Source: Candidatus Kapaibacterium sp.
GTDB taxonomy: Bacteria; Bacteroidota; Ignavibacteria; Kapaibacteriales; UBA4661
Assembly: GCA_025455065.1 (NCBI GenBank)
Contig: JALONG010000025.1
Location: 62,001-126,000 of the forward strand
DNA length: 64,000 nucleotides
Direction of reading: 5' to 3'
The translations under genes were made by a program, and so were the position numbers. The notes under the pieces are model-generated. The model saw nothing but the letters and a program-made list of their open reading frames with translations. It ran no database searches and was not told where the DNA came from. This document shows positions 1-64,000 of this stretch, piece after piece; the first letter of the stretch is position 1, and each line of letters starts with the position of its first letter.

Positions 1-3000
1 ACGCTTCGCACCGCATTAAATCTCACGCGCACAACCACGCTGCAACCCTCGCAGCCGAGCGTGACCTTTGGAACGCTCTATGCAGGCTGCCGCGAAGTTC
101 CTTTTGCCGAGCGGACGCTCACACTGCGCAATGCAGGCACACAGCCGCTTCAACTCTTGGGTTTTCGGCAGTCTCGCGCACAAATGTTTCGTGTTCTCAC
201 GGGTAATCTTCAACAAACACTCGCCGCAGGTGCTTCGGTGCAAGTAACCATGCGCTTTTTCCCTGCTGACACGGCAAACACCTACTTCGACACGCTCCGC
301 ATCCGCACAGGCGATGTGTGTCAGCCGGAACTCGCTCTGCCGCTTGCAGGAACGATTGAAGAAGCCGTTATTATCCGTCGTGGCTTCGGTTTGGCGCGGC
401 TGGACAGCGTTACCTTTGGGCGCGAATGTCCGCAAAGCGGTATCACCGACCCGTTTGAATTTACGTGGGAAAGCGCCGTGCGCGGTGCTGATGTGCGGAT
501 TGATACGGTGATTGCGCCGCCCTTCATGCGTGTTCGCTCTTTGCGGTATCCCGTTTTGCTACGCTCCGGTGCGTTTGCCGAGCCGAATTTTCTCCGTTTT
601 GCACCGCTTCAGCCCGGTTTGGTGCGGGATTCGGTGATTATTCGAGCAAGCGTACCGAGCGGTCTTCCGGGCGGAACGTCGTGTACGTTTGAGAAAAAAA
701 TCATCGTTTCAGGGCGCGGAAATGCCGTTGAAGTGCGCATCACACCTAGTGCGGTGAATTTTGGAAATGTGATTGTCGGGCAGCAAGGCACAAGCACGGC
801 GCGTTTGTCCAACCCCAGCACGGAAGACACGTTGCGGATTTTGGTCTTTTTGCGGCGCGGTGACAATTTTTTCCTCACGGGCGGGCGCACGTTCACACTT
901 GCTCCGGGCGCTTCAGTCAATGTGCCGCTCACCTTTCGCCCAAGTGCTGATTCTACCTACACCGACGACCTTTGCATTTCGGAACAGCGCTGTTTTTTCA
1001 CCACCTGCGCAACGCTGACAGGGCGCGGTGTGCAGACCACGTTCCGCTTCGATTCCGTGCTGACGCGCATTGACGGCGTTTTGGGCTGTGCGACACGTTT
1101 GGACACGCTAACAATTTTCAACACTTCGGGCGCGGCGCAAACGCTCACCAACATTAGTTTTTCTGACCAAAGCGGCGGCAGAATTGAGATTATATCAGGC
1201 TTGAACAACACCAATGTCATTTCGACGGTTATTCCTGCCGGTGGCAGTTTGCTTGTGCAAATTCGCTACTCGCCCAACGATCTCACGCAAGACCGCACCG
1301 ATGCTGCATTTATCACCTTCCGCGCTGCGGGACAGGATTGGACGCTCAGTATTCGCGCCACTTCTGTCGCGCCGAGGCTCTTTATTACGCCACTCACCGC
1401 GTTTGGTGTGGTGGAAATCGGGGATAGGCGCTTAGACACGATTCAGGTGGAAAATATCTCGCAAGTTCCTGTTCAACTCAGCACTCTCACACTGCCCGAC
1501 GGCTACACGCTGCATTGGAGCGAGCGTTTGCTGCCTTACACGCTTCAGCCGCGAGAAGTCGTGCGATTTGGCGTAACCTTTGCCCCGACGGAAGACCGCC
1601 GTTACGACGGCACAGTTACGGCAAATTCGCTTTCGCCGTGCCCTACAATGGTAACAGGACGTTTTCAAGGTCGTGGCGCAAGAGCAGATTTGGAGCTCGG
1701 CGCAAACCCTGTCAATATAGGGTTTACACGCCCTTGTGAATGTCGCACGGCAATCACAACACTCTTCAATTCTTCCTTTGCCAATACCTACACCGTGCAA
1801 AGTGCCGTCATTACTGCTTCCGACAACGACCCGCTTTTTAGCCGACCGCAACTCTTTACATGGACTTCGCGCTTTTCTCCAAACGGCACTGTGCCGTATC
1901 AAATCCCTCCACAGGGCATAGACACTATCACTATTCGCTTTTGTCCGCGCACGATTGCAACGGCGCAAAACGTCCTGAACGCAGCAACCATGCGAATTAC
2001 GGCTCAAAGCCCCGTCAAACAACAAACCTTCACCATAGATTTGACCGGACGCAGAACGCTCGTCTTTACGCCGAATCCGTCCGTGCTGAATTTCACGCCA
2101 ACGCTTGTTGGCACTGATGCAGCGCCGCTTACGGTCAATCTTTCCATTCCCACAGGCACATCGCAAAATCCCTCACCGCAGCCTGTGGTGATAGATTCTA
2201 TCGGCTTTCTCGGCGCAGACGGCTTGCCGACTTCTGCTCAGGCATTTCGCGTGATTTCTCCCCAAGGCGCAATAACGGTGCAGCCAAACCAAGCATCTGT
2301 GCCGATTCGCATTGGTTTTCGCCCCACAGAAGCGCGTCCTTACGCAGTGCGTTTGGTGCTGTATCAATCGCAGCCTTGCCGCGACACCGACACAACGGTT
2401 GCCATAAACGGCATTGGTTTTGTCGGCGCTCTGGGACTGCCTTTCCGGTTTAACAATGCCGCAATCCGCTTGGATACGTTCCGCATCACAACGTGCGGAA
2501 ATTTGATCGTGCCGATTTTTTCGGCACGAAATCTCAGCGATTCACTGAACATTCGATTGCGCCTTGCTTACGACACAACACGGATTCGTGCGGTCAGCGC
2601 AAGTTCGGATGTGGCAGCACAAAACCGCGTTGTCATGCGCTCCACAAGCGGCGGCGTGGAATTGCGGTTGGACGGTGTGCGTTTGGATTCGCTTCGGGCG
2701 CTTTTCCGCGTAGATTTCGTCTCGCTTTCGCAGCGCCGAGTAGCATTTCCGATAACGATTGACAGCATTGATATTCGCACCTCGCAGGGCGGCGCATTTG
2801 CGCTTGTTCCGGCGGGAACGTTTGCACAATTTATCATCCAAGAGACCAGAATTGAAGCGCCTTCCACGCCACAGCCGCAAATTCAATTCGACAGCGTACA
2901 AGTGCTGGGCTGTGCCACGCGGACGCTTGTGGTGCGGAATACGGGCGATGTCGCAGTACGCGCATTGTCGCTGGTGAATCTTCCTCCTTCCGTGCGCATC

Positions 3001-3960
3001 CTTGCTGCCATGCCGCCTTTGACGGATTCCGTCCGTGCGGGGCAATCTCTCACTTTGACGCTGGAATACTGCCCTCGCTCCGAAAGCCGCATAGATACTA
3101 CGCTGGGCATACGTGCCGAAAACCCTTGCGCAAGCGTTACACAAGCAACAATCGCCGGACGCGGCTTCAGAACTGATTTCCCGATTGTCTTTTCCTTCAC
3201 AAGCGCAAGTTTGCGCGGAACTATTGGCGACACGCTGACGCTTCCTTTGCTCATCAACCGTGATATGGCTGTAACGCTGAATAATACTCGCTTTTGGCTG
3301 AGAAACTTTCGTTTTACGGTGAATCTCGCTTACAGCCCTTATTCGCTGCAATACATCGGCGCAAGTACGACGCTTCGCGGGGCAAGCCTCGCGGCACAAA
3401 ATACGTTTCCGCGCAATGCACCGCTCAGAGGCGCATTAACGCTGAATTTTACGAATGTAGATTCTCTAGCGGCAGGAACAATAGCACTGCTGAGGTTTGT
3501 CGTTGCCGTACCTGATACGCTCATTACACCAATGCTCGTAAGTGCTGATTCCGCCACGTTCCGCACCGATAGTTTGATGTTTTTGCGAATTCGCCCCATT
3601 TCGACAATGGCAACGTGGACAACCGATGGCATCTGTAACATCACGTTTTTACGCGCTCCCGGAGCGGGTTCGGGAGGGAATCTCGTTACAAAAACCACCA
3701 CACAAATTTTTTCGCCGTATCCCAATCCCGCCACAGAGCGCATAACGCTTGAATTTGAGGTTGCGGAAGCACGTCCTATTGTGTTAGCGCTCTATGACTT
3801 TGCCGGAAATGCCGTTCAAACCTTGCTTTCGGGGCAGATACTCGCCCCTGGAAGGTATGCCGTTGAAGCCGATGCGAGGGCATTAGCGCAAGGGGTGTAT
3901 TGGTGGCGTTTGCAAGACGGGGCGAGTGTTTATGCGCGTTCTGTGGTGATTATGCGGTAA
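1..3960 (+). CDS. Large T9SS-exported anchor-D repeat protein (5' end outside window)
   Basis: The reading frame is open from base 1 with no stop, so the gene begins upstream; the GTG at 61 is unlikely to be the real start. About 1,320 codons are visible. Most of the protein consists of repeated beta-sandwich modules of the 'choice-of-anchor D'/ASPM-like type, recognisable by recurring 'xVxFGxVxxG', 'LxNxGxxPLxL' and 'FxPxxxxxYxxxLxI' patterns. The last 85 or so residues form a T9SS type A sorting domain: a YPNPA motif near 3718, then an 'LALYDFAGNAVQ' strand, a 'LAPGRYAVEAD' strand and 'GVYWWRL', ending in VVIMR. In this family the C-terminal domain directs export across the outer membrane and is then removed. 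The protein is therefore predicted to be surface-attached or secreted. The function of the modules is unknown; adhesion or a structural role is inference. Confidence 0.85.
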   Translation, partial: TLRTALNLTRTTTLQPSQPSVTFGTLYAGCREVPFAERTLTLRNAGTQPLQLLGFRQSRAQMFRVLTGNLQQTLAAGASVQVTMRFFPADTANTYFDTLRIRTGDVCQPELALPLAGTIEEAVIIRRGFGLARLDSVTFGRECPQSGITDPFEFTWESAVRGADVRIDTVIAPPFMRVRSLRYPVLLRSGAFAEPNFLRFAPLQPGLVRDSVIIRASVPSGLPGGTSCTFEKKIIVSGRGNAVEVRITPSAVNFGNVIVGQQGTSTARLSNPSTEDTLRILVFLRRGDNFFLTGGRTFTLAPGASVNVPLTFRPSADSTYTDDLCISEQRCFFTTCATLTGRGVQTTFRFDSVLTRIDGVLGCATRLDTLTIFNTSGAAQTLTNISFSDQSGGRIEIISGLNNTNVISTVIPAGGSLLVQIRYSPNDLTQDRTDAAFITFRAAGQDWTLSIRATSVAPRLFITPLTAFGVVEIGDRRLDTIQVENISQVPVQLSTLTLPDGYTLHWSERLLPYTLQPREVVRFGVTFAPTEDRRYDGTVTANSLSPCPTMVTGRFQGRGARADLELGANPVNIGFTRPCECRTAITTLFNSSFANTYTVQSAVITASDNDPLFSRPQLFTWTSRFSPNGTVPYQIPPQGIDTITIRFCPRTIATAQNVLNAATMRITAQSPVKQQTFTIDLTGRRTLVFTPNPSVLNFTPTLVGTDAAPLTVNLSIPTGTSQNPSPQPVVIDSIGFLGADGLPTSAQAFRVISPQGAITVQPNQASVPIRIGFRPTEARPYAVRLVLYQSQPCRDTDTTVAINGIGFVGALGLPFRFNNAAIRLDTFRITTCGNLIVPIFSARNLSDSLNIRLRLAYDTTRIRAVSASSDVAAQNRVVMRSTSGGVELRLDGVRLDSLRALFRVDFVSLSQRRVAFPITIDSIDIRTSQGGAFALVPAGTFAQFIIQETRIEAPSTPQPQIQFDSVQVLGCATRTLVVRNTGDVAVRALSLVNLPPSVRILAAMPPLTDSVRAGQSLTLTLEYCPRSESRIDTTLGIRAENPCASVTQATIAGRGFRTDFPIVFSFTSASLRGTIGDTLTLPLLINRDMAVTLNNTRFWLRNFRFTVNLAYSPYSLQYIGASTTLRGASLAAQNTFPRNAPLRGALTLNFTNVDSLAAGTIALLRFVVAVPDTLITPMLVSADSATFRTDSLMFLRIRPISTMATWTTDGICNITFLRAPGAGSGGNLVTKTTTQIFSPYPNPATERITLEFEVAEARPIVLALYDFAGNAVQTLLSGQILAPGRYAVEADARALAQGVYWWRLQDGASVYARSVVIMR

Positions 3961-4063
3961 TTTGTCGGAGGAGAACAACTTTTTACTAAGTTGCAATCAT
4001 ATCCGAAGCTGCTTGTTACTACAAAGCAAAACCTATTTTCACCAAACCGTATTTCATGGCATT

Positions 4064-6013
4064 ATGACACGTTGTCGTCTTCGTTGGCTGTTTTGTTGTG
4101 CCTTGTTCCTCGAACTGCCCTTGCTAGGCGGTTTTGAGCGCTTGTCAGCGCAGCCTCCGGGTCAAAATTCCATGATGCCCAAGCAAGCTCCCATACGCGC
4201 ACGTCGTCAAGGCTCACTGGTGATTGACAGCCTGAGAACGCTGCTTGTTTCTACCGAAGGAGATAGCAGAATACGGGTTTTACGAGCGCTTGGGTGGGAA
4301 TATCGAAAATTTGATTTGCTCCCTTCTTTTGATTATGCACTTCAGTCGGTTGAACTTGCCAGAACGCTCAACAGCAAAGAATTGGCGGCTTCCTTGAACA
4401 TTTTGGGCATTGCCTACCGCAATATCACCAATTTCCCGAAGGCGCTTGAAACCTTCTTTGAAGCACTGAAATTCGCGCAAGCCGATAATAACCTTCGTGA
4501 GCAAGGCTACGCCTACAATAACATCGGCGACGTGTACCGATTGCAGGGGAATTACGAATGGGCGTTGGAAAATATCGGGAAGGCTCGTGTTGTGTTTGAA
4601 CAGATGAATTATCAAGAAGGAATTGGCTATTGCTTCATGCGCTTAGGCGAAATTGCCGAAGCACGTCAGCGTATCGAAGAAGCCTTCCAATACCACACGC
4701 GTGCCTTTGATGTTCGCCGCGCAATCCGCGACACAACGCAAATGTTTGTTTCGCTCGTGAGAATAGGCGCTATTCACCAAGCAGAACGGCGTTTTCCGCA
4801 GGCGTTGGATTGTTACGCCCGTGCTTTGAATTTTATGGAGCAATCGGGCGCAACCTCCGATGTCGCTTCCACACTTGCCCGCATAGCTTCTGCCGAATAT
4901 GACATGGGGAAATTTACCGAAGCGGCAAGCACAGCAAAGCGAGGTTTGATGCTTGCTCAAAAGACGCGCACCAAAATTGACATTCAAGAATTGACCTTTG
5001 TACTTTGGCGGAGTTACGCCGCTTTGGGTGATTACAAATCGGCATTCGAGTATCAAACGCTGTATCAATCCACGCGGGATTCCATCTCCAACGAAGAAGG
5101 CGTAAAAAAGACTGCCGCGCTGCAAATTCGGTATGAAATTGAGCGCAAACAGGATGAATTGGAACGCGCCGAAAAAGACAGCCGAATAATAAAATGGAGC
5201 CTCGCGGGTGGCTTGGTTATGGCGTTGGTGATGCTTGGAGTTCTTATCAATCGGTATCGCCTGAAACAACGGGCAAACGCGGAAATTTTACGTCAGCAAA
5301 CGATTTTAACCGAACAGGCACGAGAAATTGAGTTAGCAAATTCTGCATTACAGGAAAAAAATTTCCTTATCGAAGCAGAGCGTGAATTATCGGAACGATT
5401 GTTGCTGAATGTACTCCCTTCAAGTATTGCCGCACGACTGATGGCGGGAGAAAAATTGATTGCCGACCGCTTTTCCAATGTAACCGTCCTTTTTGCCGAC
5501 ATCGCAGGTTTTACGCAGTTTTCACGGGAAAATTCGCCGGAAGAGCTTGTTGCGCTCTTAGACACCATTTTTTCCGAATTTGACACAATTGCCGAAAATA
5601 ACCATTTAGAAAAAATCAAGACCATCGGTGATTGTTATATGCTCGTCGGGGGACTACCTGAACCTTCACAAGACCACACCTTGCGCGTAGCACAGGCAGC
5701 AAAAACGATGCAGCAAGCGGTAGAGTATTTGAACGAAAAAAATCAGACGAATATCGCCATGCGCATCGGTATGCACTGCGGGGAAGTGGTTGCGGGTGTT
5801 ATCGGGAAGAAAAAGTTCTCCTACGACCTTTGGGGCGACACGGTAAACACAGCAAGCCGCATGGAATCTCACGGCAAAGCGGGGAAAATTCACTGTACAG
5901 AAGAGGTGTATCAAGCACTCAAGGAGCAGTGCGTTTTTGAGGAGCGTGGGCAAATAGAAATCAAGGGCAAAGGTATGATGCGGACGTGGTTTTTGGAGGG
6001 GATTGTGTCATAG
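4064..6013 (+). CDS. TPR-containing membrane class III adenylate cyclase
   Basis: Predicted to make cAMP from ATP in the cytoplasm, with sensing by an exported TPR domain. ATG 4064 is chosen because it opens a signal peptide (MTRCRLRW, then a hydrophobic stretch ending LSAQ); the frame is open back to a TTG at 3962. Residues about 60-345 are TPR helices (such as 'ALNFMEQSG', 'AYNNIGDVYRLQGNYEWALE'), 379-400 a transmembrane segment, 400-455 a coiled coil, and 470-640 the cyclase. Active-site residues are all present: D479 (FADIAGFT) and D523 (KTIGD) for metals, N595 and R598 (NTASRM) for the transition state. The base-selecting pair is K519 and D588, as in adenylate rather than guanylate cyclases. 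It starts about 100 bases after the preceding cargo gene on the same strand. No Shine-Dalgarno sequence is visible. Confidence 0.88.
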   Translation: MTRCRLRWLFCCALFLELPLLGGFERLSAQPPGQNSMMPKQAPIRARRQGSLVIDSLRTLLVSTEGDSRIRVLRALGWEYRKFDLLPSFDYALQSVELARTLNSKELAASLNILGIAYRNITNFPKALETFFEALKFAQADNNLREQGYAYNNIGDVYRLQGNYEWALENIGKARVVFEQMNYQEGIGYCFMRLGEIAEARQRIEEAFQYHTRAFDVRRAIRDTTQMFVSLVRIGAIHQAERRFPQALDCYARALNFMEQSGATSDVASTLARIASAEYDMGKFTEAASTAKRGLMLAQKTRTKIDIQELTFVLWRSYAALGDYKSAFEYQTLYQSTRDSISNEEGVKKTAALQIRYEIERKQDELERAEKDSRIIKWSLAGGLVMALVMLGVLINRYRLKQRANAEILRQQTILTEQAREIELANSALQEKNFLIEAERELSERLLLNVLPSSIAARLMAGEKLIADRFSNVTVLFADIAGFTQFSRENSPEELVALLDTIFSEFDTIAENNHLEKIKTIGDCYMLVGGLPEPSQDHTLRVAQAAKTMQQAVEYLNEKNQTNIAMRIGMHCGEVVAGVIGKKKFSYDLWGDTVNTASRMESHGKAGKIHCTEEVYQALKEQCVFEERGQIEIKGKGMMRTWFLEGIVS

Positions 6014-6033
6014 AAGTTGTGTAAATAGTCGTG

Positions 6034-6080
6034 CAAAAAAAAGCAACAAAAAACCCGCAATCAAGGTTTGATGCGGGTTT
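6034..6080 (-). terminator. Rho-independent terminator of tRNA-Ser
   Basis: A 9-bp perfect stem (6051-6059 with 6072-6080) is followed on the minus strand by a T-rich run (A-rich on the plus strand at 6034-6053). It lies 15 bases past the tRNA 3' end, so it most likely ends that transcript. Plus-strand read-through from the cyclase gene would meet the same hairpin but only a short T run. Confidence 0.75.
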
Positions 6081-6095
6081 TAGGCGATATTATTG

Positions 6096-6184
6096 CGGAG
6101 AGAGAGGGATTCGAACCCTCGGTAGATCTTGCGAGCTACGACGGTTTAGCAAACCGTTGGTTTCAGCCACTCACCCATCTCTCC
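6096..6184 (-). tRNA. tRNA-Ser (anticodon GCU)
   Basis: The minus strand folds as a class II tRNA of 89 nt. The 7-bp acceptor stem pairs GGAGAGA with TCTCTCC, with a G discriminator base. The D arm contains GTGAGTGGCTGAAA. The anticodon stem-loop is ACGGTTTGCTAAACCGT with anticodon GCT, reading AGC/AGU. A long variable arm follows, typical of serine tRNAs, and the T arm contains GGTTCGAATCC. CCA is not encoded. A terminator follows directly. Confidence 0.97.
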
Positions 6185-6228
6185 GATTGGTTGTGCGAAA
6201 CTTTTGCCACAAGTACACTAGCTACACG

Positions 6229-6245
6229 CTAGATTGCTAATCTAG
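6229..6245. repeat. Small palindrome upstream of tRNA-Ser
   Basis: CTAGATT-gct-AATCTAG is a perfect 7-bp inverted repeat 45 bases upstream of the tRNA 5' end, next to a further CTAG-rich stretch. It could be part of the tRNA promoter region or the end of the OmpA-like transcript; no T run follows on either strand. Confidence 0.35.
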
Positions 6246-6300
6246 TAATTTCTGTTGTGCTGTGCAAGAATTTTTTCCTTATTTCAGAAATTCATCGTCA

Positions 6301-8517
6301 TTATTCCCCCTGCGGCGTTTCCACCACAACCCGCACCGTGCGAGAGTAGAAGCGCCCTTCAGGCAAATTGTTGTCGTAGAGTTCCACGCTTGAACCGTAG
6401 CCTGTGACGTTGGTTTTCAAAAGTTCTTCCCCCAAACCCAGCACCTGAGCCACTCCTTGCGCCCTTTGGAGTGAAAGTTTACGGTTAAATTCTGCGTCCC
6501 CCGTGCGGTCGGTGAAGCCGTCCACACGCACGACAGAACGAGGTGTAATGCGGCTTTTCATCAAATTCATCATCGGCTCTTGTGCGGCGGTCATGGCACT
6601 TTTCGCAAAATCAAACAGAATCAAATTGAAGCGCTCTATGCGTTTTCCGGCAAATGTAGTTTGAGCGGTGTTGCCTTTGGTGGACGTTGGACGAGAATCT
6701 ATGCGGGTTTCGAGGGGAATTGTTCCCTCATTGCCCGACAACATTTTTCCTGCTACGCTCGCCGCCGAAAGTACAAATTCCAAACTTGCAACACCGCTCA
6801 CGCTGCTTCCGGCATTAGTTTCTTCCAAGCGCAATAACGCCAATTCTCGCTCATCCAAGCGCCAATCTACGCTCTCCGGCATTGCGCCCTCACCGGAAAA
6901 TTCCTTCACGAAGCGTCCCGCTTGACGCACTATCAATCGCCAAGAGCGCACGGAATCGTGATTTGACGGGAGCTTTGCGGCATATTCTGCCTTCAAACGA
7001 AAGCGCAAACTCGGTGGCGTAACGCGGCGCGTCGTGTCCAAAATGGTGATGTGTTCCAAAAGCGCCGGAGTATCGGAACGCAACTCCACACGACGGTTTT
7101 CCGCCTGTTTTTCGGCTTCCGTGAGCGGCACAGACGGCGTGTTGGGCTGAAGTGGGGTTTCTTGGAGTTTCAGGCGCTTGGGTTCAATTTCCCACACATC
7201 TTTCAAATACCGCACCAAAGCTTGCGCACGGGCTTTTGCAACATTCGATTTTTCCCGCTCGGCAGTGATACCGTCGGTGCAGCCGTGAATGGTCAAATTC
7301 GCTTCCGGCAAGCGCCGAAGACGTTCTCCGATGATATTCAAAACGTGATAATACGAATGTTCTTTCGGCTCCAAATTGTAAGCGGCACTCAGCTTTGATT
7401 CCCGAAAAGCGCTTGTTTCCTCGCTTTTGAGAACAGCATAGCGCTCCGGCAAGACCACAGACCCAACACCGTCGAAAAAAACGTAAGGCAAAAGCGGAAA
7501 CACGCTCCGCGAAATTGTTTGCTGCACATTCAGCGTAACCCGCTCCAACTCTTGTTCTCTGCCCTGTGGAGCATTTTCGGTATCCAGCCCAAACGCCGCA
7601 ATAATGAGCGTCGGCGGTACTTTGGCAGTATCGGGCATCTGTACGGGCGGTGCTATGGGCGCTTCGGGCATTGGCAACGTAATGGCAACGCCACCGCGAA
7701 CTTGATGTAGATTCCAACTATTCGATTCGTTTGGCGAATTTACTCCGGGCTGAGTATTGGTGCGGCTTTGAAAGGCATTGGTCAGCGCAAAAGCATAATG
7801 CAGTTCAGGGCGAATCTGGATTTTTTCACCGAGCATAATGTCATACCCAATCCCGCCCAAAAGGTGCATCTGAAAAGGGGAAATCTGCGGAATTGTCAGA
7901 GCAGCATCGCCCAACGGCAGGCGCAGAGCGCTGTTCGTACCAAGAAACACACCATTGCCACCCGAAAGCGTCGAAACAAACTGCTCTTCGTAGCGGAACT
8001 GCGGTGAAATCAAGAAAGCACCTCTGAAACCCGCTTGAATGCTGAATCCTGTGCCTGCAACGTTGTATGCCAGAAGTGCTTCCACGCCAACACTTGGCAG
8101 AACGGTTTTGAGCGTATGCAGGCTGTAACTTGCCGTATCTACGCCGCCTCCCGTGCCAACGCGCGTCGGATAAACCTCTTTCGTCGTGAGCGAGGCATCA
8201 TGCTGCGAAGCACTGGCGCGAAACGAAAGCGAGAAGGCATCATCAAGCGGAATTTGTGCCAAAACACCTGCAAACAAGCCATTTCCAAGCCCTTCACGAA
8301 AATTGTCGGGAAATTTTCCCTCGCTGCCCTGAAAACGGAAAAGTTGCAAAAGGTCGTTGTTGAGGAAATCTGCGGCGTGACGGTTGAGTGCATATCCGCC
8401 TGTAATGCCGATGCGGAGAGGCTTTCGGGGCAGTAGGTCGTTTTGCGAAAGAAGTGGCAATGCCGCAAAAAGCAGCATGAGCGTAGATAGGAAGCGGGAG
8501 AAATTTGAAAACGTCAT
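6301..8517 (-). CDS. OmpA-like outer-membrane protein with two OmpA C-terminal domains
   Basis: The product is 738 residues with a signal peptide (MTFSNFSRFLSTLMLLFAALPLLSQ). Residues about 30-300 are rich in alternating aromatic/polar segments with repeated 'GVxA', 'PQISPFQMHLLGGIGYD' and 'IRPELHYAFALTN' patterns, consistent with an outer-membrane beta-barrel like PorT/OmpA porins. Two OmpA C-terminal-like segments follow: one at about 375-480 ('LTIHGCTDG', 'ARAQALVRYL', 'ENRRVEL') and a second at about 625-735 ('FDFAKSAM', 'VRVDGFTDRTGD', 'LSLQRAQGVAQVLG', 'SRTVRVVV'). In this family the domain binds peptidoglycan and ties the outer membrane to the wall. Two copies in one protein are unusual but known in the FCB group. 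It runs opposite to the cyclase gene and downstream of a surface-protein gene. The exact role is not known. Confidence 0.8.
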   Translation of the reverse strand: MTFSNFSRFLSTLMLLFAALPLLSQNDLLPRKPLRIGITGGYALNRHAADFLNNDLLQLFRFQGSEGKFPDNFREGLGNGLFAGVLAQIPLDDAFSLSFRASASQHDASLTTKEVYPTRVGTGGGVDTASYSLHTLKTVLPSVGVEALLAYNVAGTGFSIQAGFRGAFLISPQFRYEEQFVSTLSGGNGVFLGTNSALRLPLGDAALTIPQISPFQMHLLGGIGYDIMLGEKIQIRPELHYAFALTNAFQSRTNTQPGVNSPNESNSWNLHQVRGGVAITLPMPEAPIAPPVQMPDTAKVPPTLIIAAFGLDTENAPQGREQELERVTLNVQQTISRSVFPLLPYVFFDGVGSVVLPERYAVLKSEETSAFRESKLSAAYNLEPKEHSYYHVLNIIGERLRRLPEANLTIHGCTDGITAEREKSNVAKARAQALVRYLKDVWEIEPKRLKLQETPLQPNTPSVPLTEAEKQAENRRVELRSDTPALLEHITILDTTRRVTPPSLRFRLKAEYAAKLPSNHDSVRSWRLIVRQAGRFVKEFSGEGAMPESVDWRLDERELALLRLEETNAGSSVSGVASLEFVLSAASVAGKMLSGNEGTIPLETRIDSRPTSTKGNTAQTTFAGKRIERFNLILFDFAKSAMTAAQEPMMNLMKSRITPRSVVRVDGFTDRTGDAEFNRKLSLQRAQGVAQVLGLGEELLKTNVTGYGSSVELYDNNLPEGRFYSRTVRVVVETPQGE

Positions 8518-8539
8518 GGTGTGTTTTTTTCCGGGAAAA

Positions 8540-8583
8540 CCGTTCTATCGCCGCCGCGAAGACGCAGCGAAGCGATAGGACGG
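8540..8583. repeat. Gene-end hairpin element, copy A
   Basis: An 11-bp stem (CCGTTCTATCG with CGATAGGACGG, one G-U pair) encloses a CGAAGACG-containing loop. It starts 24 bases past the stop of the minus-strand gene ending at 8607. It is one of five related elements in the window (also at 14125, 33879, 38866 and 48981). Confidence 0.75.
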
Positions 8584-8606
8584 GGAGAAAGTTACCAAAT
8601 TTGTGA

Positions 8607-11600
8607 TTATCGCACTATCGTCATCATCTGCGAGCGGAACTCCGCACCAAGCCTGACCGTGAGCAAATACGCTCCCGAAGCAAACTGTGAAGCTGAAAGC
8701 GTAAGAGTCTGCGAACCGCTTTCTACGCTGCCGTCAAAAAGCACTCGCTTCTGCCCGATAATGTCGGTCAGTTCAACCAGCATTGGTGCGGCTTGGAGAA
8801 CGCTTACCGTGAGTGTTATACGGTCATTTGCAGGATTCGGAGCAATCGTGAGTGCAGTCAGATTAGGCGATGAAATGAGGCGTGGTGCGCCTCCGGCGTA
8901 GTTGATGCCTTTAGTGCGGAAATAGGCGGTGTCGCGGCTTGATTGCTGAACACCGCTAATTTGCAAGCTGTCCAGCACAATCGTTGTTGTTGTCGCGTTG
9001 CCGAGCAGTCCCCGCACTCGAAGGCGTACAAGCGGCTCTATTTCTGCTTCCGAAGCAATCATGCTTCTGAAAGTGAGCGTTTGTCCCATTGTGCGGGTTT
9101 GCCGCGTCATAACGCTTGTTTGCGGCATCGGCGAAAGAATGTCCACGAGCGAAATGTTTTCGATGCTGAGGCGGAAAACCGCTTCCATGCCGCGTTCCAC
9201 GCCGTTGCGATTGCGAAGCATCACCGGCACTTCTGCAATGTCACCGACTTGCAAAGCAATCGTGTCGGGTAGCGTTGCAAAGCCCTCTACCACTCTTGCT
9301 TGCAGGGGAAGAAGCGTAATTCTCCCACAAGAATCCGCCAAACGGAGCGTATCGCGCACAACACCGCCCGAACCACCCGAAAAGCCCACCCGTGCTTGTG
9401 TTTGACTGCTTGGAGCAATAGGATTTTGCTCCAACGATTCCAGCGTAAAAGCGCTTTGCCGGGATGCCCCCGCTCGTTGCGGCAGCATAAAGCCTTGTGG
9501 AATTGTTCCTGTATTCAACAACGTAACGGTGCGGCTCGCAGGGGTATTCGCTGCAAAAGCACCAAAATCCAACGCTACGGGATTCAGCATACTGCTACCA
9601 ACCTGCAAGCCTGATGAATCCTTGCGCAACGTGAGCGTTAGCGTCGTATCAGGCAGATTTGCCGCGTTAGAGCGAATGCGTACCTGTGCCGTGAACACGC
9701 CTGTTTGTGCGGTTTGTGCGGTTATTCGCACACTGTCTCTACCCGTGCGAGGAGCAATGCGGCTTGGAGCGGAGACAATACGAAAGATATTGTTTGGATT
9801 TTGCGTTAGTTCCGTCGTTTGCAAAAGCAGGTCATCCGTGCCGACGTTAGCGAGGCGAATGGTGAAGGTTGTCGAATTTTCGCAGAGAATACGTGCCGAT
9901 GCGCCTTGTGGGGCTGCCAAACGCGGCTCTCGCAGAACTTCACCACGCAGATTTACGGCAAAAGAACGGACACACGAAGGATTGAGACTTGATGCGGCTT
10001 GGAGCGTTATTGTCCGCTCTGCACGTAATCCCGCCATTCCGCCCACAAACCGCACTATTACTTGCGAAGAAGCGCCTGACTCCGTTACCGCAGGTTCGAT
10101 ACGCTCCAGCACAAACGTCGTGTCAATCATGCGCGGGAACGTGCCTTGTGGGGATGTGCCTTGTGGCAATGCGCCTTCCCATCGAAGCGGCGTTGTGCCG
10201 GTGTTCCGCACGGTGATTGTGTCGAAAAGCGGCGTGTTTTCTGCTACGGTGCTGAGATTGACACTGGTTTTCGATGCCGAAAAACTCACCGAATCTTTGA
10301 TACCCGCCAAATAAACACGGATTTCGCCCATCGGCGCTGTTGCTGTGTCGTTGGTTTTCAAAAGTATTCTTGCGGCATGAGTTGATATGCGGCTTGGACG
10401 GAAATACAAACGCATGGTTGCGGATTCATTCGGGCGAATGGTTGTTGCGCTAAGGATAGCAGAATCTTTCGGAAAATCAAGGTTTGGTGCGCTTGAGGCA
10501 GGGATATTTTCCACCGCAACACTGTTGATGAGCAAATCAGCATCGCCCTCATTGCGCACGGTGATTGTAGCACGGCTTTCGGTCTCGCAAAGCAGTCTGC
10601 CGAAGCGTACAGTATCAGCAATAACGATGCGGGGCTGCGGATCAAGTACCCGTGCCGCAAGGTTTAATCGGCTTTGTGTGCGGCAAGCGTCGTTCATTGT
10701 CAAATTGAGTTGAGCAGTTATCGGCATTGCTTTCCGACTGCCCAAAAACCGCACCGTTACTTGCGCTGAAGCACCCGCAGGGACAGGATTTGGCTGAACG
10801 CGCTCAATCACAAAATCATCCGTCAAGCGCTGCGGAAGCAAACCCCATGTGAGCGGCGCTGTACCTTGATTTTCAAGCGTTACCGTTTGCGTTTTTGTTA
10901 TGCCAAAGCCAACATTGCCAAAATCCACTGTCTGCGGCTGCCACGCATATTGCAATAACGTTTTTTGCCCTTGAAGCCGCACCGTTACGCGGAACTGCCG
11001 ACTGTCGTTGGTGTTGAGAATAATTCCGGCTGTTGCCGTGCCGCCTGCACTTGGCGTGAAACGAATGGGAATGGCATAGCTCGTAAACGGCTCTATGTCT
11101 ATCTCACGGACGGTTTGAAGATGAGAAAAATCAGGATTGGTTATGGGCGCACTAATCAATCGGAGCCTTACTCCACCAACATTCCGCACCTGCAATGTCG
11201 CCTCAGAACTTGCTTCGCAGACCAAAGTCCCAAAACTCAGCACCGAATCTACCTCCAAGCGCGGTGCATTGGGAACAACTGTTGCCGAAGCGGTTAAACT
11301 GTACTCACCCTGACCACAACGCAGCAGTAGTGCGGTATCGCGGGCGACACCTTCAACGTCATTTTTCAAAAACGTGAGATGAATGCTCCCCACAGCGTCC
11401 GGTTGCAACACCGACGGCGAAAGGCTGTCAATCACAAACGCGCCGGAGTTCGATTGTATGCGGGTTTGCGCCTGCCCTGTGCTGACAAATGCACCTTGTC
11501 TCGGAATTTGCTGCGCTTGCACAAGCCCACCTACGCCCAGCGAAAGCGGCACTGTGCCTGTGTTGCGGATGCTTACACTGCCGGAAGTTATTTGGAATTG

Positions 11601-13991
11601 CCGTAATCTGCCGAAATCAAGGGAAAACGTGGATGACGTTGAAGACGGTATAGGCGCAATCGCTAAGGTATCTTTCTGTCCTGCAAGGGCTATGGTTGCC
11701 AGTTCCGCACCGGAGCTATCGTTTAGGCTGATTTGCCCAAAACGAAATCCCAACGCACGCGGCATAAACTCCACGCCCAGCGTCAGCGTTCCCCACTGCT
11801 TTGGAAGCGTGATGATTGCTTGTGTTGTCGGCACAGGCTGACCATTCAGCGAGACGATACGGAAATCGGCAGCGTGTTCGCCACTCACCGTCGGCACTTG
11901 GACAAATAAATCCTTCAGCCCAGTGTTTGCTATAACTGTGCTTTGTGTAACGACAGTCTGCTCGCATAGCAGCGTTGGGAAATTGACATCGGCGGTGCGC
12001 ACCTGCCCTCTGGGAAGGATAGAAAAGACGGAATCGGATTGGTCTTCTTGACAGGGAATGGTGCCGACATTGACGGGAGCGATTATTGCTGTGCCGTCAA
12101 AATCACGCATCGTAAAAATTTCGTAGTCCACTATTCGCCCATTTTGGATACCACGCACGGGATTTCGTCCACTATGAATAAAGGGGCTATACAGCAAAAG
12201 CCTCTTTCCATCAGCGCTCCACTGCGGTGTATTGTAAGCAAATGTTCGTTTATTGTCGGTAATACCGTCAGGAAATGGTAAACGAAAGGTTTGTGTCAAA
12301 CATCCCGTGCGGGCATCCCAAATGCCAACAGTATTTAGTGCATTATCTTCTCCGTTTTTACTTCGGTTTTCTTCATACAAAAATCCTGCGACAAATCTCC
12401 CGTCAGGGCTCCATGAATACGAGGATTTATCTGTTCCACCCGACTGCCCCCAAGAATTTCCGCCCCAGCCCCAGCCCCAGCCGCCCCACCACCAGCTCGA
12501 ATGAATAGGCTCAATTTGAGGAGAAATCACACCTGTGGCAATATCCCCGATAACGCGATTTGTCCAATTTCCTGTGGGGCTGTAATTGCGAGTGAACATA
12601 AGTTTTTTGCTATCTGGACTCCACTGACCAAAACTAGTAGCATTTAACTGAGTTGTATTAAAGCGCTGAACAGGTGCTCCTGTGTGCGTGTTAAAAACAA
12701 GGACAGCGAATTGGGAGTTTGGACTTGGAGAAGACGTAGGAATAGAAATCAAGGAATCGTTTGGTGACCATTGCGAACCGTTACTTCCGCCACCCCAGCC
12801 CCAATATGAGTAAAAAGGCATATTGGAAATCGGAATAGTTGTTAATAGAGCATTATCTTTCGTACTACGAATAACTAAACTACCAGTACCCCAACAAAGC
12901 GAGGTATCTCCCATAGCAAATGCCAAACGTCGCTCTCCGTCGTTTGAAACATTGCTCCCGCCCCAAACACCAAAATAATTACAGCCGAAACCACTAAAAA
13001 CGGAAAACCCTACTTGAAACGGGGTATTCGTCAGCATTCCCGAACTAGCATTGAAGCGCATCATCACTGTGCGAAGTGTGTCGCCCTGCCCAATAGTCGA
13101 AAGAGGATTAATAAACCGATGATAGACAGTCGCAAGGATTTCTTGCCCCTGTGCCGTCCATTGCATTGCCATACAACGAGTGAAGTTACCTCGGCGCGGC
13201 ACAAGAATTGTGCGAATGAGTGCGCCATTTTGCGCATCGAAAATACCAAACGTGGTATCGCTTAGTTGAGAAAGAATACTCCGACCGTCCGGGCTCCATC
13301 CGTGAGAGGAACGTCCGTAGCCGAAACTGCCATTTCCCCACCAACCCCAATTATAATTGCGTACAAATGAAATGCTATCGAATCCTACTGAAGGCAGTGT
13401 GTACAGAACTGCGCCCGTTCTTCCGTCGCGCACAGTGTAGTTTGTTTGCGCCCATCCCAAGAAAGCGTTTGTAGTCCCAAGTGGTCTTGAGTAGGTTATT
13501 TCGAGAATTTTCGTCCCATCGGGACTGAACTGCACAGCACTTGCACCCCAATAGGACATTTGAAAACTCGTCGTCGTCGGGCTTGGCGGCACCTGAAACT
13601 GCGTAAGCCGCATCCCCACAGGCACGGTCGAATCCCCCGCCATACCTGTTACTTTCACCAAACACGAATCGCTCGGCTCATTGGGAATCGGCTTCCAGAG
13701 GTATTCCGTGCCGCGCACACTGTCGGCGATGCGCTTCCACGTGCGCCCGTTGTCGGTGCTGTATTGCAAACTCACAAGCCGCGTGGAATCTATGCCCTGC
13801 CAACGAATACGATACTCTGACCCGACAAGCATACGCTCCGCCCCATTCGGCTGCAAAAGCTGTAAAGACGTGCCTTGCGTCATGCTCGGCATCATTTGTG
13901 CGGAAAGTTTGAGGGGAAATGCACTCACAAATGCGCCAATAAGCGCTATGCAGCACAAAGCGGAGAGAAAATAACGGTAGATATTGACCAT
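8607..13991 (-). CDS. Giant T9SS-exported protein: WD40-like propeller plus anchor-D repeats
   Basis: The product is 1,794 residues. A signal peptide (to about residue 32, ending KLSAQ) is followed by an Ig-like segment at 40-110 ('LLQPNGAERMLVGSEYRIRW', 'YSTDNGRTW') resembling the Kre9/KNH N-terminal fold. Residues about 145-650 carry repeated 'WSPDG/WSADG' strands of a PD40/WD40-like beta-propeller, with odd tryptophan/glycine-rich loops. Residues about 680-1650 are anchor-D modules with recurring 'xFGxLxCEtxxxxxVrN.G' phrases. The end is a T9SS type A sorting domain ('IAPNPANDRITLTV', 'LTDIIGQKRVLFDG', 'GAYLLTVRL', final MMTIVR). It should be exported to the cell surface. No catalytic motif is recognised. 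The gene is followed by hairpin copy A and preceded by copy B. Confidence 0.85.
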   Translation of the reverse strand: MVNIYRYFLSALCCIALIGAFVSAFPLKLSAQMMPSMTQGTSLQLLQPNGAERMLVGSEYRIRWQGIDSTRLVSLQYSTDNGRTWKRIADSVRGTEYLWKPIPNEPSDSCLVKVTGMAGDSTVPVGMRLTQFQVPPSPTTTSFQMSYWGASAVQFSPDGTKILEITYSRPLGTTNAFLGWAQTNYTVRDGRTGAVLYTLPSVGFDSISFVRNYNWGWWGNGSFGYGRSSHGWSPDGRSILSQLSDTTFGIFDAQNGALIRTILVPRRGNFTRCMAMQWTAQGQEILATVYHRFINPLSTIGQGDTLRTVMMRFNASSGMLTNTPFQVGFSVFSGFGCNYFGVWGGSNVSNDGERRLAFAMGDTSLCWGTGSLVIRSTKDNALLTTIPISNMPFYSYWGWGGGSNGSQWSPNDSLISIPTSSPSPNSQFAVLVFNTHTGAPVQRFNTTQLNATSFGQWSPDSKKLMFTRNYSPTGNWTNRVIGDIATGVISPQIEPIHSSWWWGGWGWGWGGNSWGQSGGTDKSSYSWSPDGRFVAGFLYEENRSKNGEDNALNTVGIWDARTGCLTQTFRLPFPDGITDNKRTFAYNTPQWSADGKRLLLYSPFIHSGRNPVRGIQNGRIVDYEIFTMRDFDGTAIIAPVNVGTIPCQEDQSDSVFSILPRGQVRTADVNFPTLLCEQTVVTQSTVIANTGLKDLFVQVPTVSGEHAADFRIVSLNGQPVPTTQAIITLPKQWGTLTLGVEFMPRALGFRFGQISLNDSSGAELATIALAGQKDTLAIAPIPSSTSSTFSLDFGRLRQFQITSGSVSIRNTGTVPLSLGVGGLVQAQQIPRQGAFVSTGQAQTRIQSNSGAFVIDSLSPSVLQPDAVGSIHLTFLKNDVEGVARDTALLLRCGQGEYSLTASATVVPNAPRLEVDSVLSFGTLVCEASSEATLQVRNVGGVRLRLISAPITNPDFSHLQTVREIDIEPFTSYAIPIRFTPSAGGTATAGIILNTNDSRQFRVTVRLQGQKTLLQYAWQPQTVDFGNVGFGITKTQTVTLENQGTAPLTWGLLPQRLTDDFVIERVQPNPVPAGASAQVTVRFLGSRKAMPITAQLNLTMNDACRTQSRLNLAARVLDPQPRIVIADTVRFGRLLCETESRATITVRNEGDADLLINSVAVENIPASSAPNLDFPKDSAILSATTIRPNESATMRLYFRPSRISTHAARILLKTNDTATAPMGEIRVYLAGIKDSVSFSASKTSVNLSTVAENTPLFDTITVRNTGTTPLRWEGALPQGTSPQGTFPRMIDTTFVLERIEPAVTESGASSQVIVRFVGGMAGLRAERTITLQAASSLNPSCVRSFAVNLRGEVLREPRLAAPQGASARILCENSTTFTIRLANVGTDDLLLQTTELTQNPNNIFRIVSAPSRIAPRTGRDSVRITAQTAQTGVFTAQVRIRSNAANLPDTTLTLTLRKDSSGLQVGSSMLNPVALDFGAFAANTPASRTVTLLNTGTIPQGFMLPQRAGASRQSAFTLESLEQNPIAPSSQTQARVGFSGGSGGVVRDTLRLADSCGRITLLPLQARVVEGFATLPDTIALQVGDIAEVPVMLRNRNGVERGMEAVFRLSIENISLVDILSPMPQTSVMTRQTRTMGQTLTFRSMIASEAEIEPLVRLRVRGLLGNATTTTIVLDSLQISGVQQSSRDTAYFRTKGINYAGGAPRLISSPNLTALTIAPNPANDRITLTVSVLQAAPMLVELTDIIGQKRVLFDGSVESGSQTLTLSASQFASGAYLLTVRLGAEFRSQMMTIVR

Positions 13992-14124
13992 AACAACGAG
14001 AAAAAACGTGGAAAACGGATGTCTGGAAAAAGACCCTGCATCAACTTGAATAACCCTTTACCCGCCGCAATGTTGCACTTTTTTTTGAGATGACCAACGA
14101 TGAAATTTGTGTGTTTCCGTGTAG

Positions 14125-14170
14125 CCCATTCTACCGCCGCTCCGAAGTCGGTGCGTAGCGGTAGGACGGG
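14125..14170. repeat. Gene-end hairpin element, copy B
   Basis: A 13-base arm (CCCATTCTACCGC) pairs with GCGGTAGGACGGG apart from two positions (one A-C mismatch and one wobble). An inner hairpin CCGA-ag-TCGG sits in the loop. It begins 35 bases beyond the stop of the giant minus-strand gene ending at 14205. Confidence 0.75.
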
Positions 14171-14204
14171 GAGTTACAATGCCTTCAAATCTTTGACAGC
14201 TCTT

Positions 14205-17200
14205 TTACCGAAGAACCTGTACCCGCTCTTGCACAACTCCGTGAGCGGTCTTCAAAACAAGGAAATATGCGCCTGTTATAAGTTTATCCGTTGAAAAAAC
14301 GCCCGAATACTCACCTACTTCGTGGTGTGCTTCTGTGAGTGTTTGTATTTTTTTGCCGAGAACGTCATACAGCGCCAATTCTACGCTTGTGGCTTCGGTC
14401 AGCGTATAGGAAATTTCGATGCCGCCTTTTAGGGTAACAGCCCGCAAACCTGTTGTTTTTGTGCCGATAAGCCGCTTCCCGCCTGCCATAGAAACACGTG
14501 CGGTGAAGGTGAAATTTTTCGCAAATGGCTCGACAAATACATCACTACTGCCGCGAATAAGCGGTTTTGCGAATCTGGCAGTTTCCAAACTAAGTTGCGT
14601 CGTATTTGATGTTCCCGCAACGGCACGGGTTTTGATTAGTGCCAGTGTTGCTTCTCGCGTTTCGGCTTCGCTTCGTTCCAAATTCCAGCGCGTAGGAGGA
14701 ATGACGATACGATTATCGCCAAAGGCGCTTTGTTGCATGACGAAGTTCTCCGAGCGGTCTTTCACCAACACTTGACCGTTCATACGAAACTGCGCATCAA
14801 ATCTGGGTTCCACAGCACGAAAGACTGCACCTGCCGTAACGGGCGTAATATCGTTGCTGCGCAAGAACAAACGCAAATCCACGAGGCTACCGGGCGGCAG
14901 AGAATCTTGCACAGGCTTCACGCCAACGTTCACAACCACATCATTGAGCCTGAGCGGTCTGGCAACCGCACGAACTCTCGCTTGTACGGAATCTCCCTCA
15001 CCAAAAACCAATAACCCCGCAAGTTGCCGCCCGCCGCCGCCTTCCGGCACGGTACACCGCACCAGCACTTGCACCGTGTCCAAAGCATTGAGGAGAATAT
15101 CACCTGTGCCAAAATACTGCTCAATCGTAAACACACCGTTTTGCGTTTGCTGAGGAATGGTCGGCGCTTTGAGGCGAATAGGGCGGTTGCTCAGATTTAC
15201 CAAATCGGCAGTGCGAAGCGTCGTACCGCCTGTTCGCACGGTATCGAAATCAATATCATCCAGCTTTAATGCGCCTCCCACGCCTTGCAAAATGTTCCGC
15301 ACCGAATCCCGCCTCGCCCCGTCTTGCGGGCGCTGTTGAAAAGAAAGAATCGTGCTTGCAGAAGTGCTGCCCAAAAAGCGCGGCGTGAAACTAACGCGAA
15401 TCGTCAGCGTTTCTCCTGCCGGAATGACAATTCCCGCAACATCGTCCAAAAGCCGGAAGACGCGGTTTGTGTCTCGCGGCGCATCGCTGACAATGCCGAC
15501 ATCGTTCAAAATCTGCGGAATACTGCTGAAGTTCGTTACAAGCGCCTCACGAATGACGGTTTCGCGCAAAGGAACGCGCTCGAAATCAATCGAAGTCATC
15601 TGCAAAGGGCGCTCGGAGTTGCTTGTGGTGAAAAACGCTTGCGACCATGCGCTTTGTGCGCCGTCTGCGCCCACAGCCCTCACTCGCCAAAAATACCGCA
15701 CCGACGGGCGGAGAGCGCTCACGGACTGCGTTGTCGTCATCACGCTTGCGCTCAAAAGAGGTTCGCTGAAGGTGGCTGTGGATGCGACTTGTACGTCGTA
15801 GCGCACAGCGCCTTCGGCAGCAGTCCAGCGCAAATTGAGCGCAAAGGGCGCAAAGCGCGTCGCATTGGGCGGAAAGACCACAAACGGCTGTGCAACAGGG
15901 TTTGCGGTCATTTGCGCGGGCGCATTGGCATCAATACGCACCACCCAAGGGCGGCTGAAGAGGGTCAAATCTCGCGCTATGGTGTTGGTGATGCGGCACT
16001 CGTACTGTCCTGCATCACTCGCTGCGGCACGTTCGCTCGCAACAAAGGTCGCCGAAGGGCTTGGAGCGCTCACTGCTACGCCGTTTTTGAACCACTGGTA
16101 ACGGTTTGCCGTGCCGCCCACCGTCATCGTTAATTCAATGCGACGCAAAGGCTGAAACGCGAGATTTTGTGCTGTTCCTACGCTGTCTTGCGGAGAATAC
16201 CGCAGTTCACGAACAGCGATATTTCCTTCGATACTTTCAAAGGTCAAGCGATTGGACGCAATGCGCAGTGCCTCCAAACCCTGACGGGAAGCCGTCAAGA
16301 GAGGAATTGACGTAAGACGATTCGCCGACACATCCACGACACGAAGATTTTGCCACGCGCTCAATCCCTGTGGCAGTGCGCCTTCCAAGCGATTGGAATC
16401 AAGTTCCAAACGTTGAATGAGTTCACAATCGGCAAGGGAAGCGGGAATTGCACCGCCAAGCGCATTCCGCGAAACGGAAAACTGCCTCAGCTGCCGCATG
16501 AGACCGATGTTTTCGGGCAGTTCACCGGTAAGCGTGTTACGTGAAGCATCGAAAATTTCCAAACGCCTGAGTGACGGAAGAGTCTGCGGTAAAGCACCCG
16601 TGAAGCGATTATCATTTACTAAAAACTCTCTGAGGGCGCTAAACTGCCCGATTCCTTGCGACAATGCTCCAGAGAAGCCATTGTGTGCGATGTCCAGCCG
16701 TTCTAAGGTTTGGTACGCCGTCAAAACAGCCGCTTTTCCTGCAAATGCTTGATTCACGGCACGGTCAAAACTGCGAGGAAGCGAGCCGGAAAGCCTGTTA
16801 TTGGCAAGCACAAGTTCACGAAGCCGCGTGAGTTCTACGATACGCTCCGGTATGCCTCCGGTGAAAAAATTGTTTTGCAAGTGAATATGCGTTAGTTGGC
16901 GAAATTCAACAATGCACGGCGGAATCGCGCCCGTAAGGCGGTTGTTGTTGAGACGAAGTTCACGTAAACGGCTATTTTCCCGTGAAGAAACGCTACCCAG
17001 CACACAAAGCGCATCTTCCAACGAACCGGAAATGCTGTTGGAATCAAGCCTCAGCACTTCCAACGAATCCAAAAGTGCCAATTCACGCGGTAAAGCACCC
17101 GTTACACCAATGCCACTCAAATTCAGATTTCTCAAAGAGCGCATTGCACCTATCGTTGCAGGAAGTTCACCCGGAAGTTGATTGCCGCTCAAATTCAAGG

Positions 17201-20200
17201 TTTGTAATCCCGTCAAAGTCGCTAATTGTGCCGTTGCTGCGGTTAAAGAACCGTTCAAAGCATTGGACGGCAAATTGAGCGCCGTTACACGGGCATTTTG
17301 CACACCAACACCGCTCCAAAACTGCACGGGCAGGGAACTGAGCCAATTATTGCGCGTTGTCCACTGCGTACCGTCCGTTACACGGAAAAACGCCACAAGC
17401 GCGATAGAATCTGCTTGCAAGGGGGTGATGTAACGGAAAATACGCTGTGATGTCGCCGTTCCTGTTGTTGTGCGGACACTAACCGTTCCTGTTGCGCCCG
17501 TTGAAATCACGGCAATAATCCTTCCGGCATTTTCAACGGTGAAACTCCGCACCGTAACGCCACCGAAGCGTACTTCACGAACATTCACGAATCCTTGTCC
17601 GGTGATAGTAACGCGCGTGCTATCCTGACCGACATCCGGCGTAAAATCTATATTTGCCGGCAAAAGCGGTGCGGGGGTTATAGTCAAAATTGTCATCGAA
17701 CCGACAGTACCAAACGGTGTGGTGATAGTAATTGTGCCGTTTGTGGGCGTTTGGGGCATCGTCAAAACCGCTTGCATCGGGGAATTTACCTGCACTTGCA
17801 CAGGCACACCGCCGATGGTGACCATCATTCCGGGTGTGAAATTCGTTCCCATGATAAACACTTCCATTCCTGCGACGGGCATTGTGTTTGCGATGTTAGT
17901 TAGTGTCGGTGGCAAATTCACCGTCAGCGCATTGGGCGCAATTGCCGTGCCTCCGGGACTTTGCACCGTCAAGAAGCCGGAAGTGGCGTTGGAACTAATC
18001 ACAGCGACAATTTGCGTGGAAGAAATCACCATAAAACTCGTTACGGGAACGCCGGACAGTGTAACGCTCGTGACATTGGTGAGATTTGCTCCGGTGATTG
18101 TCACAGTACCGTTTGTACCGAGTGTCGCGGGAGAAATGCCGCTAATAACAGGGCTTGGAAGTACGGTAAAAGGCGGCGAAACAGCGCTTCCGCCCGATGT
18201 TTGGACGGTTATTACGCCGCTTTGTGCGTTCATCGGGATTGTCAAAATTACCTGCCCGTTGGTGGAACTAAACATCGCCGGAACACCGCCTACAAACACG
18301 CTTTGCACGTTTGCAAGGTTTACTCCGCTTACTATCACCGTCTGCCCCACACCTGCCTGAGTGGAGGAAAGCGTCAGCGCCGACGGCGGCGAAACGAAGG
18401 TAAAGGGTTGCTGTGAGAAGCCTGTTCCTGCTAGATTTGCAGCAGAAATCAGCCCCGTTGCGCCAGTGGAAACCACAAAAGCAAGCTGCGTCGGAGAATT
18501 TATCGTAAAACTTTGCACGGGAACACCGCCAACCCGCACCAATGTTACATTTCCAAGATTCAGCCCTTGCAAAATCACCACCGAACTTGTTGCTCCCGTT
18601 GTCGGAGTGAATGAAGTGATGACGGGTTCTAAAGGTGTGGTTATTAGTGTCAAATTTACACTTGTGCTTTGTAAAAACGAGCCGCTTATTGTCTGGATTC
18701 TGAGCGTGATTGTGGTGGAGAGTTGAAGCGGGTTTTGCCAATCAATCGCCAAATTCGTAAACACACCCGATGACGCGCCGTTCAATATGACCGACGCATT
18801 GGTAATGATGAAACCGTCCGTTTCCCCTGCCGAAGCAGTCAGCGAAGCTCTCACGGTTGCTTGCGTCGGCGTGAGTTCGTTCCAGCCGTTCCATGCACCG
18901 AAAGCGACATTAAAGGGTCTGCCGTTCACCACCACAAGCTGCCCTTGATTAAACGCACCGAAATTTACGCCTTGCGTTCCTGTGCTGCTTATCGGACTTA
19001 CCGCCAAAGCAAGAGCCTGTGCGGAGTTTGCAATAACGGTCACCGTGATTTGGGTTGCAAAAATGAGTAAGCCGTTTGTGGTAGAAAGTGTGATGATCGC
19101 TTGCGTAGAGCCGCCTTGCGGTGGCGCATTACGCCAGATAAACGTGGCATTGGTGCTAAAAGTGGGGGAATTGCTGAACGTAGCTTGGGAAGAGCCTTGT
19201 ATTTGGAATTGTGCCGTTCCGCCGAGGGTGGGGCTTATTGTCCAGCGCACACTTGCCGTCGTTGCCTGCAAAAGAGTTGTCGAACGGAACACGCTTGCGG
19301 TAAAAGGTGTTGGTGTGCGGCTTACAACGGTGGTATTTCCACCGTTAAAACCATTGGTAAAACCAAGCTGTGTGCTGCTGAAAGCCAGAGCGTCACCACC
19401 TATGGCAACAACATTCACTGTCGTTGTGGCAGTAAAGCCAAGAGCGTCTTCGATTGTTAGTGTTAAATTGACACTTGCGTTTGTCGTAATGACAGGAACG
19501 GCAGGGTTGGCAAGGTTAAACGAAGCACCCGATAAGCCAATCCACGTATATTTTATCGGTGGACTAACACCACCAAAAATCGTGTGTGTTCCCGTGAGCG
19601 CTGTTCCTACGCCAACTTGTGCAAAAACGGTAAAGCCTTGCAGCTTTGGTGTAAATTGTACACGAACTGTCCCCGTGCTTGTACTTACGCCGTCAGTAAC
19701 GCTATATCCGAAGTTATCAGTGCCGTTCTGTGGAATATTCGCCCACGCCGTGTAGGTCGCTGTGGAAGCGGTTGTAAGTGCAGTTCCGCCCAGTGTTGGT
19801 GCGGCCGTGAGGGAATATGTGAGTGCAGCTGTTCCGCCTGTGCGCTGCGTCGAAGCGGGCAAGCGATATTGCGATGCCGAAGGTGCGTACATATCAGCAA
19901 TCATGCCGCATTGCGCATTGGAAAGTTGCCATTGCGGAAAAGCGTTTACCGAACTGAAAAACGTACCCGTCAAGGTAGAGTTTTTGTAGTCAGATACTGT
20001 TGCTCCTACGCCCTCATTGAAGCGATAATACGCCTGTAAATTCGCAATATTCGGGTGATTAATCTCAATTTGCGAGCCGCGATGAATGTTGATAGTTTGC
20101 TGTGTGAGAGCTGTGTTCCAAAAACGCACTTCATCCAGCGCACCCGCATAAAAACTGCCCGGAACACCACCACCGAAAGCAGAACCGAAGTTGAGCGCGG

Positions 20201-23200
20201 CGGCAGCGATGTTATTGATACCCGGATTAGGATTTACGCCGCTTGCAGCCCAAATACCGTCCACGTAGATAAAGAGCGAATCAGCAGGAAGCGCCTTATA
20301 CACAACTGCGATATGCCGCCATTGGTTGTCCTGCACGTTCACACCCGCATTCACGCTCATTCCTGCGGCTTGATTCGACCAGCGAAATTCCAAACGCCCC
20401 ATCGTGCCGTTTGCTTGCAGCGTAAAACCGTTGCCGTTTACATTGTTGTCTCCGGCGCTCAGAAACACGCCCCCCGCAACGGGAGTACGAATCATTGCTT
20501 CAAGCGTAAAACTCCCCGCGCCAACGTTTACGCCCGTCGCTGGAGCAACACGGGCGTAGGAATTCACACCATTAAACTGAAGTGCATTGCCGAAACACGA
20601 GGTAACATCAGGATTTTTATTGAATAGCACCGTTGCTTGCTGCGTTGTCGTTCTTGGAACAACGAGGTCTAAATCTCCGTCGCCGTCCACGTCTCCGGCG
20701 GCTACGTTTCTTGTGGTACTGCCGAAATTTATGGGAGAATTAAGCCCAAATGCCGCGAAATTACCTGTTCCGTCATTGCGGCGAATAACCACGCCCTGCA
20801 CATCGTTATTCGCCGAAATCAAGTCTAAATCAGCATCGCCGTCAATATCCGCCAAAATCGCCGAGCGTGGTGCAGTCCCCATTACCAGTGATGATGCAGT
20901 GCCAAAGCCGCCGAAACCATCGTTTATCCTTACAGTGACATCGTTACTGCCTTGATTTGCCATGACCAAATCTAAAAAATCGTCGTTATTGACACGTCCC
21001 AGCGTTACAGAGCGCACCTGCGTTCCTCCGGCAAATGCAAGAGAACTCGTTGGAAAGCGTCCCGTGCCGTCATTGTACAGCACAAACGCGCCCGCAGCAA
21101 GCCCCGCAGCGACAATATCAATATCACCGTCGTTATCCACGTCTCCGGCAGCAATGCCGAAGGTGTTGGCAGCAACGGCAAACGGCGAACCTGCGGCAGC
21201 TGTGGTAAAATCACCGTTACCGTTATTGAGGCGCACAATTACATTTCCTCCGACATCGTTTGAAACCGCTAAATCAAGGTCGCCGTCAGCATCAAAATCT
21301 GCCAATGCCGCATTAAAGGGAAGGTTGAACAGACCTGTAAGCGGTGAACCGGGAGCATTCATTGTGAAATTGCCGCCTCCCGTGTTAAGCCGCACAAAGA
21401 CTTGGTTTGCGGTATTTGCTACGGCTATCAAATCCAATAACCCGTCGTTATTTACATCGGCAAATTTCACCGCCGTAACGCCGCCAATACCCGCCAAAGG
21501 CGAACCTGCGGCTTCGGTGGGGTAATCGCCGCGTCCGTCATTCAGACGAATGGTAACAGAATTGCCCGCCTGATTCGCCACAGCCATATCCAAATCGCCG
21601 TCGTTATCAATATCGCCAAGCGCCACATCAAAGGGATTCATACCCGCTCCATGCGGTGAAAAGCGCGATTCGTAGAACGCACCCGGACCCGCACCGGCTC
21701 TTGCGGTGAAGCCATACACATATGGACGCGCCCTTACGCGGGAAACACCTGTGGCATTAGAAACGCTGACGAATACCTCTTCGCCGGGCGCAAAACGGCG
21801 CGGCAGCACAAAGGAAGCGGTCGTTGTGGCTGCGTTAAATACCCAATCTGCTCCCGCGGCATTAAGCGGCGTTCTGCCTGCCCGTTGATTACCAAAGATG
21901 CGAATCGCGCCGTTTTGTCCGTGTGGCACAGGCATCGTCGAAGGATACGAAGCCGTCGCGGTGGTCATCGGTTCGGTGAACTGCCACGTCAATGTGGTCA
22001 AGTTTGGCGCGTTGATGATATTGCGAGGCGGAGCGATGTTTGGGGTATAGGTAACGGGTCCGCAACCAGCGGTGCAGACAAAACGCGGCTGTGTGGCATT
22101 AAGGAGAATTGATACGCTGCCGGAGCCGAAATTTGCCGTCGCAAAATCAAGGTCGCCGTCGTTGTCGAAATCCCCCGCAGCACTGATAGAACGGGGTCCA
22201 ACGCCTGTTTCAAAAGAGATTGGGGCAAATGTTCCGGTGTTATTTCCGCGTAAGAAGGTGATGGTGTTGGAAAGTTCGTTGCTGGTAATAATATCAAGAG
22301 CGGCATCGCCATTAAAATCGCCAACAATCACTGAAGCAGTGCCGTTACCTACTGCGTAGTTTGAACTTGGTGCATATACGCCTCCCCCCATGTTAAGGTA
22401 GATGGTTACTTGATTTGTAGGGGCGTTCTGTGCGGCGGCAATATCTAACAAACCATCGTTATTGAAATCCCCTAAATCAACGTGATAGACATTAGCAAGA
22501 GCTTGTGTGCCGAATATGCTCAGAATTCCATTTCCGCCATTTTTCAATATGGTGAGACTATTCGTTGCGAAACTTTGCGCCGCAACAGCATCAATATCAC
22601 CGTCATTATCAATATCGCCCACAGCTACGGAAAAGGCATTCGTAACAACCGGAGAGCTTAATTGCGGAGCAAATGTGCCGTTACCAAGATTAGGCAAAAC
22701 AGAAACATTCCCCCCGGCACCAACGCTGGTAACGATGAGGTCGAGCGCACCATCACCGTTCATATCGCTTGCAGCCAAGCTGTAACGCGGCGCTATGGGA
22801 CTGAGAGAGTATGCGGTCAATCCCGAAAAACCACCCAGACCATTTCCCATGAGAACCCCCACATCGGGGTTGCACGAAACAGCAATGTCTATGTTGCCGT
22901 TGTTATCGAAATCAGCAGCAATAATCTGGCTTGGACTGGTGAATCCGGGCAGCATGATTGTTGTCGGCGCTCCAAAAACGCCTCCTGCCGCTCCAAGCAA
23001 CAGCGATAAATTATTAGAACCTTCGTTTGCGACGCACAAATCCAAATACCCGTCTTTGTTGAAATCCGCCGTTGCCACGCTTCGAGGCTGTGTTCCGGCT
23101 GTCAATCGCTGCACCTCAAAAAAAGTTGCCGGAGCAACACCAGCGCGCGTTCTAAAATGCCGCACCGTTCCCGTTGTCATCGGAATGGTATTGGCGACTC

Positions 23201-26200
23201 CGGCGGGCGCAGAAATCCTCACGCTTGTCGAGCTGATAAATTCTACTTTTTCGCCCGGAAAAAAGCGCCGACCAATGAGGGGGAGCGTGTTTGGTGTGTA
23301 AATAGCCGTGTTTGTGCCGCCTGTCCATGTTCCCAGCATGGATGTTGTGGAACGCCCGGCACTCATACTGCCGTAAACACGCAGAGGTCCTTGTGGCGGT
23401 GAAGTATTGGGAAACTGGAATGTGCCTGTGGTGATAGATTGGTTGTAATTTGTAGTGATAACAACGGGTTCGGCAATACTTGGCGCATTGGGCGGCGGAA
23501 CGGTTGTTGTTACTTGCAATTCGGGCTGGTGGTTGAAGAGGATAGCAGTGCGGTTATTTGCAAGTAACGGAACGGCAATGTCCATATCGCCGTCTCCATC
23601 CATATCTGCCGCTTGTGGAAACACCCTCAAGCCAACGCTATTGGTTGCTTCCATAAATGCTGACGAGGAAGTAAGTGTAAACAAACCTGCACCATTGCCT
23701 CGATAAAAGAACACTTTGCTATCGCTTGTGTTTGGCTTCAGGACAACTATATCAAGAAAATTGTCATTATCAAAAAGCCCGACGATAGGCACTGTTACAG
23801 GGGTTCCGGTGTTATATGTTATCGGTGCTGCAAATGTGGCAGCACCAGTGGCTTGATTCATAAACACCAGCATATTGTTCCCTGTTGTGCCTACTGCTAC
23901 ATCAGGATAGGTATCGCCGTTAAAATCACCAACAGCCAGCTCCTCAGGATTAACGACTGCAATGCTGGTTGATGGGACAAGAGGGAAAAGTGTATTCACG
24001 CCGGTGTTAGCACCTTGCCCACGATACACATTGAGATTAGCACCATCAGTTACGACTAAATCCATATCTCCATCCCTGTCTGCATCCGCAGCAGCAATAC
24101 CCATGGCGGCAAACCCCATGGTAGCGACAAGAGGAAATGCCGTTCCCGTGCCATTATTCAGGAACACTCGGGTATCATTCGCCCCAAGAGCAATATCAAT
24201 ATCACCATCGCCGTCAAAATCAGCAAGTGCAATTCTATTCAGCCCGGCAGCGCCAGTGGTAATAGTTGCCAACACAGTTCCAAAAGTGCCAAGAGGATTA
24301 TTGCGGCGAACGATGATGTCCGTTCCGACAATATAGACGATGTCCGGATTTCCATCGTTATCAACATCGGCACTGGCAAGATGCCGCACATCGCCTCCAT
24401 CTAGCAGAGTGGCGGGTTCGGCAAACGGAGTTGCCAGAATACCTGTTTGTAGGCGTAGCTCCAATCCGGCACTGCTTCCCTGCATCATATCAATCCGACC
24501 ATCAAGATTGAAATCAGCGAGTGCAATTCCTTGGGCGGTACCACTATTGCGATACCGCCGCGAATCCACAAAGCGCCCCGTACCTCCATTGACTCCCGCA
24601 TGAAAGCTGTACACGTGAGGACGAGGATTCGTCCCAAAAGCAGCGCTGGTTGCATTTGTTACTGTAACCATAACTATTTCACCGGGGGCGAAGGTTTTTG
24701 TAGCTGGACTTGTTACGCGAAGCTGTGTTGCTGAGGGCTGCGAAACGGTTGCCGTATTGCGAAGTCCGCGTAAATTCCCATGCACAAAGAAATTACTTGG
24801 CAGGGGGACGTTCATCGCTTCACTGTAATTGAAGGTGATTTGTGTGGGAATGTTTGGCGCAGTAATCGTTGAATTTGTCACAGGAATAGGCGCGGGAGCG
24901 GCTAAATACGGCTGCGGGAGCGGTGCAGAGCCGATGGTAAAAAAGTTATTCGGCAAAGCAAGCAACGGTGCGGATGTTACGACATTTCCCGCAGCCGACC
25001 CGTGAATGGTGGAATACGTCCCCACCTGCGCACCAGCGACGAGAACACGCGAATTTGCCGGAGGCGGAGCGCCATGGTCCAGCGCCATTGCGGAATTGGT
25101 AAATCCCGCAGAAACATCTTCCAAGCGCCAATTTTGTGCAGAAACAAGCGCTGTAACAGGAGCATTAAACGTCGAAGCTCCGAATGCAGCGTAGCTCATT
25201 CGCACAATAGGCGTTCCTGCTACGGTGCGAATGTTGGTGAGGGTTGCGGGACGATAATCTCCGGCGTTGCCAATAGCGAAGAGATAGTTTGTCCCGTCTG
25301 CCATTACGCTAGGCAGCAGATGGCGTTCCAAAGGACCATCCACCCAACCATTTGTACGCACAACCGCACCGGGAGCGGTGTTTGTTACACGAAGATAATT
25401 TACAAGATTTGTTCCTGTGATGCGCCCTTGCGAAAGAGTGAGCGTACCACCGACGGACACATCCGACGCTAAAGCTACAGCCTGCCCTGCGGTAAGATTG
25501 ACCGTGAAATTATTTAACAACCGCGTTCCGGGGTCGAACAACACACCGACAGCAGGGGGAAAAGGGAAGACACTATCGTTGCCGTTGCCCAAGGTAAGAC
25601 TTGAGGTTGCCGAACCGATAAAAGAACTGCTCTGTAAAATAGTGGTATTCCCGTTGGCGGTAAAGGCTTGCCCACTCAGGTCAATGCGTCCGCTTGCTAC
25701 CGGTGCGGTATTTCTTCCCATTGTCAAGTCATTGCTGACAACAGTTGTTCCGCCAAGTTGAAGTGTTCCACTGGTAACAAATAGGGTGCTATTGAGCGTT
25801 TTTGCATTATTGAGGATGAGGCGGGGAGCGTTTGGGAATGTGGGGAACGTTGTACTGACTGTTAATTGATTACCATTAAAGGCAGGTGGTATATCTATAT
25901 CAGTTGTGGTTTTGTTGGCGGAAATGAGATATTCCAGCGTAGAAGTCCCTCCGTAACTGGGCGGATTGGTAGCAATCGTGCCGTTATCCCGAAGGCGAAT
26001 CGTCGAAATTGCTGGTCCGGTGAAGGTCAATCCACCAGGGTTTGCGATGGAAAGCTGACCATTTATCATATCAAGCCTTTTGGTTCCTGTTCCAGCGTTC
26101 AATACACTTGCCATAGCGCCGTTCAGCGCAAGATTCACCGTGCCGTTTGTTCCCACCAACACCTGAGCATTTGCCGTTCCGCCAAAATCCATTCTGCCGC

Positions 26201-28373
26201 TGAGTGCGACCGAATTATCAATCGCCAGCGAACTGTTCGCGCCGGAAAGAACGATGTCAATGTCTCTGGCAGCCGTAATTGCGGGTTTGCCCGCAACGCC
26301 GAGAAAACCGGTATAGCCGCCGTTAAGAAACGCAAAACTTGCTTGCGGGTCGTAAAAAATCGTTCCACCGTTGGCAATATCAACCTGCACTGCACCCGAA
26401 CCCTGAGAAATACCGTTAATCCCCAGCGGTCCTTGTGTAGAAATCCGTCCCGTACTGCCGACATTCAGCGCTCCCCAGCCGCCCAGATAGGAAAGAGTAT
26501 TATTCGGCAAGGCAGCTATATTCACCGTTCCGTTTACTTGAATGACCGTTCCGGTAGTGCCGCGAATAGCACCTTGATTTGCGCCCCCCCCCAAGTTCAG
26601 CGCCGCTCCCGCCTGTATGTCCACATCAAGCGGAGCCGCATCGCCTTGAACAAGCAAGAACGCCCCCGGCGTAGTCATGTTTAAGGTGATATTACTCGTC
26701 GGATTAAACGTCATGCGCCCCACTTGCTGCATCGGTATTGCGCTCACGGTAAAGGATCCGGCAGGAAAGATGAGAACATCGTCGGGGCAAGGATTCATGC
26801 GGTTTGGAGTCCACGTTGTTGGGGTTTGCCATGGGGTGCTGGCGGCGCAGGTGTAGGTTTCGGGCGGGTCGCCGATAGTATAGCGCACAATAAAGCCGTC
26901 CTGCCCTCCGGCATTGGGGAAAGTTTGCGTGTTTGCATTGCGAGTATCAAAATCCAAATTGTTTGTTGTGAAGGTTCCCACTATTGTGAATCCACCCGCC
27001 GCGTCTGCTGCAATGCCATACACTGACTCGTCGGCTGCGCCTCCACCCGCAATCCTCTTACCCCTGCGAAGCGCACCCGTAGCAGCATCAGACCACGCAA
27101 AGAAGACATTATTTGCCGTCCCTGAGGCTGCGCTAGTGAAATCTTCTCTGCCATCAAAGTCAAGCACACCGGCAGAAAAAACTCTACCACCAATATAGAC
27201 GGTATTATTAGCAACCGTCAATGCAGAGTGTACCGCGTTAGGCGACAGATTATTCACCCAGCGGAGAAGACCTGTTGAAGTGTAGCTTACAGTGAAGGAG
27301 CCGGTATTTCGCATATTGGGCGGGGAATTCCAACCAAAATTGGCACTCGCTCCTCCCCCTTGGCCGCCTAAATACACATTATTTGCGGCATCAGTAGCGA
27401 TGACGTTTACAGCGTCAGATGCGTTAGCATTGCCAAAAATATATGCCAAATTTCCACCACTCAGCACCAGTGCATTATCGTATTTTGCAATAAACGCCTG
27501 TGTTCCAAAACCTGGAGGAGGTGTAAGATCATACACCACGCCGTTGGGATTAAAATTGACGGGAGCGCCTGTTTCCGCGATAAAGCCGCCAATCCAGACA
27601 TTACCGATACCATCAAGCGCTACTGAATTGATATTATCGGAATCTGTTGAAGCAATAACGGCATGAGATTGGTAATTCCCGGTGGCTGCATCATACCGAC
27701 CAACAAAGCCGTCAGTGCTACCAAGAGAGGTCGCAGGGACAGTCGCCACGCTCGGGTCGAAGTCCATAGGTCCCCCGGCTCCAAATGTCCCCACAATGTA
27801 CACCGAAGTGGCAGAAGCAACAATATCATTGACATTAACTCCAATAAACCCTGATTGTAACGCCTGCACCCATTGGAGAATACCTGCCGGATTATACCGC
27901 GCGTAACAAATTCTTGGAACCCCGATACTACTAATCGCCGAAACTCCTGCGGGATTAAACTCGGTGTTCACGGCAAACACACCACCAATGACAATATCTC
28001 CACTTGGATGCAGAGCAATGGAAAATCTATTCGTAGCAACTGGAAAGGGTGCATTGCCAATAAGCCCTCTCACCCACACCAATGCCCCACTGGCTTTGTC
28101 ATATCGGGCAATAAACACGGATTGCTGCGTACCGGCAGCAGCGCTTGTCAGGGTTGTTACACCAACTGAGGGGTCGAAATCAACGTTTGTGCCTTGGAAT
28201 CGCCCAATGACGTAAATGTTCGTACCGTCATCCACGACATTGTCTGCGGATTCAAACCCAGCAGTCCCGATAACGTGCGGGTCAGCCCAAACGGGGACTT
28301 GCGCATGGGAGACAAATACCTCTGCAAGAAAGAAGGCGAAAACAAGAACACCATAGCGGAACAGCGTTTTCAT
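14205..28373 (-). CDS. Giant modular surface protein (about 4,722 aa) with three integrin-like propellers
   Basis: ATG 28373 is preferred because MKTLFRYGVLVF starts a signal peptide ending SHAQ; the frame is open to 28394. Approximate residues: 29-498 SBBP-like propeller; 535-1058 repetitive beta-helix-like region; three tandem units of a SbsA-type Ig domain plus an FG-GAP/VCBS propeller (propellers at 1268-1625, 1755-2098, 2238-2592). Each propeller has seven calcium-loop-like DxDxDGxxD motifs. Then 2595-2778 LamG; 2825-3242 Ig/cadherin-like; 3252-3578 five IPT/TIG domains; 3648-4058 leucine-rich repeats; 4075-4142 Ig ('DAGQYECRITN'); 4148-4245 FnIII; 4252-4515 anchor-D; and a T9SS-like tail ('LALYDVLGKKIQTL', 'GAYFLVLKT'). 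The tail lacks the usual PNP motif. The protein probably binds matrix, cells or glycans; that is inference. A C9 run (G9 in the coding sense) lies at 26584-26592. Confidence 0.85.
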   Translation of the reverse strand: MKTLFRYGVLVFAFFLAEVFVSHAQVPVWADPHVIGTAGFESADNVVDDGTNIYVIGRFQGTNVDFDPSVGVTTLTSAAAGTQQSVFIARYDKASGALVWVRGLIGNAPFPVATNRFSIALHPSGDIVIGGVFAVNTEFNPAGVSAISSIGVPRICYARYNPAGILQWVQALQSGFIGVNVNDIVASATSVYIVGTFGAGGPMDFDPSVATVPATSLGSTDGFVGRYDAATGNYQSHAVIASTDSDNINSVALDGIGNVWIGGFIAETGAPVNFNPNGVVYDLTPPPGFGTQAFIAKYDNALVLSGGNLAYIFGNANASDAVNVIATDAANNVYLGGQGGGASANFGWNSPPNMRNTGSFTVSYTSTGLLRWVNNLSPNAVHSALTVANNTVYIGGRVFSAGVLDFDGREDFTSAASGTANNVFFAWSDAATGALRRGKRIAGGGAADESVYGIAADAAGGFTIVGTFTTNNLDFDTRNANTQTFPNAGGQDGFIVRYTIGDPPETYTCAASTPWQTPTTWTPNRMNPCPDDVLIFPAGSFTVSAIPMQQVGRMTFNPTSNITLNMTTPGAFLLVQGDAAPLDVDIQAGAALNLGGGANQGAIRGTTGTVIQVNGTVNIAALPNNTLSYLGGWGALNVGSTGRISTQGPLGINGISQGSGAVQVDIANGGTIFYDPQASFAFLNGGYTGFLGVAGKPAITAARDIDIVLSGANSSLAIDNSVALSGRMDFGGTANAQVLVGTNGTVNLALNGAMASVLNAGTGTKRLDMINGQLSIANPGGLTFTGPAISTIRLRDNGTIATNPPSYGGTSTLEYLISANKTTTDIDIPPAFNGNQLTVSTTFPTFPNAPRLILNNAKTLNSTLFVTSGTLQLGGTTVVSNDLTMGRNTAPVASGRIDLSGQAFTANGNTTILQSSSFIGSATSSLTLGNGNDSVFPFPPAVGVLFDPGTRLLNNFTVNLTAGQAVALASDVSVGGTLTLSQGRITGTNLVNYLRVTNTAPGAVVRTNGWVDGPLERHLLPSVMADGTNYLFAIGNAGDYRPATLTNIRTVAGTPIVRMSYAAFGASTFNAPVTALVSAQNWRLEDVSAGFTNSAMALDHGAPPPANSRVLVAGAQVGTYSTIHGSAAGNVVTSAPLLALPNNFFTIGSAPLPQPYLAAPAPIPVTNSTITAPNIPTQITFNYSEAMNVPLPSNFFVHGNLRGLRNTATVSQPSATQLRVTSPATKTFAPGEIVMVTVTNATSAAFGTNPRPHVYSFHAGVNGGTGRFVDSRRYRNSGTAQGIALADFNLDGRIDMMQGSSAGLELRLQTGILATPFAEPATLLDGGDVRHLASADVDNDGNPDIVYIVGTDIIVRRNNPLGTFGTVLATITTGAAGLNRIALADFDGDGDIDIALGANDTRVFLNNGTGTAFPLVATMGFAAMGIAAADADRDGDMDLVVTDGANLNVYRGQGANTGVNTLFPLVPSTSIAVVNPEELAVGDFNGDTYPDVAVGTTGNNMLVFMNQATGAATFAAPITYNTGTPVTVPIVGLFDNDNFLDIVVLKPNTSDSKVFFYRGNGAGLFTLTSSSAFMEATNSVGLRVFPQAADMDGDGDMDIAVPLLANNRTAILFNHQPELQVTTTVPPPNAPSIAEPVVITTNYNQSITTGTFQFPNTSPPQGPLRVYGSMSAGRSTTSMLGTWTGGTNTAIYTPNTLPLIGRRFFPGEKVEFISSTSVRISAPAGVANTIPMTTGTVRHFRTRAGVAPATFFEVQRLTAGTQPRSVATADFNKDGYLDLCVANEGSNNLSLLLGAAGGVFGAPTTIMLPGFTSPSQIIAADFDNNGNIDIAVSCNPDVGVLMGNGLGGFSGLTAYSLSPIAPRYSLAASDMNGDGALDLIVTSVGAGGNVSVLPNLGNGTFAPQLSSPVVTNAFSVAVGDIDNDGDIDAVAAQSFATNSLTILKNGGNGILSIFGTQALANVYHVDLGDFNNDGLLDIAAAQNAPTNQVTIYLNMGGGVYAPSSNYAVGNGTASVIVGDFNGDAALDIITSNELSNTITFLRGNNTGTFAPISFETGVGPRSISAAGDFDNDGDLDFATANFGSGSVSILLNATQPRFVCTAGCGPVTYTPNIAPPRNIINAPNLTTLTWQFTEPMTTATASYPSTMPVPHGQNGAIRIFGNQRAGRTPLNAAGADWVFNAATTTASFVLPRRFAPGEEVFVSVSNATGVSRVRARPYVYGFTARAGAGPGAFYESRFSPHGAGMNPFDVALGDIDNDGDLDMAVANQAGNSVTIRLNDGRGDYPTEAAGSPLAGIGGVTAVKFADVNNDGLLDLIAVANTANQVFVRLNTGGGNFTMNAPGSPLTGLFNLPFNAALADFDADGDLDLAVSNDVGGNVIVRLNNGNGDFTTAAAGSPFAVAANTFGIAAGDVDNDGDIDIVAAGLAAGAFVLYNDGTGRFPTSSLAFAGGTQVRSVTLGRVNNDDFLDLVMANQGSNDVTVRINDGFGGFGTASSLVMGTAPRSAILADIDGDADLDLISANNDVQGVVIRRNDGTGNFAAFGLNSPINFGSTTRNVAAGDVDGDGDLDLVVPRTTTQQATVLFNKNPDVTSCFGNALQFNGVNSYARVAPATGVNVGAGSFTLEAMIRTPVAGGVFLSAGDNNVNGNGFTLQANGTMGRLEFRWSNQAAGMSVNAGVNVQDNQWRHIAVVYKALPADSLFIYVDGIWAASGVNPNPGINNIAAAALNFGSAFGGGVPGSFYAGALDEVRFWNTALTQQTINIHRGSQIEINHPNIANLQAYYRFNEGVGATVSDYKNSTLTGTFFSSVNAFPQWQLSNAQCGMIADMYAPSASQYRLPASTQRTGGTAALTYSLTAAPTLGGTALTTASTATYTAWANIPQNGTDNFGYSVTDGVSTSTGTVRVQFTPKLQGFTVFAQVGVGTALTGTHTIFGGVSPPIKYTWIGLSGASFNLANPAVPVITTNASVNLTLTIEDALGFTATTTVNVVAIGGDALAFSSTQLGFTNGFNGGNTTVVSRTPTPFTASVFRSTTLLQATTASVRWTISPTLGGTAQFQIQGSSQATFSNSPTFSTNATFIWRNAPPQGGSTQAIITLSTTNGLLIFATQITVTVIANSAQALALAVSPISSTGTQGVNFGAFNQGQLVVVNGRPFNVAFGAWNGWNELTPTQATVRASLTASAGETDGFIITNASVILNGASSGVFTNLAIDWQNPLQLSTTITLRIQTISGSFLQSTSVNLTLITTPLEPVITSFTPTTGATSSVVILQGLNLGNVTLVRVGGVPVQSFTINSPTQLAFVVSTGATGLISAANLAGTGFSQQPFTFVSPPSALTLSSTQAGVGQTVIVSGVNLANVQSVFVGGVPAMFSSTNGQVILTIPMNAQSGVITVQTSGGSAVSPPFTVLPSPVISGISPATLGTNGTVTITGANLTNVTSVTLSGVPVTSFMVISSTQIVAVISSNATSGFLTVQSPGGTAIAPNALTVNLPPTLTNIANTMPVAGMEVFIMGTNFTPGMMVTIGGVPVQVQVNSPMQAVLTMPQTPTNGTITITTPFGTVGSMTILTITPAPLLPANIDFTPDVGQDSTRVTITGQGFVNVREVRFGGVTVRSFTVENAGRIIAVISTGATGTVSVRTTTGTATSQRIFRYITPLQADSIALVAFFRVTDGTQWTTRNNWLSSLPVQFWSGVGVQNARVTALNLPSNALNGSLTAATAQLATLTGLQTLNLSGNQLPGELPATIGAMRSLRNLNLSGIGVTGALPRELALLDSLEVLRLDSNSISGSLEDALCVLGSVSSRENSRLRELRLNNNRLTGAIPPCIVEFRQLTHIHLQNNFFTGGIPERIVELTRLRELVLANNRLSGSLPRSFDRAVNQAFAGKAAVLTAYQTLERLDIAHNGFSGALSQGIGQFSALREFLVNDNRFTGALPQTLPSLRRLEIFDASRNTLTGELPENIGLMRQLRQFSVSRNALGGAIPASLADCELIQRLELDSNRLEGALPQGLSAWQNLRVVDVSANRLTSIPLLTASRQGLEALRIASNRLTFESIEGNIAVRELRYSPQDSVGTAQNLAFQPLRRIELTMTVGGTANRYQWFKNGVAVSAPSPSATFVASERAAASDAGQYECRITNTIARDLTLFSRPWVVRIDANAPAQMTANPVAQPFVVFPPNATRFAPFALNLRWTAAEGAVRYDVQVASTATFSEPLLSASVMTTTQSVSALRPSVRYFWRVRAVGADGAQSAWSQAFFTTSNSERPLQMTSIDFERVPLRETVIREALVTNFSSIPQILNDVGIVSDAPRDTNRVFRLLDDVAGIVIPAGETLTIRVSFTPRFLGSTSASTILSFQQRPQDGARRDSVRNILQGVGGALKLDDIDFDTVRTGGTTLRTADLVNLSNRPIRLKAPTIPQQTQNGVFTIEQYFGTGDILLNALDTVQVLVRCTVPEGGGGRQLAGLLVFGEGDSVQARVRAVARPLRLNDVVVNVGVKPVQDSLPPGSLVDLRLFLRSNDITPVTAGAVFRAVEPRFDAQFRMNGQVLVKDRSENFVMQQSAFGDNRIVIPPTRWNLERSEAETREATLALIKTRAVAGTSNTTQLSLETARFAKPLIRGSSDVFVEPFAKNFTFTARVSMAGGKRLIGTKTTGLRAVTLKGGIEISYTLTEATSVELALYDVLGKKIQTLTEAHHEVGEYSGVFSTDKLITGAYFLVLKTAHGVVQERVQVLR
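26584..26592. repeat. Mononucleotide C9 tract (G9 in coding sense) inside the giant gene
   Basis: Nine consecutive C on the plus strand encode Gly595-Gly597 of the giant surface protein. The frame is intact here. Tracts of this length are prone to slippage; a one-base change would truncate the protein at about one eighth of its length. Confidence 0.8.
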
Positions 28374-28500
28374 AATACTCAGGGAAAGGAACAATAATCA
28401 AAACCTGTGGTGATTGCGTACACTTGCACATTTGCACGGGTACTTCAAGTGGAGTATGGAAGGAGAATTTACGGGAAAAAGCAGAAAGAACCAACGAGAA

Positions 28501-28532
28501 TGGGGCGAAATGTCAGAATTTGGGGCGAAATG
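28501..28532. repeat. Direct repeat TGGGGCGAAATG, two copies 20 bp apart
   Basis: Identical 12-mers at 28501-28512 and 28521-28532 lie 128-160 bases upstream of the giant gene's start. The two-turn spacing would put them on one face of the helix, so they could be regulator sites. There is no further evidence. Confidence 0.3.
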
Positions 28533-28540
28533 CAAACGAA

Positions 28541-28656
28541 ATAGGACTTTCGCAAAAACAATTCACAAGGGGCTAAAGCCCCTTGTGAAACAATGACTTA
28601 CGCAACAAGGGGTTTCAACCCCTTGTCTCAAAAGTATGGTTTTGTGAAAGTCCTAT
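28541..28656. mobile_element. MITE-like element with 18-bp terminal inverted repeats
   Basis: The 116-bp element is bounded by ATAGGACTTTCGCAAAAAC on the left and, inverted, ATAGGACTTTCACAAAAC on the right. A possible 3-bp GAA duplication flanks it. Inside are two hairpins with related arms: CACAAGGGGC-taaa-GCCCCTTGTG and ACAAGGGG-tttcaa-CCCCTTGT. It has no coding capacity, so it would depend on a transposase encoded elsewhere. It sits between the Uma2-type gene and the promoter side of the giant gene. Confidence 0.6.
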
Positions 28657-28674
28657 GAAATTATTCCTCCGCTC

Positions 28675-29535
28675 TTAAACAGTATCGGGATTAACACCAA
28701 GTGCGCGAAGACGCTCTGCAAGAAGGTTAGCGCGGGATTCGGCGCTCTCGGCGCGGGATTCGGCTTTTTCGGTGAGTTCCTTGCCGGAAAGCAGTACGTT
28801 TCCTTGAATGTCACACCAACGAAGCCATTCCGACGGCATTCCTTCATATTCTCCTTCCCACAACCGCAATCCTAAACCAATATCTTCCATCCAAAAATCG
28901 CGCAAAGGTTTGTAACCAATACCGTTCAAAGTATAGATTTGAAGCCGCTCACCGTGAAAAACGTCAAACGGGTCATACACGGCATAATACGGAATATGCA
29001 GCTTCGCATACTCTTCCATTTTCCGCTTCATCTCGCCGCCCTTGCGATTGGAGACAATTTCCACGACAATATCCGGCGTTTTGGCGAATATCCAGACGAT
29101 GTAGGAGCGAATTTTCTTGTAATCGAAATCCTCCGGCATTTTGATATGCAAACTCAAAAACGCATCCGGCACAAGCGGCGGTTCGGTCGGGGAAATAAAA
29201 ATCCCGACATTGGCATCCGCTAAAAATGGCACAGAATCAGGATTCCAGAGCGAAACATTATTGTACAACGTTTCGACCAGAAAACGTTGCTGTTTGGCAG
29301 AAAAAACGTTATCCACAGGCTCATCATCCTCCGTGATAAGATTGTCAAGATTGGGCAAAAACATATCATCAAACATCTCTTCATTGCCGGTGTTGTTGCT
29401 GAGACTCTTTTCTTTGCTTGTTTCGTTGCTTGTTTCGTTGCTTGTTTCGTTGCTTGTTTCTTTGCTTGTTTCTTGCAGCAACGGCAAAGAATGTTCCGCA
29501 CCAATGTTTTCTTCTACTAATGATGAAGTATTCAT
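28675..29535 (-). CDS. Uma2-family (DUF820) PD-(D/E)XK nuclease-fold protein
   Basis: The product is 286 residues. Residues about 105-225 match the Uma2 pattern: 'PLVPDAFLSL', then 'TPDIVVEIVSNRKGGE' with the conserved Glu and basic residues of the PD-(D/E)XK core, then 'KMEEYAKLHIPYYAVYDP'. The family is abundant in cyanobacteria and some other phyla and is thought to be nuclease-like; its biological role is not settled. The N-terminal 70 residues are unlike the family and contain an acidic/Ser/Thr run made by five 12-bp repeats (the ETSN/ETSK motif, residues about 22-41). The C-terminus is a short coiled coil ('EKAESRAESAESRA'). It stands alone, with a MITE after it and a 28-bp palindrome before it. 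Confidence 0.8.
   Translation of the reverse strand: MNTSSLVEENIGAEHSLPLLQETSKETSNETSNETSNETSKEKSLSNNTGNEEMFDDMFLPNLDNLITEDDEPVDNVFSAKQQRFLVETLYNNVSLWNPDSVPFLADANVGIFISPTEPPLVPDAFLSLHIKMPEDFDYKKIRSYIVWIFAKTPDIVVEIVSNRKGGEMKRKMEEYAKLHIPYYAVYDPFDVFHGERLQIYTLNGIGYKPLRDFWMEDIGLGLRLWEGEYEGMPSEWLRWCDIQGNVLLSGKELTEKAESRAESAESRANLLAERLRALGVNPDTV
29413..29472. repeat. Five tandem 12-bp repeats inside the Uma2-type gene
   Basis: The unit is (T/G)TTGCTTGTTTC, five uninterrupted copies, encoding ETS(N/K) on the minus strand. The unit is a multiple of three, so copy-number change would alter linker length without breaking the frame. Confidence 0.9.
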
Positions 29536-29585
29536 AGATATTGAGAATTGGTATTACTCCTTTTCAGATGATAGAATCTATCGTT

Positions 29586-29613
29586 GTAGAGACAAGGCAT
29601 GCCTTGTCTCTAC
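29586..29613. repeat. Perfect 28-bp palindrome
   Basis: GTAGAGACAAGGCA followed by its exact reverse complement, with no loop. It lies 51 bases upstream of the Uma2-type start codon on the minus strand. Similar 'GTAGAGAC...GTCTCTAC' palindromes are dispersed in many bacterial genomes, so a repeat element is likelier than a dedicated operator. Confidence 0.7.
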
Positions 29614-29733
29614 GTTCAAAATCGCCAAACAATTATGCGGTTCTATCACCCGAAAGGGAATGACTGTTGAAAAGATGCGTTGTAAAATACAACAACTAGC
29701 GCGTAAAACCTAGTGTTCTGTGAAATCTCTCCC

Positions 29734-30426
29734 CTACATCTTTCCCGTCATCGGTATCACCGCACCCGAAATTCCCGCTCCAGCCTCCGAACATAGCATC
29801 CATGCTGCTTCGGCGATACTTTGCGGGGAAGTCCATTTGGAGAGGTCTTTGGGTGCGCCCCATTCGCGGTTTGTGGGCGTGTCTATGATGCTTGGCACGA
29901 TGCAGTTTGCGCGGACGTTAAACGCCTTGTTTTCATGCGCTGTGGCTTGGGTAAGCGCGATGAGCGCGGCTTTCGAGGCTGCATACGCGGATTTGTTTTT
30001 TTCGGGACTGAGCGCAGATTTCGCGGCAATCGTCAAAACCGCTCCACCGCTTGTTTTCAAAAGTGGCAGCGTTGCTCGAAGAAGGTTAAACGCCGTCAAA
30101 TAATTGATTTCGAGCATTGCGTGAACTATTTCCGGTGAAGTCTCTTCAATCGGCTTCCCTGCTTGTATTCCGCCTGCACAGTGAATCACAGCATCGCACT
30201 GTTCTAAGCCGCTTGCCGTCAAAAAATGCTGCGTTGAAACGGTGCTTGCTAAATCACACACCACCACGTTCAAGCGCCGCGCATACTTCGCAAGGTCTGC
30301 CGAAAGCGCTTTTGCCGATTCGGCTCGTTTGGCAAGCGCATAAACGCGCCATTCTCCTTCTAAAAATCGTTCACAAACGGCTTTGCCTAAAGCGCCGCTT
30401 GCACCGGAAATGATTGCTGTTTTCAT
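29734..30426 (-). CDS. Short-chain dehydrogenase/reductase (SDR) family protein
   Basis: The product is 230 residues, a Rossmann-fold protein expected to bind NAD(P). The nucleotide-binding glycine motif is GASGALG (8-14), D58 sits at the end of a core strand, and CAGG (83-86) replaces NNAG. N108 and the catalytic Y148-xxx-K152 pair (YAASK) are present. The residue 13 before the Tyr, normally the catalytic Ser, is A135; S137 is nearby and could substitute. The substrate cannot be told. The C-terminal 'AEAAWMLCSEAGAGISGAVIPMTG' is the usual SDR ending. It is monocistronic, downstream of the IgGFc-type gene on the same strand, with a repeat-rich gap between them. Confidence 0.85.
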   Translation of the reverse strand: MKTAIISGASGALGKAVCERFLEGEWRVYALAKRAESAKALSADLAKYARRLNVVVCDLASTVSTQHFLTASGLEQCDAVIHCAGGIQAGKPIEETSPEIVHAMLEINYLTAFNLLRATLPLLKTSGGAVLTIAAKSALSPEKNKSAYAASKAALIALTQATAHENKAFNVRANCIVPSIIDTPTNREWGAPKDLSKWTSPQSIAEAAWMLCSEAGAGISGAVIPMTGKM

Positions 30427-30489
30427 GGTTTTTGGTTTTTGGTTTCTTGAGACTTGATTTCTTGTACAAATTGCGGAGAAAAACTGCTA

Positions 30490-30600
30490 CAAAATCCGGC
30501 TGTCGGCTGAGGAGTAAAGGTACGTTGCCGACTGTCGGATTCGGCAAATCGGTCAGCCCGCCCACGTAAGAACGCGGAAGCGGACAGCCCGAAATTCGGA
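30490..30600. repeat. Structured intergenic region sharing a 12-mer with 52.7 kb
   Basis: The region contains a 7-bp hairpin (TTGCCGA at 30525, TCGGCAA at 30541) and CGGACAGCCCGA at 30581-30592. The latter is the inverse of TCGGGCTGTCCG, found twice at 52667-52699. This points to a dispersed repeat family. No gene is seen here. Confidence 0.4.
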
Positions 30601-30623
30601 GTGATGCTTTGCAAAGTATTGCT

Positions 30624-33600
30624 TTACCGTACAATCACCATTTGCTTTGCAAGCCGAATTGACGGGGTTTCCAGCACGTAGAGGTATGTTCCTGCGTGGA
30701 GGGCTTGGGTTTCCAATTCGATTTCATGCACTCCGGCGGGTAGTATTCCCAAATTCACATTCGACACTTCTGCGCCGAGCATCGTCATTATGCGGAGTTG
30801 CACGGATTCCTGCTTCATTAAACCAAGTTGAATACTTGTCGAAATGCCCACAGCAGGATTAGGATAGTTCTGCTCCATAAAGTATTGAAGCGATGCGCGG
30901 TTTGTTCTGAGCCGCACTACGGCATTGCAGCGACCTGTTCCTATGCGAAAGAGCGCAATACCACGCCCCGTGAGCGCAAGCGATTGTTGCTGACAATATC
31001 CCTCCAAAACCAGCGAATCTAAGTACGAGCGCTCTTCCAACGGCGCAAAACACATCGTAATGCGGCGTTCTGACTGCGGCGGAACAACAAGCGGAAGCTG
31101 ACTTTCACTCACACTAAACCAAACGTTCCCGCGAGGAACAAGGCGTGGCACGGAATACGGCTTGAGTCCTTGATTTCTGAGCGTGATTGTGCGGCAATCC
31201 AACTCTGATATTTCCACATCGCCCCAACGCCCCGTTTCGCCTGCTTCATTGCGCTCTCGGACAATTTCCAGCGTAAAACCTTGCACCGTGTCGCGTATTT
31301 CTGAGCGGTTTCCGGCGGAATCCGTTACAGCTATCGCGTAAATAGCATCACGATTGGGGTTTGGAATGGTCAGCACGGCTTGTAATTCTCCAAGCGCATT
31401 TCCGGGAGACACACGCAAAACGCAATTTACCAAGGCTCCGGCCGGCTCTATGGTGGCTATGCCCGATGCAAACGGCTCTGCATCACGCAAGCGAAAATTC
31501 ACCGTTCTGGCACATTCATCACGATTCGCCGCAATCTCAGGTGCAGTGCGGTCTTCGCCGACATCAATCACCAAGCGCACAGGGCTGTACGGGCGACAAT
31601 CATTCACCACCAGTGTCACCAACGCAGAATATCTGCCGTCACGCGGGACATTCACCCCCACAAGCAAGGTATCACGCCCCCCGGGAGGAATCCGAATGAC
31701 AGGATTTGGTCCCAAAAACCGCAGTAATGCCGTATCATTCGGCTGCAGCATTTCCAAGCGAACACTGGTAATTGCTTGCGTTGCCGTACCGTAATTCACA
31801 AGCGGAATACGCACGATACGGCTTGCTCCGGTGGGCAGCGTTAATCGGCTTTCCACGACATTGGGCGATTGCGCGTTTTGCCCTTCCAGCACCACCGTTG
31901 CTCCGGTGATAAAAAAGCGGCGGCGCGTGATAAAACCAATCGAATCACGGGCTTCTATCGTAAATTCTCCGTCCAAACGGTTATTGCGCAATGTCGCTTG
32001 AAAAGCAACACTGTCGGCAAACGGCGTAAATGCGGCAATGCGGACATCCACATTTTGCTGAATCGGTGTTTGTGCGGGCAGCACACGCACACTCGCAATG
32101 CGGGAATCCGTCAAAAGTGTGTCGTAGAACATTCCCGAAACACCGAAACACTCCTCTCGCGCCACAAGCTGCGGCGCATCACGGTCGGGAGCGATAATCC
32201 GCAAACGTCCACCGCCGATGTAGCCGTAGGAATTCAGCACACCGTAGCCATAGACATACACCCCGAAAGCACTGTCGCCACGCGCCGTGTGAACGCCCGG
32301 ACTGACGGCAATATTCGCAAACGAATACCCCGAATTGACAATCGGCGTGAAACGCGAAACATCAAGCGGCGTATTATCAACACGGAGCGAACTCAAGCCT
32401 GTGCCGCCGCTTGGAGCAATGAGGGTAATAAAATGGTCTTCAAACACGCGCCCTCTGCTTGTCGGGCTTGCCTGCCCCAAATTCTGCACATCAAATGCTT
32501 CAACGTTGATAAACCTGTACGAGCGGTCGTACTGTTCAACCTGCGGCACAAGCAGCATAAAAGGGTCGCCGATGAACTTTGCTTCGAGGGTGCTGGAGGT
32601 TTTTTTGTATTGCGCAACCAAAATTTGGTCGCTGGCTGTTATCCACGCCGAACTGAGCAGTTGCCCTTCAAAGACCTGTCCCGCGTTCAGCGTCACAAGC
32701 GGCTGACCGTTCACAAGAACACGGGTACTGTCGAAAGCGGCAATAATCCGAAATAAATCCGAACCGATACCGATTTCATCCCGTGCGCGAAGAAGCGGCG
32801 TAAGAAATGCGGTGCGCCCCCATGTTTCCAAGCCCGGAAGCTGCTCCACAAGGTGGTCGCGTGTCCAAAGATTCGGACGAAGTTCGACGGGAAGCGTTGT
32901 GCGCTGGTGTCCTGCAAAAACGGCAATAGGCTCATTCGCAATGATGCGCGTTCCTGACAAATCCGCCAAACCACCCGCCACACGCGGGTCTGCTTGCACT
33001 AAATACACTTCGCCTTCGTTCAAGCGAATAATTTGCGCAGCCGTCGAACCGCTCACCAGCGTTGGTGCGGAAGGAATGATACGAATATCAGTGTTGTTTT
33101 TTGTTGCAATAACAGCAAACTGTGAGGGCGTACTGACTTCATCACGGGCATTGGGCATAAAAAGGAGTCCTCGTGCGTCGCTTTTGTATGCCAAGACCAT
33201 GTACTCTTTACCCAAAGACGAAGCGGGAAGTGCTAAAAATGCGTCGCTGGTGTATTGCGCTTGGTTCAAACCGTACACGGTAACATCGTCATTTGCCGTA
33301 ACACGAAAAACCTGCCGCGCAACGCGCTCCGATTGCGCTCCCAGCATATCAAAGGCGCTTCCGGTGTAGTAGCCTTGCAGTTCCACTCCGGCGAAATGTA
33401 CACGGAACGTAAAAATTTCGTTGGGATTGGTGATTGCAAAGGGGACATTCGTTTCAGCGCCGGTGCGGGTGCGGTAGCGGATGTTACCACTCGTGGGAAC
33501 ATCGCAGGTGATGTAGATGTACAGCGAATCATTCAAAAACGTCGTGTTTCTGCCGCCGTCATGAACGTTTGGTAAAAAAGCAATATAAAATTCTCGTCCG

Positions 33601-33713
33601 CGACTGCTGCGGTTTTGATGTGCCGAAGCATTTTGCGCAGAACTATCGTGCGTTGAAAGAACTATGAAAGCAATAACGCTGATAACCAAGGTAAACCAAC
33701 CGAAAGTACGCAT
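30624..33713 (-). CDS. IgGFc-binding domain protein with T9SS sorting domain
   Basis: The product is 1,029 residues with a signal peptide (to about residue 27, ending SSAQ). Residues about 37-510 match the IgGFc-binding N-terminal fold: 'GREFYIAFLPN', 'VTVYGLNQAQYTSDAFLALP', 'LGKEYMVLAY', 'SQFAVIATKNNTDIRIIPS', 'GTRIIANEPIAVFAGHQ', 'DHLVEQLPGLETWGRTAFLTP' and 'VYGYGVLNSYGYIGG'. The name comes from the human FCGBP/mucin homologues; bacterial members are surface proteins and need not bind IgG. The middle part is anchor-D-like. The last 80 residues are a T9SS type A sorting domain ('MEQNYPNPAVGIST', 'LRIMTMLGAEV', 'AGTYLYVLET', final QMVIVR). Export to the surface is predicted with good confidence; the ligand is unknown. 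Confidence 0.87.
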   Translation of the reverse strand: MRTFGWFTLVISVIAFIVLSTHDSSAQNASAHQNRSSRGREFYIAFLPNVHDGGRNTTFLNDSLYIYITCDVPTSGNIRYRTRTGAETNVPFAITNPNEIFTFRVHFAGVELQGYYTGSAFDMLGAQSERVARQVFRVTANDDVTVYGLNQAQYTSDAFLALPASSLGKEYMVLAYKSDARGLLFMPNARDEVSTPSQFAVIATKNNTDIRIIPSAPTLVSGSTAAQIIRLNEGEVYLVQADPRVAGGLADLSGTRIIANEPIAVFAGHQRTTLPVELRPNLWTRDHLVEQLPGLETWGRTAFLTPLLRARDEIGIGSDLFRIIAAFDSTRVLVNGQPLVTLNAGQVFEGQLLSSAWITASDQILVAQYKKTSSTLEAKFIGDPFMLLVPQVEQYDRSYRFINVEAFDVQNLGQASPTSRGRVFEDHFITLIAPSGGTGLSSLRVDNTPLDVSRFTPIVNSGYSFANIAVSPGVHTARGDSAFGVYVYGYGVLNSYGYIGGGRLRIIAPDRDAPQLVAREECFGVSGMFYDTLLTDSRIASVRVLPAQTPIQQNVDVRIAAFTPFADSVAFQATLRNNRLDGEFTIEARDSIGFITRRRFFITGATVVLEGQNAQSPNVVESRLTLPTGASRIVRIPLVNYGTATQAITSVRLEMLQPNDTALLRFLGPNPVIRIPPGGRDTLLVGVNVPRDGRYSALVTLVVNDCRPYSPVRLVIDVGEDRTAPEIAANRDECARTVNFRLRDAEPFASGIATIEPAGALVNCVLRVSPGNALGELQAVLTIPNPNRDAIYAIAVTDSAGNRSEIRDTVQGFTLEIVRERNEAGETGRWGDVEISELDCRTITLRNQGLKPYSVPRLVPRGNVWFSVSESQLPLVVPPQSERRITMCFAPLEERSYLDSLVLEGYCQQQSLALTGRGIALFRIGTGRCNAVVRLRTNRASLQYFMEQNYPNPAVGISTSIQLGLMKQESVQLRIMTMLGAEVSNVNLGILPAGVHEIELETQALHAGTYLYVLETPSIRLAKQMVIVR

Positions 33714-33878
33714 AGAATCTGGATTTGGTGGGGGAGTATAATCATCGTTTCGGTGTGCTGTTTGTGATAATCCGATGAAGCAGCCTCAAAAATCTAACCT
33801 TTGGTCAAACGCACTGTCTAAAATCGCATATTTCCTGCTTTTTGGCAAGGGGAATTATTACCGAGCCAAAACCTTAAC

Positions 33879-33908
33879 CCGTACTACGCCGAAGAAGGCG
33901 TAGCACGG
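33879..33908. repeat. Gene-end hairpin element, copy E (divergent)
   Basis: CCGTACTACGCC pairs with GGCGTAGCACGG (12 bp with one mismatch) around a GAAGAA loop. It lies 11 bases past the stop of the exonuclease gene on the minus strand and shares the CCGTnCTA...TAGnACGG frame of the other four copies. Confidence 0.65.
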
Positions 33909-33919
33909 AAAAATAACAC

Positions 33920-34696
33920 TCAAAATTTCAAGACAAGTTTCACCGGACAATGGTCAGAACCCAAGATTTCATGCTGAATTGAGGCTGCTTCCAGATGCGG
34001 GAGCAAGTCTTTGGTAATGAAAAAGTAATCCAAGCGCCAGCCGATATTCCGCTCTCTTGCGCCTTGCCTGTAACTCCACCACGAATAATGCCCTGCACCC
34101 CGCTCAAATTCTCGAAAAGTATCCACATACCCCATACTCACGATTGCATCTACTTTCTCGCGCTCAATCGGCAGAAAGCCCGATGTTGTCTGGTTTTCTT
34201 TCGGTCGGGCAAGGTCTAATTCCGTGTGTGCGGTGTTGTAATCCCCGCAAACCACGATTTTACGACCTTTTTTGCGTAATTCTTCCGCAAAGGCAAACAG
34301 CGCATCGTAAAAATTTAATTTGTAGTCCAAACGCCCTTTTTCTTCCATCGAACCATTCGGAAAATAGACGTTGATAAGCACAAAATCGTCGAAATCTTGA
34401 GCAATCATGCGCCCTTCACCGTCGAACTCCGCTTTGCCCATTTCGCGCATGGTCTGAAGCGGTTTTGTGCGAGAAAATGTCGCCACACCGCTATACCCCT
34501 TGCGAATACTACACGAGTGAAATTCCGCCGTGTAGCCGTCGGGATTGGTAAGCGTTTGGTCGAGTTGTTCGGGAAGTGCCTTGGTTTCTTGAAAGCAGAT
34601 TATATCGGGGTTTTCGCGGTGAAGATAATCAAACAAGCCTTTTTGCTGAATGGCACGGATGCCGTTGATATTCCATGAAATGAGGTTGTAGAGCAT
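33920..34696 (-). CDS. xth: Exodeoxyribonuclease III (AP endonuclease)
   Basis: The product is 258 residues, the usual length. ATG 34696 is chosen because MLYNLISWNINGIR is the canonical start of the family; the open frame upstream is unlike it. The enzyme cuts DNA 5' to abasic sites and removes 3' blocking groups in base-excision repair. Hallmarks of the exonuclease-endonuclease-phosphatase fold are all visible: the Asn of SWNINGIR, the Glu of CFQETKA, 'INVYFPNG', the Asp/Asn pair in 'CGDYNTAHTELD', 'WRLDYFFIT', and the final 'GSDHCPVKL' with catalytic Asp-His. It appears monocistronic and is followed by hairpin copy E. Confidence 0.96.
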   Translation of the reverse strand: MLYNLISWNINGIRAIQQKGLFDYLHRENPDIICFQETKALPEQLDQTLTNPDGYTAEFHSCSIRKGYSGVATFSRTKPLQTMREMGKAEFDGEGRMIAQDFDDFVLINVYFPNGSMEEKGRLDYKLNFYDALFAFAEELRKKGRKIVVCGDYNTAHTELDLARPKENQTTSGFLPIEREKVDAIVSMGYVDTFREFERGAGHYSWWSYRQGARERNIGWRLDYFFITKDLLPHLEAASIQHEILGSDHCPVKLVLKF

Positions 34697-34779
34697 GAGG
34701 TAATATGCGGTTTGGAGCAGAAATGTAGGGATTACACCCAAAACTTACACTTTCTTTCCATGCAGAACAAGCATTTTTT

Positions 34780-34818
34780 TTACAAAAAACGGCTGCTACG
34801 CAAGTGTAGAAGCCGTTT
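34780..34818 (-). terminator. Rho-independent terminator of the chemoreceptor gene
   Basis: An 8-bp stem (AAACGGCT at 34787-34794, AGCCGTTT at 34811-34818) with an inner CTAC/GTAG pairing is followed on the minus strand by a run of T. It lies about 40 bases past the stop at 34857. Confidence 0.7.
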
Positions 34819-34856
34819 CGTGGTGACGTACCGAAGGTGAGTACGTGCTATCGTGT

Positions 34857-36941
34857 TCACATATCCAAAAACACGGTTTTTTGCTGCTCATCAGCCAAAA
34901 TAAAGCGGCTGACAACGCTTTGCAGTTTTTGTGTCAGCCCGGCAAGTTCTTCTGCCGAATCGGCGATACGCTGTGCTTTGTCGTTGGATTGTTCGGTGAG
35001 TGCATTGATATTCCCGACACGCTCCGCAATAAGCATACTCGAAGCGGCTTCTTCGCTGGTTGTTTGAGCAAGTTGTTTCATAAAATCAGCAACTGTGCGG
35101 GTTTTGTCAATGATATTTCCCAAAGCATCCGTTGTTTGATGTGCGAAGTGTGAACCTTCTTGCACAAGCCCTGTGGCTTGCTCCATTGTACGCACAGAAC
35201 GCTGCGTATGGTGCTGAATATGAACAATCATCTGAGAAATTTCTTTTGTGGCTTTTTGCGTGCGTTCAGCAAGTTTGCGGACTTCATCGGCAACAACCGC
35301 AAAGCCTCGTCCTTGCTCGCCTGCGCGTGCTGCTTCAATCGCCGCATTCAGCGCAAGCAAATTTGTCTGGTCAGCAATTTCTTCAATAACCGACACAATT
35401 TCGCCAATTTCCTCACCCGATTTGCCCAGTAGCTGAATGGTTGCGGAAGACTCAAGAACGACAGAACTAATATGCTCAACGTTTTCAATCATTTGTCGCA
35501 TCGTTTCGCCGCCTGTACAAGCAGCAGTGCTGGCGGCAAATGCTTCGTGCGAAATTGTTGCAGCCTGCCGTGTGCTTTCTCCCGTTGTAACACTAATTTC
35601 CTCAACAGCAGCCGCAATCTCGCTTGTACGCTCTTTTTGCGACTCCATACGCTGCGCAATATCCTCGGTACTCCGCGCAATGAGCGTTCCGGCAAGCGTA
35701 ATTGCTTGTGTTGCACTGACAACTTCCCACACAAGCAAGCCAATATCATGCACCACGCCGTTAAAGCCACGAAAAAGATTGTTGATGGCGGGGTCATTGT
35801 CCGTAGGTAATTTGACGGTTAAATCGCCCATTGCGAAGTTTTGCATCGCCAACAACATTCGCTGAATACTTTGCGCCAAATGTTCGGTGCTTTGCTCAAT
35901 CAAAGCCCGTGATTCCTGCGCTTCTTGGGCGGAACGCTCTGCTTGTGCGCTTTTTTCCCGCACCTCGTCTAAGGAGGTTTTCAAGGCGTGGAGCATGGAA
36001 TTAAAAGAGATTGCAAGAGTTTCAAACTCGTCTCCCGTTGAAAGTGTAACCTGCACATCATGATTTCCCGCCGCTACTTGATTGGAAGCTCGTTTCAGCA
36101 CTTCTACCGGTTCAGAAATACGTTTTGCCAGAAAGACCGCAATGCCGATAGCAACGACAAACAGCACGACAGCAGCAATTTGGGTAAACATTTGGTACTG
36201 CTCCGCTTTGATATCACGGTTACGGACAACGGCATCCATAACAGGAGTGAGGCTTGCACTAATGCTGTCTAAGCGCTCACGGCTTGAATTGATGCGGTTT
36301 GTTACAAGCACATATTCGTTAAACCCGTGTTGGTATCCCAGCATCAACTCGCGCAATAACGCTTTTTCATCCGCAGAACGTGAGGTTTTATCAAGTTTTG
36401 TCAAAAAAGATTGGACGGTTTCTTGCACACTTTGAATATATTTCTTGGAGCCGCGATTGATAAAGTCCTTTTCGTGCCGTCTGGCGAGGTACATTGCTGC
36501 CAAAAGTTCCATTTGACCGGACAGCTTTGTTGCTTCTTCCACAGCATGAACTTGTTTTCGGAACTGCCCTTCAATACCCAAATCCTGCGTCAAACCTCGT
36601 TCTTTAATGGAGGAAATCAAGTGGCGCACCTCGTTTCGGTATTCTTCGGTACGCAGGATGATTGCGCCGAGAGAATCGTCCTCATGCGCCTGAAGCGTCT
36701 GCAAAAGGGCTTGCAGATTGTTTTCCAAACGCCGAATGGACATTGTGTCGCGGCGTGTTGTAAATTCTTGCTCGGCAGAACGTGCTTCCAAGAAAAAAAT
36801 CTTTGCAAGGCGCATTGTTCCTCGCTCATTTAATGCTTCACGTTGTAAACCGTTCAAGAGAATAATTATTCCGCCACAAGCAAGAATAATACACGCCATC
36901 CCTAAAATTTTTTGATACAGTGATAACCGTAATTGCATCAT
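34857..36941 (-). CDS. Methyl-accepting chemotaxis protein
   Basis: The product is 694 residues. Transmembrane helices lie at about 11-30 and 253-272 and enclose a 220-residue all-helical periplasmic sensor containing '[18 protein letters not shown]', a phrase typical of helical bimodular (HBM)-type sensors. A HAMP domain follows ('[20 protein letters not shown]'), then a HAMP-like/coiled-coil stretch ('[12 protein letters not shown]'). The signalling hairpin is at about 470-690, with the nearly invariant tip '[20 protein letters not shown]' followed by '[16 protein letters not shown]'. The tip contacts CheA/CheW. No C-terminal CheR-tethering pentapeptide is seen. No other chemotaxis gene is in the window, so it is an orphan receptor. 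It is divergent from ppk2. Confidence 0.93.
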
Positions 36942-37207
36942 GCTTTCCCTTTGTTGCTCTAACTATTGCAATATAAAAATTGCAGTCTAAAAGAAGAAAT
37001 TGCGACGTAAACCACAGTATTTACGCCGTGAGCCAAATATACACGCATTGAATGATGAATGACGGCAAAAAAATTTCATATTACGAAATGGTAATACTGT
37101 CTTACTCCAAGGCGACTTTTCTTTGAAAATTTCCCTTGATTTTCACTCAAAATCTCCTCATTTTCAGCATAACTTTCTACCGTTTCACATTCAGAGTTGT
37201 ACTAACC

Positions 37208-38077
37208 ATGAACCACGCACCATTCCTCGTTAAACCCGGCAAAGCCGTGAAACTCAGCGATTACAACCCCGCCTTCACAGGCAAATACAAAAAAGCCGAA
37301 GATACCGCTGACAAACTCCAAAAAAGCGTCCAGAAAATGGCGAAATTGCAAGATATTCTCTATGCGCAGAACACTTACGGACTGCTCATTATCATCCAAG
37401 CAATGGACGCTGCTGGTAAGGACAGTGCCGTCAAGCACGTCTTTTCGGGCGTGAATCCACAAGGCTGTTCGGTACAAAATTTCAAAGCACCTTCCGCATT
37501 GGAACTTGACCGCGATTACCTTTGGCGAGCGCACTCCGATATGCCGGAACGAGGCGGCATCGGCATTTTCAACCGTTCCTACTACGAAGAAGTCTTGATT
37601 GCCCGCGTTCATCCGCATATTTTGGACAAACAACAACTTCCTGACGAAGCAAAAAGCAAGCATATTTGGCGCGACCGTTTCGAGCAAATCAATGCTTTTG
37701 AAAAACATTTGGTGCAAAATGGAATTGTGGTAGTGAAGTTTTTCCTCAATGTTTCCAAAGCAGAACAGAAAAAACGCTTTTTAGAACGCATCGAAAACCC
37801 TGATAAAAACTGGAAGTTCGCCCTGTCCGATGTCGAAGAACGCAAACATTGGAATAAGTACCAAAGCGCTTACGAAGACGTGTTCAAGCACACCAGCACC
37901 AAATTTGCGCCTTGGTATATTATTCCGGCGGACAATAAGTGGTTTACACGCATTGTACTGAGCGATGTCATCAACGACACGCTGGAAAAACTGGATTTGC
38001 GGTATCCCGAAGTCAGCGAAGAACATAAAAAGGCGCTTTTGCTGGCGAAAGAAGAATTATTACAAGAAAAAGATTGA
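37208..38077 (+). CDS. ppk2: Polyphosphate kinase 2 (PPK2) family
   Basis: The product is 289 residues. ATG 37208 gives the standard PPK2 N-terminus; the frame is open to 37136. PPK2 enzymes transfer phosphate between polyphosphate and nucleotides, usually making NDP/NTP from NMP/NDP. Visible motifs are the P-loop 'MDAAGKDS' (66-73), 'HVFSGVNPQGCSVQNFKAPS', 'DYLWRAH', the Walker B-like 'FNRSYYEEVL' (121-130), the lid region 'ERIENPDKNWKF', and 'WYIIPADNKWFTRI'. A single-domain protein of this length fits class I or III; the exact substrate class cannot be decided by eye. The SDR gene follows after 54 bases on the same strand and may be co-transcribed. Confidence 0.93.
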   Translation: MNHAPFLVKPGKAVKLSDYNPAFTGKYKKAEDTADKLQKSVQKMAKLQDILYAQNTYGLLIIIQAMDAAGKDSAVKHVFSGVNPQGCSVQNFKAPSALELDRDYLWRAHSDMPERGGIGIFNRSYYEEVLIARVHPHILDKQQLPDEAKSKHIWRDRFEQINAFEKHLVQNGIVVVKFFLNVSKAEQKKRFLERIENPDKNWKFALSDVEERKHWNKYQSAYEDVFKHTSTKFAPWYIIPADNKWFTRIVLSDVINDTLEKLDLRYPEVSEEHKKALLLAKEELLQEKD

Positions 38078-38131
38078 TAATTCGACGTTAATAGTGTTTC
38101 ATTCACCACACACTATTTTCACCGAATCACT

Positions 38132-38848
38132 ATGGAAAAACTTACAGGAAAAACTGTTCTTATCGCAGGTGCGACCGGCGGCATAGGGCGCGAGACAGCA
38201 CATTTACTCGCTTCTTCCGGCGCACACTTGTTTCTTTTAGGACGCAATCAAGCGGCACTCGAAGCACTTGGTACGGAACTTCGCGTTAGCGCAAATCACC
38301 TTTTTGTTAACGACATCACACAAGCACACGACGTTGAAAGCGCCGCAGCACGTATTCATGCGGAGATTGGGCATTTGGACGTGCTGGTCAATGCCGTAGG
38401 AATTGGCATCATCAAACCCTTGGAGTCGCTCACAAACGACGATTTTATGCAGAGTTTGAATGTGAACCTTGTTGGCGCATTTAACTTGCTCAAAGCATTT
38501 TTGCCACCGATGAAAGAGCAGAAAAAGGGCTTGATTATTAACCTTCCGGGCGTTTTGGGTAAAACCCCAATGGCAGGAGCGGCGGCGTATAGCGCCTCGA
38601 AATACGGCTTAAACGGTATGCTGAAGTCCGTCCGCGAAGAACTCAAGCGCACCGACATTCGCATCACCAATATCTTTCTGGGCGGCACCGACACGCCATT
38701 TTGGGACACGATTGATTTGCGGGTGCAGCGTGACAAATTCGTCACGGCGCAAGAAGCCGCAAGGGCTATCTGGTTTCTGTGCCAACAGCCGAGTTCGGGC
38801 GTGGTATCGGAAATGGTCTTGCAGCCGTTTAATCATCAGGCGATTTAG
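38132..38848 (+). CDS. SDR family oxidoreductase lacking the usual catalytic serine
   Basis: The product is 238 residues. The N-terminal GATGGIG (13-19) binds the dinucleotide, 'DVLVNAVGIG' replaces the NNAG motif, and the active-site pair is Y153 and K157 (YSASK). The position 13 residues before the Tyr, Ser in nearly all active SDRs, is G140 (in NLPGVLG). The rest of the fold is standard, including 'NIFLGGTDTPFWD' after the active site. The protein may be a non-classical or inactive SDR; the substrate is unknown. It follows ppk2 closely and is followed by hairpin copy C and a terminator-like stem. Confidence 0.85.
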   Translation: MEKLTGKTVLIAGATGGIGRETAHLLASSGAHLFLLGRNQAALEALGTELRVSANHLFVNDITQAHDVESAAARIHAEIGHLDVLVNAVGIGIIKPLESLTNDDFMQSLNVNLVGAFNLLKAFLPPMKEQKKGLIINLPGVLGKTPMAGAAAYSASKYGLNGMLKSVREELKRTDIRITNIFLGGTDTPFWDTIDLRVQRDKFVTAQEAARAIWFLCQQPSSGVVSEMVLQPFNHQAI

Positions 38849-38865
38849 GTGATTGATTTCCGGGT

Positions 38866-38901
38866 AACCCGTTCTACGGTTAAGAAACCGTAGGACGGGT
38901 T
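38866..38901. repeat. Gene-end hairpin element, copy C
   Basis: The longest stem of the family: AACCCGTTCTACGGTT pairs with AACCGTAGGACGGGTT over 16 bp with one wobble, around an AAGA loop. It lies 17 bases after the SDR stop codon. Confidence 0.8.
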
Positions 38902-38937
38902 TGCGTAGCGAATTTTGCAGTTGCAATTACAGCAAAA

Positions 38938-38973
38938 AAAGGCTATTTTAGCAATAACGCCTTTATATTTTTT
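38938..38973 (+). terminator. Possible intrinsic terminator after the SDR gene
   Basis: AAAGGC-TATT pairs with AATA-ac-GCCTTT (6+4 bp with a two-base bulge), followed by a T-rich stretch. It would separate the ppk2-SDR pair from the recombinase-like gene starting at 38997. Confidence 0.45.
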
Positions 38974-38996
38974 CTCTCATTCTTTCCTACAAAGCC

Positions 38997-40013
38997 ATGA
39001 TTGAAGACGTGTTCGAGCCAGTGAAACTGAAGCTCTCCGAGCTCATCAAATACCGCGATAATTATCTCGCTTCGCTCACCAATAAACGCCCCGAAACGGT
39101 CGGCACCTATGAAAGAGCGCTCCGGGAATTTGTGAATTTTTTCGTCAAAGACGGTAAGTTTTTGTTCCGTGTGCAAGACGTGGAGCGGTATCGCAAGCAT
39201 TTAGCCACAACAAAAAAAATGCAGGATGCTTCGATTGCAACGTACATGACCTCGCTACGCCGTTTATCGCAGTACATGGTGGAAGCAGGAGTTTTGGAGA
39301 AAAACGCCGCAAAGCGTGTTTATGGCAGCGCACGACCAAAACAGCACAACCGCACGTTTTTGACGCTTGCGGAAGTTTCCACGCTGCTGGGTTCTATTAA
39401 CCTTGCAGAACGTGTCGGACTCAGGGATGCAGCGATTATTCGCCTTATGCTGGGGTGCGCTTGTTCGGAAGTGGAAATTACGTCTATGGATGCAGGAGAC
39501 CTTGAAAAACAAGGGAAATCATGGTTTTTGAGGGTTCAAGGCAAAGGAAAGTCTGTCAAAGATGAACAGATTCCCGTACCGCCCGAAACCGCCGAAGCTA
39601 TCAATGCTTATCTCCAAACCCGCACGACTACTGACGAAAAGGGCAAAGAGCAACCCGTCAAAGCCGATGCTCCAATGTTCGTGAGTTACAGCAATCGCTC
39701 TATGGGCGGACGCATTACCATTCGCGGTGTCCGCGAGGCAATCGTTATGCGTATGAAAGAAAGTGGCGTACAAAAAGGGCGTGTAGGGCGCTTAACGCCG
39801 TTCTCCTTGCGTCATACAGCAGGAATTCTTTTAGTGGAATCCGGCGCAAGTGTGGAAGAATTGATGACTCGTATGCGTATTGCATGGCGACCGACGGCGA
39901 TGCTCTATTTCAAACAAAAAGGCAAACTCAAGAGCCACGAAGACGTTGATTCACGGGCGTTTGTATCATTAGAGCAGCCCACAGCTAAGAAAAAACAACA
40001 GGCAAAAAAATAA
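38997..40013 (+). CDS. Tyrosine recombinase-like protein with degenerate active site
   Basis: The product is 338 residues. An N-terminal SAM-like core-binding domain (about 12-108, 'YRDNYLASLTNKRPETVGTYERAL...') is followed by a catalytic-type domain (about 115-310). Of the R-K-H-R-H/W-Y set, the beta-hairpin Lys (GKGK, 182-185), Arg II (R272 in SLRH) and the nucleophile Y304 can be matched. Arg I in the normally 'GLRxSE' box is A155 (GCACSE), the first His of HxxRH is F269, and the His/Trp position nine before the Tyr is I295. The C-terminus is a Lys-rich tail. The fold is clear, but normal recombination activity is doubtful; a DNA-binding role is possible. Its stop overlaps the next start (TAATG), implying translational coupling. 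No attachment sites or phage genes are nearby. Confidence 0.8.
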   Translation: MIEDVFEPVKLKLSELIKYRDNYLASLTNKRPETVGTYERALREFVNFFVKDGKFLFRVQDVERYRKHLATTKKMQDASIATYMTSLRRLSQYMVEAGVLEKNAAKRVYGSARPKQHNRTFLTLAEVSTLLGSINLAERVGLRDAAIIRLMLGCACSEVEITSMDAGDLEKQGKSWFLRVQGKGKSVKDEQIPVPPETAEAINAYLQTRTTTDEKGKEQPVKADAPMFVSYSNRSMGGRITIRGVREAIVMRMKESGVQKGRVGRLTPFSLRHTAGILLVESGASVEELMTRMRIAWRPTAMLYFKQKGKLKSHEDVDSRAFVSLEQPTAKKKQQAKK

Positions 40014-40597
40014 TGACCACACAACATTTCTCCTTTCGCACCTTCACGACAAAGCGCGTGTTTATGACGCTTACATCTGCAATAACGGTTCTACTTTTTT
40101 GGAGCGTCATTCGCCCACACGAGGGTTTTGCTCGGCAAGATTCGTTAGCGCGTTTCATTGCGAAAACGCTCTTCGTGCGAGGCAAAGTCTCAACGCCGCT
40201 TCAAATCTCGCTTGCAGACTTACGGTCGTTCAAACAATATACCGTAACGAAAGTACCGATAGTGTCGTATAGCGGGGAGAAAAAAGAAACAATTGGCACT
40301 GCAAAAGGAGTATTGATACGGGATGTGCTGGAGAAAGCAGGTATTGTTTTTGAGGGAAAGCGCGATTTCAACAGTATCATCATCAAAGCAACCGCTACAG
40401 ACGGTTTCACGACACTCTTTTCGTGGCACGAGATTTTTAATTCCGAGACGGGCAATCACATTTACATCATCACCGAAAAAGACGGAAAGCCCCTTGCCTC
40501 CAAAGAAGCAGATTTTATGCTGCTTTCCGCCAAAGACATCAAAACCGGACCGCGACACGTGCGCTGGCTTCAAGTCATAGAAGTCATAAAATTGTAA
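40013..40597 (+). CDS. Exported molybdopterin-oxidoreductase-fold protein without cysteine
   Basis: The product is 194 residues. A basic N-terminus with one hydrophobic segment (about 19-33) suggests Sec export or a membrane anchor. Residues about 55-194 resemble the short form of the sulfite-oxidase-type molybdopterin-binding domain: 'ISLADLRSFKQYTVTKVP', 'GVLIRDVLEKAGI', 'IIIKATATDGFTTLFSWHEIF', 'KEADFMLLSAKDIKTGPRHVRWLQVIEV'. The whole protein has no cysteine, so the Mo-ligating Cys of the true enzymes is absent. It may bind another ligand or none. It is translationally coupled to the recombinase-like gene by a one-base overlap and ends three bases from the convergent sugar dehydrogenase-like gene. 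Function unknown. Confidence 0.7.
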   Translation: MTTQHFSFRTFTTKRVFMTLTSAITVLLFWSVIRPHEGFARQDSLARFIAKTLFVRGKVSTPLQISLADLRSFKQYTVTKVPIVSYSGEKKETIGTAKGVLIRDVLEKAGIVFEGKRDFNSIIIKATATDGFTTLFSWHEIFNSETGNHIYIITEKDGKPLASKEADFMLLSAKDIKTGPRHVRWLQVIEVIKL

Positions 40598-40600
40598 TGC

Positions 40601-42154
40601 TTACCGCATCCTCACAAACGGCTTGCTTACTACACCCGCACTTGTTTCCAAGCGGCAAATAAGCAAGCCGCTCGCGTTTTCGGTCATCGGAATTTCAAGG
40701 GGAATTTGATGCTCTCCCGCACCAAAGCTGCCTTCGGCGAGTGTTGCGATATATTTTCCCAACGTGTCGTAAATTTTGAGCGAAACACTACTTGCCGCAT
40801 CCAGCGAAAATAGTGCCGTAGCCTTGTCGTTATGCGGGTTTGGGTGGATATGCAGTTCACCGCGTTGTGGTGCTTTATCGTTAATGCGCGTTGGTTGCTG
40901 GGGTGGTGTCAAAATCATCACAAAGCGCGTAATTTCGTCGCTTCCGACGTATAAATTCCCCCGCGCATCGGCTTCCAAACCCACCGGACGCGCCCAACGG
41001 TCACCGCGCAAAGAATCCGTCAAAAATCCTGTCAAAAAGTCCGTTGCAGTATTGGCAATCGTGTCCGCGTCGTTGTCAAAATCCAGATAGACCACTTTGT
41101 AGCCCGTCAGCGGCTGACGATTCCACGAACCGCGCAGTGCCACAAAGGCTCCACGACGAAATTCCGACGGAAAGCTGTTATTGGCAAATTCAATCGCCAT
41201 TGGTGCGGAATGAGCGGTGATGAGCGCCGCAGGCTGCACCATGCGCCGCACACGAGCACTGTCTTGGGCAGTTATGGGTAGAAGCGCACGGTAGTCGGCA
41301 CTTCCGGCGTTAAAGTTAAAATATGCCTGAAATGAATGCGCAAAGGGATACCCGTAAAAACCGCCATCCCGCACCACATCTATCCATTCGGGCGGAATTT
41401 CGTTTCCCTGCCAATCGCTACCGTTGTTCGTTGCCCAAAGCCTCCCTGTGCGTGGGTGGAGGGTCATTCCAACAGCATTTCTCACCCCACTCGCCATAAT
41501 GCGCCTTCCGGTGCCGTCGTCATTCCATTCTTCAATCACGGCGCGGAAATCTTCACGGCAAACATTACAAAGCGAACCAATAGAAAGGTACATTTTCCGC
41601 CGTGCGGCATCAAAGACAATCGTTCTGGTGCGGTGTCCGCCGCCCGGCTGCGTTGCACCTTCGGCGATATTGCCGATAAATGTACTGCGGTTTTGATACA
41701 CACCGTTGCGGTCAGGATTGGTGAAACGCACGATTTGGCGCTCTTCTGCGGCAAACATTGCACCGTTGTAAAACTTCAGGTCGTGGGCGAACACATTCGA
41801 TGCAGCAATAACGGCAGTATCGGCAATGCCGTCGCGGTTGCGGTCGGGCAAAGCAATAATGCGCCCTGCGTTCACATCGGCAATATACAAGACGCTATCG
41901 GGACTCCACGCCATAAAGCGGGGTTTATTGAGCAGATTTCCTGCATAAAATATACGCGCTCGCCAGCCTTGCGGCAGGTTTACCGTTCTTGCAGGGACAA
42001 ATGTGCGAAATTGCGCAGGAACATCCACCGTCTGCGGCTGCAAACGTACGTCTCCACGCGGTGTAGTGTAAATACTTCCTGGAGTTTGCGCGTGAAGCAT
42101 AAATGCCGTTACGAAGAGTACAATGATAACGGAGGCTGTGATAAAACGCGACAT
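40601..42154 (-). CDS. PQQ-dependent sugar dehydrogenase-like protein with T9SS sorting domain
   Basis: The product is 517 residues with a signal peptide (MSRFITASVIIVLFVTAFMLHAQ). Residues about 55-425 form the six-bladed propeller of the glucose/sorbosone dehydrogenase family: 'PRFMAWSPDSVLYIADVNAGRI', 'DRNRDGIADT', 'GGGHRTRTIVFD' with the likely catalytic His, 'KMYLSIGSLCNVC', 'GVRNAVGMTLHPRTGRLWATNNGSD' and 'FVALRGSWNR'. Active members oxidise sugars with PQQ; substrate and cofactor use are inferred from the family. The C-terminal 80 residues are a T9SS type A domain ('IHPNPHNDKATALF', 'LKIYDTLGKYIATL', 'SGLLICRLET', final FVRMR). This is the only T9SS cargo here with a recognisable enzyme core apart from the giant surface proteins. 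Confidence 0.85.
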   Translation of the reverse strand: MSRFITASVIIVLFVTAFMLHAQTPGSIYTTPRGDVRLQPQTVDVPAQFRTFVPARTVNLPQGWRARIFYAGNLLNKPRFMAWSPDSVLYIADVNAGRIIALPDRNRDGIADTAVIAASNVFAHDLKFYNGAMFAAEERQIVRFTNPDRNGVYQNRSTFIGNIAEGATQPGGGHRTRTIVFDAARRKMYLSIGSLCNVCREDFRAVIEEWNDDGTGRRIMASGVRNAVGMTLHPRTGRLWATNNGSDWQGNEIPPEWIDVVRDGGFYGYPFAHSFQAYFNFNAGSADYRALLPITAQDSARVRRMVQPAALITAHSAPMAIEFANNSFPSEFRRGAFVALRGSWNRQPLTGYKVVYLDFDNDADTIANTATDFLTGFLTDSLRGDRWARPVGLEADARGNLYVGSDEITRFVMILTPPQQPTRINDKAPQRGELHIHPNPHNDKATALFSLDAASSVSLKIYDTLGKYIATLAEGSFGAGEHQIPLEIPMTENASGLLICRLETSAGVVSKPFVRMR

Positions 42155-42263
42155 GGAGATTTAAGAAATGGTGGAGGAGGAATCAAGTTTTACTACAATT
42201 ATCACTTAGAATACAAAACTAACAAACGATTGCCAAAACAATTTTTTTTTTGTATTTATGGAC

Positions 42264-42278
42264 TTGTGCGTAGCACAA
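42264..42278. promoter_or_regulatory. Perfect palindrome in divergent promoter region
   Basis: TTGTGC-gta-GCACAA lies between the divergent sugar dehydrogenase-like and lipoprotein genes, just after a T10 run and a TATTTATG sequence resembling a -7 element. It could be an operator for the lipoprotein gene. Only symmetry and position support this. Confidence 0.3.
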
Positions 42279-42338
42279 ATGCTACTGACGTTGCTCATAT
42301 TTTTTAAGTTCTGATTTTCTTCATATTTTGGAGGCACT

Positions 42339-42788
42339 ATGAGCCATTTTTCAATTCCCTCAAAACCGCGAAAAGCCTCTTGTTTTCTTGTGTTCATGGC
42401 TTTTTCCTTGGGAAGTGTTTTCTTGTCTAATTGCGCAAGTTCAAATGCCACCACCAACGCAAATAATCAAACAGAATTTATTAACCGCATGGCGCGAACA
42501 AGCCCTTCCTACGTCGTTTCAGAGGTATTCCCTATTCGAGATACCTCAAATACGCAGCCGATTCTTGTAACCACAGTCGAGATTCGGCGCGACTATGAGG
42601 AGATTTCTATCATCAGAATTATTTCAAAGGTTGGCAGCACAACATATCTGAGCGATTTGTACGAATCATTCCGCGAAGAGGCTCGTAAAATCGGTGCTGA
42701 GGCAGTTATTCGTGTTCAATTTGGTTCATCAAGCGTAGGGTATTCTTCCTATCCTTGGGCGGTCGGTACGGCGGTGAAATATCGGTGA
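42339..42788 (+). CDS. Small lipoprotein of unknown function
   Basis: The product is 149 residues. A clear Shine-Dalgarno GGAGG at 42330-42334 fixes ATG 42339. A signal peptide with lipobox FLSNC predicts lipidation at Cys32 and membrane anchoring. The mature part has a mixed alpha/beta pattern ('VSEVFPIRD', 'VTTVEIRRDYEEISIIRIIS', 'DLYESFREEARKIGAEAVIRVQF') ending 'WAVGTAVKYR'. The 'REEARKIGAEAVIRV' phrase resembles YdgH/DUF-type 'heavy-metal-binding' and lipoprotein folds, in which a helix precedes 'GAdaV', but no family is assigned. The 3' two-thirds are duplicated as a truncated copy 0.8 kb downstream. Confidence 0.75.
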   Translation: MSHFSIPSKPRKASCFLVFMAFSLGSVFLSNCASSNATTNANNQTEFINRMARTSPSYVVSEVFPIRDTSNTQPILVTTVEIRRDYEEISIIRIISKVGSTTYLSDLYESFREEARKIGAEAVIRVQFGSSSVGYSSYPWAVGTAVKYR

Positions 42789-42902
42789 TAATCCCCTCAA
42801 GTTCAGGTGAAAAAGAGATAAAGCTTTCATAAAATGCGTATTTATCAATCTTATCAACAGAATTTTTTACCTATGCACAATCACATTCCCGCGAAAAGTT
42901 CG

Positions 42903-43409
42903 ATGAAACAGATTGTCGTTTTGCTCTTGTTATCTTGTTCATGTGGTGTTATTTTCAGTTCCTGCGCCATACCGCTTAGCACCGCATTAACGATGAAGGA
43001 ATATGGAGTTAGTCGTGTGTATCCCCTTTCTTTTGAACAGACCTATACAACAGCACGGACGGCTTTGCGCTGGGCAGCAGAAAGGACAGCTTTGCTAAGG
43101 AGAGCAGATGTTTATACTATTGAAGACTATCAAGAGCAGGGATATTTACTTAAAATAACCTCCGATGTTAATAGTTTTAGATCTATAAATCGCAATACCA
43201 CGTCGTTTGATTATACCATTATATGGTGCGATCAAATCAGCCCTAACGAGACCAAAGTTACTATAATGACTTGTGAAATGGCATCAGTTATTCAACGCTC
43301 TCCACGTTTCCCATTCAAACCAATGGATTATGTTGAGGATTTGCAATATTTGCTGGATTACGGCATGAAATTAACAAAAGATGGAAAACCATTACCGATT
43401 TTGCCATGA
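42903..43409 (+). CDS. Small lipoprotein of unknown function
   Basis: The product is 168 residues. ATG 42903 is chosen because MKQIVVLLLLSCSCGVIFSSC is a lipoprotein signal with lipobox FSSC; the frame is open upstream to 42834. The mature protein has 'YPLSFEQTYTTARTALRWAAE' and 'YLLKITSDVN', then strands such as 'FDYTIIWCDQISPNETKVTIMTC'. This helix-then-sheet order recalls DUF3568-type or BamC-like lipoproteins, but that is only a resemblance. It lies between the lipoprotein at 42339 and the truncated copy of that gene, in the same direction. Confidence 0.7.
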   Translation: MKQIVVLLLLSCSCGVIFSSCAIPLSTALTMKEYGVSRVYPLSFEQTYTTARTALRWAAERTALLRRADVYTIEDYQEQGYLLKITSDVNSFRSINRNTTSFDYTIIWCDQISPNETKVTIMTCEMASVIQRSPRFPFKPMDYVEDLQYLLDYGMKLTKDGKPLPILP

Positions 43410-43583
43410 CAACGGAGAATCAATGCCAAGTTTTCAGAATTTCTTCATTCGCAAGCCTCTTAGTTACAGCGGCTACTATGCGCCAAGGATTATTTGATCA
43501 CATTCGGCATCAAAACACGACATTTGAAAGATAGGAATATATTTGCGGACAAGATTTACTGCACTTTCGAGAAGAGTATATTG

Positions 43584-43822
43584 ATACGCAGCCGATTCTT
43601 GTAACCACAGTCGAGATTCGGCGCGACTATGAGGAGATTTCTATCATCAGAATTATTTCAAGGGCTGGCAGCACCACATACCTGAGCGATTTGTACGAAT
43701 CATTCCGCGAAGAGGCTCGTAAAATCGGCGCTCAGGCGGTTCTTCGTGTGCAATTCGGCTCAACAAATGTCGGATATTTTTCCTATCTTTGGGCGGTCGG
43801 TACGGCAGTGAAATACAAGTGA
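43584..43822 (+). pseudogene. 5'-truncated duplicate of the lipoprotein gene at 42339
   Basis: From ATACGCAGCCG (43584) to the TGA at 43820-43822 the sequence closely matches about 42551-42788, with scattered mostly third-position differences and an intact frame (final residues 'WAVGTAVKYK'). The signal peptide and lipobox are missing. The frame runs back to a TAG at 43532 with no ATG, GTG or TTG, so it is probably not translated as a lipoprotein. A tandem duplication that lost its 5' end, or gene decay, would explain it. Confidence 0.75.
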
Positions 43823-43874
43823 GGACAAGGCTTCGGAGTGATTTCCATTAGTCAATTTGTCATCAAGGTATCAC

Positions 43875-43906
43875 AAAAAAGAGACGCTGAACATTCTCAG
43901 CGTCTC
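43875..43906 (-). terminator. Intrinsic terminator of the YHYH-protein gene
   Basis: A 10-bp perfect stem (GAGACGCTGA at 43881, TCAGCGTCTC at 43897) with a six-base loop is followed on the minus strand by six T. It lies about 44 bases past the stop at 43950. On the plus strand it could also stop read-through from the lipoprotein genes. Confidence 0.85.
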
Positions 43907-43949
43907 TTATTCGTTTACCCTCAAAGCCTCATCAATACTTGTCTCCACG

Positions 43950-45521
43950 CTACTCAATCACCAATTTCTCCACAAGCGTTTTTTCGCCAAGACCAATTTC
44001 CAGAAAATACACACCTTTGGCGAATGTGCCGACGTTCAACACCTTCGTAAATACGCCGTTTGCAGCCGATTCTTCACTCGCAAACACCGCTTGACCCAAA
44101 ACATTCCTGAGCGTAAGCCGTACCCGCGTTGCCTGTACAATCGGGACGTTCACCGACACAAGATTTTGTGCGGGATTTGGAGAAACGGTTATGCCCATTT
44201 CCTTCGCCATTGCCACACTGACAGGCGTAGCTGCTGCCGTTACAGCGATATTCCCAAACGCCGTTGTACCGCTTTGATGCGTGATGTTTCCTGTAAACGT
44301 TCCGGCTTGTGTCGGTGCAAAGCGCACAAATACTGTTTGCGAGAGTGAACCGCTTGCGGGCGTAAGCGCGAGTGTTTGAGCAAACGTGCCGTTTTGTGTG
44401 CTTGACACACCAAACCCTGCGGGAGCAGTAATAGTCAAGTTTGCAGCCAAATTCGTCGCTGTTATCGTGTAGGAGCGCGTTGTGTTCATGCCAACAGTCA
44501 GCGAACCAAAAGCAATGGAACTGACGGAAAGCGTTGCCGCAGGAGTAGCCACAGCGCCCGTAAACTCTGTCACCGCCTCAGTAATCGTAACGCGCTGCGC
44601 AGAATTGTTGCGGTCAAGTGTACCGTTGTAAAAAACACCGAGAATAAAGGGATAGACAGGCTTTGCAGAGGCATCCATCGTTGTGTAGTAGGCATACGTG
44701 CCATTCGGATATTCCGGTGTGACGGCAAACCGTCCATTGTATTGGTCTAAATCCCCCGACCCTGCGACGTATTCAAAATCTTGAAGAAAATTACCAAGCG
44801 GATACTGCGCAGAGACCGCCGGACCTTGCTTGGATGTTTCAAGAACAACCGTACTTCCCGGTAATGTTGTGCGTTGTGTGATATTACGCAGTTGATAACT
44901 TGAAGTCATGCGTTTGATTGCACCTGTGCCGTTGGTATTGGTGTAAGCATATGGACCGTACACGGGATAGCCATCAAAGGCATAGCCCATAATTGGTGAG
45001 TGCTTCGTCGCATCCAGCGCTTGCAAGCACACGGGATACACGTGATTGTGATAGCTCTGACGCTGGTCTGCATGACCGCCACAAGCATCAAAACTTACTC
45101 CTTCGTACACATATGCATTGCGTTTCCACGTGCCGTTGTTGTTGTAGCTCATACCATCGTCGGCATTGTACATCGGCACACCATTTGCCCAAACACCGAT
45201 TGCACCAAGCCCCACGCTATCTTTTGTGCCGCTTTTGGGCTGCGGGTTACGGGCAATTTTGAAAAGATAATTACGATTCGCCGGAACATTCGGGTTCATC
45301 TGCCAAGGTCCGATAGAATAGCTCGGAATCCCGCTCGCATTGATATACACTGCTGTTGCGGAATACTGAACGCGCTGAACATCAGCAGGCAAGCCGTTGT
45401 AGCCCGTTGCATTCGTGCGGTTCAGTTTCCATGCGGTTATTTCTGGTGCGGTTTGTGCAAGAACAGTGGAGATTGCGCATAGCGCAAATACTCCGGCAAG
45501 CAAGGAAATACGCGGTTTCAT
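43950..45521 (-). CDS. YHYH domain protein with T9SS sorting domain
   Basis: The product is 523 residues from ATG 45521, where MKPRISLLAGVFALCAISTVLAQ is a signal peptide (frame open to 45536). Residues about 100-330 match the YHYH family: 'PMYNADDGMSYNNNGTW', 'FDACGGHADQRQSYHNHVYP', 'HSPIMGYAFDGYPVYGPYAY', 'DLDQYNGRFAVTPEYPNGTYAYYTT', 'YPFILGVFYNG'. The His/Asp-rich motifs suggest metal binding; family function is unknown. An anchor-D-like segment (about 340-425) links to a T9SS type A domain ('VSPNPAQNLVSVNV', 'LTLRNVLGQAVF', 'KGVYFLEIGL', final KLVIE). It is a predicted secreted or surface-attached protein with its own terminator. Confidence 0.87.
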   Translation of the reverse strand: MKPRISLLAGVFALCAISTVLAQTAPEITAWKLNRTNATGYNGLPADVQRVQYSATAVYINASGIPSYSIGPWQMNPNVPANRNYLFKIARNPQPKSGTKDSVGLGAIGVWANGVPMYNADDGMSYNNNGTWKRNAYVYEGVSFDACGGHADQRQSYHNHVYPVCLQALDATKHSPIMGYAFDGYPVYGPYAYTNTNGTGAIKRMTSSYQLRNITQRTTLPGSTVVLETSKQGPAVSAQYPLGNFLQDFEYVAGSGDLDQYNGRFAVTPEYPNGTYAYYTTMDASAKPVYPFILGVFYNGTLDRNNSAQRVTITEAVTEFTGAVATPAATLSVSSIAFGSLTVGMNTTRSYTITATNLAANLTITAPAGFGVSSTQNGTFAQTLALTPASGSLSQTVFVRFAPTQAGTFTGNITHQSGTTAFGNIAVTAAATPVSVAMAKEMGITVSPNPAQNLVSVNVPIVQATRVRLTLRNVLGQAVFASEESAANGVFTKVLNVGTFAKGVYFLEIGLGEKTLVEKLVIE

Positions 45522-45560
45522 AATGGTTGCTCCCACTCTAATAAGTGAAAATCAAAAAAT

Positions 45561-47132
45561 TTACGGTTTAATCAGTATTATCGCGGTCTGCCGCCCATCC
45601 AACCAGCGCACACCCTCTTTGTCGTTCACAAAAAAGGCATCTTCTTCAAGCATGATACGGACTGGTTTGTCGCCCCATTCGGGTATGGGCGTTTCGGCGT
45701 TGAGTTCAATCGAATAGGCTGTGTTTGGGAAAAGCGGGTAATCACCGCTTCCGGGAACGCCCTGCTGCATATCCCACATCCCGATTGCCGGTCCGGCGGC
45801 GTGTCCGTGTGTACCTATCGGGTGCGTATAAATCGTGGCTTTCACGCCTTCCTTCTGCGCCTGTTCCAATGCGGCTTTCAGCATTTGATTCCCCGTGCGC
45901 CCCGTTTTGAACTGCTGAAGCAAAATATCCTGTGAACGATTCCCGTTTTGAAATGCCTTCACCAAACCAGCAGGGACGGCGCTTTCACCCGGTTTGCAAA
46001 CGTAGGCGTGTTGCTGTACGTCAGAGTTTAAGCCAAGATACGAAATTCCAATATCCACGTGCAAGAGGTCACCGGGCAAAATGAGTTCCGACAAGGCTTT
46101 CGAGGACGATGGTGCGGTTGTGTTCGCAATCGGGTCGGCGCGTTGAATCGTTACGCTGGTGTGAAACCACGTCTGCAAGCCAAGCGAGCGAATACGCTCA
46201 CGAAACCACCACTCCATTTCGCCAGTGGTCGTAGTGCCGGGTTTTATCACGTTTGGCGAAAACCCCTCAGCAATTATCGCGTGAGTAATTTGGCAAAGCT
46301 GCGGAAAAATGCCCATTTCTTCGGGTGTGCGCGTTTCCAACCATCCCACGCTCAGGCGTTCACCCGACACAATATTTTGCTGAAACTCTTTCGGCAGCAC
46401 AGCGAGAAATTCTTGCAATTCCTGCGCCGTCAAGCCGTCCGCATGAGCAAATGCTTCCGAGCGATTGAGCGCGATTTTGCGCGGTTTACGCTCTGCAATC
46501 AGTTCCGCCAACCGTGCGTATTGATTCGGCTGCTTTGCGGGATTCCATGCGCTTTTGAAAAGCTGTCCGCTTGTGGGCGAATTGACATCATACCGCGCCA
46601 CGGCAAGCCGCTCCAATCCTTTGCCCTCGCCTTTGTCGAAGATAAGCAAAATCGTTCTACGCCGCGCCGAAAGCCACGTTGCAGGAAGCATCGTTTTGAT
46701 AACGGGGTCTTCGTTGTATTCGCGCCCGATAACAAGCCACATATCAACACCTTCGCGCCGCATGAGTTCAGGCAGGAGGCGCTCCAAGCGAATTTTTGTG
46801 AGGGAATCTTGAATACGCGCTTGCTCTTGGAGCGAGTAAATACGCGGCATTGAGGGCTTAGTATCAATCAACCATTTATCTTCAGGCACAAATCTCCTTT
46901 TATCCGCAAGCATTTTTTGCAGATAATACTCTTTCATCGCCGAATCCAGATTCCTCCTCGAAAGATTAGGCTGCGTCTTGCTTTGCTGCTGAAGGATAGA
47001 ATTAATTCGTTGCAATTCCTCCGGACTGAGGTTTGTACGCTCTTGAGCAAAACTTGTCTGACAAAAAGCAAGCGCTACAAAGAGCATCACAACAGCGCTA
47101 TTGAAGGATTGATTGAGGTGGGCAGTAATCAT
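45561..47132 (-). CDS. Exported M24-family metallopeptidase (Xaa-Pro aminopeptidase-like)
   Basis: The product is 523 residues with a signal peptide (to about residue 30, ending TSFAQ), so it acts outside the cytoplasm. The C-terminal half has the pita-bread fold: metal ligands fit D in 'LLHVDIGISYLGLNSDVQQHAY' (first Asp in VDIG, second in NSDV), His in 'GTHGHAAGPAIG', Glu in 'SIELNAE' and Glu in 'IMLEEDAFF'. The N-terminal half is a creatinase-type domain ('MRREGVDMWLVIGREYNEDP'). Members remove N-terminal residues before proline. It is separated by 24 bases from the YHYH gene on the same strand. A terminator-like hairpin sits about 22 bases before its ATG. Confidence 0.87.
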   Translation of the reverse strand: MITAHLNQSFNSAVVMLFVALAFCQTSFAQERTNLSPEELQRINSILQQQSKTQPNLSRRNLDSAMKEYYLQKMLADKRRFVPEDKWLIDTKPSMPRIYSLQEQARIQDSLTKIRLERLLPELMRREGVDMWLVIGREYNEDPVIKTMLPATWLSARRRTILLIFDKGEGKGLERLAVARYDVNSPTSGQLFKSAWNPAKQPNQYARLAELIAERKPRKIALNRSEAFAHADGLTAQELQEFLAVLPKEFQQNIVSGERLSVGWLETRTPEEMGIFPQLCQITHAIIAEGFSPNVIKPGTTTTGEMEWWFRERIRSLGLQTWFHTSVTIQRADPIANTTAPSSSKALSELILPGDLLHVDIGISYLGLNSDVQQHAYVCKPGESAVPAGLVKAFQNGNRSQDILLQQFKTGRTGNQMLKAALEQAQKEGVKATIYTHPIGTHGHAAGPAIGMWDMQQGVPGSGDYPLFPNTAYSIELNAETPIPEWGDKPVRIMLEEDAFFVNDKEGVRWLDGRQTAIILIKP

Positions 47133-47148
47133 GCGGTGTTTGAGAATA

Positions 47149-47208
47149 AGATAAAAAAGCCGCTCAAAAGAGCAGAATTACGACAAATCTGCAAAATGAG
47201 CGGCTTTT
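47149..47208 (-). terminator. Terminator-like hairpin just upstream of the M24 peptidase start
   Basis: AAAAGCCGCTCA (47155-47166) pairs perfectly with TGAGCGGCTTTT (47197-47208) and is followed on the minus strand by TTTTTT. It would end transcripts from the TolC side, but it lies only about 22 bases before ATG 47132, leaving little room for a separate promoter. It could also be a leader attenuator. Confidence 0.6.
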
Positions 47209-47222
47209 GAGCAAGTTTCTTC

Positions 47223-47446
47223 TTGGATGAATGTGATTTTGCTTGTCTGGACTGGGATTTGCAGGATTGTAGGGATTTAGTGGATTTCAAGGGTTTGATT
47301 TTTACGAATGAACGTGGTCAGAGTGATTGACATATTGGATGAATGTGATTTTGCTTGTCTGGACTGGGATTTGCGGGATTGTAGGGACTTAACGGATTTC
47401 AAGGGTTTGATTTTTACGAATGAACGTGGTCAGGGTGATTGACATA
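47223..47446. repeat. Tandem duplication of a 112-bp noncoding unit
   Basis: Copies at 47223-47334 and 47335-47446 differ at about five positions. Each has phased GGATT/GGGATT words ('GGGATTTGC', 'GGATTGTAGGGA', 'GGATTTCAAGGG'). A third copy of the core, inverted and degenerate, is at 47571-47599. There is no open frame through the repeats. Confidence 0.9.
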
Positions 47447-47608
47447 TTTTGAGCAATTATTAGCCTCCTCCTCACTTTGCAAACCCCTTCATCATATGCT
47501 CTATTTTCATCATACGCTCTATCATACAACTATTCAACAATCATCCCATTGAGATAAAAAAATCCCTTTCATCCCTACAATTCTCTAATCCCAGTTCAGA
47601 GAATATAC

Positions 47609-48940
47609 CTACAACATCCCATTCGCTTTTTCCCAATCCAACTTCGCCACGAGCGCGTCGTAAAGCGCTTGGAGGTAGCTTAATTGCGTGTCGCGGAGCG
47701 TGGATTCGGCATCCAATACTTCCTGCTGAGTGGCTTGTCCTTGTTTGAAGCGGGTGGTGGTGCTTGCAATAACTTCTTCAGCGATGGCGATATTTTCTTT
47801 CTGAATCTTTACGGTCTGAACCGCGTTTTGAAGTGCTGTTTGGGTGTTTTGCAGTTCGTACACGGCGGTTTGACGGATGTTGCGCAAATTATTCTCGCTT
47901 TTATCAAGCTGTAAAGCCTGTTGTTGAATGGTTGCCGTGCGCGTGAACCAATCCGCAATCGGAATGGAAGCCCTGACACCGACATAACTGAGCGGGAAAA
48001 AGTTGATTGCGCCAACATCATTCCCAAACCCTTGTGTTCCCAAAAAACCATAACCCGAAAGTGTCGGTAAATTCTGGTTGCGAAGGCGGTCGAGTGAACG
48101 GATATTGACTTCGCGTTGGGCAATTTCTGCTTTTGCATCCGCACGTGCTTCCAATGCTGCATCGAGACTACGATTTGTGAATTCACTATCGCCCGCAAAG
48201 AGTGTAGTTAAATTGTCCGAAAGCCTTATATCTTCAGGCTTTCCTTCCCACGAAAGCTGCAAAGCAAGATTCATCAGGCTCAGACGCACGGCATCTTGCG
48301 CTTTTTTCTTCGCCAAACTCGCATTAGAAAAATTCAGATACGCCCTGCTTTGGTCGGTTTTCAGCGCGTTTGCATTCTTGAATTTTGCTTGCACATCCTT
48401 GTAAAAATTCTCGTTGCGCGTGAAATTTCCTTCCGCTTGACGGAACTTTTCCTGATTGAGCAAAACGGTATAGTATGCCCGTGCAATCGTCATTTTGAGG
48501 TTATTTTTCGCTTGTTCGGTGTTGGCAGCAGCAAGTGTTTGTGCGGCTTTGGCGGACGCTGCTTCCGCGCCAATGCTCATATCCACAATCGTTTGCGTGA
48601 GGTCGAGCGAGGCAGTCGCGTTCCAATTAGTCCCGAAGCGCACTTCCGAAAGTTCATTCTCTCCGGCACTCGGTCTGAATGTGCGAGCAGGCAGAACTTG
48701 CGTGGCAATTTGTGTGTTATAGCGCCCGTCGAGTGTGCCTGTGAGGCGAGGTAGGTAGCGGCTTGCAGCTTCGTTTGTCTTTTCAGCGCTAATTTGCTCT
48801 TCCACAAGGGAATTGCGAAATGCGGGATTGCGTTCAATGCCGTACCGCAGGGCATCTTTGAGTGAAAGTGGCTTTTCTTGGGCGTTTGCGATGCTTAGTG
48901 TACAAAAAACACTAAGAAAAAGAAATGTGGTAGTTTTCAT
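47609..48940 (-). CDS. TolC-family outer-membrane efflux protein
   Basis: The product is 443 residues from ATG 48940 (MKTTTFLFLSVFCTLSIANAQ signal peptide; frame open to 48961). It has the two-repeat helical-barrel pattern of TolC/OEP proteins: 'LSLKDALRYGIERNPAFRNSLVEEQ' at the start of repeat one, long heptad-like helices (about 140-230), a second helical repeat starting near 'LDAALEARADAKAEIAQREVNI', and 'RFKQGQATQQEVLDAESTLRDTQLSYLQALYDALVAKLDWEKANGML' pieces at the end. It forms the outer-membrane duct of a tripartite exporter. It is the last gene of the reverse-strand exporter cluster, 102 bases after the permease gene, with hairpin copy D between. Confidence 0.9.
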   Translation of the reverse strand: MKTTTFLFLSVFCTLSIANAQEKPLSLKDALRYGIERNPAFRNSLVEEQISAEKTNEAASRYLPRLTGTLDGRYNTQIATQVLPARTFRPSAGENELSEVRFGTNWNATASLDLTQTIVDMSIGAEAASAKAAQTLAAANTEQAKNNLKMTIARAYYTVLLNQEKFRQAEGNFTRNENFYKDVQAKFKNANALKTDQSRAYLNFSNASLAKKKAQDAVRLSLMNLALQLSWEGKPEDIRLSDNLTTLFAGDSEFTNRSLDAALEARADAKAEIAQREVNIRSLDRLRNQNLPTLSGYGFLGTQGFGNDVGAINFFPLSYVGVRASIPIADWFTRTATIQQQALQLDKSENNLRNIRQTAVYELQNTQTALQNAVQTVKIQKENIAIAEEVIASTTTRFKQGQATQQEVLDAESTLRDTQLSYLQALYDALVAKLDWEKANGML

Positions 48941-48980
48941 GGTCAAAGGTGATAAGGTCAAGAAAATCTTTTTTGGTAAG

Positions 48981-49023
48981 CCGTTCTACGCTGCCACGAA
49001 GACGTGGCGAAAGCGTAGGACGG
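48981..49023. repeat. Gene-end hairpin element, copy D
   Basis: CCGTTCTACGCT pairs with AGCGTAGGACGG (12 bp, one wobble), with a second inner stem GCCACG/CGTGGC around AAGA. It begins 20 bases past the permease stop at 49043 and lies before the TolC gene. It may reduce or modulate read-through within the exporter cluster. Confidence 0.78.
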
Positions 49024-49042
49024 CGTGAGAGCATTATCAATT

Positions 49043-50170
49043 CTAGCCTCTGAAGACGGCAGCCGGTTCGATTTTGGTGATTCGGCGAATAGCGAAAATC
49101 GCTCCAAAAACGGAAATCACGAAGGTTACGACAAAAAAACCAATGCGAATCGTCGGCGTATATTCAAAGAGAACACCGCCTTGACCAATGCCGAATTTGA
49201 AGCCTTGCAATAACACCGTACTAAATATATAGCCGATAAAAGCTAAAATGACGCATTGAAGCAAAATGAGCCTTGTAATAAAGCCATTTGTCGAGCCGAT
49301 AGCCTTGAGAGTGGCGTAATCTCTAATACGGTCAATCGTTGCGGAATAGAGCGTCAGACCGATGATTATCAAACCGGAAATGATTGCAAAGACAATGAGC
49401 GTTCCCGTCGAAATGGCAATACCACTTGTACTGAGGATAAAGGAAACCGTTGAGGCTGATAAATCCTCCGTTTTCCATGCCTTCACTCCAAAAACAGTTG
49501 CATTGATGCGGTCTCGGACAGTTAGTGTATCAGCATTTGGCTCTAAATCAATCAAAAGCGCACTGACTTTATCCGGAGAAACCTGCCCGTAGGCTCTCGC
49601 TCGCTCCAACGTGGTGAACGCATATGCACCTCCGAAGCCTCGCGCACCGCGTGTTTGTGCGGCAATGAAGGCTTTTTTACCGCCGAGTTCAAACTGTGTT
49701 CCGAGTGTTGCGCCGCCGAGCGTTTTTTCATCAAATTCATCGCACGTGAACGCGCCTTCTTGCAATATGTCTTGCATAGAGCCTTTGCTCAAGTTCCACG
49801 CCCCGCCTTTGAACGCAGGATATTGCGAACCGATAATCGTTACTGCGGCGGTTTCGCCACTTTCAAACTTTGCCTGCCCAGCCGCAACCACAAGCGGATA
49901 TGCTTTTGCTACGCCGGGAATAGATTCAACTTGGCGTTGAAGGCGGCTATCCAGCAAACCCAGTGAATTTGCGTCTTGCGTGGCACTGTTGATGACCCAC
50001 AGCCCCACCTTGCCTTGTGTGCTGTTCGGCAGACCAGCCATTAAGCCCGTGAGAAAGAGGTAAATACCGACCTGCTGACCGATGAGAAAAATAGAGATGA
50101 TAATCCCGAAAAGTGCGCCAATGGACTTGGGTTTATCGTAAATGAGAAATCGAAAAGCGTTGTTGAGCAT
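49043..50170 (-). CDS. ABC exporter permease (MacB/DevC, FtsX-like)
   Basis: The product is 375 residues. An N-terminal membrane helix (about 18-42) is followed by a 200-residue periplasmic MacB-PCD-like domain ('QRQVESIPGVAKAYPLV', 'VTIIGSQYP', 'KTLGGATLGTQFELGGKKAFI') and three helices (about 255-280, 305-330, 345-365). The last ends in 'IRRITKIEPAAVFRG', the typical FtsX-family C-terminus. The architecture matches DevC of the cyanobacterial DevBCA exporter. It should work with the ATPase at 51845, the adaptor at 50851 and TolC at 47609. The start lies 31 bases from the inverted repeat bounding the GxxExxY cassette, which separates this gene from the adaptor gene. Confidence 0.88.
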   Translation of the reverse strand: MLNNAFRFLIYDKPKSIGALFGIIISIFLIGQQVGIYLFLTGLMAGLPNSTQGKVGLWVINSATQDANSLGLLDSRLQRQVESIPGVAKAYPLVVAAGQAKFESGETAAVTIIGSQYPAFKGGAWNLSKGSMQDILQEGAFTCDEFDEKTLGGATLGTQFELGGKKAFIAAQTRGARGFGGAYAFTTLERARAYGQVSPDKVSALLIDLEPNADTLTVRDRINATVFGVKAWKTEDLSASTVSFILSTSGIAISTGTLIVFAIISGLIIIGLTLYSATIDRIRDYATLKAIGSTNGFITRLILLQCVILAFIGYIFSTVLLQGFKFGIGQGGVLFEYTPTIRIGFFVVTFVISVFGAIFAIRRITKIEPAAVFRG

Positions 50171-50200
50171 GATAGGTTTGAACGTAATGTTTGTAGTAAT

Positions 50201-50748
50201 TTTTGACGCAGATTTTCATGATTGAACAGATTATCATGTCTTGTCCGCAATTAGTTGTGTATGAATAGATTTCTTAAACTGGTTGTCGAAGACTCTTCGA
50301 TATACCTTGGCTTCATGAGGTCCAAAGTTCATGAGCAATCCAATTTCGATGTCAGTCGCTCGCAAATAATTTACAAGTTGAGTGCTGTGAACCTCAAGCA
50401 GTTGTTTGACAGACTTTAACTCCAAAATAACCAAACCATTGACAACAATGTCCGCAGAAAATGTTCCAATACTTTGCCCATGATAAAACACATTGATAGA
50501 CTTCTGTTGCTCTGGTTTCAAGCCTTTTGCACATAATTCAATCATCATCGCCTCTTCATAACATTTTTCAAGAAAGCCATAGCCAAGGTCGTTGTAAACC
50601 TTGTAAAAGCAGGCAATTATTTCACCTGTAAGATGCGAATGCTTATAGACTTTATCCTGTTTAGGCTTAATTGGCAACAAAGGCTTATCCATAGTATGTC
50701 TTTCTACAATCATGACAATCTGTTGAATCATGACAATCTGTGTCAAAA
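50201..50748. mobile_element. Cassette bounded by 38-bp inverted repeats, carrying the GxxExxY gene
   Basis: Left repeat 50201-50238 and right repeat 50711-50748 (inverted) agree at 34 of 38 positions. Both consist of phased GATT words (TTTTGACAC-AGATTGTCATG-type). The left repeat overlaps the last codons of the GxxExxY gene; the right one lies just upstream of its start. The unit interrupts an exporter operon between adaptor and permease. No transposase and no clear target duplication are seen. That it moved as a unit is inference from the symmetry and location. Confidence 0.6.
50234..50692 (-). CDS. GxxExxY protein (PD-(D/E)XK-like fold)
   Basis: The product is 152 residues from ATG 50692; the frame is open to 50761, but that extension ('LTQIVMIQQIVMI') is a translation of the repeat and is rejected. 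The family motif is visible as 'LGYGFLEKCYEEAM' (G-xx-E-xx-Y), with a preceding 'GEIIACFYKVYND' helix, then 'FSADIVVNGLVILELKSV' containing the D...ExK active-site pattern of PD-(D/E)XK nucleases, and 'HSTQLVNYLRATDIEIGLLMNFG'. The usual members start near the 'GE' helix, so about 20 N-terminal residues are extra. The function of the family is unknown. The gene lies within an inverted-repeat-bounded cassette inside an exporter operon to which it is functionally unrelated. Confidence 0.88.
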   Translation of the reverse strand: MDKPLLPIKPKQDKVYKHSHLTGEIIACFYKVYNDLGYGFLEKCYEEAMMIELCAKGLKPEQQKSINVFYHGQSIGTFSADIVVNGLVILELKSVKQLLEVHSTQLVNYLRATDIEIGLLMNFGPHEAKVYRRVFDNQFKKSIHTQLIADKT

Positions 50749-50800
50749 TTCGGAATACCAACTTAGTACATTATTCTTTATTTAAGTAGTTATTTTTAAT

Positions 50801-50846
50801 CAAGTATTTATGCGGTATAATAAAAACAAAGTGGCTTAAATACTTG
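50801..50846. repeat. Inverted repeat between adaptor and GxxExxY cassette
   Basis: CAAGTATTTA (50801-50810) and TAAATACTTG (50837-50846) are exact inverted repeats with 26 bases between. The region is AT-rich. It may be part of the inserted DNA or a weak terminator; there is no strong T run. Confidence 0.5.
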
Positions 50847-50850
50847 CTTT

Positions 50851-51795
50851 TTAATAATGACTTATATCCAAGCGTACGCGCACTTCACGGACACGGCGGT
50901 CTTCGAGCGCTCCGGCTTCATCGGAAAAGAGAGATTTTTTCTTCAAATACGCACCAACACTCACGACCTGCCCTGTCGTAATAACGTCGGTGCTTCCTTG
51001 ACGACGGATAGTTGCTTTTTGCCCAACGGCAACAGCGTCCACAAATAACTCGTCCACTTCACAAAGCACTGTTATCGCGCCTTTCGGAGCAAAATCACCG
51101 ACCGAGCCGCCAACGGCAACAGCACTGCCGACATTCGGCGTGAGTTTGAGCAACGTACCATTTGTCGGGGCTTTCAAGACTTTACGCCCAATTTCTGCAC
51201 GAGTTACCCGCGCATCTGCTTGCAGTTCATTCAATCGGCTTTCTGCTGATTGTCGTGAGGCTTGAAGGCGCTCCACTTCTCGCTGCGCGGTTTCGGAATC
51301 GGTTTTTGCATTATCTACATTTTGACGAGTTTCCGCGCCACTGTCAAAGATATTTTTCAGTCGGTCATAGCGGTCTTTGAAGTTCTGCGCTTTGATTTCC
51401 GCAGAGCGTACTTGCGCCAAAATCCCTTTTACCTCTTCGCCTTGCGTCCGCACACGTGCCTCAGCGAGCTGCAACCGTGCGCTTTCTACACTATGGTCGA
51501 GTTCCAAAATTGTTGTTCCTGCGCTAAGTTCTTGACCGTCATTGGCAGAAATTTTACTCACAACGCCCGGAACTTCCATGCTGAGTGATGTAATCTGGTC
51601 TTCCGGTTCAACGCGCCCCAAAGCGGTAATGCGGTTAATGTCGCTTGATTTGACGCGCTGGTCTTCGATTTTCACGGGAGCCGGTCCGTCGGCAGCTTTC
51701 GCGTCTTTATTACCGCAACTTGAGAGCGTAAAGACATTCAGCACGATGCAAGCAGAAATGCCGAGCGGAAGGAATATTTTTGTGGTGGTGTTCAT
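50851..51795 (-). CDS. Lipoprotein periplasmic adaptor of ABC exporter (DevB/HlyD type), apparently C-terminally clipped
   Basis: The product is 314 residues. The lipobox is LSSC, so it is anchored by lipid rather than by a transmembrane helix. Domains in order: a half-lipoyl motif ('ALGRVEPEDQITSLSMEVPGVVSKI', 'DGQELSAGTTILELD'), a long coiled coil (about 100-200, 'RLQASRQSAESRLNELQADARVTR'), the second half-lipoyl ('LKAPTNGTLLKLTPNVGSAV'), and a beta-barrel ('ITVLCEVDELFVDAVAVGQKATI'). Relatives normally continue after 'VREVRVRLD' with about 15-20 more residues; here it stops at 'RLDISHY', close to the GxxExxY cassette. It links the inner-membrane permease/ATPase to TolC. The ATPase gene lies 49 bases upstream. 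Confidence 0.87.
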   Translation of the reverse strand: MNTTTKIFLPLGISACIVLNVFTLSSCGNKDAKAADGPAPVKIEDQRVKSSDINRITALGRVEPEDQITSLSMEVPGVVSKISANDGQELSAGTTILELDHSVESARLQLAEARVRTQGEEVKGILAQVRSAEIKAQNFKDRYDRLKNIFDSGAETRQNVDNAKTDSETAQREVERLQASRQSAESRLNELQADARVTRAEIGRKVLKAPTNGTLLKLTPNVGSAVAVGGSVGDFAPKGAITVLCEVDELFVDAVAVGQKATIRRQGSTDVITTGQVVSVGAYLKKKSLFSDEAGALEDRRVREVRVRLDISHY

Positions 51796-51844
51796 AGTCT
51801 TGTAATAACAAAAAAAGTGATAGTGTATTTTTTACAATAAGAAA

Positions 51845-52561
51845 TCAATGGTGCGCTAAAACCTCGCCGGCACTAACTTCGCGGGCAATGCCATTTTCAA
51901 CTTCAATAACGCGGTGTGCATAAGGGCGAAGGCGCATATCGTGCGTAACAACCGCCAAAGCCCTACCGGAATCAGCTATTTCGCGGAGTTCTTCCATAAC
52001 GATTCCGACCGATTTCACATCCAGCGCAGCCGTTGGTTCATCACAGAGCATCAGTTTCGGCTCGGTTACAAGCGCTCTGGCAATGGCTATACGCTGCTGT
52101 TCTCCGCCGGAAAGCATCTTGGGGAGTGACTTCACACGGTGCGACATACCGACGCGCTTTATCACTTCATGCGCCCGTTCACGCGCTTCTTTTTCGCCAA
52201 TGCCTTGCAAGCGCAAAGGCAACATGACGTTTTGTTCAGCACTGAGCGGCGCAACGAGATTGAAACTTTGAAAGACAAAGCCGATATTATTCAGCCGAAG
52301 CGCTGCCATTTGCTTCGGATTCAGGTTATTGGTGTCCGTACCGTTGATATTCACAAGTCCGGTGGAAGGATAAATCACGCACCCAAGCAAGGAAAGAAGC
52401 GTGGTTTTGCCGGAGCCGGAAGGTCCGATGATGAGCAAAAGTTCGCCACGATTAACGTGCATCGTGGTTGGCTGAAGAGCCGTAATCTCCGTGTCTCCGG
52501 TTTTATAGACTTTCGATGCCTCGGAAACATGAGCAACGACGGGGTTTTGAGTGGTGGTCAT
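51845..52561 (-). CDS. ABC exporter ATPase (MacB/LolD/DevA family)
   Basis: The product is 238 residues from ATG 52561; the open frame continues upstream through an octamer tandem repeat and is rejected as coding. All motifs are present: Walker A 'GPSGSGKTT', Q-loop 'FVFQSFNLV', signature 'LSGGEQQRIAIARAL', Walker B 'LMLCDEP', D-loop 'TAALD', and H-loop 'VTHD'. Its length and 'DTNNLNPKQMAALRLNNIGFVFQ' phrase are typical of the family that powers MacB/DevC permeases. With the adaptor, permease and TolC it forms a complete tripartite exporter; the cargo is unknown (glycolipids, peptides or drugs in relatives). Confidence 0.93.
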   Translation of the reverse strand: MTTTQNPVVAHVSEASKVYKTGDTEITALQPTTMHVNRGELLLIIGPSGSGKTTLLSLLGCVIYPSTGLVNINGTDTNNLNPKQMAALRLNNIGFVFQSFNLVAPLSAEQNVMLPLRLQGIGEKEARERAHEVIKRVGMSHRVKSLPKMLSGGEQQRIAIARALVTEPKLMLCDEPTAALDVKSVGIVMEELREIADSGRALAVVTHDMRLRPYAHRVIEVENGIAREVSAGEVLAHH

Positions 52562-52562
52562 G

Positions 52563-52658
52563 GTAAGTTGGTTACTTAGTGGCTTGGTTACTTGGTTACT
52601 TAGTTGCTTGGTTACTTGGTTGCTGAGTAGCTTGTTTACTTGGTTGCTTGGTGATTTG
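52563..52658. repeat. Octameric tandem repeat (12 units of GTTACTTG-type) directly before the ATPase ATG
   Basis: Twelve consecutive 8-bp units, consensus GTTRCTTG on the plus strand (CAAGYAAC in gene sense), end one base before the start codon triplet. Units vary at one to three positions. Eight is not a multiple of three. No Shine-Dalgarno sequence intervenes, so the repeat itself forms the translation-initiation leader. Confidence 0.9.
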
Positions 52659-52666
52659 TAGTGGTT

Positions 52667-52699
52667 TCGGGCTGTCCGATTCTTATCGGGCTGTCCGAT
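52667..52699. repeat. Direct repeat TCGGGCTGTCCGAT, two copies 19 bp apart
   Basis: Identical 14-mers at 52667-52680 and 52686-52699 lie between the MFS and ATPase genes; the 12-mer core recurs inverted at 30581-30592. This is probably part of a dispersed repeat family. Confidence 0.6.
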
Positions 52700-52706
52700 A
52701 TTCGGT

Positions 52707-53945
52707 TTATGTGGCGTTGTGCGTGGTGAATCCCTGCGGCACTTGTATCTGTTTGATTTGGCGAACAACGTAGAGTGAGATAAGCGTTACAAAAGCAGCA
52801 ACAGCGCCAACCCAGTTGTAATGCTGCAAAAGTCCGTCTGCGCCTTTGACAACGACAAATCCCGACAGGAACGTACCCATTGCACCGCTAAGTTGCTGCA
52901 CCGAACTGGAGATACTCGTAAAACTTCCGCGCTGCTGCGGCAGCACCGTTCCTTGCACGAGTGCCATTCCGGGAATCATACGCCCATTGATGCAGATAAA
53001 TAGAAATGTTGTGGTTGCAAAGACCAATACAAGCGGTGTTGCGGGTGGAAAGTTCGTCAGCGCAAGAATCGGAATGAGCGAAAGAATTGCCGCAACAATG
53101 TAAATTTTCCCTTTGTCAATTTTATCCGCCAAAATGCCGATAAGCGGTGATGCGACGACGGTTGCCGAGCCGCCAATCAAGTACATAAGTGGCACTTGAG
53201 CCTCCGAAACGCCCACATTACTGACCAAAAATGCCGTCAAAAGTGGTAAAATCGAAAATTGTCCGAGTGCAAGCGTGATAACGAGCGCAATAGCAAACAT
53301 CTGGTTTTTGTCAGCAAGAATGCTTTGAATAACCTCCATTGGTGCGCGTTTCGGCGCGTTCAAATGTCCCGTTAAACTTGGAACAAAGAGCATAATAAAG
53401 CCTTGAACAATTACACCCAAGCCCACCAACACAAGGAACGGTGCGTGCCAATCCCACAGATTCGCAAAATATAATCCGCCCGGAACGCCCAAAATGGATG
53501 CCAACGAGAAGGATGCCGTTACCAAACCAAATGAGCGGGCGCGACGTTCTAAGGGAATCGCATCACCGATGATAGAAAATACCATCGTTCCTAAAAGCCC
53601 GCCAAACATTCCTGCAATAATGCGCCCCAAAAGTAACACTTGATAATTCGGTGCAAGCCCGCACACCAGCGTTGCAATGGTTACTCCCGCAAAAAGGAGC
53701 GTGAGAAGTTTTTTTCGGTCGAATTTGTCAATGAAAAATGCCCCAAGAAAGCCACAAATGCCTGCGGTGAAGATGTATGCGCCAACGGCAATGCCAAATT
53801 CCCGTGTGGAGATACTCCAAAGTTTGATGAGTTTTGGTGCAAGCGGCGGCATTATCATAAAATCCACAACCGCTACAAACTGCACCAATGCTAAGGTTGC
53901 AAGCAACAATATTTCTTTTTTTCCCGAAACCAACGCGGAATTCAT
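52707..53945 (-). CDS. MFS transporter
   Basis: The product is 412 residues with twelve predicted membrane segments in two groups of six. The MFS signature is in the loop between TM2 and TM3: 'FFIDKFDRKKLL', with a related loop 'ILADKIDKGKIY' between TM8 and TM9. Other typical features are 'GRIIAGMFGGLLGTMVFSIIGDAIP' (TM4 region) and 'ERRARSFGLVTASFSLASILGVPGG', the motif C-like TM5 region found in proton-driven antiporters. It is most like AraJ/DHA1-type drug or sugar efflux proteins; substrate unknown. It lies upstream of the ABC exporter on the same strand, 145 bases before the ATPase start, and could be part of the same export locus. Confidence 0.87.
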   Translation of the reverse strand: MNSALVSGKKEILLLATLALVQFVAVVDFMIMPPLAPKLIKLWSISTREFGIAVGAYIFTAGICGFLGAFFIDKFDRKKLLTLLFAGVTIATLVCGLAPNYQVLLLGRIIAGMFGGLLGTMVFSIIGDAIPLERRARSFGLVTASFSLASILGVPGGLYFANLWDWHAPFLVLVGLGVIVQGFIMLFVPSLTGHLNAPKRAPMEVIQSILADKNQMFAIALVITLALGQFSILPLLTAFLVSNVGVSEAQVPLMYLIGGSATVVASPLIGILADKIDKGKIYIVAAILSLIPILALTNFPPATPLVLVFATTTFLFICINGRMIPGMALVQGTVLPQQRGSFTSISSSVQQLSGAMGTFLSGFVVVKGADGLLQHYNWVGAVAAFVTLISLYVVRQIKQIQVPQGFTTHNAT

Positions 53946-54037
53946 AATTTCATCCTTAAAAGTGTAAAAATTACACGAACTTTCTTTATTCGGTTTTTCA
54001 TTGCAGTTTTTTGGAATAATCCTTTAGTTTCCAGTGT

Positions 54038-54604
54038 TCATCGCGTGTAAGGAGCAATGCTCCCCGTAAATATTTTCAGTCGTTCCGACGTACAATCCCC
54101 GACAATACTTGCGCGGACAGTGCCGTTTTGGTCAATGTAGGAAATTTTGCATCCTTCTTCATACCCAAATTGTTCCCCGGCATTGCCGTCCCAATCCAGC
54201 ATCACACTTGATTTGGGATGCTTTTCTTTTACCTCATTGCGGGCTAATCCGCGTGGTACAAAAAATGGCATTCCTTTGAAATAGGCAACGCGCAAAAACT
54301 GAAGATTATCACCAAACTCTTTTCTGAGTTGCTCTTCCCAAAGGCGCATCGTTACTACGCCTTGGCGGTCGCCTATCATCAGAATTGTTTGTTTGCCAAG
54401 AAACTTCGCGGTTTGTTGTCGTTCAAATTGGTCTTCCAATGCAAAATCACTGACGCGCTTGCCAAGCAATTTATCGCTTCGCAAAGCCGATAAAGCCTTG
54501 CTTTCATGCGTTGTCACCAGAATCGTTGTCAAAAGAAGCAGCACAGCAGCAAATGATAGTGTTGCAGAGAAACTAAGTAGAGTTGCTCGTATTTTCTTAT
54601 TCAT
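54038..54604 (-). CDS. Exported thioredoxin-fold protein without CxxC
   Basis: The product is 188 residues. An N-terminal signal or anchor segment lies at about 13-32. Residues about 45-185 resemble redoxin/YtfJ-like thioredoxin folds: 'GKRVSDFALEDQFERQQTAKFLGKQTILMIGD', then 'LWEEQLRKEFGDNLQFLRVAYF', 'VMLDWDGNAGEQFG' and 'ISYIDQNGTVRASIVG'. The active-site region after 'LMIGD' has no CxxC; the only cysteines are in 'EEGCKIS' and 'GDCTSE', near the C-terminus. Classical thiol-disulfide exchange is therefore unlikely. Alone on the reverse strand; function unknown. Confidence 0.65.
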   Translation of the reverse strand: MNKKIRATLLSFSATLSFAAVLLLLTTILVTTHESKALSALRSDKLLGKRVSDFALEDQFERQQTAKFLGKQTILMIGDRQGVVTMRLWEEQLRKEFGDNLQFLRVAYFKGMPFFVPRGLARNEVKEKHPKSSVMLDWDGNAGEQFGYEEGCKISYIDQNGTVRASIVGDCTSERLKIFTGSIAPYTR

Positions 54605-54765
54605 TGAGGTACATCAAAAAGTATGCTTAGGAATACAACCGAAATAAGTCAATCATCTTGGCGTAGAACAGATATTCTTTCCTGTGCCATGAACACCGTT
54701 AGACGTAATTACCGAAAGCAGCGTAAAGACTAGCTTTGAAGATTATTCGCTGCGCTCATTTTGGA

Positions 54766-54785
54766 CACAGACAAGAATGTCTGTG
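54766..54785. repeat. Short inverted repeat
   Basis: CACAGACA-agaa-TGTCTGTG, a perfect 8-bp hairpin between the SOUL and redoxin-fold genes, about 64 bases past the SOUL stop on the minus strand. There is no T run, so a dispersed repeat is likelier than a terminator. Confidence 0.5.
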
Positions 54786-54848
54786 CTACGATGAAGATAG
54801 TTCACTTATTTCACTAACGTTCATTAAGTTCGTGTAGTATAAACACTA

Positions 54849-55478
54849 TCACTCAGAAAAGCCTACAAGCCGCACAACAACTTCATTTCTACGCCCAATC
54901 ATCTGCGTCGGCGGATTGTAGTACAAATACTCAGCGTGTCCGGTGTGCGCAATTCCTTGCGCCTTCAATGAAGCAAATAAGCGGTCGCGGAGGCTATTCA
55001 TCTCTTCCAAACTTGGAAAGCCTCCAATGCTCAGAGCAGCACCATACATCGGCTCGGTAGTGGAAAAAGCAATAAACTGTGAGTTTGGACGCGGCTTTCG
55101 GTTCATATCAAAATTGCGCGGCATCGTGAATGCCATTGTCCCGGAAAGCCCGTTATTGCTCGCTTGAACGTCCATCACCACTGGTGTCGTCATCGCAATC
55201 TGTTCGCCACGCTCGTTTCCGCCGAAAATATATCCGGCAAGTTCACGAAAGCCCCGATTGCGTATAAAGTTAAAATCACCCTCGCGGCTCTGAACGCTAA
55301 CAGCAGCGCGGTTTACAGGCGGATAAAAACGGATTTCGCACTCACCGCGCCGCCCAACGACGCGGTATTCTTGTTCTTCGGTGGAGTTTGCCATATAGGT
55401 CATGTATGCTTGCCAGCCCAGAAACAGAGCCAGCGTAGCGGTGGTGAGTAATAACATTGCTTTCTTGCCTCGAAGCAT
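54849..55478 (-). CDS. SOUL-family heme-binding protein
   Basis: The product is 209 residues from ATG 55478 (MLRGKKAMLLLTTATLALFLGW, a signal-anchor); the frame is open to 55604, but the extension covers the promoter and operators. SOUL motifs are clear: 'YRVVGRRGECEIRFYPPVNRAAVSV', 'GFRELAGYIFGGNERGEQIAMTTPVVM', 'TMAFTMPRNFDM', 'FPSLEEMNSLRDRLFASLKAQGI' and 'GHAEYLYYNPPTQMIGRRNEVVVRL'. Family members bind heme or tetrapyrroles; the bacterial role is unclear. The gene is divergent from a MarR regulator across a 236-bp region with four repeated operator-like palindromes and a good promoter, so control by that regulator is likely. Confidence 0.9.
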   Translation of the reverse strand: MLRGKKAMLLLTTATLALFLGWQAYMTYMANSTEEQEYRVVGRRGECEIRFYPPVNRAAVSVQSREGDFNFIRNRGFRELAGYIFGGNERGEQIAMTTPVVMDVQASNNGLSGTMAFTMPRNFDMNRKPRPNSQFIAFSTTEPMYGAALSIGGFPSLEEMNSLRDRLFASLKAQGIAHTGHAEYLYYNPPTQMIGRRNEVVVRLVGFSE

Positions 55479-55564
55479 GGTAAAAAAAGTTGTGGTAAAA
55501 AGTGAGGTGATTTGGTCATTATCAAAAACGACGTACAATACTTCTTTCTTAAACACGTTAATAC

Positions 55565-55582
55565 TTGTACGATATTGTACAA
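55565..55582. promoter_or_regulatory. Imperfect palindrome in SOUL leader
   Basis: TTGTACGATATTGTACAA matches its reverse complement at 16 of 18 positions. It lies between the SOUL promoter and start codon and could be a site for a second regulator. Confidence 0.4.
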
Positions 55583-55598
55583 TTTTTTTTGTATTTTT

Positions 55599-55706
55599 GT
55601 TCAATTCTGAATCACAATAGCAAAATTATTCAATTTTGAACTAAATAACAAGAAAAATAATTCAATCTTGAACTTTTTTATTTTTTCCTTCGTTCAACAC
55701 TGAACT
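55599..55706. promoter_or_regulatory. Array of four phased operator-like palindromes
   Basis: Sites at 55599, 55628, 55660 and 55692 share (A/G)TTCAAnnnTGAA(C/T). They are GTTCAATTCTGAAT, ATTCAATTTTGAACT, ATTCAATCTTGAACT and GTTCAACACTGAACT. Spacing is 29, 32 and 32 bp, about three helical turns, so all lie on one face. Site 2 overlaps the SOUL promoter spacer and site 4 ends nine bases before the MarR-type start codon. This is the arrangement expected for autoregulation plus repression of the divergent gene. Confidence 0.65.
55621..55651 (-). promoter_or_regulatory. Promoter of the SOUL gene (TTG-N20-TAATTTTG)
   Basis: On the minus strand TTG (55651-55649) is followed after 20 bases by TAATTTTG (55628-55621), matching the Bacteroidota-type TTG-N19-21-TAnnTTTG pattern. 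Transcription would start near 55614. Operator site 2 falls in the spacer and site 1 at the start point. Confidence 0.55.
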
Positions 55707-55714
55707 ACTTCATT

Positions 55715-56491
55715 ATGAAATACGAACATATTATCAACCTCATGTCGCTGTGGCAAGAATTTGAAGAGCATGAGCAAAGCCAAGATATGAAGCGCTTTTC
55801 GGTATGGTTAAGTCGCCGAACAAGTAGCGCAGTTCAGCTACAAGAACGGATGAAAAGCGTTCTTGAAGTCGAGCAAAAACAAGTATTGAACAATCTTGCA
55901 GACGCTCTGAGAACAAAAGTTGAAAATCAATACCGTGAAGCTATGCCTGTTTTAGCCAGCAAGGAAGAGCGTGAGGAAGTGATGCACTATTATCGGCATT
56001 TACCCTTAAACTCGCGTATTTCCGCGCTTTTGACACGCATGAACCGTTTTGCCTCGTTTTACACAAAAAAAGCCTTTGCGGGTTTGGAAATCACCAGCGC
56101 TCAAGAATTTGGTATTTTAGCGTGTATTCAAGGCTTGGGAACGCCCACAAAAACGGAAGTCGCGCACTATAATCTTTTGGAAAAAACGACGGGAACGGAA
56201 ATTCTGAAACGGCTCTTGAAACTGGGATTTATCGAAGAATTTGACGATGAAAATGATAAGCGTTCAAAACGGGTAAAAATCACCCAATCGGGCAATGATG
56301 TTATGGAAAGCGCTGTTCAGCGGCTTTGGGAACTGAGCGAAATTGTTGTGGGCAATCTGTCCGAACCACAAAAACACGATTTAGCGACAATGTTGGAAGA
56401 ATTAGACCATTTTCACAGCAATATCTATTTTAACGAAAGTGCATTACAGCTTGATGAAATCATCACAAAAAATGTCTTGAAAATGGCTTAA
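55715..56491 (+). CDS. MarR-family transcriptional regulator
   Basis: The product is 258 residues, longer than the usual 140-160. The winged-helix part is at about 100-220: 'SALLTRMNRFASFYTKKAF', 'LEITSAQEFGILACIQGLGTPTKTEVAHYNLLEKTTGTEILKRLLKLGFIEEF' in pieces, and the wing signature 'DENDKRSKRVKITQSG', the classic MarR D-x-R-x-K-x-x-x-x-T-x-x-G. About 95 extra N-terminal residues and a 35-residue C-terminal extension are helical and probably dimerise or bind ligand. Four repeated palindromes lie between it and the divergent SOUL gene, the nearest nine bases before its ATG, which suggests it represses itself and SOUL. The ligand is unknown; a heme or porphyrin link is only suggested by the neighbour. 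Confidence 0.83.
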   Translation: MKYEHIINLMSLWQEFEEHEQSQDMKRFSVWLSRRTSSAVQLQERMKSVLEVEQKQVLNNLADALRTKVENQYREAMPVLASKEEREEVMHYYRHLPLNSRISALLTRMNRFASFYTKKAFAGLEITSAQEFGILACIQGLGTPTKTEVAHYNLLEKTTGTEILKRLLKLGFIEEFDDENDKRSKRVKITQSGNDVMESAVQRLWELSEIVVGNLSEPQKHDLATMLEELDHFHSNIYFNESALQLDEIITKNVLKMA

Positions 56492-56495
56492 AGCC

Positions 56496-56525
56496 TTGCT
56501 TATATCGCGGTCTTTTGTATCTTTG
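56496..56525 (+). promoter_or_regulatory. Promoter of the ADP-ribosylglycohydrolase gene
   Basis: TTG (56496-56498), 19 bases, then TATCTTTG (56518-56525) fits TTG-N19-TAnnTTTG exactly. Start of transcription is expected near 56532, about 80 bases before ATG 56614. Confidence 0.55.
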
Positions 56526-56613
56526 CATAACCCTTAACCTTTGTGCATCAGGGTAGAATATCACTACAACACAGTGAATACGGCATTCGTACCATTTATC
56601 AAGGACTTCGTTC

Positions 56614-57573
56614 ATGGCAAGAAATCGAGAAATTCTTTCGGTTGAACTCAAACAATCGCAGTATCAAGGCGCATTATTGGGCTTGGCAGTCGGAGATGCT
56701 TTGGGCGCTCCGCTCAAATTTCGTCAGCGAGGCTCTGCTCCTGCCGTCAAGGAAATGACTACCGGCGGACCTCTCCATCTTGGCGTTGGTACATGGACAG
56801 ACGACACCTCAATGGCTCTATGCCTTGCTGCAAGCCTTTTGGAGAAAAACGGGTTTGATGCTTTCGACCAACTTACGCGCTACAACAAATGGCGGCGCGA
56901 CGGCTATTTGTCAAGTATCGGCATGGCGATTGACCTTAGTTCAACGATGCGAGCAGCTCTCCTCAAATTCGAGGAAACGCAAGCGCTCGAATGTGGCGAA
57001 AAAACCCGTGAATGGGCTGACAACGACGTAATTAGCCGTCTTGCGCCGATTCCAATGCTGTTTGCAAAAGAACCGAATAAGGCGATTGATTATTCCCGTG
57101 CTTCGGCAAAAACCACACACGGCGCTCTGCAAGCCCTCGACGCGGCGACGTACATGGGTGCAATTTTGACGGGCATTTTACGCGGAGACCCGAAAGACAA
57201 AGTTTTATCAGACCTCTACAACCCTTTTGGTGATGATTGGACCGACCATAGTTTTTGCGATGAAATTGCGCAATTAGCAACCGGCTCTTTCCGCGCCGAT
57301 ACTCCACACGCCATCACAGGTGACGGTTTTGTGGGAGAAACGCTGGAAGCCGCTTTGTGGGCATTTTATCGCTCGAATGATTTTGAAACCGGTGCGATTT
57401 TAGCCGTGAATTTAGGCGGCGATGCCGACACGACGGGCGCTGTCTATGGACAACTTGCCGGAGCGTACTACGGCGTAAATGCTATTCCCAAGCGCTGGCG
57501 CGATGTGATTGTGCAAAAAGACCTGATTGTTGCTCTCGCCGACAGACTTTGGAACGCCGCAAAAAATCGATAA
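56614..57573 (+). CDS. ADP-ribosylglycohydrolase family protein
   Basis: The product is 319 residues, typical length. The DraG/ARH fold signatures are all visible: 'QGALLGLAVGDALGAPLKF' at the start, the dimetal motif 'GTWTDDTSMALCLA', 'YNKWRRDGYLSSIG', and the C-terminal 'NLGGDADTTGAVYGQLAGAYYG', which supplies further Asp/Thr metal ligands. These cytosolic enzymes remove ADP-ribose from arginine, serine, DNA or small molecules. The substrate is not predictable here; no DraT-like or toxin transferase is nearby. A GT39-type gene follows after 51 bases, so co-transcription is possible. It is preceded by a good promoter match. Confidence 0.93.
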   Translation: MARNREILSVELKQSQYQGALLGLAVGDALGAPLKFRQRGSAPAVKEMTTGGPLHLGVGTWTDDTSMALCLAASLLEKNGFDAFDQLTRYNKWRRDGYLSSIGMAIDLSSTMRAALLKFEETQALECGEKTREWADNDVISRLAPIPMLFAKEPNKAIDYSRASAKTTHGALQALDAATYMGAILTGILRGDPKDKVLSDLYNPFGDDWTDHSFCDEIAQLATGSFRADTPHAITGDGFVGETLEAALWAFYRSNDFETGAILAVNLGGDADTTGAVYGQLAGAYYGVNAIPKRWRDVIVQKDLIVALADRLWNAAKNR

Positions 57574-57624
57574 CCTCTGCAATACATTTTGCCCAATTTT
57601 CGAGAATTTCCGCTACAAACCAAC

Positions 57625-59349
57625 ATGACGTGGACAAAACGCGACACAATCATTAGCCTCATTCTAGCCTGCTTTGCAGGCTTTCTTTTTATCCCGATGC
57701 TCGGAACGCCGCATCTTTTCGAGGGTGTTGAAGCGCAAACAGCAGAAATATCACGGGAAATGCTGCTCACGGGCGTGTTTAGCCAAACACAATTCGATTT
57801 CCAACCTTCGTGGAACTATCCTCCTGTTATTCATTGGTTGCAAGCGCTTTCGATGCGTCTTTTCGGCGTGAATGCGTTTGCAGTTCGCTTTCCGTCTGCC
57901 TTTGCGGGTATTCTTACTTTACCGCTTTTGTATGCTTTGGGGAAATATCTCTCTTCGCCGCAATTTGGTATTTTGTGGGCAACCTGTTACGCGGCTACAT
58001 TCCTAGCATCAGCGAATCACCGCACAACCGTAGTGTTCCCATTTGCGCAGATGTTCATCATTCTTGCACTGTGGCTGCTTTCGACGCATTATGCCCCACA
58101 ACGCGGGAAAAACCTTGCGCTGAGACGTGTTGTCGGTGCGGGATTGTGTGTGGGCTTGGCGGCTATTTCTATCGGTATCGTGATTATTCCGCTTATTGCT
58201 ACAATGTGGCTTGGTTATTGGTTGTTGCACCGAAAGACTTTTGATGCGCCGGTGACAGAAACAGCAGTATTCCTCGCTTGTGTGCTTCTTATTTCGTTTC
58301 TGTGGTTTGGCGGGGAATTATTGCAACAAGGTGTGCCGTTTTTCAGAGAATTTACCATGCTACAGATTCGTCAATTAACGCAAAACCCGATAAGTAACGA
58401 TTTTATCAACGTTCACAGCCATTGGAAGATGCTCGTTTTCGGGTGTTTTCCCGCATCGGCGCTTATGTTTCCTGCTTTCCGCAAACAACGTGCCGACACT
58501 GCTCCTTTGCAAACCTTCAAAACGTGGATGCTGTTGTTGGGGGGGGGCTTAATACTACTTGCAATCATACTCCCTTACAAGTCTCATGGATTCTCTATTA
58601 TTGTTCTTCCTGTCTCGTTTTTCGCTGCATATTCGTTGTTGGCTATTCTTCGCCAACAAGTCCCAATATCGCTTGGAATCAAGGTATTGACCGTTTGTAT
58701 CGGTGGTTTGTGGATACTTGCACTGATGAGTTTACCGCTCTTAGGTCTTCAGATGGCTTGGATACAGGGATTTGAAACAATCTTGTCGGCAATACAGCAA
58801 TCAATACTACCGTTCCCCGTGCGCTGGTGGGAAAATGTTTCGTGGAGTGTTTGGGAAATAAGCATTGGCGCGGCTTTGGGTTTGGTTATGCTGCTCATAC
58901 TTTTTTTTACTGTTCGGAAAAAGCCTTTTGAAGCAGTGTTCACGCTGCTTTTCGGGACAACAATAGTATTTTTCACCGTCAATACTCGTTTTGTACCCAA
59001 GTATGAAGAGGCTTCCCAAGGTATGCTTGTTGAGTTTTATCAAAGCCACAGCAACGAAGAATGTTACATCCATACTCTTGGCTTCCAAAGCGCTTTGTCA
59101 CTGTATTATTCCAATAAACAAGCCTCTGCTTCGGCTTCAGCACAAAATATCCCGCCGGAAGATTTTGAATCATGGCTTTTGGAAGCCGATATTGACAAAC
59201 CTGCATACTTCGTGTGTAAAACACACGAAGCAAAACAATGGAGGAATCACCTACGGTTGGTGGAATTATACGAAAAGCGGGGTTATGTTTTTTTTAAGCG
59301 GGATGTGAAAGCACGGCAGAATCTGGCTCTCAAGCAAATTTTGCGGTAA
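57625..59349 (+). CDS. GT39/ArnT-like membrane glycosyltransferase with a G9 tract
   Basis: The product is 574 residues from ATG 57625 (MTWTKRDTIISLIL; a TTG 36 bases upstream in frame is unlikely). About eleven to twelve membrane helices lie in the first 450 residues, followed by a 100-residue periplasmic tail. The catalytic acidic loop of the PMT/ArnT family is 'FEGVEAQTAEISREMLLTG' after TM1, with 'WNYPPVIHWLQALSMRLFGVNAFAVRFPSA' next. Such enzymes move sugars from polyprenyl-phosphate to lipid A, proteins or polymers in the periplasm. Codons for Gly306-Gly308 form a run of nine G (58539-58547), so the gene could switch on and off by slippage; in this sequence it is in frame. Confidence 0.88.
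   Translation: MTWTKRDTIISLILACFAGFLFIPMLGTPHLFEGVEAQTAEISREMLLTGVFSQTQFDFQPSWNYPPVIHWLQALSMRLFGVNAFAVRFPSAFAGILTLPLLYALGKYLSSPQFGILWATCYAATFLASANHRTTVVFPFAQMFIILALWLLSTHYAPQRGKNLALRRVVGAGLCVGLAAISIGIVIIPLIATMWLGYWLLHRKTFDAPVTETAVFLACVLLISFLWFGGELLQQGVPFFREFTMLQIRQLTQNPISNDFINVHSHWKMLVFGCFPASALMFPAFRKQRADTAPLQTFKTWMLLLGGGLILLAIILPYKSHGFSIIVLPVSFFAAYSLLAILRQQVPISLGIKVLTVCIGGLWILALMSLPLLGLQMAWIQGFETILSAIQQSILPFPVRWWENVSWSVWEISIGAALGLVMLLILFFTVRKKPFEAVFTLLFGTTIVFFTVNTRFVPKYEEASQGMLVEFYQSHSNEECYIHTLGFQSALSLYYSNKQASASASAQNIPPEDFESWLLEADIDKPAYFVCKTHEAKQWRNHLRLVELYEKRGYVFFKRDVKARQNLALKQILR
58539..58547. repeat. Mononucleotide G9 tract inside the GT39 gene
   Basis: TTG GGG GGG GGC encodes Leu-Gly-Gly-Gly in a membrane helix. 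Nine G in a gene with roughly average GC is unusual; such tracts in glycosyltransferase genes are classic phase-variation sites in other bacteria. Confidence 0.85.
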
Positions 59350-59445
59350 GATTTTGGCAGCACTGTGACTTTTTATGACCAAATGTCTCTTACTTTGAGA
59401 ATGGCACACAAAGCCGTCATTATTCACAGTTGGAACGATACAATT

Positions 59446-59880
59446 ATGCGAACATCTTCCTTTGTAGCACCATTGTTGCTCATCCTTAGCACGATATGGA
59501 TTTCCTGCACTCCCGTTGTTTCTCCAACGGAATCACGCCTTACTCAAACGGGCAAACTCGGTGCAATGAGCCGTTTGAGCTATTCCTACACCCTTATTAT
59601 CAACGAAGAGCAACTGGAAATTCGCTTCGACAGTGTGAGTGAAGATTCGCGCTGCCCCGAAAATGCAGATTGCATCTGGGCTGGCAATGCTCGTGTACAT
59701 TGTACACTAACAAAAAATTCTGTGCAGAAACAGCACATTGTGTTGAATACCTTAACTGCCCCACAAAGCGCAGTGTATCAGGGCTACACCATTCTTTTAC
59801 AGGAATTAACACCACTACCGAAAGCAGGTGAAATCACTCCACAGAGTGATTACAAAGCGGGTTTGATAATTACGAAATAG
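59446..59880 (+). CDS. Small lipoprotein, function unknown
   Basis: The product is 144 residues from ATG 59446, which opens a lipoprotein signal (MRTSSFVAPLLLILSTIWISC, Cys21); the frame is open upstream to 59365 without signal-like features. The mature part has 'YTLIINEEQLEIRFDSVSEDSRCPENADCIWAGNARV' in pieces: the 'DSRCP...ADCIWAGxAxV' phrase with two cysteines is shared by many small exported proteins of the FCB group, probably as a disulfide-bonded beta-sandwich. The rest is beta-rich ('YQGYTILLQELTPLPKAG'). It is 96 bases after the GT39 gene on the same strand and convergent with the DHFR-like gene. No function is assigned. Confidence 0.75.
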   Translation: MRTSSFVAPLLLILSTIWISCTPVVSPTESRLTQTGKLGAMSRLSYSYTLIINEEQLEIRFDSVSEDSRCPENADCIWAGNARVHCTLTKNSVQKQHIVLNTLTAPQSAVYQGYTILLQELTPLPKAGEITPQSDYKAGLIITK

Positions 59881-59899
59881 AATTGTCAAGAGAAATTTA

Positions 59900-60433
59900 T
59901 CATAGCCGCTCGTAAGTCATCTGCACAACACCTGTTTCCATCCAATGTTCAGCGTTTGTAAGACGGAATTTTGTCTCTCTGCCGCCCCGCGCAAAAAGCG
60001 GGATACCACCGCCCAACACCACCGGAATCACGGCTAAAATGATGCGGTCTATGAGGTCGTAATTGAGAAAGAGCGTATTAAGGTCACCACCGCCGACAAG
60101 CCAAATATCTTTTCCTGCTTGCGCTTTCAGTTCTTGCGTGAAGGCAATCACATCACCCGAAACATATTCAACGTTTTCGTTTGACAAATTCCTCGCAGAG
60201 CGCGTAAACACGTAGTTTTTCTTTTCGGGATAGGGATTTTCCACGCCATGCGCCCGCACAATGTCGTAGGTGCGCTTGCCCATAATGGTTGTGTCAATGG
60301 AAGCGTAAATGTCAGAATAGCCGTAATCAAGATTTTGAGCGGCATCCGGCGTGGGTAGCCAATCCAAGCTGTGGTCGTCGCGGGCGATGTAACCGTCGAG
60401 CGAGGAGGCAATGTAGAGAACAATGTTGCGCAT
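59900..60433 (-). CDS. Dihydrofolate reductase family protein (RibD C-terminal-like)
   Basis: The product is 177 residues. The family pattern is clear: 'IVLYIASSLDGYIARDDHSLDWL' at the N-terminus, 'IDTTIMGKRTYDIVRAHG', 'KNYVFTRSAR', 'DIWLVGGGDLNTLFLNYDLIDRIILAVIPVVLGGGIPLF', broken into strands, and 'TGVVQMTYERL'. These proteins have the NADPH-binding DHFR fold (YyaP/YwjB type) and are not the essential FolA; the substrate is unknown. Reverse strand, 35 bases downstream of the DUF427 gene, probably one operon. Confidence 0.92.
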   Translation of the reverse strand: MRNIVLYIASSLDGYIARDDHSLDWLPTPDAAQNLDYGYSDIYASIDTTIMGKRTYDIVRAHGVENPYPEKKNYVFTRSARNLSNENVEYVSGDVIAFTQELKAQAGKDIWLVGGGDLNTLFLNYDLIDRIILAVIPVVLGGGIPLFARGGRETKFRLTNAEHWMETGVVQMTYERL

Positions 60434-60468
60434 GAAATAAAGGGAAAATATTCTAAAGAATCGTGATT

Positions 60469-60966
60469 TTACCAGCCTTCTGAGCCGGGTTCGCCCTTAA
60501 AGGGACCAACAATGTTTGACGTAATCCAACCGCCGTAAAAACCTCCGGGCTGAGGCTTCACCTGCTCTCCGTTCACGGTACACTCGTCAAGGGCAGAGGC
60601 ATAAAACGCGACATGATTTTTGATTGCCGCAAAAGCAGCATTGGGATTAGGATAATACCACGCGACTTTTTCCGCTTTTTTCCCATCTACTTCCAACGAG
60701 AAATATTTCGCCGTGCCTTTCCATTCACAAAATGACTCTCCGTCTGCTTTTTTCAGGTATTTCGCCGCAATATCCTGCATCGGAATATAGTATGTCGGCG
60801 GATGACTTGTTTCCAAGACGCGCACTGCATGGCGAGTTTCAGCAATCAAAATACCGCCAAAACGCAAGCGAATAACGCCATTGACAACTTCTGTGCGGGG
60901 CGGACGAGGATAATCCCAGACAGATTCCTGTCCGGCTGCGGGTTTAATGATGACCGGTGCGGGCAT
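60469..60966 (-). CDS. DUF427 family protein
   Basis: The product is 165 residues from ATG 60966 (MPAPVIIKPAAGQESVWDYP); the open frame upstream to 61026 is not family-like. Typical DUF427 phrases are present: 'PPRTEVVNGVIRLRFGGILIAETRHAVRVLETSHPPTYYIP' in pieces, 'SFCEWKGTAKYFSL', 'AWYYPNPNAAFAAIKNHVAFYAS', and the C-terminal 'PGGFYGGWITSNIVGPFKGEPGSEGW' motif with its conserved Trp-Ile/Val-Thr. It is a small cytosolic beta-barrel-like protein of unknown function, widespread in bacteria and fungi. It lies 35 bases upstream of the DHFR-like gene in the same direction. Confidence 0.92.
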   Translation of the reverse strand: MPAPVIIKPAAGQESVWDYPRPPRTEVVNGVIRLRFGGILIAETRHAVRVLETSHPPTYYIPMQDIAAKYLKKADGESFCEWKGTAKYFSLEVDGKKAEKVAWYYPNPNAAFAAIKNHVAFYASALDECTVNGEQVKPQPGGFYGGWITSNIVGPFKGEPGSEGW

Positions 60967-61123
60967 AGTATTTTGGGGAAAAAGTGAACAATAGTTTTTT
61001 TGGAGAATCTGCAAGAAATGTGCCAAACATCTCCTTTTGTGCGATGAATAAAAATTGGATTTTATCCTAACTTGTGCTTATATTCTCGCCCATTGATGAT
61101 GTATGCCAAATAGCTACACCTAC

Positions 61124-61168
61124 AATAACTACATCCGTAACAACTACATCCGTAACAACTACGTCTGC
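61124..61168. repeat. Three tandem 15-bp repeats before the NTF2-like gene
   Basis: The unit is AAYAACTACATCCGT, three copies, the last degenerate, followed by a T9 run and the AGGAGG at 61179-61184. It lies in the 5' leader, 21 bases before ATG 61189. Confidence 0.85.
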
Positions 61169-61188
61169 ATTTTTTTTTAGGAGGAATT

Positions 61189-61662
61189 ATGCACCCAAAC
61201 GCACAATGTATCACTACATTTTACGAAGCCTTCGCACGGCTGGACGCGCCTAGAATGGCGACCTGTTACCACCCCGAAGCAACCTTCACCGATGAAGCAT
61301 TTATCAACCTCAACCACGACCAAACCGTTGCAATGTGGGCGATGCTTTGTTCTCGCGCAAAAAATTTCTCTTTGACATTTTCAGGCGTAGAAGCCAACGA
61401 CACAAGCGGGAAAGCGCATTGGGAGCCGATATACACCTTTACAAGCACAGGGCGTTTGGTGCATAACATCATTGATTCGGAATTTGAGTTCAAAGACGGG
61501 AAAATTTGGCGGCAACGCGATTCCTTTGATTTTTACCGTTGGTCGCGCTTGGCACTCGGACCGCTAGGAATAGCGCTGGGTTGGACGGGATTTTTGCGGA
61601 ATAAAGTGCAAGCAGAAGCACGAAAAGGATTGGATATTTTTATGGCAAAACAAAAACAATGA
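61189..61662 (+). CDS. SnoaL-like/NTF2-fold protein
   Basis: The product is 157 residues. A strong Shine-Dalgarno sequence (AGGAGG, 61179-61184) fixes the start. The cone-shaped NTF2 fold is indicated by 'AQCITTFYEAFARLDAPRMATCYHPEATFTDEAF', 'AMWAMLCSRAKNFSLTFSGVEANDTSGKAHWEPIYTF', 'GRLVHNIIDSEFEFKDGKIWRQRDSFDFYRW', all in short consecutive strands. Members are ketosteroid-isomerase-like enzymes or ligand binders; without conserved acidic catalytic residues being certain, no reaction is assigned. It precedes purU by 79 bases; both have strong ribosome-binding sites, unusual in this window. Confidence 0.88.
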   Translation: MHPNAQCITTFYEAFARLDAPRMATCYHPEATFTDEAFINLNHDQTVAMWAMLCSRAKNFSLTFSGVEANDTSGKAHWEPIYTFTSTGRLVHNIIDSEFEFKDGKIWRQRDSFDFYRWSRLALGPLGIALGWTGFLRNKVQAEARKGLDIFMAKQKQ

Positions 61663-61741
61663 GCAAGCTAAACCCCGCTTCATTTCTTGATTTTCCGACA
61701 AATTCGATGAATAATTTGATTTTCACAATTTAGGAGACACT

Positions 61742-62620
61742 ATGCCCTCAATCGCTTCACCTCATATGCGAGCAGCAATTATTTTGATTAGCTGCCCCGA
61801 CCAAACAGGCATCATTACTGCTGTTACGGAGTTCGTTTATCGTCATCAGGGGAACATCATTGACCTTGACGAACACGTAGATTTTGAAACGGGAACGTTT
61901 TTTATGCGCGTGGAATGGGACTTAAAAAACTTTACCTTAGACGATGATGAGATTCGTGCGCATTTTCAGCGCTATCTCGCCTCGCCTTACCAAATGAATT
62001 GGTCACTGTATTTTTCGGATGTAAAGCCCACAATAGCGCTGTTTGTCTCGCAGCATCTTCACTGCCTTTACGATATTTTAGCGCGGTGCGAATCCAAAGA
62101 ATGGGATGTGAAAGTTCCCGTAATTTTCGGCAATCACGAAGTCGCCAGACCTGTGGCAGAGCGCTTCGGAGCGGAGTTTCATTTGCTACACATTACAAAA
62201 GAAAACAAGCGCGAACAGGAACAGAAACAAATTGAAATTTTGAAGGAGCATAACGTCGAACTTGTCGTTTTGACGCGGTATATGCAAACACTCAGCAATG
62301 ATTTTGTTGCAGAGTTTTCCAATCGCATCATCAACATCCACCACTCGCTTCTGCCCGCATTTGTTGGTGCAAAGCCCTATCATCAGGCATATGACAGAGG
62401 CGTAAAAATTATCGGTGCGACAAGCCACTACGTTACGGCGGAACTTGACGCGGGACCTATCATCGAACAAGATGTGGTGCGCATTACGCACAAAGATTCG
62501 ATTCAGGACATGATTCGCAAAGGGCGGGATATTGAGAAAGTGATTTTGGCACGTGCCGTGCGCCTCCATATGCAGCGCAAGGTGCTGATTCACCATAATA
62601 GAACGGTGGTTTTTGTGTAA
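61742..62620 (+). CDS. purU: Formyltetrahydrofolate deformylase
   Basis: The product is 292 residues, the usual length. It hydrolyses 10-formyl-THF to formate and THF, feeding purine synthesis and balancing one-carbon pools. An N-terminal ACT domain ('AAIILISCPDQTGIITAVTEFVYRHQGNIIDLDEHVD', about 10-85) senses Met/Gly in the E. coli enzyme. The catalytic domain has 'PVIFGNHE', 'VELVVLTRYMQTLS', the active-site 'NIHHSLLPAFVGAKPYHQAYDRGVKIIGATSHYVT' in pieces (Asn, His) and 'ELDAGPIIEQDVVRITH' (catalytic Asp). An AGGAG at 61732-61736 supports the start. A strong terminator follows. Confidence 0.96.
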   Translation: MPSIASPHMRAAIILISCPDQTGIITAVTEFVYRHQGNIIDLDEHVDFETGTFFMRVEWDLKNFTLDDDEIRAHFQRYLASPYQMNWSLYFSDVKPTIALFVSQHLHCLYDILARCESKEWDVKVPVIFGNHEVARPVAERFGAEFHLLHITKENKREQEQKQIEILKEHNVELVVLTRYMQTLSNDFVAEFSNRIINIHHSLLPAFVGAKPYHQAYDRGVKIIGATSHYVTAELDAGPIIEQDVVRITHKDSIQDMIRKGRDIEKVILARAVRLHMQRKVLIHHNRTVVFV

Positions 62621-62655
62621 ACAAAAGCCCCCAAAACATTACGTTGAAAGGTTAC

Positions 62656-62697
62656 GCGAGACTCTCAATTCTTCTTGAGGGTCTCGCTTTTTTTTTA
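62656..62697 (+). terminator. Rho-independent terminator of purU
   Basis: GCGAGACTCTCAA pairs with TTGAGGGTCTCGC (13 bp, one T-G pair) around TTCTTC and is followed by nine T. It begins 35 bases after the purU stop. Confidence 0.92.
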
Positions 62698-62709
62698 TTG
62701 ATTCCGCGC

Positions 62710-62757
62710 AAAAAAAAGCCCTCAAAACCGCACCATGACGGCATTTGAGAGCCTTTT
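62710..62757 (-). terminator. Rho-independent terminator of the S41 protease gene
   Basis: On the minus strand GGCTCTCAAA...TTTTGAGGGC forms a stem with an internal GC-rich pairing, followed by eight T (A run at 62710-62717). It starts about 20 bases past the stop at 62777. Confidence 0.8.
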
Positions 62758-62776
62758 ATCAATCCCGCCCTAATTG

Positions 62777-64000
62777 TTATTTCTTCGGCAAAAGCAGCGC
62801 CGGAATTCTTTCCTGCCCCTTTTCCCAAGTATAGGCTGTTTCAGAGGCGTTTAGTTGGCTTGTGGATTTTGCCGCCACAGGCGCTCGCCCGTTTTCAATG
62901 AAAAACAATGCAGCGCGAAGCGAGGCTTCTTGCGGGTCACCGAAATCCCGCGTTACATCATCTACGGCGGGAATATCGGGCGCAAAGCCATTGATAAAAT
63001 CTGCTTGCCCTAGAGCATTGGTATAAGCAAAACTAATCGGTAAAAGCATATAACCCGATTTTTGATGAATGACGATATTTGAGCCGACCGGCTTTCCGAA
63101 AGAACGCGAACCAACTGTTTTTACGTCAATATACGGGCGAAGAGCATTTATCGTCAATTCGCTGGCAGATGCTGTTTGCTGCGTCATAACAACGAACAAG
63201 CGTGTTAATGAAAGTCCGTTTGATTGAGAAGTCATTGCAAATTGCTGATTGTTCGGGGCATACCGACTATTGTATGTCAGTCGCACATACGGTGTACCGC
63301 TTAATTGCGAGGCTATATGGCTGCAGAGAACTCCTGCTGTTGCAACGGAGCCGCCCCCATTATAGCGCAAATCCAAGACTAATTCCGTCACACCGTCATT
63401 TTTGAGTGTAGCAAATGCCGTCTGTAATTCATTCACGGCACTTTGTGTAAACGATGTCAGCACAATATACCCAACTTTTTTTCCGGCAACAGTGTAAGTA
63501 CGCACAACGGGAACAACAATCTCATTAAATACACTACGCATCAATGTTACAGTCTTTCTCGTCCCGGAAGCATCTTCTACTACAAGCGTCGCCGTCATTC
63601 CCAGATTAGCAATCATACTATTCCAAGCACTGACCGTGCCGGGAATGGCAGCACCGTCCACCGAAATTAAGCGCATACCACGCTTAATCCCTGCTTGGTC
63701 TGCACTTGAACCACCGAGTACGCGCGTAAAGCGAACCTCGCCCGATGCGGAATAGATAGTGCCAAAGCCAAAAATTGGCGAAGATGTCCCCATCGTCAGC
63801 CGATTGTAATACCCGACTCCGTCTTGAATAATACCACTAAAACGGTCTTCGGGGCGTGCAATAGTGAAGTTCAAGAGAGAATCAGGTGTTGGAAAAGATG
63901 ATAACGCAAGGTTTTCCGGGACTCTCGAATTCCAATAATAAATATCACGCATTCCAAGATAGAGAAAATCCGATAAATTCAAATTTGCTGCGTTAGTATT
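62777..64000 (-). CDS. S41-family (C-terminal processing) peptidase, 5' end outside window
   Basis: At least 408 codons are visible and the frame remains open to base 64000, so the TTG at 63982 is not taken as the start. An N-terminal segment 'LNLSDFLYLGMRDIYYWNSRVP' is common in FCB-group exported S41 proteases. A PDZ domain follows ('FGFGTIYSASGEVRFTRVLGGSSADQAGIKRGMRLISVDG', in strands). The protease core has 'YTVAGKKVGYIVLTSFTQSAVNEL', 'VTELVLDLRYNGGGSVATA', the nucleophile Ser in 'TQQTASASELTINAL' and the general-base Lys in 'RSFGKPVGS'. It is probably a lipoprotein or periplasmic enzyme, but the signal lies outside the window. No T9SS tail; it ends 'RIPALLLPKK'. Confidence 0.92.
   Translation of the reverse strand, partial: NTNAANLNLSDFLYLGMRDIYYWNSRVPENLALSSFPTPDSLLNFTIARPEDRFSGIIQDGVGYYNRLTMGTSSPIFGFGTIYSASGEVRFTRVLGGSSADQAGIKRGMRLISVDGAAIPGTVSAWNSMIANLGMTATLVVEDASGTRKTVTLMRSVFNEIVVPVVRTYTVAGKKVGYIVLTSFTQSAVNELQTAFATLKNDGVTELVLDLRYNGGGSVATAGVLCSHIASQLSGTPYVRLTYNSRYAPNNQQFAMTSQSNGLSLTRLFVVMTQQTASASELTINALRPYIDVKTVGSRSFGKPVGSNIVIHQKSGYMLLPISFAYTNALGQADFINGFAPDIPAVDDVTRDFGDPQEASLRAALFFIENGRAPVAAKSTSQLNASETAYTWEKGQERIPALLLPKK

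Follow-up and report, generated by a model that had tools for sequence, protein, structure and literature searches.

Among described systems, those to which the cassettes considered here may be compared most closely are RAYT/REPIN systems, or REPtrons (PMC3116915), along with TIRtrons (PMC3733652). With RAYT/REPIN, a single-copy protein gene adjoins small repeats that are dispersed in inverted pairs, and a genome can contain several families of repeat words, every one of them with a gene of its own; repeats and proteins appear to co-evolve. GxxExxY genes are alike in these regards. The RAYT protein, however, is an HUH tyrosine transposase rather than, as predicted here, a PD-(D/E)XK nuclease, and its repeats are single REP palindromes rather than long, phased arrays of words all having the same sense. 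A second comparison is with the 23S rRNA IVS bearing an S23/IVP four-helix-bundle ORF, which is thought to be selfish (PMC4990558). These IVSs too are a few hundred bases long and contain one small ORF, and in the Bacteroidota IVP genes are found as well within inverted phased arrays. The step of IVP arrays is 7 bp, however, versus 9-10 bp with GxxExxY, and GxxExxY cassettes are located between protein genes; the ORF is of PF05635, whereas that of the window cassette is of PF13366. GxxExxY cassettes, that is, work most like RAYT/REPIN systems and TIRtrons, and resemble 23S IVSs, while being members of neither. TIGR04256/PF13366, i.e., the family to which GxxExxY proteins belong, is a common protein family without an assigned function.

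The term ‘window’ is used here to describe the whole 64,000-nucleotide stretch of Candidatus Kapaibacterium sp. DNA that was analysed. Within it a GxxExxY gene lies between the adaptor and permease genes of an exporter cluster, enclosed by 38-bp inverted repeats (Table 1), all as the first-pass annotation had described. These arms were recovered by de novo inverted-repeat search, and their alignment score is 56, against a maximum of 31 among 600 dinucleotide shuffles of such flanks. The encoded protein matches TIGR04256 with 133.9 bits (cut-off 35) and PF13366 with 134.9 bits (cut-off 22). The tabulated coding sequence is the likely one, with its stop codon falling within the left array, while a longer, TTG-started ORF reaches 50761 only by reading through the right arm. 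An earlier suspicion that the N-terminus as annotated might read through the repeat was in this way borne out.

Table 1. Features of the window in the vicinity of the GxxExxY cassette (positions are those of the window)
Feature	Position	Strand	Remarks
Gene-less arrays of a second word	47243-47603	.	GTCTGGACTGGGATTTGCAGGATT; TGGACTGGGATTTGCAGGATT; tandem
TolC-like outer-membrane protein	47609-48961	-	
FtsX-type ABC exporter permease, downstream neighbour	49043-50170	-	anchor of the empty-site comparison
Left phased array	50201-50238	+	GCAGATTTT, CATGATTGA, ACAGATTAT and CATG in succession, preceded by TTTTGAC; identical to the inverted right arm at 34 of 38 positions
GxxExxY gene, 152 aa, predicted PD-(D/E)XK nuclease family	50234-50692	-	TIGR04256, PF13366; invariant residues; structural model
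Right phased array, inverted copy	50711-50748	-	two perfect 16-mers AATCATGACAATCTGT, 18 bp apart
Periplasmic adaptor (HlyD/DevB-like), upstream neighbour	50851-51795	-	
ABC exporter ATPase (DevA/LolD/MacB-like)	51845-52768	-	

The arrangement is not peculiar to this gene. All three GxxExxY genes of the source genome are enclosed by inverted phased arrays, with the other two having as words TTTTTTGACACGGATTGAAGAGGATTTCACAGATTACACGGATT (49 nt, 96% complementary) and TCTGGACTGGGATTTGAGGATTTTCGGGATT. How often GxxExxY genes have inverted flanks, a question which the first-pass annotation had raised, can be answered from two samples, both assessed at an inverted-repeat score of 28 or more. Within a Bacteroidota sample, 69 of 98 GxxExxY genes possess inverted repeats between their flanks, versus 4 of 125 neighbouring control ORFs from the same contigs, and within a second, named sample, one that reaches other phyla, so do 57 of 79 loci. 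Clear arrays in the latter come from Planctomycetota (L258), Acidobacteriota (L264), Verrucomicrobiota (L301), Nostoc (L304), and a Dojkabacteria MAG (L292), phylum assignments which are subject to possible MAG binning errors. With approximately 30% of GxxExxY genes, no inverted repeat is detectable.

As a unit the cassette consists of an array, the gene, and an inverted array, together spanning about 430-650 bp, with GxxExxY gene copy number being low, i.e., 1 to 12 per genome. Two or more phased steps of a single word, reading inward in the same sense, are present in both arms at 40 of 96 GxxExxY loci versus 1 of 159 controls, and arms of opposite sense with at least two phased steps are seen at 3 of the 96. 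Words are spaced by 8-12 bp with a peak at 9-10 bp, which is near one helical turn; given that range, a strict 9-bp period was rejected. The words themselves vary across loci and include CACAGAG, CGCAAAG, CGCAATG, CACGAAT, AACGGAGT, and GATT. GATT, the phased repeat that had been proposed as what the protein recognises, is just one word among several.

Across 40 sequences the residues E42, D81, E91xK93, and Q105xxxY109 are invariant. An AlphaFold2 model of the window protein (pLDDT 88) has as its closest structure Cas4 SSO0001 (Foldseek E 3e-5; VIA-align Z 9.3, with values under 8 not being distinctive), with matches further down to lambda-type exonucleases, to MGME1, and to the nuclease domains of AddAB/RecB; by sequence search, no homologue of solved structure was found. 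The protein is predicted to be a PD-(D/E)XK nuclease of the RecB/Cas4 branch, possessing a restriction-endonuclease-like fold along with all of the catalytic residues; a PD-(D/E)XK-like fold had previously been ascribed to the family. Fold and E...D...ExK...QxxxY residues are held in common with Cas4, RecB, and lambda exonuclease, but GxxExxY proteins differ from these in standing alone, at approximately 120-150 aa, with neither helicase nor Cas partners nor conserved Fe-S cysteines. Cas4 has four of the latter, whereas among invariant or nearly invariant columns of the 40 GxxExxY sequences there are none. In ten pairs dN/dS is 0.02-0.09, with dS partly saturated, and the protein therefore is under purifying selection. 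A known defence system was ruled out, as PADLOC models of anti-phage defence provided no match for the window system, and a phage family was set aside as well, matches to PHROGs being only weak.

Words and proteins co-vary. Among the 68 loci whose arms are clear, similarity between arrays tracks protein identity across different families (Spearman rho 0.39, reached by none of 2000 permutations in a Mantel comparison). An association between repeat and gene family elsewhere, for which the first-pass annotation had suggested looking, is present not only in the flank counts given above but also at the level of genomes. Thus, of 296 sampled genomes, CACAGAG arrays are found in 68 with GxxExxY genes versus 4 without (p 2.5e-19, or 1.5e-13 once the largest array-poor family is dropped), a count which includes the arrays that flank GxxExxY genes themselves. 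In several genomes array matches far outnumber GxxExxY genes, e.g., 17 matches to one gene in G231, and in some (G205, G011) arrays occur without a GxxExxY gene. That the nuclease may recognise the array would fit the observations.

Cassettes also can be found at unrelated sites. Homologous but non-syntenic cassettes align over array-gene-array only, with L092 and L108 doing so over 1439-1900, L094 and L097 over 1439-1898, and L145 and L140 over 1442-1915, and beyond TTACACAGAG...CTCTGTGTAA the sequences are unrelated. In two loci of the same genus (L107 and L112) the cassette is opposite in orientation between identical neighbours, a difference which is an inversion between inverted arrays. 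Empty sites, which had been proposed as something to search for in relatives, were found at two loci. At the exporter locus of the window, neither gene nor array is present in the congener G007, where the gap is tight, and the cassette is absent as well from the more distant G033. At a clpB-like locus, the congener G006 shares its left neighbour with the source genome (G000) but not its cassette. By eye, no target-site duplication was seen at the window cassette, the one cassette so inspected.

The history of the window site within the genus is less simple. In G001, G005, and G006 alike the same gap holds a GxxExxY gene, within arrays whose word differs from genome to genome, i.e., GGATTATCGGGATTTATC, GATTTGACTGATGGAACT, and GATGAAGATGATTGGATT, respectively. 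A recent insertion unique to the source genome was rejected on this basis, and the unit therefore is partly conserved in place. In a permease tree the empty G007 groups with G005 and G006 (95/94), with G000 and G001 outside. In a protein tree seven genus-specific GxxExxY copies form a single clade (100/99), while the window-site copies do not form a clade of their own, and repeated insertion into the same gap therefore is possible. Either the gap received one old insertion, which was lost in G007 and whose arrays were rewritten per line, or else the gap has been hit repeatedly. Given low gene copy number, along with retention of some copies at one site over long divergence, transposition would be rare or past. 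Discrete boundaries, empty sites, non-syntenic array-gene-array homologues, and co-variation of word with protein support viewing gene plus repeats as a discrete unit, one that by these sequence criteria would behave as a miniature mobile element, much as had initially been proposed.

There is, in my estimation, about an even chance that there is a class of miniature mobile cassettes of which GxxExxY genes constitute the protein-coding members, with the nuclease binding its own word and mobilising the cassette. A fuller version of this reading can be put forward only tentatively. In it, an element-specific nuclease would read a word that recurs roughly with each helical turn, and would drive excision, inversion, and reinsertion both of its cassette and of gene-less pairs, with word evolving along with protein and with arrays rewritten in concert genome-wide. 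As to mechanism in the even-chance reading, the nuclease might bind its word in tandem along the array, on one face of the helix, and cut or resolve the ends of the cassette, perhaps while the DNA is extruded as a hairpin. The cassette could thereby excise, invert, and reinsert, while array pairs that have the same word but no gene could be maintained in trans.

Such pairs are plentiful. The search of the genome for the repeat that had been suggested at the outset yields approximately 115 occurrences of the window's word, mostly as inverted pairs some 60-130 bp apart, and for the three of these dispersed pairs that were tested, folding as single-stranded DNA is better than for any of 200 shuffles. 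Repeats dispersed in inverted pairs, as are characteristic of RAYT/REPIN, thus are found here, with most copies of the word residing, however, in a MITE. That is, most solo copies lie within GTAACTGTTTAGGTC...CTAAACAGTTAC, which in the source genome is usually 164 bp long and which possesses GTAACTGTTTAG ends (GTAAC; L203-L229 in the source genome, L200-L214 in G006 and others). Of 27 MITE copies, 18 display 8-bp target duplications matching at 6 of 8 positions or better, versus 2.8% under the null. As the MITE has its own ends along with its own 8-bp duplications, its amplification, which is due to another system, therefore is not evidence for GxxExxY activity, and the idea that all of the approximately 40 solo copies prove mobilisation by GxxExxY was rejected. 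Gene-less pairs outside of the MITE exist for all three GxxExxY array words of the source genome. A 350-kb sample of G007, a genome without GxxExxY, yielded no inverted pairs, versus 38 of all kinds in 850 kb of G000, approximately 21 of them of array type by eye, a contrast which is rough as the G000 stretches were partly picked from contigs known to hold copies. An apparent IS end in G001 (L202, L206) has the same terminal bases as the MITE; a 48-aa fragment found there has no Pfam match.

From a different perspective, the gene might be only a passenger, i.e., cargo of a non-coding hairpin element that is moved by an IS transposase or by host replication or repair, with the protein serving instead, e.g., in selfish maintenance or defence. 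I consider this to be unlikely while still the most credible of the alternatives. Residence of so many copies of the window's word in a GTAAC-ended MITE with 8-bp target duplications is in its favour. GxxExxY cassettes have in common with MITEs, and with IS elements having 8-bp duplications, both inverted repeats at the termini and dispersed copies that lack a gene, with this one MITE carrying the same arrays. GxxExxY cassettes differ, however, in lacking a DDE transposase and in being phased internally, and the window cassette possesses no GTAAC ends, nor has any target duplication been noticed at its site. Also favouring cargo status are genes of a different protein family, PF05635 (IVP/S23), which at loci L162-L189 lie within inverted arrays having a 7-bp step (lag 7, z 7.5) and words such as TTAGCTA, CTGGCTA, and CGTGACG; array packaging therefore is not unique to the nuclease. 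Against it, the step differs by family, being 9-10 bp for GxxExxY, 7 bp for IVP, and absent with RAYT, and the word follows the protein. A gene-less pair with the 7-bp step is present as well in the source genome (L412, 8007-8316).

A third possibility, one that seems improbable too, is that the nuclease has been domesticated and is stationary, acting in the manner of a REPtron from fixed sites upon the dispersed word, e.g., in replication, repair, or RNA processing, and with arrays changing in concert per genome. The three congeners that retain a GxxExxY gene at the window site, with different words, would be expected from this, as too would strong purifying selection at fixed sites. Consistent as well is that G000 and G006 share a MITE skeleton whose arrays differ, with each of the two genomes having its own word there, in each case agreeing with the GxxExxY flanks of the respective genome. 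Cassettes do, however, occur at unrelated sites with their ends conserved, and window-site copies that fail to form one protein clade leave room for repeated insertion into the gap. Mobilisation of the arrays by RAYTs (REP-associated tyrosine transposases), with GxxExxY a mere bystander, is highly unlikely, since even though RAYT genes are common in genomes that have GxxExxY, and 22 of 29 RAYT genes from the same phylum have flanking inverted repeats, those repeats are ordinary REP/TIR hairpins, with phased arrays found at none of the 29.

If the preferred reading is correct, that is, if the nuclease drives its own cassette, then this would be a transposition-like system based on a Cas4/RecB-type enzyme, and, in the fuller and more tentative version, a means of mobility having no relation to the DDE, HUH, serine, or tyrosine classes of transposase. 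Phased inverted arrays across several phyla supply TIGR04256/PF13366 with a strong genomic context, and array packaging explains the garbled N-termini with which these proteins are annotated. Each GxxExxY protein moreover now has a defined DNA word, thereby converting ‘function unknown’ into a direct question of binding and cleavage. A literature search using array sequences and family names found no description of the association between GxxExxY genes and arrays; its coverage was incomplete and novelty therefore is provisional.

As to the surroundings of the window cassette, the exporter genes match DevB, DevC, DevA, and type-I TolC models only below curated cut-offs. The description of this cluster as DevBCA-TolC-like therefore is a loose label. 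The adaptor ends ISHY, without the last approximately 17 residues (..LLLNSRVECVI..) that are found in four congeners, and an AT-rich imperfect hairpin (50780-50867) follows its gene. The gene-less tandem arrays of Table 1 have an aminopeptidase-like gene on one side and the TolC-like gene on the other, and their word also flanks another GxxExxY gene of the same genome (L003). The source genome possesses in addition a second repeat-plus-gene system, i.e., a RAYT gene (L370) with REP-type repeats of its own, GGAGTGCGGAAT...ATTCCGCACTCC, on its flanks. Hairpins that contain GTGGCACAGACATTCTTGTCTGTG, or variants close to it, lastly, are dispersed both within the window (54641-54812) and at L398, L422, L441, and L442, in the source genome and G006, and represent an unrelated family of repeats.
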